Origin: an uncultured Flavonifractor sp.
GTDB lineage: Bacteria; Bacillota; Clostridia; Oscillospirales; Oscillospiraceae
Direction: 5' to 3'
NCBI GenBank assembly: GCA_947346365.1
Contig: CANAAV010000024.1
Location: 1 to 36,085 of the forward strand
DNA: 36,085 bases
The position numbers and the translations under genes are program-made. Below are positions 1 through 36,085 of this stretch, piece after piece (position 1 is the first letter of the stretch; each line of letters opens with the position of its first letter). The notes under the pieces were generated by a model. That model saw only the letters and a program-made list of their open reading frames with translations. It searched no databases and had not been told where the DNA came from.

Positions 1-76
1 GCAGGTGTAGCTCATCTGGTAGAGCGCCACCTTGCCAAGGTGGAGGTAGCGAGTTCGAGCCTCGTCACCTGCTCCA
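1..76 (+). tRNA. tRNA-Gly (GCC)
   Basis: A complete cloverleaf can be read. The acceptor stem GCAGGTG pairs with CACCTGC at 66-72, followed by discriminator T and an encoded CCA (74-76). The anticodon stem CACCTT/AAGGTG shows a loop with anticodon GCC (glycine). The T arm has GTTCGAGCC. The gene begins at the first base of the window, so its promoter lies outside. It is probably co-transcribed with tRNA-Cys 45 bases downstream, because no terminator separates them. Confidence 0.95.
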
Positions 77-82
77 ACAAAC

Positions 83-115
83 GATAACAAGGGGCGGCTT
101 CTGTTCTTTGTTATC
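83..115 (+). other. Hairpin between the two tRNAs
   Basis: GATAACAA (83-90) and TTGTTATC (108-115) form an 8-bp perfect stem with a 17-base loop in the spacer between tRNA-Gly and tRNA-Cys. No T-tract follows, so it is not a typical terminator. It may guide processing of the dicistronic tRNA precursor (inference). Confidence 0.45.
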
Positions 116-120
116 CATAG

Positions 121-194
121 GGCGACATAGCCAAGTGGTAAGGCAGAGCTCTGCAAAAGCTCCACCCCCAGTTCAAGTCTGGGTGTCGCCTCCA
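121..194 (+). tRNA. tRNA-Cys (GCA)
   Basis: Acceptor stem GGCGACA (121-127) pairs with TGTCGCC (184-190), followed by discriminator T and encoded CCA (192-194). The anticodon stem GAGCT/AGCTC carries loop CTGCAAA, giving anticodon GCA (cysteine). The T arm is CCCCAGTTCAAGTCTGGGG, imperfectly paired as usual. The 74-nt length is normal. The CCA tail is also the 5' base of the following terminator stem. Confidence 0.95.
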
Positions 195-232
195 AAAAGA
201 AAGACACGCTGTAAGCGTGTCTTTCTTTTTGG
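192..232 (+). terminator. Terminator after tRNA-Cys
   Basis: Positions 192-209 and 215-232 form an 18-bp perfect stem with loop TGTAA. The ascending strand begins with the CCA of tRNA-Cys. The T-rich tract (CTTTCTTTTT) is part of the descending strand. It is followed by GGGTTTTGCCGC, a tail motif that recurs after two minus-strand hairpins near 24.9-25.1 kb. Confidence 0.85.
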
Positions 233-259
233 GTTTTGCCGCAGCTCAAAATCTGATTT

Positions 260-730
260 TTAAAATAATATCGACACAGCGTGCTTATGGCGGATGTGCA
301 GGAGTGTCAAAGAAAGCCGTCCCCAAAGTGGGGGCAGCTTTCTTACAAATGAATTGATCGATTTGATTAATTCCTGGCGGTCAATGATTTGCGCCACATC
401 GTCAACGTCCGATATGCAGTCGGTCAGTTCGTCCAGCACAAGTGCCAATTCGCCGCCGCCCCGTTTTTCGGTGTGATTGTGTTTGTACCTGTTAAACGCT
501 AAGTTCCGTGTTATTTTGCCAAGGAATGTTGACAATTGTTCGGGCCAGTGGGGCGGCATAGCGTCCCATGCGTGCAAGTAGGTGTCGTTGACACATTCCT
601 CGGCATCTTCTTCACTATTCAATATGTTCCTAGCTATAGCTTTGCAGTAATGGCCGTATTTTTGGGAGGTTGCCCGAATGGCTTGGTCATTTCTGTCCCA
701 ATATAGCTGGATTATGCCATTATCATCCAT
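260..730 (-). pseudogene. Sigma-70 family factor fragment, region 4 missing
   Basis: Starting at ATG 730 (AGGAGG eight bases upstream), the first ~125 residues read like clostridial ECF-type sigma-70 factors: MDDNGIIQLYWDRNDQAI, then a region-2 segment NILNSEEDAEECVNDTYLHAWD and NLAFNRYK. The match stops at FVRKLPP. The family normally continues with roughly 50 more residues (the FVRRYWY...SIADIA region-4 helix-turn-helix). Here an unrelated 20-25 residue tail ends the frame. Without region 4 it cannot recognise a -35 box in the normal way, so I call it a 3'-truncated gene. The junction lies beside a CCCCA-CTT-TGGGG hairpin (330-345). The local sequence is noticeably more AT-rich than its neighbours, which suggests imported DNA. 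A longer in-frame start exists at 835 but lacks a good ribosome site. A TATAAT box is present at 809-804, but the only upstream -35-like box is 20 bases away. Confidence 0.7.
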
Positions 731-844
731 ATAACTCCTCCTTTCGCCTATATACACAACTTCCAAGGGAAAATCTGACGCTCTTTTTGAAATATTTTTT
801 CCGATTATATCATGCATGTCATGCCGTTTTCTCAATGTGTTGTA

Positions 845-882
845 AAAAGAGACTGTCCACGGATAAGCGGACAGTCTCTTTT
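845..882. terminator. Hairpin terminator
   Basis: AAAAGAGACTGTCC (845-858) and GGACAGTCTCTTTT (869-882) form a perfect 14-bp stem with a 10-base loop. A-tract and T-tract flank it, so it could act on either strand. It lies 130 bases past the stop of the minus-strand PilM-like gene and just upstream of the sigma fragment, so it most likely ends the former. Confidence 0.7.
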
Positions 883-1011
883 CGGGATAATTGTACCATC
901 ACTGCGTTCATAGGAGCGGTTATTCGCGGGATGCGCCAGAAATGTGAGGGCAAATTGGGAGCGTAACAGTTGACACAGTCCCCCGTAAAACCCCATGGAA
1001 GGTATACTGTG

Positions 1012-1872
1012 TTATCCCATAACGCCGCCGGCGGCAAAGACGCCGGCGGCGGCCTGATCTCCGGCTCCCGGAAGCAAACTGGCCGGAGGCAGCAGCTTGA
1101 GTCCGAGGATGTTCGCAATACTCTGGCGCAAAGGCGGCACAGCCGCGCCGCCCCCTACCAAGTAAACCCCAGCGGGATTGCCGGAGGGGTGGGCGGAGCG
1201 GTAGCAAGCGAGAATTTTCAACAGTTCGATTGCAATGCGCTCACACGCACAGGCGAAAGCGGGAGAAAAGAGGACCCCATGAAAATTCGTGGATTTACAG
1301 AGATTGGCGCGGGGGGAGCTGACGCCCAGCTCGTCTGCTATGACTAGGTCCAGATCATGCCCGCCGGCGGCAATCTGCCAAGAGGCTTGGATAACGCCCT
1401 GTTCTACGGCCATCATTCTGGTGGAACGGTGTCCCAGGTCGATAAAGAGCGCTGCGCGCGGAGGCTTTTTCTGCGCCCGGATCAAGCGGAGCAGGGCGGC
1501 TTCCTGGGAAAGAACGGCCTTGAGCCAGATCCCGCCGCAGGCAAATGCCCTCATGTAACTTAAGCGCTGGCGCTGAAGATCTGCGGTCTGGCCGAAGACG
1601 GCGCCTTGAAGGGTGGAATGGTCCTGTGGCGCAGGCGGGAAACAGGCGGCCTCGCTGGGAGGCAGGGTCAGCACAGCCGTTCGCCACGGCAGGGAGAGCT
1701 TTTTCCGGACCTGACTTAAAAATTGAGCAAGATCGTAGGCTAGAGAAGCTGCACGGCCGTCTGCCAGCTGTTCCGGGAGGGGAAATGTCTCCACATAGAC
1801 GTCTCCATTGTGAACAAACGCGGCCTTCAAGCTGCTGCTGCCAAGATCAAAGCCAAGCTGTGTTTTTGACAT
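1012..1872 (-). CDS. PilM/FtsA-like actin-fold protein (orphan)
   Basis: The 286-residue product opens with LGFDLGSSSLKAAF, the phosphate-1 motif of the actin/FtsA/PilM ATPase fold. It has a second phosphate motif LFIDLGHRSTRMMAVEQG around residue 150 and an adenosine-type VYLVGGGAAVPPLR near residue 245. PilM proteins sit at the cytoplasmic face of type IV pilus machines, and FtsA is the divisome relative. This protein is shorter than the ~350 residues usual for PilM. No pilus genes (pilB, pilC, pilN, pilO) are nearby, so the pilus role is uncertain. It lies 60 bases downstream of a small Cys-rich gene on the same strand and may be co-transcribed with it. Start ATG 1872 was chosen because the phosphate motif lies directly at the N-terminus. 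Confidence 0.6.
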   Translation of the reverse strand: MSKTQLGFDLGSSSLKAAFVHNGDVYVETFPLPEQLADGRAASLAYDLAQFLSQVRKKLSLPWRTAVLTLPPSEAACFPPAPQDHSTLQGAVFGQTADLQRQRLSYMRAFACGGIWLKAVLSQEAALLRLIRAQKKPPRAALFIDLGHRSTRMMAVEQGVIQASWQIAAGGHDLDLVIADELGVSSPRANLCKSTNFHGVLFSPAFACACERIAIELLKILACYRSAHPSGNPAGVYLVGGGAAVPPLRQSIANILGLKLLPPASLLPGAGDQAAAGVFAAGGVMG

Positions 1873-1932
1873 GGCGTACCCCCGCTGTCAATATATACTT
1901 CAAAACGCTGGGACGGTGATACGCTGTGCAAT

Positions 1933-2163
1933 TCAACGTATCTGCGCGTTTGGCCAGCAGCAGACCCCAACGTCCAGCGCAATTCGTTCCCGCAAGTGGA
2001 AATTGGCGTACTGGCAGAACCAGCATGCCCGGCGGAAGCCTAAACCCTCTGCCCGCGGGGCAAAGACAGGGCAGTGCTGTTCCGGCCAGATGCTGCCGCC
2101 GGCTCTGGGTTTGCTGAGCGCTCGGGTTTGCGCTGTCCGCATTGCGCTTACTGCTTGTTCCAT
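1933..2163 (-). CDS. Small cysteine-containing hypothetical protein
   Basis: A 76-residue frame starts at ATG 2163 with a clear GGAGG eight bases upstream. The C-terminal half carries a C-x2-C pair in RRACWFCQYANFHL and a second pair in DVGVCCWPN. That arrangement (C-W-x-C ... G-x-C-C) suggests a small metal-binding or redox fold, but I do not recognise a named family. It heads the minus-strand unit that includes the PilM-like gene and is divergent from the LytTR response regulator. The good ribosome site and the patterned cysteines are the reasons to accept it; the N-terminal half looks low in information. It could still be spurious. Confidence 0.45.
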   Translation of the reverse strand: MEQAVSAMRTAQTRALSKPRAGGSIWPEQHCPVFAPRAEGLGFRRACWFCQYANFHLRERIALDVGVCCWPNAQIR

Positions 2164-2255
2164 TTGCGAACCTCCGTCTCGGAGCTGTCTCGTTTGTAGG
2201 ACGCTTTCACTGCATGGAAAAGCTTGACAAATCTGCGGTAGGCGTGGTATTGTTC

Positions 2256-2264
2256 ATTGTAGCA
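2256..2264 (-). promoter_or_regulatory. Possible extended -10 promoter for the Cys-rich/PilM-like unit
   Basis: On the minus strand the sequence reads TGCTACAAT, an extended -10 (TGn plus TACAAT), about 95 bases before the start at 2163. No convincing -35 box stands 17 bases upstream. Confidence 0.3.
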
Positions 2265-2289
2265 GAAAAGCAGGACTTTGGAGGCGATG

Positions 2290-2318
2290 TGTAAATTATG
2301 TATGATTTTGCGTATAAT
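2290..2318 (+). promoter_or_regulatory. Sigma-A promoter of the LytTR two-component genes
   Basis: TGTAAA (2290-2295), 17 bases, TATAAT (2313-2318). The predicted start near 2325 leaves a short leader containing GAAGGAG before the ATG at 2342. An alternative upstream promoter, TTGACA (2224-2229) with 18 bases to TATTGT (2248-2253), is also plausible. Confidence 0.5.
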
Positions 2319-2341
2319 CTGCACAGAGAAGGAGTATATCA

Positions 2342-3088
2342 ATGCTGAGACTGGCTTTGTGTGACGATGAACAGACACAGCGCACCGCTATAGGCGAACT
2401 GCTTTTGGAGTATACGGAGAGGAAGCGTGAGGCGGCGGTACATGTGTCTGTTTTTTCCTCCGCGCGGACGCTGCTGGCCGCGGTGGAGGAGCATGGAGAT
2501 TTTGATATATACCTGCTGGATGTGGTGATGCCGCAGATGTCCGGTATTGAGCTGGGCATAGCCCTGCGGGCTCTGGGCAGCACCGGCGCCATCGTTTATT
2601 TGACGATTTCACCGGAGTACGCGGTGGATTCCTATGCCGCTAGAGCATTTTACTACCTTATAAAACCGCCGGATCCGGCGCAGCTGTTCCAGGTGCTGGA
2701 TCAGGCCGCCGTGGAATTGGAAAAGCGAAAGGTTGCCTGTATTACAGTAAAGGCAAAAAGCGGACTGCGGCTGGTGCGTATGGATGAGATCCTATATGCG
2801 GAGCTGGTGGACCGGGCGATATGCTACCACCTGTTTGGCGGGCGGCGGGTGGAGAGCGTGACGGTACGCGGATCCTTTCAGGAGGAGGTGGCCCCGCTTT
2901 TAGCAGACGGGAGATTTTTCCTATGTGGCGCCAGTTTCGTGGTGAATCTATTCTATGTCACCACCGTGGAACGGGGGGCGCTCCGCTTGGACGGCGAGTA
3001 CCGGGTCCCGCTGGCCCGAAGCTTTGCAGCGCAGGCTAAGAAACGGTGGCAGGAGTTTTGGCTGAATATGCCGGAAAGGGAAATATGA
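2342..3088 (+). CDS. LytTR-family response regulator (AgrA-type)
   Basis: This is a 248-residue transcription regulator. The N-terminal receiver domain (residues 1-120) has the acidic pair D8-D9, the phospho-acceptor D60 in LLDVVMPQMSG, T88 and K108 in LIKPP. The C-terminal LytTR DNA-binding domain (about 135-240) includes the ITVKAKSGLRLVRMDEILYAE segment and the RGSFQEEVAPLL...FFLCGASFVVNL segment typical of the family. LytTR regulators bind paired 9-bp direct repeats upstream of quorum, bacteriocin or cell-surface genes. The stop overlaps the start of the adjacent kinase gene (ATGA), so the pair is translationally coupled and should form one pathway. No peptide precursor or AgrB-like protease is adjacent, so the signal and target genes are unknown. 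Confidence 0.9.
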   Translation: MLRLALCDDEQTQRTAIGELLLEYTERKREAAVHVSVFSSARTLLAAVEEHGDFDIYLLDVVMPQMSGIELGIALRALGSTGAIVYLTISPEYAVDSYAARAFYYLIKPPDPAQLFQVLDQAAVELEKRKVACITVKAKSGLRLVRMDEILYAELVDRAICYHLFGGRRVESVTVRGSFQEEVAPLLADGRFFLCGASFVVNLFYVTTVERGALRLDGEYRVPLARSFAAQAKKRWQEFWLNMPEREI

Positions 3089-4359
3089 CGATCTTGAGGG
3101 ATATCTCCTTTTTGTGGTCTATGCTTCATATCATTATTGTCTTTTTGCTGTTGTTTGAGCCCCGCTACTCCTGGCGAGTGACAATTGCCGTCAGCTTGGC
3201 CGGGATAGGAACGCTGCTGACGGCGAATGTGCTGACGATGTTTTGGCTGGGCCACGGGATCATTATGCAGATTGCTTTTTTTACCTGCACCGTCCCCAGT
3301 ATGTTTTTATTCCTGCTGCTGTCCCAATACCGGGACGGACGGTTTTTCTTCCTGTTCTGCCTGTCGGATACCGTGTGCTTCTGGCTGCTGCAGGTGACAA
3401 ACTTTCTGGACCGGCTGACCGGAGAGACGTATGCTGTGCTGCTGATTGGGCGGCTGGTAGCCTTTCCGGCAGTAGAGTGGCTGTTTTGGCGCTATCTGCG
3501 CCGCCCATATTTGTATTTGCAGCAGAAGCTGGAGCAGGGCTGGTGGCTTTTCGCGGCAATTGGGGCGACGTATTATCTCTTGATTATGGTTACCGCCGTG
3601 CCGGTGGATACCCCCATGCCGGACGCCGCCGGATTGATTCGGATTTGCCTGGTGCTGGCGCTGATGCCGCTGACCTATTTGACCATGCTGCATTCTCTGT
3701 GGCGGCAGATGCAGATTGCGGAAAGCCGCCACCAAGTGGAGCTCCAGCGCCGGGACCACGCCGCAATCTGCCAGAAGATGGAATTGGGGAGGCTGTACCG
3801 CCACGACATGCGCCACCACCTGATTGTCCTAGACGGTATGCTGCAGCAGGGGGATAGCGCGGGGGCCCAGCAGTATGTGCAGGAGCTCAGCGGAAAGCTG
3901 GATGACCTGACCCAGGCGGTGTGGTGCGCCAACAGCGCCGTCAATGCGGTGCTGACCGCCTATCTTGCCCAGGCGAAAGAGGTAGGCTGTCAGGTAGAAG
4001 CGGATATACGTATGCCGGCTGAGCTGCCGTATGGCGAAATGGACGTATGCATTATTTTGGCGAATGCCTTAGAAAATGCCATTCACGCCTGCCAAAATAT
4101 TCAGGAGGGGGAGCGGCAGATCGATGTGAAGGCAGTGCTGACAGACAACCGGCGCACGGTGCTCTGCGTAGAGAATTCCTGCCCAGAGCCCTTAAAGTTG
4201 GATTCCGACGGCCTGCCGGCGGTGCTGCCCCATAAGGAGCATGGCCTGGGGGTGTGGAGCATTCGGGCCGCGGTGAGCCGGTATGGCGGGATATTCCAGA
4301 ACCGCTGGGCAGAGGGCCGTTACATGCTTCAGGCGGTTTTATTCCCTCCAGACAAGTAA
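3085..4359 (+). CDS. GHKL-domain sensor histidine kinase (AgrC-type)
   Basis: A 424-residue membrane kinase. The N-terminal ~205 residues hold about six hydrophobic segments. The histidine box is RHDMRHH with H240 the likely phosphorylated residue. The ATPase domain shows the N box NALENAIHAC (about 327-336) and a G box HGLGVWSIR near 395. This architecture matches AgrC-type HPK10 kinases with the HATPase_c_5/GHKL fold. I place the start at ATG 3085, which overlaps the response-regulator stop and follows GGAAAGGGA; a GTG at 3046 would add 13 residues without a better ribosome site. It presumably phosphorylates the upstream LytTR regulator. The sensed signal is not evident. Confidence 0.9.
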   Translation: MTILRDISFLWSMLHIIIVFLLLFEPRYSWRVTIAVSLAGIGTLLTANVLTMFWLGHGIIMQIAFFTCTVPSMFLFLLLSQYRDGRFFFLFCLSDTVCFWLLQVTNFLDRLTGETYAVLLIGRLVAFPAVEWLFWRYLRRPYLYLQQKLEQGWWLFAAIGATYYLLIMVTAVPVDTPMPDAAGLIRICLVLALMPLTYLTMLHSLWRQMQIAESRHQVELQRRDHAAICQKMELGRLYRHDMRHHLIVLDGMLQQGDSAGAQQYVQELSGKLDDLTQAVWCANSAVNAVLTAYLAQAKEVGCQVEADIRMPAELPYGEMDVCIILANALENAIHACQNIQEGERQIDVKAVLTDNRRTVLCVENSCPEPLKLDSDGLPAVLPHKEHGLGVWSIRAAVSRYGGIFQNRWAEGRYMLQAVLFPPDK

Positions 4360-4400
4360 GGCCGGTAGAACCGATCCCATAGGACGGCGGTTTTTTCGGC

Positions 4401-4450
4401 AATGAAGGGCAAGACAGACGATTTAAGGTCTGTCTTGCCCTTCATTTTTA
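4401..4450 (+). terminator. Strong terminator after the kinase gene
   Basis: Positions 4401-4419 and 4428-4446 make a perfect 19-bp stem (arms begin AATGAAGGGC and end GCCCTTCATT) with an 8-base loop, followed by TTTT. A weaker GC hairpin ending in TTTTTT precedes it at 4369-4396. It separates the kinase gene from the convergent SLH gene. Confidence 0.9.
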
Positions 4451-4494
4451 AGGAAGTAGGGTCCTTAAGCGTTCCGTTTACGCACAGGCAAGGC

Positions 4495-6606
4495 CTAATC
4501 TTCCGCGAAAAGGCCGTTCAGGGCGGCAAGAAATTCACATGCCTCTTGGCGGGTAAAGGTGTCCTGGGGCCGGAAAAGCAGCGCGCCGGCCCCGACGGCG
4601 GGCATAATGCCGCTGCCGTAGCAGAAATCAACCGCCGGCTGGGCCCAGGGGGCTACGGTGACATAATCAACCAGCTGCGAGGCTTTTCCGTCCGAATGGG
4701 TGGTTAGACCGCGGGTCTGGGCAAAGCGGGAGAGAATGACCGCGGCCTGCTCCCGTGTTACCAGCTGGGTGGGCAGAAAACGACCCTGGCCGTCTCCGCT
4801 GACAATGCCGGATTCTGCCGCCCAGACAGCGGCGGGGTCGCCGCTTAAGTCCACAAAGGCTGTGTCTACCGCCGGTTCCGGTTTCCCGGCCAGCTCGTAA
4901 AGCATAGTAACAAACTCCAGACGGTTCATGGGACCGTAGCTGCTGCCCGTATAGATGCTCCAGGTGTCCTCCCGCAGAGGAGACAGCAGAGCCGACTGGT
5001 CGGCATAGCCCGCCAGCACGGCGGGGATGGAGCCGCCGCGGGCGGTGAAACGGGGGTCAGACAGCGCCGTCCAAAGCACCTCGACTTCGGGAAATTCCGG
5101 GTCGGCCAAACGGCGGGCGTCTACCGCTACCCGCAGGCGCTGAAAATCGCCCAGCTCATCCCCTTTCCAGGTCAAATGCTCTACCCGCCGTCCGGGGAGA
5201 CTGCCCACATAGAGCTCATAGCTTAATCCGTATAGGGCGTCGGCGGTTTCGCCGCCGGTGAGATAGCCGTTTTCGTCCACGTCATACCGCCCGGCGCAGA
5301 CGTCCAGCCAATCCCGTATCTGTTTTCCGGTGAGCTCCACCAGGCAGAGAGCGCTGTAGGGGTAGGGATAGATTTCGTAGCAGTCTGCCAGGGTTAGAAC
5401 AGCGGAGCGGGTATCCTGGCCAAAAAAGCCGTTTAAAGAGGATACCCCCAGATCGGCGGGAGAGAGCAGGGCGGCGTCCGCACCGGAGGCCCAGCACATG
5501 GCGCGGGCCGTCAGGTCAAAGGGCCCGCTCTGAGCATAGGGGCCCTGGACGTCCTCGATCCAGTCCAGGCTCAGCGTGCCCGCCCGCTGCAGGGCCAGGG
5601 CGGCGGCCGGACTGGCGAAATCCTTCAGAGCGGCAGCCAGGGCGGGGTCATCCGAATAGGAGGAGAGATCGACATGCCCGTAGGATTCCACCGCCAGGCC
5701 GCCTTCCTCCGTCACGCCGACCAGAGTGCGGGTCAGGGTGGCGCCGTCGCTGCTGATGCAGGGGACTTGCACTTGCCCGGCGTCAGGGTAAGTGTGGCTG
5801 GCCGCCTCTTCAGCGTGGGTGAGGATCAGGTCAATGTCTCGCGTCTGAGCGACGAAGGCGGCGATGTCCGGCGCGTCGCACACGACTACGATAAAATCGC
5901 ACTCCTCCGCATCGGTCAGTGCCAAGCGCAGATATTGGTTCCATTCCCAGGCGTAGGTTCCCGCTTCATTGCTGCTGTGACGAAAGCGCAGGCCCTCCCG
6001 CCGGTCCTCAGGGAGGACGCGCTCTGCGTCCAAAAGGCCCAGTCCGGCTACGCCGATTTTCCAGGTCTGGCCCTCCAGCTCCACGGAGAAAACCTGATAG
6101 GGCTTCAGCAGGGGATCGCCCTCCTGGTCCAGACAGTTAGCGCTCAGGAGCGCCACCGGCGCGCCCTCCCCCTCCTGGGCGGAGAGCTGGTCAAAGACCT
6201 GCTGCCGGTAGGCCGGCGGAGCCAGGAACTCACCCAGGCTGGGAACAAGCGCATCATAGCCGATCAGCCGCAGAGCCAAAGCCGCCGGGTCTGCCTGGCC
6301 GTTGAGATCCCACCCGCTGACTGCGCCGCCGTTTAAGGCGCAGCCGCTGTCCAGGAGCAGTGAGGCCGCGACCTGCCGGCGCTGCTGGGCGACGGCGGAG
6401 GCCGCCTTTAAAAAGCTCGCCGGCGCCTCGCCGCCGGTGAGCGGGTCCTTAGCATAGACCTGGCCGTGCAGGCCGCCGGTGCTGTAGATGCCAAGCAGCT
6501 CCCGTTCCGGCGTCTCGGCCGCCGGCGCGGCGGCCGAGACGGTGAGCGTCAGTCCCAGGCAGAGTGCGCCTGCTAGGATGCTTCGGACCGTTCGTGTCCA
6601 TTTCAT
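4495..6606 (-). CDS. Secreted SLH protein with degenerate 5'-nucleotidase scaffold
   Basis: About 703 residues from ATG 6606 (AGGTG six bases upstream; a GTG at 6615 is the alternative). A signal peptide runs to about VSAAA. Residues ~35-300 follow the metallophosphoesterase half of the YfkN/CpdB/UshA 5'-nucleotidase family. Residues ~340-540 follow its C-terminal half (YSALCLVELTGKQIRDWLDV, LSYELYVGSLPGRRVEHLTWKG). The last ~150 residues hold two or three SLH repeats (NRLEFVTMLYELAG; TREQAAVILSRFAQ; TRQEACEFLAALN) that bind pyruvylated wall polymers. The metal and catalytic motifs look lost: the NDxHG-type motif reads STGGLHG, the GD motif reads DSGCALNGG, GNHEF reads SLGEF and GHxH reads THAEE. 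It is therefore probably not an active nucleotidase and may serve as a binding or structural surface protein (inference). Confidence 0.8.
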   Translation of the reverse strand: MKWTRTVRSILAGALCLGLTLTVSAAAPAAETPERELLGIYSTGGLHGQVYAKDPLTGGEAPASFLKAASAVAQQRRQVAASLLLDSGCALNGGAVSGWDLNGQADPAALALRLIGYDALVPSLGEFLAPPAYRQQVFDQLSAQEGEGAPVALLSANCLDQEGDPLLKPYQVFSVELEGQTWKIGVAGLGLLDAERVLPEDRREGLRFRHSSNEAGTYAWEWNQYLRLALTDAEECDFIVVVCDAPDIAAFVAQTRDIDLILTHAEEAASHTYPDAGQVQVPCISSDGATLTRTLVGVTEEGGLAVESYGHVDLSSYSDDPALAAALKDFASPAAALALQRAGTLSLDWIEDVQGPYAQSGPFDLTARAMCWASGADAALLSPADLGVSSLNGFFGQDTRSAVLTLADCYEIYPYPYSALCLVELTGKQIRDWLDVCAGRYDVDENGYLTGGETADALYGLSYELYVGSLPGRRVEHLTWKGDELGDFQRLRVAVDARRLADPEFPEVEVLWTALSDPRFTARGGSIPAVLAGYADQSALLSPLREDTWSIYTGSSYGPMNRLEFVTMLYELAGKPEPAVDTAFVDLSGDPAAVWAAESGIVSGDGQGRFLPTQLVTREQAAVILSRFAQTRGLTTHSDGKASQLVDYVTVAPWAQPAVDFCYGSGIMPAVGAGALLFRPQDTFTRQEACEFLAALNGLFAED

Positions 6607-6795
6607 GCCGGTCACCTCATTTGAAACCGCCCGCTTTCGGGTGGATAGTAGCAGTAAAACAAAGCGCTGTATTCATTATAAAGCGCCTTTTCCTGCCGCG
6701 CAATGGAAATAGGGCCAATGTTGTAAAAAAGAAACATTGTTACAGAGAAATTTTGCTTGGATGGACAAATAACGGGTAAAAAGCGGAAGATACGT

Positions 6796-6827
6796 CAACC
6801 TCCGCCCCTTGAAAGGGGCGGAGGTTG
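6796..6827 (-). terminator. 13-bp GC-rich hairpin at the end of the ddl-murF-prfA operon
   Basis: CAACCTCCGCCCC (6796-6808) and GGGGCGGAGGTTG (6815-6827) pair perfectly around loop TTGAAA. It lies nine bases past the stop of the 85-residue gene. On the minus strand the T-tract comes before the stem rather than after it, so it is an atypical terminator or a 3'-end stabiliser. Confidence 0.55.
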
Positions 6828-6835
6828 AAAAAATG

Positions 6836-7093
6836 CTATTCGTAGATGCCGACCGCCACGCCGGTCAGTTCAATCTGGGTATCCGGGGGCAGCTGCGCCT
6901 GCTGGAGGTAATGCTTAACCGCAAGAATGCCGTATTTGGGGTTTTGCCGCTCGTCTTCCAGCTCCAGCTCCACCCAGCCCGGGCCGGAGCCGGTGAGCCA
7001 GCCGTCCTCCTCCAGCACCTGCTCCAAGCCCCGCTTTAAAGCAGCCTGGTCCATCCCGTCCGGCAGAGTGGTATATAAAATTTTCAGGTCCAT
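6836..7093 (-). CDS. Small acidic hypothetical protein next to prfA
   Basis: An 85-residue protein with ATG at 7093 and AGGAGG seven bases upstream. It is acidic and predicted to be soluble: MDLKILYTTLP, then a helix-like AALKRGLEQVLEED, then WVELELEDERQNPKYGILAVKHYLQ. There are no cysteines, no signal peptide and no membrane segment. I do not recognise a family. It begins 12 bases after the prfA stop on the same strand, so it is the last gene of the ddl-murF-ABC-F-DUF218-prfA run, and it ends nine bases before a stable hairpin. The coupling to prfA suggests expression with translation and cell-wall genes, but that does not define a function. Confidence 0.75.
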   Translation of the reverse strand: MDLKILYTTLPDGMDQAALKRGLEQVLEEDGWLTGSGPGWVELELEDERQNPKYGILAVKHYLQQAQLPPDTQIELTGVAVGIYE

Positions 7094-7105
7094 GGGGGTC
7101 CCTCC

Positions 7106-8173
7106 TTACCCTTCGCTTTGCCGCAGGCGCTGCGCTTGGTCAGCGGTGACAAGGCCGTCAATAATTTCGTCCAGTTCTCCGTTCATGACGTTCTCCAGCT
7201 TATAGAGAGTCAGGTTGATCCGGTGGTCGGTCAGCCGCCCTTGTGGGAAGTTATAGGTGCGGATGCGCTCGTTGCGCATTCCGGTGCCCACCTGGCTGCG
7301 CCGCTGGGCAGTGAGGGCGTCCTCCTGCTGGCGCACTTTCTCCTCGTACAGCCGGGAACGCAGCAGCTGCATGGCCTTGTCCCGGTTTTGAAACTGACTG
7401 CGCTCCTGCTGGCACTCCACCACCGTGCCGGTGGGTTTGTGAATCAGGCGCACGGCGGAGGAGGTCTTATTGACGTGCTGGCCCCCCGCGCCGGAGGAGC
7501 GGAATACCTGCATCTCAATATCGGCCGGGTCCAGGGCAAAGTCCACCTCATCCACCTGAGGGAGCACTGCCACCGTGACGGTGGAGGTGTGGATGCGCCC
7601 GCCGGATTCCGTTTCCGGCACCCGCTGAACCCGGTGGACGCCGCTTTCGAATTTCAGCCGGGACCAGGCGCCGTCCCCTTCGACGGTGAAACAGATTTCC
7701 TTTACGCCTCCCAGCTCCGTTTCGTTTACCGAGTCGATTTCCACCTTCCAGCGGCGCTGATCGGCGTACATGGCGTACATGCGGTACAGAGAGTGGGCAA
7801 ACAGCGCCGCCTCCTCGCCGCCTACCCCGGCGCGGATCTCTACGATGACGCTTTTTTCGTCGTTGGGGTCCCGGGGCAAAAGAAGAATGCGTATTCTTTC
7901 CTCCAAGCCCTGTACGTCTTCCTTGGCCTGCCGGTATTCTTCCTGAGCCAGCTCCCTCATATCCGGGTCGCCCATCAGCGCCTGGGCGTCCTCCATATCC
8001 TTCCGCCGGCGGCAGCAGGCCCGGTAGGCGTTCACCACCGGCTCCAGCTCCCGCTGCTCCTTGTTGAGCCGGGCCACCAGAGCGGGGTCGGCATAGGTTT
8101 CCGCCGCGCCAAGACGGGCCTCCAAATCCGCGAAGTGCAGGTCCAGAGACCTCAGCTTCTCCATCATATCCAA
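7106..8173 (-). CDS. prfA: Peptide chain release factor 1
   Basis: RF1 recognises UAA and UAG stop codons in the ribosomal A site and triggers peptidyl-tRNA hydrolysis. The 355-residue length is normal. The PxT anticodon-mimic tripeptide is PET at 186-188 (in [18 protein letters not shown]), which marks RF1 rather than RF2. The universal GGQ is at 230-232 ([17 protein letters not shown]). The start is uncertain. TTG 8173 lies seven bases after AGGTG, while ATG 8167 or 8164 would align better with other RF1 N-termini. It follows the DUF218 stop by six bases. The methyltransferase gene prmC, often adjacent to prfA, is not seen here. Confidence 0.96.
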
Positions 8174-8179
8174 ATCAAA

Positions 8180-8809
8180 TCACCTGTCAAATACAAAAGA
8201 TTTTATCAGGGCCAACGGCTCCCGAAAAAACATGTACACCCTGGAGGGGAAATGGCTGCTGGGCGCGGCCAGGGTGGAGACCTGGGTAAATCCCACCCGC
8301 CCGGCCAGCATCTTGGCGCGGGTGAGATGGAAGCCGTTGGACACAATCAGAAGCCCCTGGTCCAACGGGCAGTCCTGTTTCTCCATAAGTGCGCGGGAAA
8401 AGAGAAAATTTTGGAAGGTATTGCGGGATTGGTCCTCCATGAAAATCCTCTCCCCGCTGATTCCGTGCTCTACCAGATAGTCGTACATGCAGCGGGCCTC
8501 GGAGACATGTTCGTCGTCCCCCTTGCCGCCGGAGACCACTATAGTCATGTCAGGGTGGTCTGCCAGATAGGTCAGGGCGGTGTCCAGCCGGTCCCGGAGC
8601 AGCTCGGAGGGGCCCCAGGGCTTTACCTGACAGCCCAGAATAATCATGACAGCCGGAGCGCCGTGGACGTCGTCCTTGGCACCGGAGTAGATCTGTCCCA
8701 GCAGCGCGCCAAATACTGCCGCGCCCGCCAGCAGGGCGCACAGCAGCGCCCGCAGCAAAGGCTTTCCCCGCCGTCCCTCATAGGGGCGGTACATACGCTT
8801 TTTTCTCAT
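8180..8809 (-). CDS. YdcF/SanA-like DUF218 membrane-anchored protein
   Basis: A 209-residue protein with one N-terminal transmembrane helix (about 18-38) after a basic start RKKRMYRPYEGRRGK. The DUF218 domain follows: VMIILGCQV, RLDTALTYL, IVVSGGKGDDE.VSEA, HGISGERIFMEDQSRNTFQN and IVSNGFHLTRAKMLA are the family's conserved blocks. DUF218 proteins such as SanA and YdcF are linked to envelope integrity, but their reaction is not established. ATG 8809 overlaps the stop of the ABC-F gene (ATGA) and is preceded by GGAGG; a longer frame to 8848 would extend into the ABC-F gene and is rejected. Its position between murF/ABC-F and prfA suggests co-expression with peptidoglycan precursor genes. Confidence 0.85.
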   Translation of the reverse strand: MRKKRMYRPYEGRRGKPLLRALLCALLAGAAVFGALLGQIYSGAKDDVHGAPAVMIILGCQVKPWGPSELLRDRLDTALTYLADHPDMTIVVSGGKGDDEHVSEARCMYDYLVEHGISGERIFMEDQSRNTFQNFLFSRALMEKQDCPLDQGLLIVSNGFHLTRAKMLAGRVGFTQVSTLAAPSSHFPSRVYMFFREPLALIKSFVFDR

Positions 8810-10710
8810 GCCTGGGCCTCCTCCAGCTCTGCGGCCAGGGTTTCCCATCTGGCATACAGGGCGGAAATCTCGTCCTCCAGGCTCTGACGCTGCTCGTAGA
8901 GCTCCTGAAGACGCAGGTAGTTGCTGGAGGCCGCCTCAATCTCCTGCTCCAGTTCGTACATGCGCTCCTCGGCCCTTGCCACCTCCCGTTCGGCGGCGGC
9001 CACCAGCTTTTCCAGATCTTTGGTTCCGCCGGAGCGCCTTTTCCTGGGTTCCGGCTTAGGCGGGCGGACGGCGGCGCGGGTGTCCGTCGCTTTCCCCGCG
9101 GCGGCGCGCTCCCGCAGGGCGGTGAATTCCTGATAGGTTCCCCGAAAGTCGGTGATGCCGCCGTTTTCCAGCATCCAGATGCGGGTGGCGAAGCGGTTGA
9201 TAAAATACCGGTCGTGGGAGACAAAGAGCAGGTTGCCCTCGTATTCCTCCACCGCAGCCTCGATCCACTCCCGGCTGGCGATGTCCAGATGGTTGGTGGG
9301 CTCGTCCAAAATCAGCAGATTGATTTTTTCGTCCATGAGCATACATAGGCGCAGGCGGCTCTGCTCCCCGCCGGACAGGGCGGACACCGGCTTGAACACA
9401 TCTTCCCCCCGGAAGTTGAAAGCGCCCAGGCGGTTGCGGGCGGTCTGGGTGGAGCAGTCCTGGCCGTAGATCATGGTGTCCACCAGATTGCGCTCCGGAT
9501 GGGAGAAATGAATGATCTGAGGCAGGTAGCCAATTTTTACCGTAGGGCCCATGCGCAGTCTGCCGCCGTCGGGCGGCTCTTCCCTTAGGAGAATTTTTAA
9601 AAAGGTGGACTTGCCCGTGCCGTTGTCCCCCAGCAGGGCGATGCGCTCGCCGCCCACGACCTGTAGATCTACGCCGGAGAAGAGGGTGCGCCCGTCAAAG
9701 CTCTTCTCCAGACCTTTGATGGTGAGCACCTCGTCTCCCCGAAACTCCCGCTCGCCAAATTTCATGTCCAGGCGGCGCTCCTTGGTGGGTTTGTCTGTGG
9801 TGCGCATGCGCTCAATGCGCTTTTCCATGGACTGCGCCCGCTTAAAGATCTTGTCGTTGCCTGAGTAGGCCCAGACCCGCAGCCGCTCTGCCGCTGTCTC
9901 CAGCTGTTCAATTTTGGCCTGCTCCTTCTCGTACTGCTTCAGGCGCTCCTGATACCGGTGCTCCTTTTCCTCCACGTAGAAGCTGTAATTGCCCTGGTAG
10001 AATTCGGCCCTGCCGTCCTGAATTTCAATAATCCGGCGGACGACCCGGTCCAAAAACCAACGGTCATGGGAGATGGCCAGCACCGTGCCCTTGTAATGGT
10101 CCAAATACTGCTCCAGCCACTCGGTAGCGCGGAGGTCCAGGTGGTTGGTGGGCTCGTCCAGCAGGAGAATATCGGTGTCTTCCAGAATCAGCCGGGCCAG
10201 ATTGACCCGGGTCTTTTCTCCGCCGGACAAGGAGGAAAAAAGCTGCTCCCGCATGTCCTTGGAAATGTCCAGACCGTTGCAGACCTTGTTCAGCTGAGTA
10301 GCTGTGTCGTATCCTCCCGCCGCTTCAAAGGCGGAGGAGAGGGCCCCGTAACGCTTGAGCAGAGCGGGGTCTGAATCCCCCTCCATCTGCTGGGTCAGCC
10401 GGGTCATCTCCGACTCCATGGCGTGGAGCTTATCGAAAGCGGTCTGGAGCACATCGCCCACTGTGTATGCCGGCGGATAGACGGGGATTTGGGAGATCAG
10501 TCCCAGTCCCTTGCCGGGGGCGATGCTGATTTGCCCTTCGTCACAGTGCAGCTCGCCGGTCAGCAGTTTAAACAGCGTGGTTTTGCCCGCGCCATTTTTG
10601 CCCAGCAGCCCCACCCGCTCTCCCTGGTCCACCTGAAAACTCAGACCGTCCAGGATTTTTTTACCGACCTCAAATTCCTTGACCAGGCCGGAAACGCTAA
10701 TATCTATCAT
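8806..10710 (-). CDS. ABC-F family ATP-binding protein
   Basis: A 634-residue soluble protein with two ABC domains and no membrane segment, as in ribosome-associated ABC-F ATPases. Domain 1 has Walker A GLLGKNGAGKTT (about 34-45), signature LSGGEKTRVN and Walker B ILLLDEPTNHLD. The linker is rich in charged coiled-coil residues (YQERLKQYEKEQAKIEQLE). Domain 2 has Walker A LLGDNGTGKST, signature LSGGEQSRLR and LLILDEPTNHLD. The C-terminus (about 555-634) is a predicted coiled coil as in Uup. ABC-F proteins rescue stalled ribosomes or protect them from antibiotics; the housekeeping operon context favours a cellular role over resistance. The start ATG 10710 has GAGGA upstream. Confidence 0.93.
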   Translation of the reverse strand: MIDISVSGLVKEFEVGKKILDGLSFQVDQGERVGLLGKNGAGKTTLFKLLTGELHCDEGQISIAPGKGLGLISQIPVYPPAYTVGDVLQTAFDKLHAMESEMTRLTQQMEGDSDPALLKRYGALSSAFEAAGGYDTATQLNKVCNGLDISKDMREQLFSSLSGGEKTRVNLARLILEDTDILLLDEPTNHLDLRATEWLEQYLDHYKGTVLAISHDRWFLDRVVRRIIEIQDGRAEFYQGNYSFYVEEKEHRYQERLKQYEKEQAKIEQLETAAERLRVWAYSGNDKIFKRAQSMEKRIERMRTTDKPTKERRLDMKFGEREFRGDEVLTIKGLEKSFDGRTLFSGVDLQVVGGERIALLGDNGTGKSTFLKILLREEPPDGGRLRMGPTVKIGYLPQIIHFSHPERNLVDTMIYGQDCSTQTARNRLGAFNFRGEDVFKPVSALSGGEQSRLRLCMLMDEKINLLILDEPTNHLDIASREWIEAAVEEYEGNLLFVSHDRYFINRFATRIWMLENGGITDFRGTYQEFTALRERAAAGKATDTRAAVRPPKPEPRKRRSGGTKDLEKLVAAAEREVARAEERMYELEQEIEAASSNYLRLQELYEQRQSLEDEISALYARWETLAAELEEAQA

Positions 10711-10768
10711 CTCTGGTCCTCAATCTATCTATTGTGTGCGTAAATAATTAACAGGGCGCCCCGCCTGC

Positions 10769-12169
10769 TCAGGGGGGCGTCTGCCCGTCCTGCGTGATGG
10801 ATTTCAAATACTCCGCCAGATCCTCAAAGGCCATGCCCCTGGAGGCCTTTACCAGTACGGTGGCGTCAGGGCGCAGCAGCCGTGCCAGCAGAGGTTTGGC
10901 GTCCTCCTTGGTCTTACAGTAGTGGGCTTCGGGCATATGGGGAGCGGCGGCGTCATAGATATGGCGGGCAAGCTCCCCCACCGCTACCAGGCAGTCCACG
11001 CCGGATTTGCCCAGATAGTCCCCCACGCTGGCGTGGAGGGCCGGGGCCAGGGGGCCCAGCTCGAACATATCTCCCAGTACGGCGAGCTTATACGCTCCCC
11101 GCGCGCCGGAAAGAACCTCCACCGCCGCCCGCATGGACTGGGGATTGGCGTTGTAGGCGTCGTTAAAAATGGTAATGCCCTGGGCCCGGCGGAGAATATT
11201 CATACGCATCTTGGTAGGGGAGAATTGAAGAATGCCGTTGGAAATCTCTTCCTGGGAGAGGCCGAAGTACTCCGCTACGGCGGCGGCCATAAGGGCGGGG
11301 TAAACCATGTGCTCTCCCAGGGCGGGAATCTCCACGGGGAAATCTCCCTTGGGGGTATGCAGGCAGCAGGACAGCTGGCTGCATCCGTCGCTTGATAGAT
11401 CGGAGGCCCGGTAGTCCATTCCCTCGCCGGTGCCGGCCAGAACATGTTTATAGGGCAGGCGCTGGGACAAATTGCGCAGCAGGGGGTCGTCTCCGTTGAG
11501 CACCGCGAAGGCTCCGGGCTTGACGTGATGGAAGATCTCGCTCTTGGCCTCAAGAATTTTCTCCCGGGAGCCGAAATGCTCAATGTGGGAGTCGCCGATA
11601 TTGGTCATAAGCACCACGTCCGGCTCCACTATGGCGGAGAGGTAGTCGATCTCCCCGGCGTGATTCATGCCAAGCTCCAAAACGGCAATCTCATGCTCGG
11701 AATTCAGCCGCAGCAGGGTCAGCGGGACGCCAATCTCGTTGTTCAAATTGCCCTCGGTCTTTAAAACGCGGTACTTCTGCTCCAACACGCAGGCGGTCAT
11801 GTCCTTGGTGGTGGTTTTACCGACAGAGCCGGTCAAAGCCACCACGGGGATGGGAAAGCGCTTTTTGTAGCAGATGGCCAGATCCCGCAGGGCCTGCTGG
11901 GTGGAGGCCACTTGGATATAGAATTTTCCGGGCAGATAACGCTCCCGCTCCCGCTGGGTAAAGCAGCCCGCGGCGCCGGCCTCTAAGGCGGCGGTGATAT
12001 AGGCGTGCCCGTCAAAGCGCTCGCCAGCCAGGGGAATGAACAGCGAGCCTGGGTGGATGGTGCGGCTGTCGGTTTCCACCCGGCAGACCTCCCGGTTTAA
12101 GTCGCCGAACTCCCCCAGCATCCGGCCGTTGACAGCCTGTAAAATCTCCCGTATGGTCATAGGTTCCAT
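10769..12169 (-). CDS. murF: UDP-MurNAc-tripeptide-D-Ala-D-Ala ligase
   Basis: MurF adds D-Ala-D-Ala to the UDP-MurNAc-tripeptide, the last cytoplasmic step of peptidoglycan precursor synthesis. The protein is 466 residues from ATG 12169 (GAGGAG upstream). It shows the Mur-ligase P-loop VVALTGSVGKTTTKD, the LELGMNHAGEIDYL block, and the C-terminal FNDAYNANPQSMRAA and LGDMFELG blocks. A further 31 in-frame codons upstream overlap the end of ddl and carry no recognisable sequence, so I excluded them. It follows ddl by 41 bases, so substrate synthesis and its use are encoded in order. Confidence 0.95.
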   Translation of the reverse strand: MEPMTIREILQAVNGRMLGEFGDLNREVCRVETDSRTIHPGSLFIPLAGERFDGHAYITAALEAGAAGCFTQRERERYLPGKFYIQVASTQQALRDLAICYKKRFPIPVVALTGSVGKTTTKDMTACVLEQKYRVLKTEGNLNNEIGVPLTLLRLNSEHEIAVLELGMNHAGEIDYLSAIVEPDVVLMTNIGDSHIEHFGSREKILEAKSEIFHHVKPGAFAVLNGDDPLLRNLSQRLPYKHVLAGTGEGMDYRASDLSSDGCSQLSCCLHTPKGDFPVEIPALGEHMVYPALMAAAVAEYFGLSQEEISNGILQFSPTKMRMNILRRAQGITIFNDAYNANPQSMRAAVEVLSGARGAYKLAVLGDMFELGPLAPALHASVGDYLGKSGVDCLVAVGELARHIYDAAAPHMPEAHYCKTKEDAKPLLARLLRPDATVLVKASRGMAFEDLAEYLKSITQDGQTPP

Positions 12170-12210
12170 TTGCTCTCTCTCCTCAACCCTTTGTTTTGCT
12201 GGGGGCGGAG

Positions 12211-13263
12211 CTACCGCCCCTCTCGCCGCACCCGCAGGGACTCCTGGACAATACGCTCGCATAATTCGCCGTAGCCGATTCCCACGGCGGCGGCCTCCTG
12301 GGGCAGCAGGCTGGTGGGGGTCATGCCGGGAAGGGTGTTGATCTCCAAAAACCAGATCTCCCCAGCGCTGTCTAAAATAAAGTCCGCCCGTGCGTACACC
12401 GACAGGCCCAAAGTGTGGTAGACCCGCAGGGCGGCCTGGCGCAGCCGGTCCTCAACCTCCGGCGGAACCGGAGCCGGACAGACCTCCACCGCCGCGCCGG
12501 GCTGGTATTTGTTGGAATAGTCGTAAAACCCCGCCTTGGGGAGGATTTCAATGGAGGGGAGGGCGCGGTCCTCCAAAATGCCTACCTGGACTTCCCGGCC
12601 CTTTACGTATTCCTCCAGCACCGTCCGCCCGCCCTGAGACAGGCCGGAGTGAAGGGCGGCGCGCAGCTCTTGCGGGGTGTGGGCGATGGACACGCCGATC
12701 GAGGAGCCGCTGGCCACCGGCTTGATGACCAGGGGCAGACGGGCGCTGCGCACCAGCGCGTCGATATCCTGGGCGGTATAGGCGGTGGTCTTCCAGCCGG
12801 GGGTGGACACCAGCCCGGCCGTCAGACGCTTGGTCAGGTCCTTATCCATGGCGATAGCGCTGCCCAGACTGCCCGCGCCGGTGTAGGGGATGCCCAGCAG
12901 GTCGAAAGCGGCCTGTACCCGCCCATCCTCCCCGCAGGAGCCGTGAAGGGCCAAAAATACAACGTCCGCCAGAGCGCACAGCGCCAGCACGCCGGGGCCG
13001 AACAGACTGGGACTTTGCTCCCGCCGTTGGGACCTGATCTGCTTCAGATCGGGGGCGCGGGGGTCGATGCGCTTTATTTCTTGGGGGATAGGGTCGTCAA
13101 ACAGGGCTTGGGGAGAATCGCCGCGGCCCTCCAGGCCAAAGAACATATCCACCAGGGCGGCCTGGTGTCCCTGAGCCCGGAGCGCCTGCGCCACCATGGC
13201 GCCGGTAGAGAGGGAGACGCTGCGCTCCGGAGAAAGTCCGCCTGCTAATACGACAATTTTCAT
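12211..13263 (-). CDS. ddl: D-alanine-D-alanine ligase
   Basis: An ATP-grasp enzyme of 350 residues that makes the D-Ala-D-Ala substrate for MurF. The N-terminus MKIVVLAGGLSPERSVSL is typical. LALHGSCGEDG, the ATP-grasp core LVIKPVASGSSIGVS and EEYVKGREVQVGI, and the Mg-binding end ADFILDSAGEIWFLEINTLPGMTPTSLLP are all present. The omega-loop segment FYDYSNKYQPG keeps the tyrosine associated with D-Ala specificity rather than the VanA-type histidine, so ordinary D-Ala-D-Ala production is expected. An insertion around residues 60-90 (IPQEIKRIDPRAPDLKQIR) lengthens it slightly. It is the first gene of the minus-strand operon that continues to 6836. Confidence 0.95.
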   Translation of the reverse strand: MKIVVLAGGLSPERSVSLSTGAMVAQALRAQGHQAALVDMFFGLEGRGDSPQALFDDPIPQEIKRIDPRAPDLKQIRSQRREQSPSLFGPGVLALCALADVVFLALHGSCGEDGRVQAAFDLLGIPYTGAGSLGSAIAMDKDLTKRLTAGLVSTPGWKTTAYTAQDIDALVRSARLPLVIKPVASGSSIGVSIAHTPQELRAALHSGLSQGGRTVLEEYVKGREVQVGILEDRALPSIEILPKAGFYDYSNKYQPGAAVEVCPAPVPPEVEDRLRQAALRVYHTLGLSVYARADFILDSAGEIWFLEINTLPGMTPTSLLPQEAAAVGIGYGELCERIVQESLRVRREGR

Positions 13264-13356
13264 ATGACACCTCGCTGCTGGTCAAATACCACAATTATCC
13301 TATTATGTGATGGGGTATTATATTATACTACAAACGCGGAGCATTTGACGGTACAC

Positions 13357-13403
13357 TGGCATCGTTCGCGGTTTCCGGCGCAGCCGGAGAGCGAATTGTG
13401 CCA
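13357..13403. other. Long imperfect stem-loop in the ddl leader
   Basis: Nested complementary blocks TGGCA/TGCCA, TTCGC/GCGAA and TCCGGC/GCCGGA (13374-13379 with 13383-13388, loop GCA) form a 47-base hairpin interrupted by small internal loops. It lies within the predicted 5' leader of ddl, between that gene and its promoter. Confidence 0.5.
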
Positions 13404-13410
13404 ATGAAAA

Positions 13411-13462
13411 GGTATAATAGCCATTTTACGGCTATTATACCATATCTCAAAGGACTGCACAA
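13411..13462 (-). promoter_or_regulatory. ddl-murF operon promoter with palindromic operator
   Basis: On the minus strand, TTGTGC (13462-13457), 17 bases, TATAAT (13439-13434) with the extended -10 TGG. The -10 lies inside a perfect 12-bp inverted repeat, GGTATAATAGCC (13411-13422) and GGCTATTATACC (13430-13441), with a 7-base spacer. A predicted start near 13427 gives a leader of about 160 bases. The palindrome may be a repressor site (inference). Confidence 0.5.
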
Positions 13463-13588
13463 CTATTTTACCTGAAGATGGGGACGGCGGCATTGCATTT
13501 TCAGCGGCCGAATGGATGTATGGTTGATATGCCGGAGAACGGATGGTAGGATTTAAAAGAAAATCTGAAATAAAAGGAGAAACCTGTA

Positions 13589-14224
13589 GTGTTAATAATA
13601 AGAAATGAGATAGAAAAGGACCATAGAGCGGTTGAGGAGCTGTCCAGAAGGGCGTTTTATAACCGATATATCCCGGGATGCGTGGAGCACTATTTGATTC
13701 ACGTCATGCGCGGGCACGAGGATTTTATACCGGAGCTGGATCTTGTGCTGGAGCTTGACGGGCAGATTATCGGGAATATCATGTATACAAGAGCGAAGCT
13801 GATGGACGGTGCCGGAGGGAAAAAGGAAGCGGTGACATTTGGCCCGGTGTGTATCGCCCCTGAATACCAGAGAATGGGCTATGGGAAAAGACTGATGGAG
13901 GATTCCTTTGCGCGGGCGGCCGCGCTGGGCCGCGATGTGATTGTGATATTTGGAAGCCCTGCGAATTATGTAGGCCGGGGCTTTAAAAGCTGCAAGAGAT
14001 ACAATATCTGTTCTGAGGATGGGCGTTTTCCAGCGGCGATGATGGTAAAGGAGCTGGCGCCCCGCGCGCTGGACGGAAGACGGTGGACGTATTACGGCAG
14101 TCCCGTCATGGCGGTTTCAGAGGAAGAAGCCCAGCGGTATGACAGCCTGTTTGAAGAGATGAAAAAGGAGTACCGGCCAAGTCAGGAGGAGTTTTATATA
14201 ATAAGCGGCGCTTTCCTCTCGTAA
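13589..14224 (+). CDS. GNAT family N-acetyltransferase
   Basis: A 211-residue protein of the YhbS-like GNAT group. The acetyl-CoA site is VTFGPVCIAPEYQRMGYGKRLMEDSFARA (R/Q-x2-G-x-G/A core at QRMGYG). LDLVLELDGQIIGNIMYTRAKL forms the preceding strands. The C-terminal half (GSPANYVGRGFKSCKRYNI, PEDGRFP-like EDGRFPAAMMVKELAP) is typical of this subgroup. The acyl acceptor is unknown. Start GTG 13589 has GGAGA eight bases upstream. Codons such as ATA and AGA are frequent here and rare next door, and GC is lower, so the gene may be acquired. It is isolated: divergent from ddl and convergent with the spoIIQ-like gene. Confidence 0.88.
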   Translation: MLIIRNEIEKDHRAVEELSRRAFYNRYIPGCVEHYLIHVMRGHEDFIPELDLVLELDGQIIGNIMYTRAKLMDGAGGKKEAVTFGPVCIAPEYQRMGYGKRLMEDSFARAAALGRDVIVIFGSPANYVGRGFKSCKRYNICSEDGRFPAAMMVKELAPRALDGRRWTYYGSPVMAVSEEEAQRYDSLFEEMKKEYRPSQEEFYIISGAFLS

Positions 14225-14348
14225 GGTCCCGCACGGAGGGGAGGTTCGCCGGCCGCTTTTCGAGTCAATTGCGGCCTGAACACGGACGGGTCGGGAACGG
14301 CGGGGTTTCCACTTGAAATCCGTCAGGATTCCTGCGGCAAAACCCCTT

Positions 14349-14426
14349 GCCTGTCGAAAAGCTCTGCTTTATAGCAGAGCTTTTCGACAGGCTGAGCGGC
14401 CCGGCCTGGTGAAGGCTGGGCCGCTC
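14349..14426. terminator. Two stacked hairpins between acetyltransferase and spoIIQ-like gene
   Basis: Positions 14349-14368 pair perfectly with 14373-14392 (20 bp, loop TTAT; arms begin GCCTGTCGAAAAG). Then GAGCGGCCC (14394-14402) pairs with GGGCCGCTC (14418-14426). A smaller GGCCGC/GCGGCC hairpin lies at 14251-14276. The convergent genes on both sides make a bidirectional terminator likely, although no clean T-tract follows either stem. Confidence 0.6.
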
Positions 14427-14459
14427 CTATTAAAAGGGGGAAAAGAGAGGGAAAGCAAA

Positions 14460-15194
14460 TCAGGGGAGGTAGTCCAGCGGGTCTACAGGCAGGCCGTCCT
14501 GGGCCACCTCAAAGTGCAGGTGGCTGGGCAGGGCGCTCTCCGCGATGGCGGTGGACCCAACGCTGCCCAGCACATCGCCCACAGTGATAGCGTCGCCGAT
14601 CTCTACCGCCGGGACGGCGGCCAGGTTAGAGCAGCTGCTGGTCAGTCCGCCGCCGTGGTCCATATAGACGGTGGTGCCCATCAGAGCGTCCTGTACGATG
14701 TCGATGACCATGCCGGAGGCGGGAGCGAGCACCTGCTCCCCGGCGGGCGCGGCAATATCCACGCCTAAGTGGGCGCGCCAGTCGCCCATGGTGGCGTCAT
14801 AAGCTAAGACCTCCAGGCTGTAGCCGGTGAGAGTCTCCCCCCGCACCGGCCAGGTAAAAGCTGCGGGAGCGGTTGGGACAGGCGTAGACGGCGCGGGCGC
14901 TTGGCTGGCAGAGGGCGCCGGCTCTGGCGCGGCAGAGGGGGACGGAGCCGCCGGCGTGGGGGCGGGCCGGGGCGTGGCGGTGACGGCCGGAGGGGCCGGA
15001 GTGGCCGGCGGCGTAGGGGTCACCTTCACCAATGCGGGGCCCGCCACGGCGGTACTGGGGTTCTGTGCGGGGTTGAGGGAATCAAAAAGATAATAGCCCG
15101 AAATTCCAATTGCGGCGACGCAAAGGAAAAGGACTATGTAGAAGCCCTTTCCCGCCATAAAGTCGCCGAAGCGTTCACTGAATGGTTTTTTCAT
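14460..15194 (-). CDS. SpoIIQ-like M23/LytM peptidase-domain protein
   Basis: A 244-residue membrane-anchored protein. A short cytoplasmic start with FMAGKGFYIVLFLCVAAIGISGYYLF (one helix, about 12-37) resembles clostridial SpoIIQ N-termini. A Pro/Ala/Ser/Thr-rich linker spans about 45-112, then the LytM domain. All four zinc ligands are present: H142 and D146 in HLGVD, H225 and H227 in SHLHFEV. Clostridial SpoIIQ keeps these ligands, whereas Bacillus SpoIIQ has lost one. SpoIIQ in the forespore membrane pairs with SpoIIIAH to link forespore and mother cell. Start ATG 15194 has GGAGG at the right distance; a GTG at 15206 overlaps that ribosome site. A sigma-F-like promoter stands upstream. 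A generic M23 endopeptidase is the alternative. Confidence 0.75.
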   Translation of the reverse strand: MKKPFSERFGDFMAGKGFYIVLFLCVAAIGISGYYLFDSLNPAQNPSTAVAGPALVKVTPTPPATPAPPAVTATPRPAPTPAAPSPSAAPEPAPSASQAPAPSTPVPTAPAAFTWPVRGETLTGYSLEVLAYDATMGDWRAHLGVDIAAPAGEQVLAPASGMVIDIVQDALMGTTVYMDHGGGLTSSCSNLAAVPAVEIGDAITVGDVLGSVGSTAIAESALPSHLHFEVAQDGLPVDPLDYLP

Positions 15195-15217
15195 TTGGTT
15201 TTGCACCTCCAGCCACT

Positions 15218-15246
15218 ATTGTGGACGCACAGGAGGCAGGATATAC
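15218..15246 (-). promoter_or_regulatory. Sigma-F/G-like promoter of the spoIIQ-like gene
   Basis: On the minus strand, GTATA (15246-15242), exactly 15 bases, then GTCCACAAT (15226-15218). The sigma-F consensus is GYWTA - 15 - GGNNANANT, so only the second G of the -10 differs. The predicted start is close to 15211, just before the GGAGG ribosome site. Confidence 0.5.
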
Positions 15247-15502
15247 ATGCCAAGGAAAAATTTTTAAAAATAGGAGCGAAAGGCTTGACTTTTCAGCGGG
15301 TGGAAGGTGTAGGATTCAGGCGGAAGGGGCAAGAAGAGCGGATGGGACATATATTTTAAGAAAATTTTAATCCTTCCTTTACACGGGGTTTCATAAAATC
15401 TTGGTAAAGTAATTTCAACAAGGGGAGGTGAACGGGCGCGGTCCAGCAAGCTGGAAGGCGTCAGAAAAATATGAACGATCTGAGAATTTTAGGACCGCCG
15501 TA

Positions 15503-15546
15503 TTGACAAATGGCATATGCCGGATTATCATAAGCGACAAGTTGTC
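15503..15546 (+). promoter_or_regulatory. Promoter and candidate operators of the TetR-efflux operon
   Basis: TTGACA (15503-15508), 17 bases, TATCAT (15526-15531): a strong sigma-A promoter. The palindrome GGCATATGCC (15512-15521) occupies the spacer, and a second palindrome GACAAGTTGTC (15536-15546) covers the expected transcription start. Either could be the binding site of the TetR regulator encoded immediately downstream (inference). Confidence 0.6.
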
Positions 15547-15570
15547 ATATCGGCGGGAGGAGGGATGGCC

Positions 15571-16191
15571 ATGCCCAGCAGCACGTTTTTCAATCTCCAG
15601 CCGGAGAAGCGGGAACGGCTTCTGGCGGCGGCACGGGAGGAATTTGCCCGCGCGTCCTTTGACCAGGTGTCTATTAACCGGATGATCCGGCGGGCTGGCA
15701 TACCAAGGGGCAGCTTTTACATGTATTTTACCGGTAAGGAGGAGCTGTTTTCCTATCTGATGGAGGAGTACCGCCGCCAGGCGGAGGAACAGCTCGGCCG
15801 TTTCCTGGAGGAGCGGTCGGGAGAACTGTTTGAGGCCTTTTTAGATCTGTTCGACTATGTTCACCGGCGCCGGGATACGGGGCCCTGCCGGGAAATGCTG
15901 GATATTCTCCGCCAGAACCCCCAGATGCGGGCCGATATGTTCCTGCTGCGTGACCCGTGCCTGCACCGGATGGACGCTCTGAGGGCGCGGATCAACACCG
16001 CGGGACTGGACCTGCGGGAAGAAGGGGACTTGGACAATATTCTCTACCTGCTGATAATGGTCACCGCGCAGGCGGCTGCTGCCGCCGGGGCCCCCGGCGC
16101 AGGCGGGAGCGTGCGCTCCCGCCTGATCCAGATTTACGATATCCTCCGGCGGGGCGCAGAAAATGCGCACGTTCCCGATGCCCATCATTAG
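15571..16191 (+). CDS. TetR/AcrR family transcriptional regulator
   Basis: A 206-residue repressor-type protein. The N-terminal helix-turn-helix is FDQVSINRMIRRAGIPRGSFYMYFTGKEELFSYLM (about 25-60), an excellent TetR match. The C-terminal ligand domain is unique as usual. ATG 15571 was chosen because it lies seven bases after GGAGGAGG; another ATG two codons upstream is too close to that site. The gene is followed after 23 bases by the efflux adaptor gene, so it probably controls its own operon and responds to an effluxed compound. The C-terminal ~30 residues are Ala/Gly-rich. Confidence 0.9.
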   Translation: MPSSTFFNLQPEKRERLLAAAREEFARASFDQVSINRMIRRAGIPRGSFYMYFTGKEELFSYLMEEYRRQAEEQLGRFLEERSGELFEAFLDLFDYVHRRRDTGPCREMLDILRQNPQMRADMFLLRDPCLHRMDALRARINTAGLDLREEGDLDNILYLLIMVTAQAAAAAGAPGAGGSVRSRLIQIYDILRRGAENAHVPDAHH

Positions 16192-16214
16192 ACAAGTAAA
16201 AGGAGACATTAGCT

Positions 16215-17867
16215 ATGGAAACGACTCAAGTGAAGCCGGAGGCCGGCGTACCGGCCCCGGCGGCCGCTGTACAGTTTAAGCCCCCCAAGAAAAAGCGTAA
16301 GTGGGTTAAGCGGCTTGTGATTCTGGCGGTGATCGCAGGGGTGGCCGCGCTGCTGCTCAACCGGTGCATGAGCGCGGGCACCCAGCTGGCCACCGGGCTC
16401 TACCTCACGGAAACCGCTACGGTGCGGGATATGACGGTTTCGGTTTCCGGCACGGGGCCCATCGAGCCTATCCATTCCTACCGGGCTACCACGCTGGTCA
16501 GCGGCGAGGTGCTGGAGGCCCCCTTTGAGGAGGGGCAGACCGTGAACAAGGGGGATCTGCTCTTCCGCATCGACGCCAAGGATGTGGAGAACAACATCCA
16601 GCAGCTCCAGCTGAGCCTGCGCTCTGCGCAGCTGAATCTGGACGATCTGCTCAAGCGCCAGAGCGACGGGCGGAAGGACCTGGAGATTCAATCCAACGCC
16701 GGCGGGGTGATCACCACCCTTTACGTGGAGCAGGGCGACACCATCGCGGCCGGGACCGCCGTGGCCGACGTGCTGGACCGGGAGCATATGAAGCTCACCG
16801 TGCCCTTCCAGTCGGCCGACGCGGCGGGATTTTTTGAGGGACAGAGCGCTGTGATCACTGTGGACGGAACGCTGGATACCCTCGGCGGTACTGTGGATTC
16901 CATCGCCGCTACCGATCAGGTGGGCCCCGGCGGGGCGCTGGTGCGGCAGGTGACGCTGCTGGTGGATAACCCCGGCGCCCTGTCGGAGAACAGCCGGGGC
17001 ACCGCGTCTATCGGAGGGATTGCCTGCGCGTCGGGCAATACCTTTACATACGCCGCCTCCAAGCAGATCATCGCAAAGGCCTCCGGCGAGCTGGAGAGCC
17101 TGAGTGTAAAAGAGGGAGACCGGGTGTACGATGGGCAGGTGATCGGCCGGATAGAGGAGGCGGACATGGACGCCCAGATTAAAGGGGCGCGCATTCAGGT
17201 GGAAAACGCCCAGCTCTCCCTGCAAAACGCCATGGACCGGCTGGAGGATTATACCATCACCTCCACGATCAGCGGTACGGTGATCGAAAAAAATGTGGAG
17301 GCGGGAGACAATGTAGGCGGCACCGCCAACGCCAACAGCGCTTCCGCCTATATGGCGGTGATTTACGACCTGTCCGCGCTGACCTTTGACGTGCGCATCG
17401 ACGAGCTGGACATCAATAAAATCCGGGTGGGACAGAAGGTGGAGATTACCGCCGACGCCCTGGATGGCGAGCGCTTCACCGGCACTGTGGACAAGGTGAA
17501 CATCAACGGAACCACCGCCGGGGGAGTGACGACCTATCAGGTGACCGTCCTGGTGGACGGCGTTCCGGAGGCCCTCAAGCCCGGCATGAATATCTCCGCT
17601 GAGATTCTGGTAGAGCATGTGGGCCAGGTGCTCACAGTGCCGGTGGACGCGGTAAAGCGGGGCAACGAGGTTTTGGTGGCGCTCCCCGGCTGCCTGGACG
17701 AGAACGGCAATGTAGCGGATTTGACGGCCGTTGAGACCAGACAGGTCACTTTGGGCCGCAACGACGAAAACTATATCGAAGTGGTGGACGGTCTGAAAGA
17801 GGGAGAAGTCATCCTGATTGAAAACCAGGCGTCCAATATGATGGCCATGATGATGGGGATGGGGTGA
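16215..17867 (+). CDS. MacA/HlyD-like efflux adaptor
   Basis: A 550-residue adaptor of the MacA-MacB type tripartite-like export system adapted to a Gram-positive cell. A basic N-terminus with one membrane helix (about 30-50, VKRLVILAVIAGVAALLL) anchors it. Two lipoyl/barrel-sandwich half motifs are visible: SGEVLEAPFEEGQTVNKGDLLFRID near 97 and SGELESLSVKEGDRVYDGQVIGRI near 292. Each is followed by a helical stretch (QLQLSLRSAQLNLDDLL; ARIQVENAQLSLQNAMDRL). Beta-barrel segments follow, and the tail NMMAMMMGMG is methionine-rich. The duplicated core makes it longer than MacA (~370). ATG 16215 is preceded by AAAAGGAGA. Confidence 0.88.
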   Translation: METTQVKPEAGVPAPAAAVQFKPPKKKRKWVKRLVILAVIAGVAALLLNRCMSAGTQLATGLYLTETATVRDMTVSVSGTGPIEPIHSYRATTLVSGEVLEAPFEEGQTVNKGDLLFRIDAKDVENNIQQLQLSLRSAQLNLDDLLKRQSDGRKDLEIQSNAGGVITTLYVEQGDTIAAGTAVADVLDREHMKLTVPFQSADAAGFFEGQSAVITVDGTLDTLGGTVDSIAATDQVGPGGALVRQVTLLVDNPGALSENSRGTASIGGIACASGNTFTYAASKQIIAKASGELESLSVKEGDRVYDGQVIGRIEEADMDAQIKGARIQVENAQLSLQNAMDRLEDYTITSTISGTVIEKNVEAGDNVGGTANANSASAYMAVIYDLSALTFDVRIDELDINKIRVGQKVEITADALDGERFTGTVDKVNINGTTAGGVTTYQVTVLVDGVPEALKPGMNISAEILVEHVGQVLTVPVDAVKRGNEVLVALPGCLDENGNVADLTAVETRQVTLGRNDENYIEVVDGLKEGEVILIENQASNMMAMMMGMG

Positions 17868-17873
17868 TAGGCC

Positions 17874-18617
17874 GTGGAGCACCTCATTGAATTAAAAGAC
17901 GTCTACAAAATTTATCACATGGGGGACACCGCGGTCCACGCCCTGGATGGGGTGAATATCACCGTGGACCGGGGAGAGTTTGTGGCGATTGTGGGTCAGT
18001 CCGGTTCCGGCAAATCCACGGCCATGAACATCATCGGCTGTCTGGACGTGCCCACCAGCGGTAGCTACCATCTGGGAGGGGTGGACGTATCCACCATGGA
18101 CGACGACCAGCAGGCGGAGATTCGCAACAAAATGCTCGGTTTTATTTTCCAGCAGTACAATCTGATCCCCAAGCTCAACGTGTTGGAGAACGTGGAGCTG
18201 CCCCTGCTCTACGCGGGAGTTCCCTCCGGAGAGCGGCGGCAGAGGGCCCTGTCCGCCCTGGAGCGGGTGGGGCTGCAGGGCAAGCACAAAAACCTGCCCT
18301 CTCAGCTCTCCGGCGGGCAGCAGCAGCGCGTTTCCATTGCCCGGGCCTTGGCGGGCAGCCCGTCGGTGATTCTGGCGGATGAGCCCACCGGCGCGCTGGA
18401 CTCCCGCACCGGGCGGGAGGTGCTCGCCTTTCTCCAAAAGCTCAACGCCGAGGGAGATACGGTAGTGCTTATCACCCACGACAATTCCATTGCCGTGAAG
18501 GCAAAGCGGATTGTCCGGCTCCAGGACGGCCGGGTCATCTACGATGGGGACGCCCACGATCCCCAGGCCCTGGTGCAGCCCGGCGAGGAGGAGACGCAGG
18601 AGGTGGGACAGCTATGA
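17874..18617 (+). CDS. ABC transporter ATPase, MacB/LolD type
   Basis: A 247-residue ATPase that powers the MacB-like permease. Walker A is VGQSGSGKST (about 39-48), Q-loop LGFIFQQYNLIP, signature LSGGQQQRVSIARA, Walker B VILADEPTGALDS and H-loop LITHD. The family substrate range includes macrolides, peptides and lipoproteins, so the cargo cannot be named. The start is GTG 17874, seven bases after the adaptor stop. The stop overlaps the permease start by four bases (ATGA), giving translational coupling. Confidence 0.93.
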   Translation: MEHLIELKDVYKIYHMGDTAVHALDGVNITVDRGEFVAIVGQSGSGKSTAMNIIGCLDVPTSGSYHLGGVDVSTMDDDQQAEIRNKMLGFIFQQYNLIPKLNVLENVELPLLYAGVPSGERRQRALSALERVGLQGKHKNLPSQLSGGQQQRVSIARALAGSPSVILADEPTGALDSRTGREVLAFLQKLNAEGDTVVLITHDNSIAVKAKRIVRLQDGRVIYDGDAHDPQALVQPGEEETQEVGQL

Positions 18618-19846
18618 ATTTCAGCCAATCCTTCCGTCTGGCCGTCAAGAGCCTGATGACCAGCAAGATGCGGGCGCTGCTGACGATGCTGGGCATTATT
18701 ATCGGCGTAGCGGCGGTGATTGTCATCACAAGCCTGGGCAACGGGATGCAGAAGATGATGAACGACCAGTTTGACCAGCTGGGCGCCAATTTGATTCAAG
18801 TGCAAATCTGGGGCCGGGGAGAGGGCTCCCGCACCATTGAGCCGGAAGATATGTACGCCCTGGCGGAAAAATATCCCCAGTATATCTCCGGTGTGAGCCC
18901 TTATGTGAATATGTACCAGACCCCCACCATCCGCAAGGGGACCGACGAGTATAAGCGCACCAGCGTTTACGGCGTCAGCGAGGCCTTTTACGACGCCTCC
19001 CGCAACCAGACCATCACCGGCGAATCCCTCGTTCAGGGGCGCTTTCTCAGCTATGTGGATGTGGAGCGCTATCAAAACGTGTGCGTGATCGGGGATTATC
19101 TCAACCAGGAGCTGTTTCAGGGCGGCGGCCTGGGGAAGACGCTGACTATCGGCGGCACCCCCTATCAGGTGATTGGCCTGCTGGAACAAAAAGCGGACAG
19201 CACCGAGGGCAGCGGAGACGACGTAATCTTTCTCCCCTATGGCAACGCCCTGCGTTTGAACGCCTCCGCCACGGTGTCTCTTTACCTGTTCACCAGCACC
19301 AATAAGGACGCCTCCGCCGCGGCAAAGGGGGTTATTGAAAACCGCCTGTTTAAGACCTTCCAGTCCAGCGATTACTACATGGTCATGAGCTCTGCCGAGA
19401 TGATGGATGCCATGAATACCATGATGGATACCATGATGGTGGTCCTGGTTGCGATAGCGGCCATCTCCCTGCTGGTGGGCGGCATCGGTATTATGAATAT
19501 TATGCTGGTCTCCGTCACCGAGCGCACCCGGGAGATCGGCATCCGGAAGTCTCTGGGCGGCAAGCGCCGGGATATCCGCAGCCAGTTCATCATTGAGGCG
19601 GGAACCACCTCCGCCATCGGCGGCGTGCTGGGGATTGGTCTGGGCGTGCTCATGGCCCAGGCGGCGGGCGCCCTGGTGCGGGGGCTGATGTCCTCCAGCG
19701 GAGGCGGGGAGTTTAACGCCATACCCGGCGTGGACTCGGTTGCCATCGCCTTCGGCGTGTCTGTGGCAATCGGAATCGCCTTCGGCTATCTGCCCGCCAA
19801 CAAGGCCGCCAAGCTCAATCCGATCGACGCTCTGCGCTATGACTAG
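18614..19846 (+). CDS. MacB-like ABC permease (FtsX domain)
   Basis: A 410-residue permease with the MacB layout. One helix near the N-terminus (LLTMLGIIIGVAAVIVITSLGNG) is followed by a ~230-residue extracytoplasmic MacB_PCD domain. Three C-terminal helices form the FtsX domain (VVLVAIAAISLLVGGIGIMNIMLVSVTERTREIGIRKSLGGKRRDI...). The LxGGIGIMNIMLVSVTERTREIGIRK signature is diagnostic. With the ATPase and adaptor it should form an export pump controlled by the TetR gene. Its TAG stop lies inside the left inverted end of repeat copy A, so the repeat abuts, and may have reset, the 3' end of the gene. The C-terminus NPIDALRYD is family-like, so little or nothing has been lost. Confidence 0.93.
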   Translation: MNFSQSFRLAVKSLMTSKMRALLTMLGIIIGVAAVIVITSLGNGMQKMMNDQFDQLGANLIQVQIWGRGEGSRTIEPEDMYALAEKYPQYISGVSPYVNMYQTPTIRKGTDEYKRTSVYGVSEAFYDASRNQTITGESLVQGRFLSYVDVERYQNVCVIGDYLNQELFQGGGLGKTLTIGGTPYQVIGLLEQKADSTEGSGDDVIFLPYGNALRLNASATVSLYLFTSTNKDASAAAKGVIENRLFKTFQSSDYYMVMSSAEMMDAMNTMMDTMMVVLVAIAAISLLVGGIGIMNIMLVSVTERTREIGIRKSLGGKRRDIRSQFIIEAGTTSAIGGVLGIGLGVLMAQAAGALVRGLMSSSGGGEFNAIPGVDSVAIAFGVSVAIGIAFGYLPANKAAKLNPIDALRYD

Positions 19847-20005
19847 GCCTTGTTTGAAAATTGACGGAATACCCGATAGGGAGAGATTTTTTGCCGGGCA
19901 AGGCAAATTTTGCAGGCGGGCTGTCGCCCGGCAGGAAAATTTAACGCGGAGCGGCGGGAAAAGCTCCGCTGCTTGGGCGCCTTGACATTTTCAAATAGGG
20001 ACTAG
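19843..20005. repeat. MITE-like repeat, copy A
   Basis: The inverted ends are CTAG-G-CCTTGTTTGAAAATTG (19843-19863) and, reversed, CTAG-T-CCCTATTTGAAAATG (20005-19986). The interior holds a GGGAGAGATTTTTTGCC block and nested hairpins (GCCGGGC/GCCCGGC; GCGGAGC/GCTCCGC). The ends and the AGAGATTTTTT block match copies B and C near 27.8 and 28.4 kb. It encodes no protein. Confidence 0.7.
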
Positions 20006-20049
20006 CGGTCCTGTGGAAAGGACTTCCTCTTTTCCCAGGCCCTATCCTA

Positions 20050-20058
20050 TGGTATAAT
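20050..20058 (+). promoter_or_regulatory. Extended -10 promoter of the SLH gene
   Basis: TGGTATAAT (20050-20058) is a perfect extended -10 element; the -35 region is weak (TTTTCC). The predicted start near 20065 gives a 24-base leader with GGAG before ATG 20089. Confidence 0.55.
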
Positions 20059-20088
20059 CTCAGATACAGCCAATAAAAAGGAGCCGAC

Positions 20089-21966
20089 ATGACCATGAAA
20101 AAAAGAGTACTCTCCGGCCTGCTGGCCGCGGCGCTTGCGCTGAGTCTGGCGCCCGCCGCCCTGGCGGCCGCTCCCAGCCAGGAGGACGCCGCTCAGGCCC
20201 TGGCCGCCCTGGACATTATGGTGGGAGACCAGGATGGAAACCTGAATCTGGGCGCCGCCGTTACACGGGCGGAATTTACAAAAATGGCGGTAGCCGCCTC
20301 TGCTATGCGGGAGTCGGTGGGGGATACGGTGTCCGTTAAGCCCTACCCGGATGTGCCCCAGACCAGCTGGGCCGCCCCTTGGGTGAAGGCGGCGGTGGAC
20401 CTGGGGCTGGTGCAGGGCGACCTGCGGGGGAACTTCAACCCGGGCCGCTCCATTACGCTGGCCGAGGGTGTGACCATTGTGCTGCGCCTGCTGGGCTATG
20501 AGGACGGCGAATTTACCGGCGTATGGCCCTCCGGGCAGATGGCCCAGTACCGGGCTTTGAATCTGGATCAGGGCGTCACCTGCGCTGCCAATGAACCCAT
20601 GAAGCGTCAGGACGCGCTGTACCTTTTCTATAACCTGCTTCTTACCCGCAACAAGAGCGGGCAGTATCACCTGAATGCCCTGGAGCCCACGCTGAATCTG
20701 GTTAACGCCGATGGAGAGCTGGATCAGGTGGCCTTGATTAACTCTGCTATGGAAGGACCGGTAATTGCCTCCGGCGCCTGGCAGAGCCAGGTGCCCTTTG
20801 AATTGTCCTCCGCTGTAGTGTACCGGGGGGGCAGCCTGAGCAGTTTGGGTGCAATCCGGGACCAGGATGTGGTGTATTGGTCCAAATCCATGCGCACAAT
20901 CTGGGTTTACAGCCGTAAGGTTACGGGTATTTATGAGCAGGCTTCGCCCTCCGCCGCGTCCCCCTCCGCTGTGGTGGTGGCGGGCAAGAGCTATCAGATT
21001 GAGACACCCTCCGCGGCGTTCGCCCTGTCCGACCTGGGAAATTACCGGGTGGGCGACAGCGTGACCCTCCTGCTGGGCCGCAGCGATGCAGTGGCCGCCG
21101 TGTCCCAGCCGGGTACGGAGGAAAATCTTCTCTACGGTGTAGTGGCGAAGGTGGCCGAGCGCCCCTATGACGACGGCGCCGGCGGCAGCTATAACGCCCA
21201 GACAGTGACGGTTTTTGCTACCGACGGCAACGTCTATGACTACCTCTTTGACGGGAAGTATCTGGATACGGGCGACGTGGTGCGGGTAGAGACCACCGGC
21301 AGCGGCGTGAAGCTGCATACGCTGAATTACGCCAAAATCAGCGGGCGGGTGGACAACACCGGCACGAAACTGGGCTCCTACCCCTTGGCGGATGATATTG
21401 AGATTATTGACTACTACAAGGACTGCACCCCGATACGGGTCTACCCCAGCCGTTTGGCAGGGGTAAATCTGACCAAGGAGATGATCCGCTTCTGCGCCTT
21501 CAACGCGGAAGGGGAGATTACCCACATGATCCTCAACGATGTGACCGGAGACCTGCACCAGTACGGCCTGCTGCGAAATGTCAGCGAGCTCTCCCTGCCA
21601 GGGGTCATCTCCGCCACCTATATGTATGACGTGGGCGGGCAGACCATGGCGTTCACCTCGGATGACACCATATATAATCTGGAATTTGGGCCCTGCCAGG
21701 TTAAGATGGAGGGCCCCCAAACGGTGGAGCGGCTGTACAACTTGACCGAGGTAAAAGTGCAGAGCATTTTGGACGGCAAGGTGATTGGTCCCCAGGAGCG
21801 CAAATATACCATCTCCGACCATGTGGCGGTGTACGTCCAGAATGAAAATTTAGACTATACCCTCACAACGCTGGCCCGAGTGCAGGAGGGCGAGTATGTC
21901 TTCACCGCTTGGTGTGATAAGCCGGAGAGCGAGGGAGGGCGCATTCGCGTGATTATTGCCCGGTAG
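20089..21966 (+). CDS. SLH-domain surface protein
   Basis: A 625-residue secreted protein. A signal peptide of about 27 residues (MTMKKRVLSGLLAAALALSL ... ALAAAPS) precedes three SLH-type repeats at about 33-80, 83-140 and 145-185 (TRAEFTKMAVAAS; SWAAPWVKAAVDLGLVQGD; RQDALYLFYNLL). These bind it to the wall polymer. The remaining ~430 residues are beta-rich with YRVGDSVTLLLGRSDAVAAV and VYDYLFDGKYLDTGDVVRVE stretches; I recognise no enzyme motif. Flanked by repeat copy A upstream and recG downstream, it appears to be a single-gene unit. It shares only the SLH repeats with the other SLH protein at 4495-6606. A second ATG (20095) is the alternative start. Confidence 0.85.
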   Translation: MTMKKRVLSGLLAAALALSLAPAALAAAPSQEDAAQALAALDIMVGDQDGNLNLGAAVTRAEFTKMAVAASAMRESVGDTVSVKPYPDVPQTSWAAPWVKAAVDLGLVQGDLRGNFNPGRSITLAEGVTIVLRLLGYEDGEFTGVWPSGQMAQYRALNLDQGVTCAANEPMKRQDALYLFYNLLLTRNKSGQYHLNALEPTLNLVNADGELDQVALINSAMEGPVIASGAWQSQVPFELSSAVVYRGGSLSSLGAIRDQDVVYWSKSMRTIWVYSRKVTGIYEQASPSAASPSAVVVAGKSYQIETPSAAFALSDLGNYRVGDSVTLLLGRSDAVAAVSQPGTEENLLYGVVAKVAERPYDDGAGGSYNAQTVTVFATDGNVYDYLFDGKYLDTGDVVRVETTGSGVKLHTLNYAKISGRVDNTGTKLGSYPLADDIEIIDYYKDCTPIRVYPSRLAGVNLTKEMIRFCAFNAEGEITHMILNDVTGDLHQYGLLRNVSELSLPGVISATYMYDVGGQTMAFTSDDTIYNLEFGPCQVKMEGPQTVERLYNLTEVKVQSILDGKVIGPQERKYTISDHVAVYVQNENLDYTLTTLARVQEGEYVFTAWCDKPESEGGRIRVIIAR

Positions 21967-22076
21967 ATGGGGAATCTTTTCTACCCGATAAGCAAAAACT
22001 TGCCGCTCAAGGCTGCCCACTTGCTCAACCCGGAAAATGGCGGTAAACTGAAAAAGAAGAAAAGGGGGGGAGTGTT

Positions 22077-24194
22077 GTGGCGCTGGGAGTGGGCACCAGT
22101 TTGCGAGAGCTGCCGGGCGTAGGTCCGGCCCGCGGGAGGGGACTGGAAAAGCTGGGGCTGCGGAGCGTGGGAGACCTGCTGCGTTGCGCGCCAAGGGCCT
22201 ACGAGGACCGCCGGCGCAGCTATACGTTCCGGGACGCGCCGGAGGGCGTCCCCGTCTGCGTGGCGGCTATGGTGGCGGAGCCTGCACGTTATTCCTATGT
22301 GCGCAAGGGGATGGAACTGGTCAAGGTCCGGCTGGTGGATGAGACGGCGGCGGCGACGGCCACCTTTTTCAATCAAAACTATACCAAAGATGTGCTGCGC
22401 GTGGGTGAACGCTATATTTTTTACGGAAAGGTGGAGCGGGCGGGCCGCCGCCGCCGCCTGACCAATCCGGCCTTCGAGCGGGAGGATAAAAAGCGTTTTA
22501 CCGGGCGGATTATGCCCGTATATGCCCTGACTCGGGGAATTTCCAACAACCTGGTGGCAGGGCTGGCCCTGCGGTGCGTTGAGGAGTGCGCCGGGCAGGT
22601 GGAGGAGGTTCTGCCCGCCGCTCTGCGGCGGGAGTACCAGCTGCCCACCGCAGAATTTGCCTGCCGGAATATACACTTTCCGGCAGACGAGCAGGCCCTG
22701 GACGTTGCCCGGCGGCGGGCGGTTTTTGAAGAGCTGTTCTGCCTGTCCTGCGGGCTGTCGATGCTGCGCAGACAGCGGGAGCGGCAGGCGGGACCGGTGT
22801 TTTCCACCGTACCGATGGAGGAATTTTTGGCGCTGCTGCCCTTTTCACTGACTGGCGCGCAGCGGCGGGCGCTGGAGGAGATCGCGGTGGATACCGCACT
22901 GGGTGGACGGATGAACCGCCTGGTGCAGGGGGACGTGGGCTCCGGCAAGACCATGGCCGCGGCCTACGGAGCCTGGCTGGCGGCGCGCAGCGGGTATCAG
23001 TGTGCCCTGATGGCCCCTACGGAGCTGTTGGCGGAGCAGCATTTCCGCACGCTGGAGCCCTTGCTGGCCCCGGCGGGGGTTCGGGCGGGGCTGTTGACCG
23101 GCTCGGTAAAGGGGGGACGGCGGAAGCAGATCTGCGACGCTTTAAGAACAGGCGGGCTGGACCTGGTAATCGGCACCCACGCCCTGCTCAGCGAGGGTGT
23201 GGAATTTGCGCGGCTGGGTCTGGCCGCGGCGGATGAGCAGCACCGCTTCGGCGTGGCCCAGCGGGCCGCCTTGGCGGCCAAGGCGGACGAGAGCCCCCAT
23301 GTGCTGGTGATGTCCGCCACGCCGATTCCCAGGACGCTGGCTCTGATGATCTATGGGGATTTAGACGTGAGTATAATTGACCAGCTCCCGCCGGGGCGCG
23401 CCCCGGTGGAGACCTATGTGGTGGGAGAGGACAAGCGTGCGCGGATGTATGCCTTTGTGCGCAAGATGGTGGAGCAGGGGCGGCAGGTGTACGTGGTCTG
23501 TCCCGCTGTGGCGGAACAGGAGGAGACGGGGCCTGCAGAGGGAATTTTACTGACTCCGGCGGCTGCGCCTGCGGGGACAGGGTGCAGCGGGGGGATAAAG
23601 GCTGCGCAGCCCTATGCGCAAAAGCTGCGGGAGGAGGTGTTCCCTGAACTGCGGGTGGGCCTGGTCCACGGGAGGATGAAGGGGAAGGAAAAGGATGCGG
23701 TGATGACGGCCTTCGCTGCTGGGGAGTTGGATATTTTGGTGTCTACCACGGTGATTGAGGTGGGGGTAGACGTGCCCAATGCGGCACTGATGGTGGTAGA
23801 GAACGCCGAGCGCTTTGGACTCAGCCAACTCCACCAGCTCCGGGGCCGGGTGGGCCGGGGGAAGCATCAGTCTTACTGCGTACTGATTACCGGAAGCCGC
23901 AGTCCGGAGAGCCGGGCCCGGCTGAAAACCCTGGCGGGGACCTGCGACGGCTTTCGCATTGCCGAGGAAGATTTAAAGCATCGGGGGCCCGGAGACTTTT
24001 TCGGCGAGCGGCAGCACGGGCTGCCGCAGCTGGCGATGGCGGATCTGGCGGAGGACATGCAGGTGCTGAAACAGGCCCAGCAGGCGGCCGCGGCTTTGCT
24101 GGAGGCCAACCCGGATCTCTCCGGCCCGGAGTACGATCCCCTGCTGGGGCGGGTGCGGGCGCTCTTTGCGGAGAATCCGGATATGTTCAACTAA
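22077..24194 (+). CDS. recG: ATP-dependent DNA helicase RecG
   Basis: RecG reverses stalled replication forks and branch-migrates Holliday junctions. The 705-residue protein has the N-terminal wedge/OB region (LRELPGVGPARGRGLEKLGL and EDRRRSYTFRDAPEG...). Helicase motif I is QGDVGSGKTMAA, motif II DEQHRFG, motif III MSATPIPRTLAL. The C-terminal helicase domain shows HGRMKGKEKDAVM, VSTTVIEVGVDVPNA and HQLRGRVGRG. An insertion of roughly 25 residues rich in Ala/Gly/Pro (GPAEGILLTPAAAPAGTG) sits between motifs IIIa and IV and accounts for the extra length. Start GTG 22077 follows a run of seven G; an in-frame ATG is not available nearby. No terminator is obvious before it. Confidence 0.96.
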   Translation: MALGVGTSLRELPGVGPARGRGLEKLGLRSVGDLLRCAPRAYEDRRRSYTFRDAPEGVPVCVAAMVAEPARYSYVRKGMELVKVRLVDETAAATATFFNQNYTKDVLRVGERYIFYGKVERAGRRRRLTNPAFEREDKKRFTGRIMPVYALTRGISNNLVAGLALRCVEECAGQVEEVLPAALRREYQLPTAEFACRNIHFPADEQALDVARRRAVFEELFCLSCGLSMLRRQRERQAGPVFSTVPMEEFLALLPFSLTGAQRRALEEIAVDTALGGRMNRLVQGDVGSGKTMAAAYGAWLAARSGYQCALMAPTELLAEQHFRTLEPLLAPAGVRAGLLTGSVKGGRRKQICDALRTGGLDLVIGTHALLSEGVEFARLGLAAADEQHRFGVAQRAALAAKADESPHVLVMSATPIPRTLALMIYGDLDVSIIDQLPPGRAPVETYVVGEDKRARMYAFVRKMVEQGRQVYVVCPAVAEQEETGPAEGILLTPAAAPAGTGCSGGIKAAQPYAQKLREEVFPELRVGLVHGRMKGKEKDAVMTAFAAGELDILVSTTVIEVGVDVPNAALMVVENAERFGLSQLHQLRGRVGRGKHQSYCVLITGSRSPESRARLKTLAGTCDGFRIAEEDLKHRGPGDFFGERQHGLPQLAMADLAEDMQVLKQAQQAAAALLEANPDLSGPEYDPLLGRVRALFAENPDMFN

Positions 24195-24228
24195 AATGGC
24201 GAAACGCCGTGCGGAAAGGGGTATGGCA

Positions 24229-24417
24229 ATGTATCAGTACGAATATGTCAACGTAATCGGCGAGGGGATGGCGGCGACCAAGTTCCGGGAGCACCGGGAG
24301 CTCATTGACCGCCGGGCCGAGGAGGGCTGGCGGTATGTGGGCTTTGTGCCCAGCCATATTTCCGGCGGAGAAATTGTCCAGATAGACTTGATTTTTGAAA
24401 AGGAAGTGGAGCGATGA
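24229..24417 (+). CDS. DUF4177-like small protein
   Basis: A 62-residue protein MYQYEYVNVIGEGMAATKF... with EHRELIDRRAEEGWRYVGFVP and a final IDLIFEKE strand, the pattern of DUF4177 (beta strand, helix with EEGWRLV, beta strands). Function unknown. I choose ATG 24229, seven bases after AGGGG; upstream ATGs at 24223 and further back are too close to, or precede, that site. It lies 35 bases after recG and overlaps the next gene by four bases. Confidence 0.75.
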   Translation: MYQYEYVNVIGEGMAATKFREHRELIDRRAEEGWRYVGFVPSHISGGEIVQIDLIFEKEVER

Positions 24418-24812
24418 CCAGAAGAGAACAGGTCGCCCAGCTGAGGGCGGATACGCGGGTGCATTATAATTGCTGTCAATCCGTCCTGCTCCCCTTTTGC
24501 CAGGTGTGCGGCCTGGAGCGTGAAACGGCGTTCAAGCTGGGGGAATATTTTAACGCAGGGATGCGGATGGGCGCTGTGTGCGGCGCGGTGACCGGGGGCC
24601 TAATGGTGCTGGGTATGGCGGGAGCCGGCGAGGAGACAGTGAAACGCTTCCGGGAGGAGGTGCAGGGGCGCTATGGAGCGCTGGACTGCGCCGCGCTGCT
24701 AAAACGGGCCCAGGACCGGGGGCTTGAGCGCAAGCCCCACTGTGACGCAGTGGTGGAAGAGGCGGTGGCGCTGGTGGAGCAGCTTTTGCTGGAAGAGGGC
24801 AGGCAGGTTTAA
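24414..24812 (+). CDS. C_GCAxxG_C_C family protein
   Basis: A 132-residue protein with the family's conserved cysteine pattern: YNCCQSVLLPFCQVCG at the N-terminus, the signature GMRMGAVCGAVTGG (G-x-C-G-A-x-x-G), LDCAALL and a C-terminal HCDAVVEEAV. The cysteines probably bind a metal or redox cofactor. The family is common in anaerobes and usually unassigned, often near redox proteins. ATG overlaps the DUF4177 stop (ATGA), so the two are co-translated. It ends 68 bases before a bidirectional hairpin. Confidence 0.88.
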   Translation: MTRREQVAQLRADTRVHYNCCQSVLLPFCQVCGLERETAFKLGEYFNAGMRMGAVCGAVTGGLMVLGMAGAGEETVKRFREEVQGRYGALDCAALLKRAQDRGLERKPHCDAVVEEAVALVEQLLLEEGRQV

Positions 24813-24858
24813 AGCGGTGCCCGGAAAATAAGAGCGCCCAGAGCGGAGGAAAATTCCA

Positions 24859-24916
24859 CGCCCAGAGGGCGGTGAAACCCAAAAGAAAAGACTGCCATAG
24901 GCGGTCTTTTCTTTTG
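24859..24916. terminator. Hairpin with GGGTTTCACCGCCC tail
   Basis: Positions 24880-24896 and 24900-24916 form a 17-bp stem (one G-T pair, loop ATA) with AAAAGAAAAGAC/GTCTTTTCTTTT arms. It should end plus-strand transcription from the C_GCAxxG_C_C gene. On the minus strand it is followed by GGGTTTCACCGCCC (24880-24867), the same tail that follows the tRNA-Cys and tRNA-Arg terminators. Confidence 0.7.
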
Positions 24917-25070
24917 CAATAAGCGGTCAAAATCGATTTCTCGGGAGAGCCGTCCCCGAGTCCCCGTCCGCCGCCAGTGCGGCATACAAGCGTTTTGCCG
25001 CAGGCAAAACCTTGAAATCGCCCGGATTTATTCCGGGCGATTTGAGTGCAATCAGAGGTGGAGCCACCCG
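24917..25070. other. Structured intergenic region without a gene
   Basis: Between two terminator-like hairpins lie, in order, CTCGGG/CCCGAG (24940-24960), GCCGC/GCGGC (24970-24983), GTTTTGCC/GGCAAAAC (24992-25010, loop GCA) and AAATCGCCCGG/CCGGGCGATTT (25015-25043, 11 bp perfect). I see no protein-coding signal or ribosome site. It may be an uncharacterised structured RNA or stacked repeats. Confidence 0.45.
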
Positions 25071-25084
25071 AAGGGCGGCGAAAC

Positions 25085-25125
25085 CCAAAATAAAAAGACA
25101 CCCGAAGGGTGTCTTTTTATTTTGG
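25085..25125 (-). terminator. Terminator after tRNA-Arg
   Basis: A 19-bp perfect stem (25085-25103 with 25107-25125) whose minus-strand loop closes as CCC-TTC-GGG. The ascending strand starts with CCA of the tRNA, so the tail is shared by tRNA and terminator. GGGTTTCGCCGCCC follows. Confidence 0.85.
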
Positions 25126-25199
25126 TACGGCTGAAGGGATTCGAACCCCCGACCTTTTGGTTCGTAGCCAAACACTCTATCCAGCTGAGCTACAGCCGC
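25123..25199 (-). tRNA. tRNA-Arg (ACG)
   Basis: Reading the minus strand, the acceptor stem GCGGCTG pairs with CAGCCGT (a G-T first pair), followed by discriminator A and encoded CCA (25125-25123). The anticodon stem TTTGG/CCAAA closes loop CTACGAA, giving anticodon ACG, which is read as ICG after deamination (arginine). T arm GGGGGTTCGAATCCC. The 77-base length including CCA is normal. Confidence 0.95.
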
Positions 25200-25240
25200 A
25201 TACTGCCTGTGGAAAAACATCTTCACTCGACAGCTTACTT

Positions 25241-25269
25241 ATAATAGCATGAAATTGGACAAAATGCAA
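25241..25269 (-). promoter_or_regulatory. Candidate promoter of tRNA-Arg
   Basis: On the minus strand, TTGCAT (25269-25264), 17 bases, TATTAT (25246-25241). The predicted start is about 35 bases before the mature tRNA. Confidence 0.4.
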
Positions 25270-25340
25270 GAGGAAATTTTCCAAAACACAAAATTTTTAA
25301 GAAACGGCAGATGAGGGACCGCTTAGGGGCTATGTATGGC

Positions 25341-26315
25341 TCAGGGGGAAATGTGCATATCCTTTAGACAGAGCAATATCTCGGCGCCGACCGCCTCTAC
25401 CGTTTTTAGATTTCCGCGCCCGTCCATGCAGTCCAGAATTTTGATTTCGGGAATTTTGCCGGCAAGGGTCCGGTAGATGCCGTGGCAGCACCGCAGAAGC
25501 GCCTGAGAGGATTCATATACGTCCAGCCCGTCGGTATAGTCCCGCCCCCCTTTTTTCAGCACGTTTTCCCCGCAGAGGTCAGACTTTGTGTCCAAATACA
25601 GATAGAGATCTGGGACAGGCAGCGCAAGCTGCGTGTGCTCCAGTGAGAAGACCCAGTCGGCAAATTCCTGATGGAAGCCATTATATTTGCGGGCGGACTG
25701 GTAAACAACGTTTGACAGGGTGTAGCGGTTAAAAATAACGTAGTCATAGTCCTCCAAACGGAGAGGACGCATGGCGTTCCAGCGGTCCAGAGCATACCAA
25801 AGGCACATGGATTTTTCATCTAAATCCAGAGCGGAGGTGCTGTCCCGGCCGGAGAGGAGGCCTCCGATCTCCTTTCCGAAAAAACTGCCGTACTGGGGAA
25901 AATCAATCAGGCAGACCCGGCTGCCGCTTTGCTCCAGAGCGGCGGAGAGCTTATTTGCCTGGACGGTCTTTCCAGAGCCGTCCAATCCCTCAATGCCGAT
26001 TATAACCGGTTGAGGAGCATCAAACCAGCGCAGAAAGTTCCGGAATAGGCGGGAAGCACTTTGAGCAGGGAGAGAAAAGGTGGCAGAAAAGGCGGCGGTA
26101 CACTGCTCCTGCGCCTGAGTGCCGGAGAGAAGCGCCGGATGGTCTTTCACGGCCTGGTCAAGCCAGGAGAGCGCGTCAAAAGCGCGTAGAGCATCCTGCT
26201 GGGCTGGGAAATAGAGGGAAGGCGCCTCAAACCACTGAAGAACGGCGCGGCAGTCGGACTCAGCCAGCGCATGGTAGCGGTACGCTTGCGCAAGTTGGGA
26301 AAAATTTTTTTTCAT
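25341..26315 (-). CDS. Thymidylate-kinase-like P-loop protein with N-terminal extension
   Basis: A 324-residue protein. Residues ~105-310 match the thymidylate kinase fold: P-loop VIIGIEGLDGSGKTVQANKL, then VCLIDFPQYG, the DRWNAM segment and VIFNRYTLSNVVYQSARK. The family's later PDLYLYLDTK block is also present. Ordinary Tmk is about 205-215 residues and starts near the P-loop. Here ~100 extra N-terminal residues (SQLAQAYRYHALAESDCRAVLQWFEAP...) precede it and are of unknown role. It may therefore be a specialised nucleotide kinase rather than the housekeeping Tmk. It stands alone between tRNA-Arg and the DUF4363-DUF421 pair. Confidence 0.8.
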   Translation of the reverse strand: MKKNFSQLAQAYRYHALAESDCRAVLQWFEAPSLYFPAQQDALRAFDALSWLDQAVKDHPALLSGTQAQEQCTAAFSATFSLPAQSASRLFRNFLRWFDAPQPVIIGIEGLDGSGKTVQANKLSAALEQSGSRVCLIDFPQYGSFFGKEIGGLLSGRDSTSALDLDEKSMCLWYALDRWNAMRPLRLEDYDYVIFNRYTLSNVVYQSARKYNGFHQEFADWVFSLEHTQLALPVPDLYLYLDTKSDLCGENVLKKGGRDYTDGLDVYESSQALLRCCHGIYRTLAGKIPEIKILDCMDGRGNLKTVEAVGAEILLCLKDMHISP

Positions 26316-26476
26316 AGCGGCTCCTCTTCCGATCCGGCGAGCGGGAGATGGGGCCTGATTGTCCGTGCAGACGGTTCCCGGCGCGAATCAAATGAAAATG
26401 CGTGTTCTCCAGAGACAGGCGCGCCGTCAAGCGTGCCGCCCGGGCTATCCGTGTACGAAAGGCCCACTCTGGAGCT

Positions 26477-26505
26477 ATTGTACCACACCTGGCCCCAAGA
26501 TGCCA
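26477..26505 (-). promoter_or_regulatory. Candidate promoter of the thymidylate-kinase-like gene
   Basis: On the minus strand, TGGCAT (26505-26500), 17 bases, TACAAT (26482-26477) preceded by TGG, an extended -10. The leader to ATG 26315 is about 155 bases with no strong structure noted. Confidence 0.4.
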
Positions 26506-26534
26506 GACCTTACTTGGAGAGGAACGCAGCGCCG

Positions 26535-26915
26535 CTACAACACGTTTTTTAAAGAAAGCTGCTCCGCCTCGCACAGAAGGCTGATCAGGGAGATCAGGCG
26601 GGCGTTGGAGGCGGCGTATTCTCCCTGCTCCTGGGCATCTAAAAAGGCGGCGGTCTCGCCAAAGCAGGTTTGGATCTGGTCGGCGTCGGCATGACGCAGA
26701 GCGACATGGAGGTAGAGCTCCTGCTCTTCCCAGAGCTCCAGCGCGGCCTGGGTGAGGGAAGCGGCCTGCTGCCAATTTTCCGCCGCGGCCTGGGCCTGCG
26801 CCTGAGTGAGCAGGCCGGTGAGCCGCGTGCCCAAACTCTGGACGCAGCGGCTGTGGAACAGGGTGGCACAGAAAAGAGCGGCCAAAATAGCCAAGGCAAA
26901 CCAAGCGCGTTTCAT
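26535..26915 (-). CDS. DUF4363 family protein
   Basis: A 126-residue protein: one N-terminal helix (MKRAWFALAILAALFCATLF, a membrane anchor or uncleaved signal) followed by a helical extracytoplasmic region (AAENWQQAASLTQAALELWEEQELYLHVALRHADADQI...). This fits DUF4363. ATG 26915 has GGAGG and overlaps the DUF421 stop (ATGA). Longer in-frame extensions run inside the DUF421 gene and are rejected. The pairing of DUF4363 with DUF421 recurs in clostridia; the function of the pair is not established. Confidence 0.8.
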   Translation of the reverse strand: MKRAWFALAILAALFCATLFHSRCVQSLGTRLTGLLTQAQAQAAAENWQQAASLTQAALELWEEQELYLHVALRHADADQIQTCFGETAAFLDAQEQGEYAASNARLISLISLLCEAEQLSLKNVL

Positions 26916-27592
26916 TTTGCCGCCTCCTTTTCCACCAGGTAAACCCGCTTTTGCTCGTCCACCGTCAGCAGGAAGACCTGGGCGGGATTGTGAAGCTTGC
27001 GGGCCTTGAGCTGCTTGTCCAGCCAAGCGCGGTCCAGTCCCCGGGTGCGCAGATTGTGCTCCAGAACGCGGCCGTCGTTGATAATAATGATGGGCAGGCC
27101 CACGTCGTCGGGGGTTACGTTCATCTGTTTGGCTGTGGCGGGCAGCTGGTTGGCGTAGGGGAGCACGGAGATCTGCCCGTTGGTCTCCAAAATGGCGTAT
27201 TTTACCGTGGACAGGTCGGTGACCCCTTTCATGCGCAGCTCCTCCATAAGCTCGTCAATGGTGAAGCGGTTTTTTCTCATTTCCCGCTGATGGAGCCTGC
27301 CGTTTTCCACGATGATGGAGGGCCGGCCGCAGACAATGGCCCGGAAACGCACGCTGTGCATGGTGAGAACGGAGAGGAGCATGGTGATGCACAAGAGCGT
27401 CAATATCGGGATGATGCCGGTGAGCAGGGGAATGCCGAAATCCTGCATCGGCACGGCGGCCAGATCGGCAATGATGAGGGCGAGCACGAGCTCGGAAGGC
27501 TCCAGTTCCCCCACCTGACGCTTGCCCATAAGACGGATGCCCGCGATAATAAGCAGGTAGAGTATAATGGTGCGCAGGAATGCGATAACCAT
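26912..27592 (-). CDS. DUF421/YetF family membrane protein
   Basis: A 226-residue membrane protein. Three N-terminal helices lie within residues 1-80 (FLRTIILYLLIIAGIRLMGKRQVGELEPSELVLALIIADLAAVP...). The cytoplasmic DUF421 domain follows: VCGRPSIIVENGRL, FTIDELMEELRMKGVTDLSTVKYAILETNGQISVLPY. The GKRQVGELEPSELV block is the family hallmark. YetF-like proteins in Bacillus are linked to spore germination and envelope functions in some reports, but the activity is not known. ATG 27592 has GGGGGG upstream. It is first in a two-gene operon with DUF4363. Confidence 0.88.
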   Translation of the reverse strand: MVIAFLRTIILYLLIIAGIRLMGKRQVGELEPSELVLALIIADLAAVPMQDFGIPLLTGIIPILTLLCITMLLSVLTMHSVRFRAIVCGRPSIIVENGRLHQREMRKNRFTIDELMEELRMKGVTDLSTVKYAILETNGQISVLPYANQLPATAKQMNVTPDDVGLPIIIINDGRVLEHNLRTRGLDRAWLDKQLKARKLHNPAQVFLLTVDEQKRVYLVEKEAAK

Positions 27593-27706
27593 GGACGCAA
27601 GCCCCCCACAGGAGTGTTTGGTGCTATTGTGAGCCGCGGGGAGGGAAAATATACGGCAGGCCGGCCCATGGTAGAGAGGGGGGAAAACGCGCGCTCAGAA
27701 CGCGAC

Positions 27707-27742
27707 TATGCCGTTGAAGCGGCTGGCCGCTTCAACGGCATA
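27707..27742. repeat. Perfect 17-bp palindrome
   Basis: TATGCCGTTGAAGCGGC (27707-27723) and GCCGCTTCAACGGCATA (27726-27742) are perfect inverted copies separated by two bases. No T-tract follows on either strand. It sits 11 bases from repeat copy B, between divergently placed units. Confidence 0.75.
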
Positions 27743-27753
27743 GGGTGAGTGGG

Positions 27754-27914
27754 CCTGGTTTGAAAAAGGGAAATATGCCCCGGGGCGAGGGATTTTTTCA
27801 ACTGGCAAGGGGTTTGACGCGGGAATCCTGGCGGAATTCAAGGAGAAGCCCCGCCGTCCAGGTGGAAAAAGGCCCGCCATTTGGGCGTTTTTACAATTTT
27901 CAAACAAGGTCTAG
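27754..27914. repeat. MITE-like repeat, copy B
   Basis: The left end is CCTGGTTTGAAAAAGG (27754-27769). The right end, reversed, is CTAG-A-CCTTGTTTGAAAATTG (27914-27894). It contains GGCGAGGGATTTTTTC, matching the internal block of copies A and C. It lies 45 bases past the stop of ridA. An added hairpin AAGGTCT/AGACCTT (27906-27925) overlaps its right end. Confidence 0.65.
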
Positions 27915-27959
27915 GCAGAGACCTTATTTATGAAACAGGGCATAAGGAAGCGGCGGATT

Positions 27960-28334
27960 TTATTTTACCGCCACGGCCTCGATCTCAAACAGCGCGCCCT
28001 TGGGCAGAGCGGCCACCTGGACGCAGGAACGGGCGGGCGCTTCGCCGGTGAAGTACTCGGCATAAATGGCGTTGATAGCGGCAAAGTCGTTGATATCCGC
28101 CAAGAAGACGGTGGTTTTGACCACGTCGGCGCAGGTCATGCCGCCTGCGGCCAAAACGGCGGCCAGATTATCCAAGGCCTGACGGGCTTGCGCCTCAACC
28201 CCGGCGGGCAGCTCCCCGGTGGCGGGGATCAGGCCCAGCTGGCCAGAGGTGTAGAGCGTGCTGCCGGCCAGCTTGGCGTGACAGTAAGGCCCTACGGCGG
28301 CGGGGGCGTTGGCGGCGGTGATGGTTTGATTCAT
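27960..28334 (-). CDS. ridA: RidA family enamine/imine deaminase
   Basis: A 124-residue protein. RidA hydrolyses reactive 2-aminoacrylate and related enamine/imine intermediates made by PLP enzymes, protecting them from damage. The family signature is complete: NAPAAVGPYCHAKLAGSTLYTSGQLGL at the N-terminus and ARSCVQVAALPKGALFEIEAVAV at the C-terminus. R102 corresponds to the substrate-carboxylate-binding arginine. ATG 28334 has AAGGAGG eight bases upstream. The in-frame extension to 28457 runs through repeat copy C and is not coding. The gene is flanked by repeat copies C (leader side) and B (3' side). Confidence 0.95.
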   Translation of the reverse strand: MNQTITAANAPAAVGPYCHAKLAGSTLYTSGQLGLIPATGELPAGVEAQARQALDNLAAVLAAGGMTCADVVKTTVFLADINDFAAINAIYAEYFTGEAPARSCVQVAALPKGALFEIEAVAVK

Positions 28335-28364
28335 GGGATGTTCCTCCTTGCAGTAATGGTTCGG

Positions 28365-28445
28365 CCGTGTTTGAGACAGGTCAAAATACCCGGGGGGCGG
28401 AAAAAATCTCTCGCCGCTGTGCATTGCGCCAATTTTCAAACACGG
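28365..28445. repeat. MITE-like repeat, copy C (short)
   Basis: An 81-bp element: CCGTGTTTGAGACAG (28365-28379) and, reversed, CCGTGTTTGAAAATTG (28445-28430) are its inverted ends. On the minus strand the interior reads GGCGAGAGATTTTTTC, as in copies A and B. It occupies the ridA leader, starting 31 bases upstream of the start codon, and lacks the long central hairpins of copy A. Confidence 0.65.
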
Positions 28446-28572
28446 CTTACGTTCCATTATAGCGGGTATCCAACAAAAAGCAAGAGGGACAGACGGTTTT
28501 TTGCCTGGGCGGGCCGCCGTGCGGGTGAAAGAAATTTGACCTGGGAACTTTATGAAATCGTCACCTATTTTT

Positions 28573-28602
28573 AAGACAGTCTTGAGCGGCGTCCGGTAAA
28601 AT
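28573..28602 (+). promoter_or_regulatory. Candidate promoter/operator of the BceAB-type genes
   Basis: AAGACA (28573-28578), 18 bases, TAAAAT (28597-28602). The -35 lies in the palindrome AAGACAGTCTT (28573-28583), suitable for binding of a dimeric regulator. A strong AAGGAGGAAGGACC ribosome site precedes ATG 28631. Confidence 0.4.
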
Positions 28603-28630
28603 ACGGTTATTCCAAAAAGGAGGAAGGACC

Positions 28631-29398
28631 ATGGAGCCCATTTTACAGGTCGATCAGCTGGAAAAATGCTATGGAGTCCGGGGAAGCGTTACCCGCGCCA
28701 TTGACGGGATCAGCTTTCAGGTGGAGCGGGGGGAGTTCGTGGGAATTATGGGTGCGTCGGGCAGCGGAAAGACGACCCTGCTCAACTGCATCGCCACCAT
28801 TGACGCGCCCAGCGCCGGGCGGATTATCATCGAGGGGAAGGACGTGACAAAGCTGCGGGGGAGAGAGCTCTCCCGGTTCCGGCGGGAGCGGCTGGGGTTT
28901 GTGTTTCAGGACGCCAATCTGTTGGATACCCTCACCGCCTTTGAAAATATTGCCCTGGCGCTGACCATCCAAAAGGTCCCGGCCGCTCAGGTGGAGCCCA
29001 GGGTGCGGGAGAGCGCCCAGCTGCTGGAAATCAGCGACTGTCTGGACAAATATCCCTATCAGATGTCCGGCGGACAGCGCCAGCGGGCCGCCGCGGCCCG
29101 GGCGATGATTACAGACCCGGCCCTGGTTTTGGCGGACGAGCCCACTGGGGCCCTGGACTCAAAATCCGCCCGGCTGCTGCTGGACCGGTTTGCGGAACTG
29201 AACGTGAGGAAGAAAGCCACCATACTGATGGTCACCCACGACGCCTTTACCGCCTCCTACTGCCGGCGCATCCTTTTCATTAAAGACGGAAAGCCCTTCA
29301 CCGAGCTGAACCGGGGGGCCGGGGACCGGCGGGCCTTCTTTGCGAGGATCATTCAAGTCGTCACCCTGCTGGGAGGTGATTCCGCCGATGTTCTGTAA
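28631..29398 (+). CDS. BceA-type ABC transporter ATPase
   Basis: A 255-residue ATPase. Walker A GASGSGKTTLLN (about 40-51), Q-loop GFVFQDANLLDTLTAFENI, signature MSGGQRQRAAAARA, Walker B LVLADEPTGALDS and H-loop MVTHD. The LLDTL segment after the Q-loop is typical of the peptide-antibiotic BceA group. These transporters detoxify cell-wall-active peptides such as bacitracin and also act as sensors. The stop overlaps the permease gene by 11 bases. Confidence 0.92.
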   Translation: MEPILQVDQLEKCYGVRGSVTRAIDGISFQVERGEFVGIMGASGSGKTTLLNCIATIDAPSAGRIIIEGKDVTKLRGRELSRFRRERLGFVFQDANLLDTLTAFENIALALTIQKVPAAQVEPRVRESAQLLEISDCLDKYPYQMSGGQRQRAAAARAMITDPALVLADEPTGALDSKSARLLLDRFAELNVRKKATILMVTHDAFTASYCRRILFIKDGKPFTELNRGAGDRRAFFARIIQVVTLLGGDSADVL

Positions 29399-31361
29399 GC
29401 TGGCTGTAAAAAATGTGTCCCGCAGCCTGCGGGATTATTCGGTATACTTTATAACGCTGGCTTTTGGCGTGTGTATTTTCTATGTGTTTAATTCTATGGA
29501 CGCCCAATATATAATGGACGCGCTGCGCTCCGCGCAAAGCAATATCGTGGAGGTTCTGGTGAGCCTGATCGACATTCTTTCGGCCTTCGTGTCGGTGGTG
29601 CTGGGCTTTTTAATCCTCTACGCCAACGACTTTATGATCCGGCGGCGCAAGCGGGAGCTGGGCACCTATCTGCTGCTGGGAATGGAAGGACGAAAGGTGT
29701 CCGGGCTTTTGATTCTGGAGACCTTTTTCATCGGCCTGCTCTCCCTGGGTGCCGGCCTGGCGCTGGGCGTGGTGTTGTCCCAGTTTATATCCCAGCTGAC
29801 GGCCGGCGTGTTCCGCATTTCGATGCCGCAGGCTAGGTTTGTGTTTTCTCCCCGGGCAGTGGGCAAGACGGCGGCGTATTTTGGACTGGTTTTTTTGGTA
29901 GTGATGGCGTTTCATTCTTTTTCCATGTCCAGAAAAAAGCTCATCGATCTGCTCCAAGCCCACCGGGAGAACCAGGATTTGAAGCTGAAGAGCGTCAAGG
30001 CCTCCCTGGTGATGTTTTTGGTGGGGGCGGTTTTGCTGGGGACGGCCTATGCCATGCTGCTGATACGGGGCATTCTGCGGGTGGACGCGCTCTTTTTTGT
30101 GATGCTGGGCCTGGGTACGGCGGGTACCCTGCTGTTTTTCCGCTCCCTGTCCGGCTTCCTGCTGAAAATCTGTCAGTCGGCAAAGGGGCTGTACTACCGG
30201 GGTCTGAATATGTTCATTCTGCGGCAGTTCAACGCCCGCATCAACACGACCTATCTGTCTATGACGGTAATCTGCCTGATGCTGTTGCTGGCCATCGGTA
30301 TCACCGCCTGCTCCGTTGGACTCAACGGCACCATCTCCGCTCTGACAGACGGCACGGCGCCTTATGATGTGACGGTGCTTTTTTGGCCCAATGGCGGCAA
30401 AGGGGAGCCGCCTTTGGAGGAATGGCTGGCGGCAGGCGGCTTTGACGCAGAGACTGAGCTGAGCGAGCGGCTGTGTTTTGCCAGCGGCTGGGGAGAATTT
30501 CAGACCCTCAGCGGCTCCGGCGAAACGGCGGTGATGAGCGTTTTGCCCCAGAGCGCCTGTCAGAGGCTGCTGGCGATGCAGGGGAGAGAGCCGCTGGCGC
30601 TGGAGAGCGGACAGTACGGCTTTTTGCTGGGGCCCCAGGCGGAGCTGCCGCCGGAGGCGCGGGAAACGGCGCTGGAGGTGGATGGACGGGCTCTGCTGCC
30701 AGGACCGGCGGTGCGGGCGGCCGTCTATACCGGGGCAAATCCGAAGGAGTGGTACGCGGTGCTGCCTGATGCCGCCATGGAGAGCGTGCACATCAACGAG
30801 TGGAGCCTGGTAGGCAATTACGCCCCCGGCACGGACCAGGAAAAGGCCGGGCGGCGCCTGGAAGAGGCTATGAGAGGTTTAGTCCCGCAGGAGTATGGCT
30901 TAGAGGGGGACGGCTACGGCAGCTACTGGTCCACCAAGCTGGAGATGTATGCTCAGACGATGGGGTCCAAAATTATTGTACTGTTTTTGGGCATCTACCT
31001 GGGGATTGTGTTCCTGCTGTGCTCGGCGGCGGTACTGGCGCTGCAGCAGCTGTCTCAGGCGGCGGACCACCAGGAGCGCTACAGAGTGCTCTCCCGGCTG
31101 GGTGTGGAGGAGAAGATGCGGGACCGCTCGATTTATGTCCAGGTTTTGTTGGCCTTCCTGCTGCCGCTGGGGCTGGCGGTGGTTCACGCAGCGGTGGGCA
31201 TGACCGCGGCCAACGCCGCCATTGCGGAGGTGGGACGGGTGGACTCGGCGGCCTCCAGCGCGGTGACGGCGGCTTTTATTCTGGCAGTCTACGGAGCCTA
31301 CCTGCTGGCAACCTGCTGGGGGAGCCGCCGGATTGTCCGGAGCGCGGACCGGCACGGATAA
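29388..31361 (+). CDS. BceB-type ABC permease
   Basis: A 657-residue permease. ATG 29388 lies eight bases after GGAGGTGA inside the ATPase gene; the longer frame to 29340 is rejected. The layout fits BceB: about ten membrane helices, FtsX domains at both ends, and a large extracellular domain (about residues 320-510, between helices 7 and 8, for example ALTDGTAPYDVTVLFWP...NEWSLVGNYAPG). That domain binds the peptide-lipid target in known members. MFCKLAVKNVSRSLRDYSVYFITLAFGV is a family-typical start. In most genomes a BceRS two-component pair is adjacent; none is found here, so regulation must come from elsewhere. The AT-rich 31375-31410 stretch follows the stop. Confidence 0.92.
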   Translation: MFCKLAVKNVSRSLRDYSVYFITLAFGVCIFYVFNSMDAQYIMDALRSAQSNIVEVLVSLIDILSAFVSVVLGFLILYANDFMIRRRKRELGTYLLLGMEGRKVSGLLILETFFIGLLSLGAGLALGVVLSQFISQLTAGVFRISMPQARFVFSPRAVGKTAAYFGLVFLVVMAFHSFSMSRKKLIDLLQAHRENQDLKLKSVKASLVMFLVGAVLLGTAYAMLLIRGILRVDALFFVMLGLGTAGTLLFFRSLSGFLLKICQSAKGLYYRGLNMFILRQFNARINTTYLSMTVICLMLLLAIGITACSVGLNGTISALTDGTAPYDVTVLFWPNGGKGEPPLEEWLAAGGFDAETELSERLCFASGWGEFQTLSGSGETAVMSVLPQSACQRLLAMQGREPLALESGQYGFLLGPQAELPPEARETALEVDGRALLPGPAVRAAVYTGANPKEWYAVLPDAAMESVHINEWSLVGNYAPGTDQEKAGRRLEEAMRGLVPQEYGLEGDGYGSYWSTKLEMYAQTMGSKIIVLFLGIYLGIVFLLCSAAVLALQQLSQAADHQERYRVLSRLGVEEKMRDRSIYVQVLLAFLLPLGLAVVHAAVGMTAANAAIAEVGRVDSAASSAVTAAFILAVYGAYLLATCWGSRRIVRSADRHG

Positions 31362-31411
31362 ATCTGACAGACTGCATAATATAATCTTTAAAATTATATA
31401 TAAAGTTTACA

Positions 31412-31441
31412 TTGATTATTTTGCGGAAGGTGTGGTATACT
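31412..31441 (+). promoter_or_regulatory. Promoter of the TrhA gene
   Basis: TTGATT (31412-31417), 18 bases, TATACT (31436-31441) with the extended -10 TGG. The leader to ATG 31468 is about 20 bases. Confidence 0.55.
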
Positions 31442-31467
31442 ACCCTTGACAAGGTGGTGGATACCAA

Positions 31468-32223
31468 ATGGAACAAAATTACGTGCTGCGTTCCGGAAGA
31501 AAAATGCTGTATCAGGCCGTGCCCGCCCGGACAAAACCCGTCAAGGTGCGGGAAAAGGACCGGGACCCTTACGACGGACTGCGTCCCTGGTCGGCGGCGA
31601 CCCACGGCGTGGGGGCCGCGCTGGCCCTGGGAGGGACGGTTTTGCTGCTGATGCGGGCCGCGGCGCTGGGGTGCGGCGGGTGGCATAAAATTTCCTTCCT
31701 GATTTTTGGGCTGAGTATGATATGCCTATACACGGCCAGCACCCTGTATCACAGCCTCAACACCAGCGTGGAGGGGCGGGTACACCTGCGCAAGCTGGAC
31801 CATGCCTCAATTTATATCCTGATCGCCGGTAGTTACACTCCCATGTGCCTGGTGGTTCTGCGGGAGCAAGGCGCTTGGGGCTGGACACTTTTCGGATTGG
31901 CTTGGGGAATTGCCCTGCTGGGGCTGGCGCTGTGCCTGGTATGGATCACCTCCCCGCGCTGGGTGACCGCGGGGCTGTATATCGCCATGGGCTGGATGGG
32001 CGCGGCGGCCGTGGTTCCGCTGCTGCACCGCCTGCCCCTGGAGGGATTCCTCTGGCTGTTGGGCGGCGGGATTTTATACACGGTGGGCGGCGTGCTCTAC
32101 GCCGTCAAGTGGCCGGGGAGGAACAATCCGCGCTTTGGGTGCCATGAGATTTTCCACGTGTTTATTTTGGCGGGCACCGTGTGCCACTTTACCCTGATGT
32201 ACCGGGTGGTGGCGCTGCTGTAA
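31468..32223 (+). CDS. trhA: TrhA / hemolysin III family (PAQR) membrane protein
   Basis: A 251-residue protein with seven predicted helices from about residue 45 onward. The metal-binding PAQR motif set is complete: ASTLYHSLNT (S and H), KLDHASIYILIAGSYTP (D and H) and HEIFHVFILAGTVCHF (two H). TrhA family members are linked to membrane energetics and ion or lipid homeostasis; the older hemolysin label is not a proven function. The N-terminal ~45 residues are basic and Pro-containing, longer than usual. AAGGTGGTGG precedes the ATG. A hairpin at 32287 probably ends the transcript. Confidence 0.9.
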   Translation: MEQNYVLRSGRKMLYQAVPARTKPVKVREKDRDPYDGLRPWSAATHGVGAALALGGTVLLLMRAAALGCGGWHKISFLIFGLSMICLYTASTLYHSLNTSVEGRVHLRKLDHASIYILIAGSYTPMCLVVLREQGAWGWTLFGLAWGIALLGLALCLVWITSPRWVTAGLYIAMGWMGAAAVVPLLHRLPLEGFLWLLGGGILYTVGGVLYAVKWPGRNNPRFGCHEIFHVFILAGTVCHFTLMYRVVALL

Positions 32224-32251
32224 CACCATCCGGGCGGATGGGAGAAAGTGC

Positions 32252-32322
32252 TGGACTTTTCAGGCGGACTATGCTATGATTTTTGTACCGGGCAGTGGAC
32301 CCTCACTGTCCGGTTATTTTTT
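32252..32322 (+). promoter_or_regulatory. lysO promoter reading into a terminator-like hairpin
   Basis: TGGACT (32252-32257), 17 bases, TATGAT (32275-32280) predicts a start near 32287. There ACCGGGCAGTG (32287-32297) pairs with CACTGTCCGGT (32304-32314; one G-T pair) and is followed by TATTTTTT. The hairpin can end trhA transcription, but for lysO it would sit at the very 5' end. Confidence 0.5.
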
Positions 32323-32352
32323 CGATTGACTGTGAAATGAGGATGATTCCCC

Positions 32353-33321
32353 ATGGGTACTACTGCAAGCACTCTGCTGAATCTGGCTGTCTACATCGCC
32401 CTAGTGGCGGTGGGCGCGCTGATCGGTTCACGTCCGGCGGTGCGCAGCCGCCCATTGTCCTGGCTGGGCCGGCTTCAATTTGCGGCGCTGATGATTTTGA
32501 TCATCTCCCTGGGCGTGAAGCTGGGGGCGGACGACGAGGTCATCTCTTCCCTGGGGGAAATCGGCCTGGCGGCGCTGCTGATTACCGTGGCGGCTATGGC
32601 GGGTTCCCTGCTGTGCCTGAGTTTGCTGCGGCGCTTCGTGCTCAAGCTGGACCGCTGCGGGCGGCCTCAGGGCGGCGCGCAGGAGCAGGGACAGGAGGTG
32701 CAGGAGGGCGGAAAGGCGGACAACGGACTGACCAAATGGATTGTGGCAGCGGTGATCCTGGGGATGCTGGCGGGATACTTTATCATACCGGACAGCGTGG
32801 TGGCCTACTGCGGCAGCGTGATTGATTTCGGACTGTACCTGCTGCTCTTCCTGGTGGGAATGGACATGGGCAAGCAGGGAACGATGCTATCGGATATCAA
32901 GGCCGCGGGATTCAAGGTTTTACTGGTGCCGGCGACGGTGGCGGCGGGAAGCCTGCTGGCGGCGGCGGCCGTGGGACTGGCGCTGCCCCTGGGGGTAAAA
33001 GATTCGGTTGCGGCCTGCGCCGGGTTTGGCTGGTACTCCCTGGCCCCTACGCTGCTGGCGCCCTATTCCCTGTCGGTGTCTGCGGTGGCCTTTTTGTCCA
33101 ATGTCATGAGGGAGGTATTCTCAATTATAGCCATTCCCTTTGTGGCAAAGTACATCGGTTATGTAGAATGCGCCTCGCTGCCGGGTGCAGCGGCTATGGA
33201 CACTGTGCTGCCGGTGGTGGTGGGCGCGACCCACGAGCGGGTGGCGATTTATTCCTTTACGTCCGGAGTGATTTTATCCCTGGCGGTACCGGTTTTGGTG
33301 CCGGCGATTGTGGCAATTTGA
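32353..33321 (+). CDS. lysO: LysO family L-lysine exporter
   Basis: A 322-residue membrane protein of the LysO (former DUF340/YbjE) family, which exports lysine. The N-terminal half (about 1-100) has three helices: VYIALVAVGALIGSRPAVRSRPLSWLGRLQFAALMILIISLGVKLGADDEVI. A hydrophilic Gln/Gly-rich linker (about 103-125) is followed by the C-terminal part with VGMDMGKQG, GFGWYSLAPTLLAPYS, ALSVSAVAFLSNVMREVFSIIAIPFVAKY and ATMDTVLPVVVGAT-like MDTVLPVVVGATHERVAIYSF, all family hallmarks. The predicted ribosome site GAGG is ten bases from ATG 32353. No lysine riboswitch is visible in the leader. Confidence 0.9.
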   Translation: MGTTASTLLNLAVYIALVAVGALIGSRPAVRSRPLSWLGRLQFAALMILIISLGVKLGADDEVISSLGEIGLAALLITVAAMAGSLLCLSLLRRFVLKLDRCGRPQGGAQEQGQEVQEGGKADNGLTKWIVAAVILGMLAGYFIIPDSVVAYCGSVIDFGLYLLLFLVGMDMGKQGTMLSDIKAAGFKVLLVPATVAAGSLLAAAAVGLALPLGVKDSVAACAGFGWYSLAPTLLAPYSLSVSAVAFLSNVMREVFSIIAIPFVAKYIGYVECASLPGAAAMDTVLPVVVGATHERVAIYSFTSGVILSLAVPVLVPAIVAI

Positions 33322-33331
33322 CAAAATCCAG

Positions 33332-33365
33332 CAGCGGGCCCTTGGCGTTTGCCAAGGGCCCGCTG
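33332..33365 (+). terminator. Terminator after lysO
   Basis: CAGCGGGCCCTTGGC (33332-33346) and GCCAAGGGCCCGCTG (33351-33365), a 15-bp perfect stem with loop GTTT followed by TGTTTG. The 150 bases up to 33518 hold no convincing gene. Confidence 0.75.
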
Positions 33366-33518
33366 TGTTTGCCGGAAAAGGAATGTCGAAGCGTTTCGAT
33401 AGGAAAGCGATGCGGCTAGAAGCGCTTTATTCTTACGAAATTGTCCGCTCTCCGCTGGGGGAAGCGTCTTTTTATATCGTTGAAAGTAATGGATTTTGGC
33501 TGCCGCCGGTCCGTTTGC

Positions 33519-34778
33519 TTACGGCTGGGACGATGTTTCTTCCGGCAGAACGGTCACGCGGATTTCCATGACCCGCCGGTGGTCTACCCGGGTGACGGTG
33601 ACATCCAGACCGTCGCAGGTGAAGCGGTCCCCCTGTTCAGGCACCCGGCCGATCTGCTCCATGACCCAGCCGGAAATGGTGTTGGCGTCGCACTCGCCAG
33701 AAATGGAAAACAGGTCGAACAGGTCGCTGAGGTCTGCGCTGCAGGCGATCAGATAGCTGCCGTCCTCCTGCTTTTGAAATTGCTCGATGACTTCGTCATG
33801 CTCATCCCAAATTTCACCCACCAGCTCTTCCACGATATCCTCCAGAGTGACAAGACCCTCAGTGCCGCCATATTCATCCACGACGATGACCATATGAGCT
33901 TTTTGACGCTGGAGAATGCGCAGCAGGTCGGAGATTTTTGTATTGCCGGTGGTATAGAGCACGGGACTGATGATAGCCGCCACGTCGCTGCGGCCATGAT
34001 AGCGGGCGGTGTGGAAGTCCTTCTCGTGGATAACCCCTACAATATCGTCGATATCATCGTGGAATACAGGCAGACGGGAATACCCATTCTCGGCAAAGAT
34101 ACGGGCGATTTCGTCCATAGACGCCGTATCCTCCACGGCGGCGATATCCACGCGGGGGGTTAGAATTTCCTCAACCTCCAGATCGTTGAACTCGATGGCG
34201 GCGCGGATCAGTTCGCTCTCGTGCTGGTCCAGCCCGCCCTCATCCTCAGCTTGGTCGACCATGGTGATGAGCTCTTCCTCGGTGATGCCCTCGCCACCAC
34301 TGTTATGGAACAGGCGATTGAGCAAATGCTTCCATTGGGTAAACAGGAAATTCAGCGGGCGCAGCAGGGTAATGAGGACCTGAAGGAGGGGAGCGGAAAA
34401 CATGGCAAACTGCTCCGCATTTTCTTTCGCCAGGCTTTTGGGGGAGATCTCACCGAACACCAAGATGATAACGGTGAGCACTATAGTGGAAACCGTAGGG
34501 CCATATACCGGCAAGAGCTTGGTAAAAAACAGGGTGGAGACAGTGGTGGCGGTAATATTGACAATATTATTGCCGATTAGAATGGTGGAAAGGAGACGGT
34601 CATAGTCGTCGGCAAGGCGCAGGGCCAAAGCGGCCCTGCGGTTTCCGTTTTCCGCTTTGCTGCGCAGGCGGACCCGGTTAAGGGAGGAAAAGGCGGTCTC
34701 CGTCGCGGAAAAATAGGCCGACATGGCGACCAGAAGCAGCAGGGCGACGATCATAGCAATACTGGAACTGTCTAACAT
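33519..34778 (-). CDS. CNNM/CorC (HlyC) family transporter
   Basis: A 419-residue membrane protein. The N-terminal CNNM/DUF21 domain (about 1-190) includes FSATETAFSSLNRVRLRSKAENGNRRAALALRLADD and GEISPKSLAKENAEQFA. A CBS pair (about 205-330) shows ILTPRVDIAAVEDTASMDEIARIFAENGYSRLPVF and MVIVVDEYGGTEGLVTLEDIVEELVGEIWDEHD. The CorC_HlyC domain is at the C-terminus. Members export Mg2+ or Co2+ in bacteria such as MpfA of Staphylococcus. Start ATG 34778 lacks a clear ribosome site, which is unusual here. The leader upstream is long and folded. Convergent with lysO. Confidence 0.9.
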   Translation of the reverse strand: MLDSSSIAMIVALLLLVAMSAYFSATETAFSSLNRVRLRSKAENGNRRAALALRLADDYDRLLSTILIGNNIVNITATTVSTLFFTKLLPVYGPTVSTIVLTVIILVFGEISPKSLAKENAEQFAMFSAPLLQVLITLLRPLNFLFTQWKHLLNRLFHNSGGEGITEEELITMVDQAEDEGGLDQHESELIRAAIEFNDLEVEEILTPRVDIAAVEDTASMDEIARIFAENGYSRLPVFHDDIDDIVGVIHEKDFHTARYHGRSDVAAIISPVLYTTGNTKISDLLRILQRQKAHMVIVVDEYGGTEGLVTLEDIVEELVGEIWDEHDEVIEQFQKQEDGSYLIACSADLSDLFDLFSISGECDANTISGWVMEQIGRVPEQGDRFTCDGLDVTVTRVDHRRVMEIRVTVLPEETSSQP

Positions 34779-34823
34779 GGGGCAGGAATCAACTCAGCTT
34801 TCTATCTTAAATTTTGCGCAGGA

Positions 34824-34937
34824 AAGGACAGCCCTATCCGTCTGGCTTAAGGCTGTCCTTGCGTATACCTATGTAATTTGCCACTGGGGGAGGTTCGTCC
34901 ACGGGGGATCACCGTCTCCTTACACCATAAATTACAT
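34824..34937 (-). promoter_or_regulatory. Structured leader of the CNNM/CorC gene (candidate riboswitch)
   Basis: On the minus strand a 9-bp closing stem ATGTAATTT (34937-34929) / AAATTACAT (34879-34871) encloses about 50 bases with two similar segments, ATCCCCCGTGG and CTCCCCCAGTGG. A second hairpin AAGGACAGCC/GGCTGTCCTT (34860-34851 with 34833-34824) follows. The first stem begins at the predicted transcription start. No known riboswitch class was recognised. Confidence 0.45.
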
Positions 34938-34940
34938 CGT

Positions 34941-34969
34941 AGTATAACACAGCGCGCAGGCAATTGCAA
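34941..34969 (-). promoter_or_regulatory. Promoter of the CNNM/CorC leader
   Basis: On the minus strand, TTGCAA (34969-34964), 17 bases, TATACT (34946-34941). It sits directly behind the metA stop codon (34974), so the CNNM gene has its own promoter. Confidence 0.55.
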
Positions 34970-34973
34970 GTGG

Positions 34974-35888
34974 TTATATGCGGGAGAGATCATAGGGGGT
35001 GGTCTGGTAGACATAATAGTTCAGCCAATTGGTATAGAGCAGCTGTGCCGCGCTGCGCCAGCGGACGATGGGAATACGGGTTGGATCGTCGCCGGGAAAG
35101 TAATGGGCAGGGACGGGAACGTCCAGACCTTTTTCCACATCCCGCCAATATTCACGAGAGAGGGTGTCCGGGTCATACTCCGGATGGCCCAGGATGAAAA
35201 ATTGGCGGCTGTCCTGGGTTTTTACCGCATAAATCCCAGCTTCAGAGGAGGTTGAAAGCAATTCCAGGCCGGGAGTGCGGCGAACGTCCCCCTCCAGCAC
35301 CTCGGTATAGCGGGAATGAGGGGCCTGAAACACATCGTCAAAACCGCGGAATAGCGGGGAGCTGGGCTTGAGGACCCGGTGCTCATAGACGCCGGAGAGT
35401 TTTTGCGGGAGGGTGTACTTTTTCACCCCGTGGTGAAAATAAAGTCCTGCCTGTGCCCCCCAGCAAATGTGGAGTGTGGAATGGACGTGGGTGCGGCTCC
35501 AGGTCATAATCTCACACAGTTCGGGCCAATAATCCACTTGATTGAACTCCAGATTTTCGACAGGAGCCCCGGTAATAATCATGCCGTCAAAGCGGCGGCC
35601 GCGAACTTGGTTAAACGTGGTATAAAAGGTTTCCAAGTGGCAGCTGTCGGTGTGCTGGGAATCATAGCTGGCGGTGCGGAGGAGCTCTACTTCAATTTGA
35701 AGAGGAGTATTTGAGAGCTTACGCAGGATCTGAGTCTCAGTGACGATCTTAGTGGGCATTAGATTTAAGATAAGCACACTCAACGGGCGGATATCCTGGT
35801 GCATAGCCCGGTACTTCGTCATCACAAAAATGTTTTCACCTTCCAGAACGGAAGCGGCGGGCAGAGAATCGGGGATTTTAATGGGCAT
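34974..35888 (-). CDS. metA: Homoserine O-acetyltransferase, MetA type
   Basis: A 304-residue enzyme of normal length for MetA. It acylates homoserine as the first committed step of methionine synthesis. The catalytic nucleophile is C142 ([15 protein letters not shown]); H235 and E237 (GHPEYD) complete the site. Residue 111 is Glu ([11 protein letters not shown]), which in characterised MetA enzymes goes with acetyl-CoA use, while Gly goes with succinyl-CoA; hence the acetyltransferase call despite annotation habits. ATG 35888 has GGAGGG upstream. No SAM riboswitch or T-box is visible upstream. The next gene on the strand has its own promoter, so metA is probably monocistronic. Confidence 0.95.
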
Positions 35889-35932
35889 AAAAGGTCCCTC
35901 CGGATTTTTGCAGATACATTAAAATTAAACTA

Positions 35933-35961
35933 AGAATATCATATCCGGCGCAATTTCGCAA
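35933..35961 (-). promoter_or_regulatory. Candidate metA promoter
   Basis: On the minus strand, TTGCGA (35961-35956), 17 bases, TATTCT (35938-35933), giving a leader of about 40 bases before ATG 35888. Confidence 0.35.
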
Positions 35962-36018
35962 GCGCGGATGGTTGAGAGACGCAACGAGAAAAAACTTGAA
36001 AAAAATCGAAAAAAGGTG

Positions 36019-36047
36019 TTGACAAGGAGGGGAGGATTTGGTATATT
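36019..36047 (+). promoter_or_regulatory. Very strong promoter, rRNA/tRNA-operon type
   Basis: TTGACA (36019-36024), exactly 17 bases, TATATT (36042-36047) with the extended -10 TGG. Upstream, 35990-36014 has three phased A-tracts (GAAAAAACTTGAAAAAAATC and AAAAAAGG), resembling the UP elements of stable-RNA promoters. No gene is reached before the window ends at 36085, so the target is off-edge. Confidence 0.7.
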
Positions 36048-36085
36048 AGGTGAGCGCTTTGAGGGCGGGAAGTGTTTGGGCCGGA

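Follow-up and report, generated by a model that had tools for sequence, protein, structure and literature searches.

A candidate Mg2+-sensing leader peptide upstream of a CNNM-type exporter gene in an uncultured Flavonifractor and its relatives

Results and discussion

The leader that precedes a CNNM-type metal transporter gene in a 36,085-nucleotide stretch of DNA of an uncultured Flavonifractor sp. (the whole stretch analysed, hereafter the window) is, in the reading towards which we lean slightly, a peptide attenuator in which the ribosome would act as the sensor of Mg2+ ahead of an exporter gene. It contains a putative upstream open reading frame (uORF) with conservation of the coding type and an acidic and proline-containing N-terminus that recurs in relatives, overlaps a covarying hairpin, and is linked to CNNM genes. 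Since the conserved bases belong to a ribosome-binding site, to codons 1-5 and to the hairpin, they point to a translated leader peptide with its N-terminus, and not to a ligand pocket in the RNA, as the sensor.

Genomic context, promoter and ribosome-binding sites

The leader lies on the minus strand between metA (35888-34974) and the CNNM gene (34778-33519). The latter, downstream of the leader, encodes a CNNM/CorB-type protein that scores above the Pfam cut-offs for the CNNM, CBS (as a pair) and CorC_HlyC domains and whose nearest solved structure is 7m1t (E = 1.2e-51). Its activity would probably be Mg2+ export, by analogy with CorB homologues and with Staphylococcus aureus MpfA, a CNNM relative which, in the accessible part of the source, is taken to drive Mg2+ export either directly or as a regulator (PMC6711546). 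The same genome carries a second CNNM-domain gene (L190; G000 contig 10, 71897-72487, minus strand), located within a 952-codon open frame; in a quick scan, the sequence ahead of the matched part gave no acidic leader ORF. The upstream gene metA, of the HTS family and outside the leader, exceeds the NCBIfam cut-off for MetA_acetyl, with a score of 480.2 against 460.5 for the homoserine O-acetyltransferase model, and fails the O-succinyltransferase equivalog (449.5 against 495).

A preliminary description of this DNA had recognized a regulatory-looking cis leader before a CNNM/CorC-type metal transporter, and our analysis bears this out, together with the proposed promoter TTGCAA-17-TATACT (34969-34941, minus strand), to which a TG before the -10 element can be added. 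A promoter scan found this single promoter, compared with a mean of 0.5 in shuffled sequences, and many relatives have similar ones as judged by eye.

Upstream of both the uORF and the CNNM ORF stand bulged sequences that are complementary to the 16S rRNA tail over an unusual length, the complement of this tail being AGAAAGGAGGTGATCC. The CNNM start had been described as having no clear ribosome site; its upstream sequence GAAAGCTGAGTTGATTCC (34785-34802, minus strand) reads as a bulged, extended Shine-Dalgarno, and similar forms stand before orthologues as judged by eye. The corresponding element of the uORF, AAGGAGACGGTGATCC (34906-34921, minus strand), is a conserved block in the alignment of 32 leaders presented below and has a predicted duplex energy of -17.7 kcal/mol with the 16S tail. 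Extended, bulged forms of the types AAAGGAG..GGTGA.CC and GAAAG.AGAGTTGAT..CC occur at these two sites of the window and at the relatives' loci. Such an element would fit efficient initiation at a GTG codon; extended Shine-Dalgarno pairing has been demonstrated in S. aureus, according to the accessible part of the report (PMC13009471).

The uORF and its overlapping hairpin

The putative leader ORF, absent from the preliminary description, encodes MDEPPPVANYIGIRKDSLKPDG* in 22 codons from a GTG start to a TAG stop (34902-34834, minus strand: GTG GAC GAA CCT CCC CCA GTG GCA AAT TAC ATA GGT ATA CGC AAG GAC AGC CTT AAG CCA GAC GGA TAG). Two segments of the leader that had seemed related to each other turn out to be parts of this ORF and its ribosome site, ATCCCCCGTGG being the end of the extended Shine-Dalgarno plus the GTG start codon and CTCCCCCAGTGG the Pro codons plus the Val codon. 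Only two residues of the N-terminal motif are acidic; Pro-Pro-Pro makes up the remainder and could stall ribosomes rather than destabilise them. The final codons of the ORF constitute the 5' arm and loop of a hairpin (34860-34824), the TAG stop (34836-34834) opens its 3' arm, and the hairpin begins 43-44 nt past the first nucleotide of the ORF. We searched 436,085 bases of this genome on both strands (a 400-kb sample plus the window) for similar elements, requiring an ORF length of 9-60 codons, Asp or Glu as residue 2, three or more D/E/P among residues 2-8, a Shine-Dalgarno of -10 kcal/mol or lower and an overlapping hairpin. Of the eight matches obtained, seven lay within long ORFs and the sole free one was this leader. 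A mobile repeat was considered and rejected, as a search of the genome for further copies gave the leader itself as the single full match, beside seven short matches at chance level.

The hairpin, with arms AAGGACAGCCTT and AGGGCTGTCCTT, lies 45 bases before the CNNM start (34778), as previously described, and folds much better than expected by chance (z = -4.29, with none of 200 shuffles as good). In the 32 aligned leaders, 92.2% of the cells are paired, 15 cells are changed on both sides, and none of 500 shuffles scored as high; in 17 distant leaders, picked for an alignable hairpin, 92.5% of the cells are paired and changes on both sides affect seven of the 11 pairs. It thus has the G+C-rich stem, kept by compensating changes, of an intrinsic terminator. 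Its U-tract in the window (34825-34821, minus strand) is UUU followed by CC, which is weak for such a terminator, and a simple terminator scan does not call it. Among the 32 leaders of this class, that column starts a run of four U in 21, of three U in seven and no U in four; a T5-6 run directly 3' of the stem is present in most of the 17 distant leaders. The CNNM ribosome site starts ~22 nt past the hairpin in the window, with no sequestration visible by eye. A pairing between the 3' arm and the CNNM start region (GGACAG) was dropped, as by eye it is not kept in relatives.

The other structural elements that had been proposed fared less well. The 9-bp complementary pair ATGTAATTT (34937-34929) and AAATTACAT (34879-34871) does exist in the sequence and is not kept in relatives, where 35.0% of its cells are paired, against a shuffled mean of 35.3% (32 sequences). 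Taken in its full length, the leader folds at chance level (z = -1.26, with 19 of 200 shuffles as good).

Conservation of the leader in close and distant relatives

Searches for the CNNM gene gave a match in 32 of 60 relatives, 115 matches at E <= 1e-60 in the order (197 genomes) and eight at E <= 1e-95 in the phylum (299 genomes). The close set, namely the best 80 of 584 related loci, contains 79 loci with at least 200 nt of upstream sequence, 31 of which have an upstream ORF starting with MDEPP, MDQPP, MDRPP or MEEPP (regular-expression search); a 32nd match, in L085, was spurious, and in the other 48 neither this search nor the later rescan found a credible leader. Aligning these 31 leaders with that of the window revealed three conserved blocks: the extended Shine-Dalgarno, ORF codons 1-5 and the hairpin. 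Within the ORF, no variation is seen at positions 2-3 of the start codon or at the first two positions of codons 2, 4 and 5; the Pro codons vary in their last base, whereas that of the Asp codon is almost constant. The RNAalifold consensus of the aligned leaders comprises the downstream hairpin, two G-C pairs and nothing else.

More distant loci have upstream ORFs of different sequence and the same character, such as MDSDSSDDYDN, MDGDDYH, MDTDGGDNPG, MDADSCADPDN, MDSDDGDYPAN, MDSGSSDDDY, MDSDSDDGN, MDSDDPAE, MDGDSCDPDAN, MDIPPL and MDEPPLP; before less similar CNNM homologues we found MDGSDSNAADR, MDNDDGNKSS and MDADAKPRS. We rescanned 220 CNNM loci (including the window, the duplicate pairs L040/L120, L041/L010 and L051/L121, and two loci with less than 200 nt upstream) over as much as 700 nt of upstream sequence, requiring an ORF length of 9-60 codons, a ribosome site of -8 or lower, an acidic residue 2 or 3, at least two D/E/P in residues 2-8, and a hairpin of -14 kcal/mol or lower, with the stop at most 12 nt before the hairpin. 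This layout was found in 73 of these loci and was missing from the other 147. Setting aside six as spurious or doubtful (L075, L079, L105, L222, L140 and L144) leaves 67, three duplicate pairs included, which span ten families of the order (f1, f3, f7, f10, f13, f15, f16, f17, f18 and f20). No passing hairpin was found for seven of the earlier picks (L022, L150, L153, L158, L167, L184 and L185).

Another leader set started from the 60 that passed the composition criterion described below; after removal of three judged spurious (L102, L117 and L118) and addition of 14 by eye it has 71 members, 68 of them distinct. The by-eye picks MDSVPRRR/MDSIPRR in L133, L138 and L140 proved wrong; for L133 and L138 the rescan indicated MEDSGTRSCGRYTRIR and MEDSGNRLCDRNTYRVA further upstream. 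These two loci have a leader with an MEDSG N-terminus and a hairpin of the GGCATAACC...GGCTATGCC type unusually far upstream, at about -360 to -250 of CNNM. In another CNNM subfamily (L217, L225 and L228), an upstream ORF starting MDPLPRS... has a strong Shine-Dalgarno and no strong hairpin, and in two of the three it is overlapped by an out-of-frame ORF. We also considered whether the leader is common to other genes and rejected this, since searches with two narrow patterns matched CNNM leaders only: a Shine-Dalgarno plus MD[EQ]PP-like pattern occurred in two of 60 genomes, both times at CNNM, and a strict class-B hairpin pattern in three of 197 genomes, always at known CNNM leaders.

Statistical support for the peptide

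The composition criterion is passed by 60 of 162 CNNM regions and by 13 of 206 control regions. In a peptide-blind test, we took only the ORF with the strongest ribosome site from each distinct upstream region (159 CNNM and 206 control, the controls being other genes from the same loci). Asp occupied residue 2 in 46 of 57 CNNM ORFs against three of 29 controls at a Shine-Dalgarno of -12 or lower, and in 54 of 79 against six of 80 at -10 or lower, both counts being uncorrected for relatedness. This strongest uORF had an overlapping hairpin in 62 of 105 CNNM regions and 25 of 116 controls, and both the hairpin and Asp2 in 56 of 105 and three of 116, respectively. The Fisher P-values (2e-10 and 2e-16) ignore relatedness, and the counts are far from independent because nine changes of leader state suffice on a tree of 132 CNNM proteins. 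Hairpins accompany 60 leaders and are missing from six, compared with 32 and 61 among the remaining loci, an association that is partly circular because the leader set was found using the hairpin.

The N-terminus shows evolution of the coding type: among 44 nearest-neighbour pairs, codons 2-8 have a pN/pS of 0.31, with changes distributed 35:32:72 over the three codon positions, and constraint on the remaining codons is weak (pN/pS 0.63), the rows compared including three wrong picks (L133, L138 and L140) and some doubtful ones (L185, L158 and L144). The +1 frame is likewise open for at least 11 codons in 49 of 68 leaders, so that mere openness of the frame is little informative.

An acidic start of the exporter itself

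In many orthologues without a leader, the CNNM ORF starts with MDPDS or MELDSAS, and at the upstream ends of tandem CNNM homologues (L202, L203, L205, L206, L207 and L211) it begins with MDSDGW, MDSDSW, MDGDSW, MDGSSW, MDDGPI or MDPAGS. These acidic starts look as if a putative ribosome-destabilising code sat in the exporter. With script-chosen starts, at least two Asp/Glu were found in CNNM residues 2-6 in four of the 70 leader-bearing loci and 51 of the 140 leaderless ones (17 of 173 for other genes), and in the close set in none of 29 and 25 of 48, respectively. On the tree, the exchange between leader and acidic N-terminus comprises six independent well-supported pairs, for which the sign test is non-significant (median p 0.5), and we keep the mutual replacement of the two as a lead only.

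Proposed mechanism

In intrinsic ribosome destabilisation (IRD), acidic residues, or mixtures of these with Pro, can cause the translating ribosome to come apart when they occur near the beginning of the nascent peptide. The founding papers on IRD are said to be those of Chadani (2017 and 2021). As far as the accessible text of the sources goes, IRD is triggered by N-terminal D/E residues and suppressed by high Mg2+ (PMC9718836), the control of mgtA by MgtL rests on an EPDP motif (PMC11282234), destabilisation on MgtQ needs Asp2 and Glu5 (PMC8092293), CorC itself holds an IRD sequence (PMC12421838), and the corL leader of corA is a related case (PMC11552253). The features of such systems that can be read from sequence, a putative short ORF that has a ribosome site and lies ahead of a gene for a Mg2+ transporter, and acidic and/or proline residues early after Met, are found here. 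We infer that the uORF is translated, that ribosomes drop off it in a Mg2+-dependent manner and that the output is termination of transcription. Transcription would begin just past the promoter, and a ribosome would bind the extended Shine-Dalgarno and start the uORF at GTG (34902), whose codons 2-6, for Asp-Glu-Pro-Pro-Pro, would specify an intrinsically ribosome-destabilising N-terminus. At low cytoplasmic Mg2+ the ribosome may drop off at these codons, with its footprint still upstream of the hairpin, and the free hairpin would form and stop transcription of the exporter gene. When Mg2+ is plentiful, the uORF would be completed across the 5' arm, ending in the 3' arm, the hairpin would be melted, and RNA polymerase would continue so that the exporter is made. 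As the uORF crosses the hairpin, which would be left free by ribosomes that drop off or pause within codons 3-8, the exporter is predicted to be OFF when Mg2+ is low and ON when it is high. The model thereby predicts the sign that an exporter needs.

Alternative explanations

A different fate of the ribosome at the same codons would give the same anatomy: the Asp/Pro N-terminus might stall it, as poly-proline does in an EF-P- or ABC-F-dependent manner, and the hairpin would then form in response to translation fitness or the state of EF-P, not to Mg2+ as such. Proline indeed occupies residues 4 and 5 in all 38 leaders of the window's class, and residue 6 in 22 of them. We nevertheless consider this rather unlikely, as drop-off fits the class-B leaders better: among 30 picks, some of them doubtful and three wrong, residue 2 is acidic in 28 and residue 4 in 15, against Pro in none and six, respectively. 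There is a similarly minor chance that the peptide, through IRD or as a plain uORF, acts on translation or mRNA stability and not on transcription termination, the hairpin serving as an RNase barrier or a ribosome roadblock. The UUU tract of the window, uncalled as a terminator, would agree with this, and the T5-6 runs of most of the 17 distant leaders, together with the apparently free CNNM ribosome site, speak against it.

The ion riboswitch that had been suggested for this leader is, in our estimation, very improbable. Its appeal came from the position in the leader of an ion transporter gene and from the 9-bp stem seen in a single sequence. The stem that would close the aptamer shows neither conservation nor covariation, the consensus fold amounts essentially to the hairpin alone instead of a conserved multi-helix domain, and conservation tracks codons. 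The leader had been said to match none of several known riboswitch consensus sequences, and a scan with Rfam 15 agrees: at the gathering cut-off the matches in the window were three tRNA genes (1-73, 121-191 and 25126-25199) and none on the leader, where relaxing the threshold to E <= 10 gave one sub-threshold ATPC match, on the other strand. Classical attenuation in response to Asp or Pro starvation, to which we give scarcely more credence, would account for Asp- and Pro-rich leader peptides that overlap terminator-like hairpins. However, CNNM is not an amino-acid gene, and the leaders switch freely among Asp, Glu, Pro, Ser and Gly and show no run of one and the same regulatory codon. In classical attenuators the regulatory codons stand just before the hairpin, whereas the conserved position here is N-terminal.

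Comparison with known Mg2+-responsive leaders

The closest likeness to the drop-off attenuator proposed here is MgtL of mgtA in E. coli and Salmonella, which, in the accessible text, shares a short uORF before a Mg2+ transporter gene, an acidic/proline N-terminus after Met (EPDP) and, as we propose for the leader of the window, ribosome drop-off at low Mg2+ with transcription attenuation as the output. The likeness considered here is one of layout and composition. MgtL controls an importer, its drop-off turns the gene ON, and Rho is implicated in Salmonella; here the gene is of the CNNM exporter type, the uORF crosses a covarying hairpin, and drop-off should turn the gene OFF. Completed leader translation represses the transporter in systems of the MgtL type, and the anatomy of our leader predicts the opposite sign. 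MgtQ, a uORF in the mgtC-mgtB intergenic region of Salmonella, has eight codons and requires Asp2 and Glu5 for destabilisation, but, according to the same partial sources, acts on translation of an importer via alternative stem-loops. The proposals for CorC (YbeX) and YoaL-mgpA in Enterobacteria share the sign, since a CorC-domain IRD protein is expected when Mg2+ is high (PMC12421838, accessible part); there, the IRD is part of the ORF of CorC, and YoaL overlaps the region upstream of mgpA, whereas the IRD-like sequence described here would occupy a leader ORF of its own that runs over a hairpin, in anaerobes of the Oscillospiraceae type. The M-box (ykoK) riboswitch (RF00380) is likewise a Mg2+-responsive leader RNA of Mg2+ transporter genes, but works through an aptamer, not through translation; none was found in the window or in its genome (85.8% complete), and it is present in four of 40 relatives.

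We file the leader with the IRD leader peptides, with which it would share the principle of the sensor and from which it differs in gene type, sign of the wiring, hairpin crossing and bacterial branch. Among the papers listed from the open-access literature, judged by titles and the beginnings of abstracts and with subscription papers and bioRxiv mostly outside its scope, none dealt with a leader peptide of a CNNM gene or with an IRD leader outside enterobacteria, and the accessible parts of PMC12992588, PMC13009471 and PMC11550727 do not mention a CNNM leader. In the partial texts covered, natural IRD regulators are few (MgtL, MgtQ, possibly CorL, and the CorC and YoaL proposals), all from enterobacteria and acting on importers where tested.

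Implications

Tentatively, and as a possibility to which we do not yet commit ourselves, these leaders may form an extensive and apparently undescribed class in which, throughout one order, the ribosome senses Mg2+ to control its export. A ribosome-fragility code (MDEPPP, MDSDSSDD, MDGDD, MDSDDGD and others) would sit either in a leader ORF that crosses a terminator or at the start of the exporter protein, the code of the leader being MgtL-like with opposite sign and with only composition and layout persisting between families. If this is true, recurrent reverse-wired leaders ahead of exporter genes in gut anaerobes would point to ribosome stability as a general gauge of Mg2+, would offer dozens of natural variants for defining the N-terminal sequences that cause drop-off, and could account for the control of exporters where a genome lacks an M-box.
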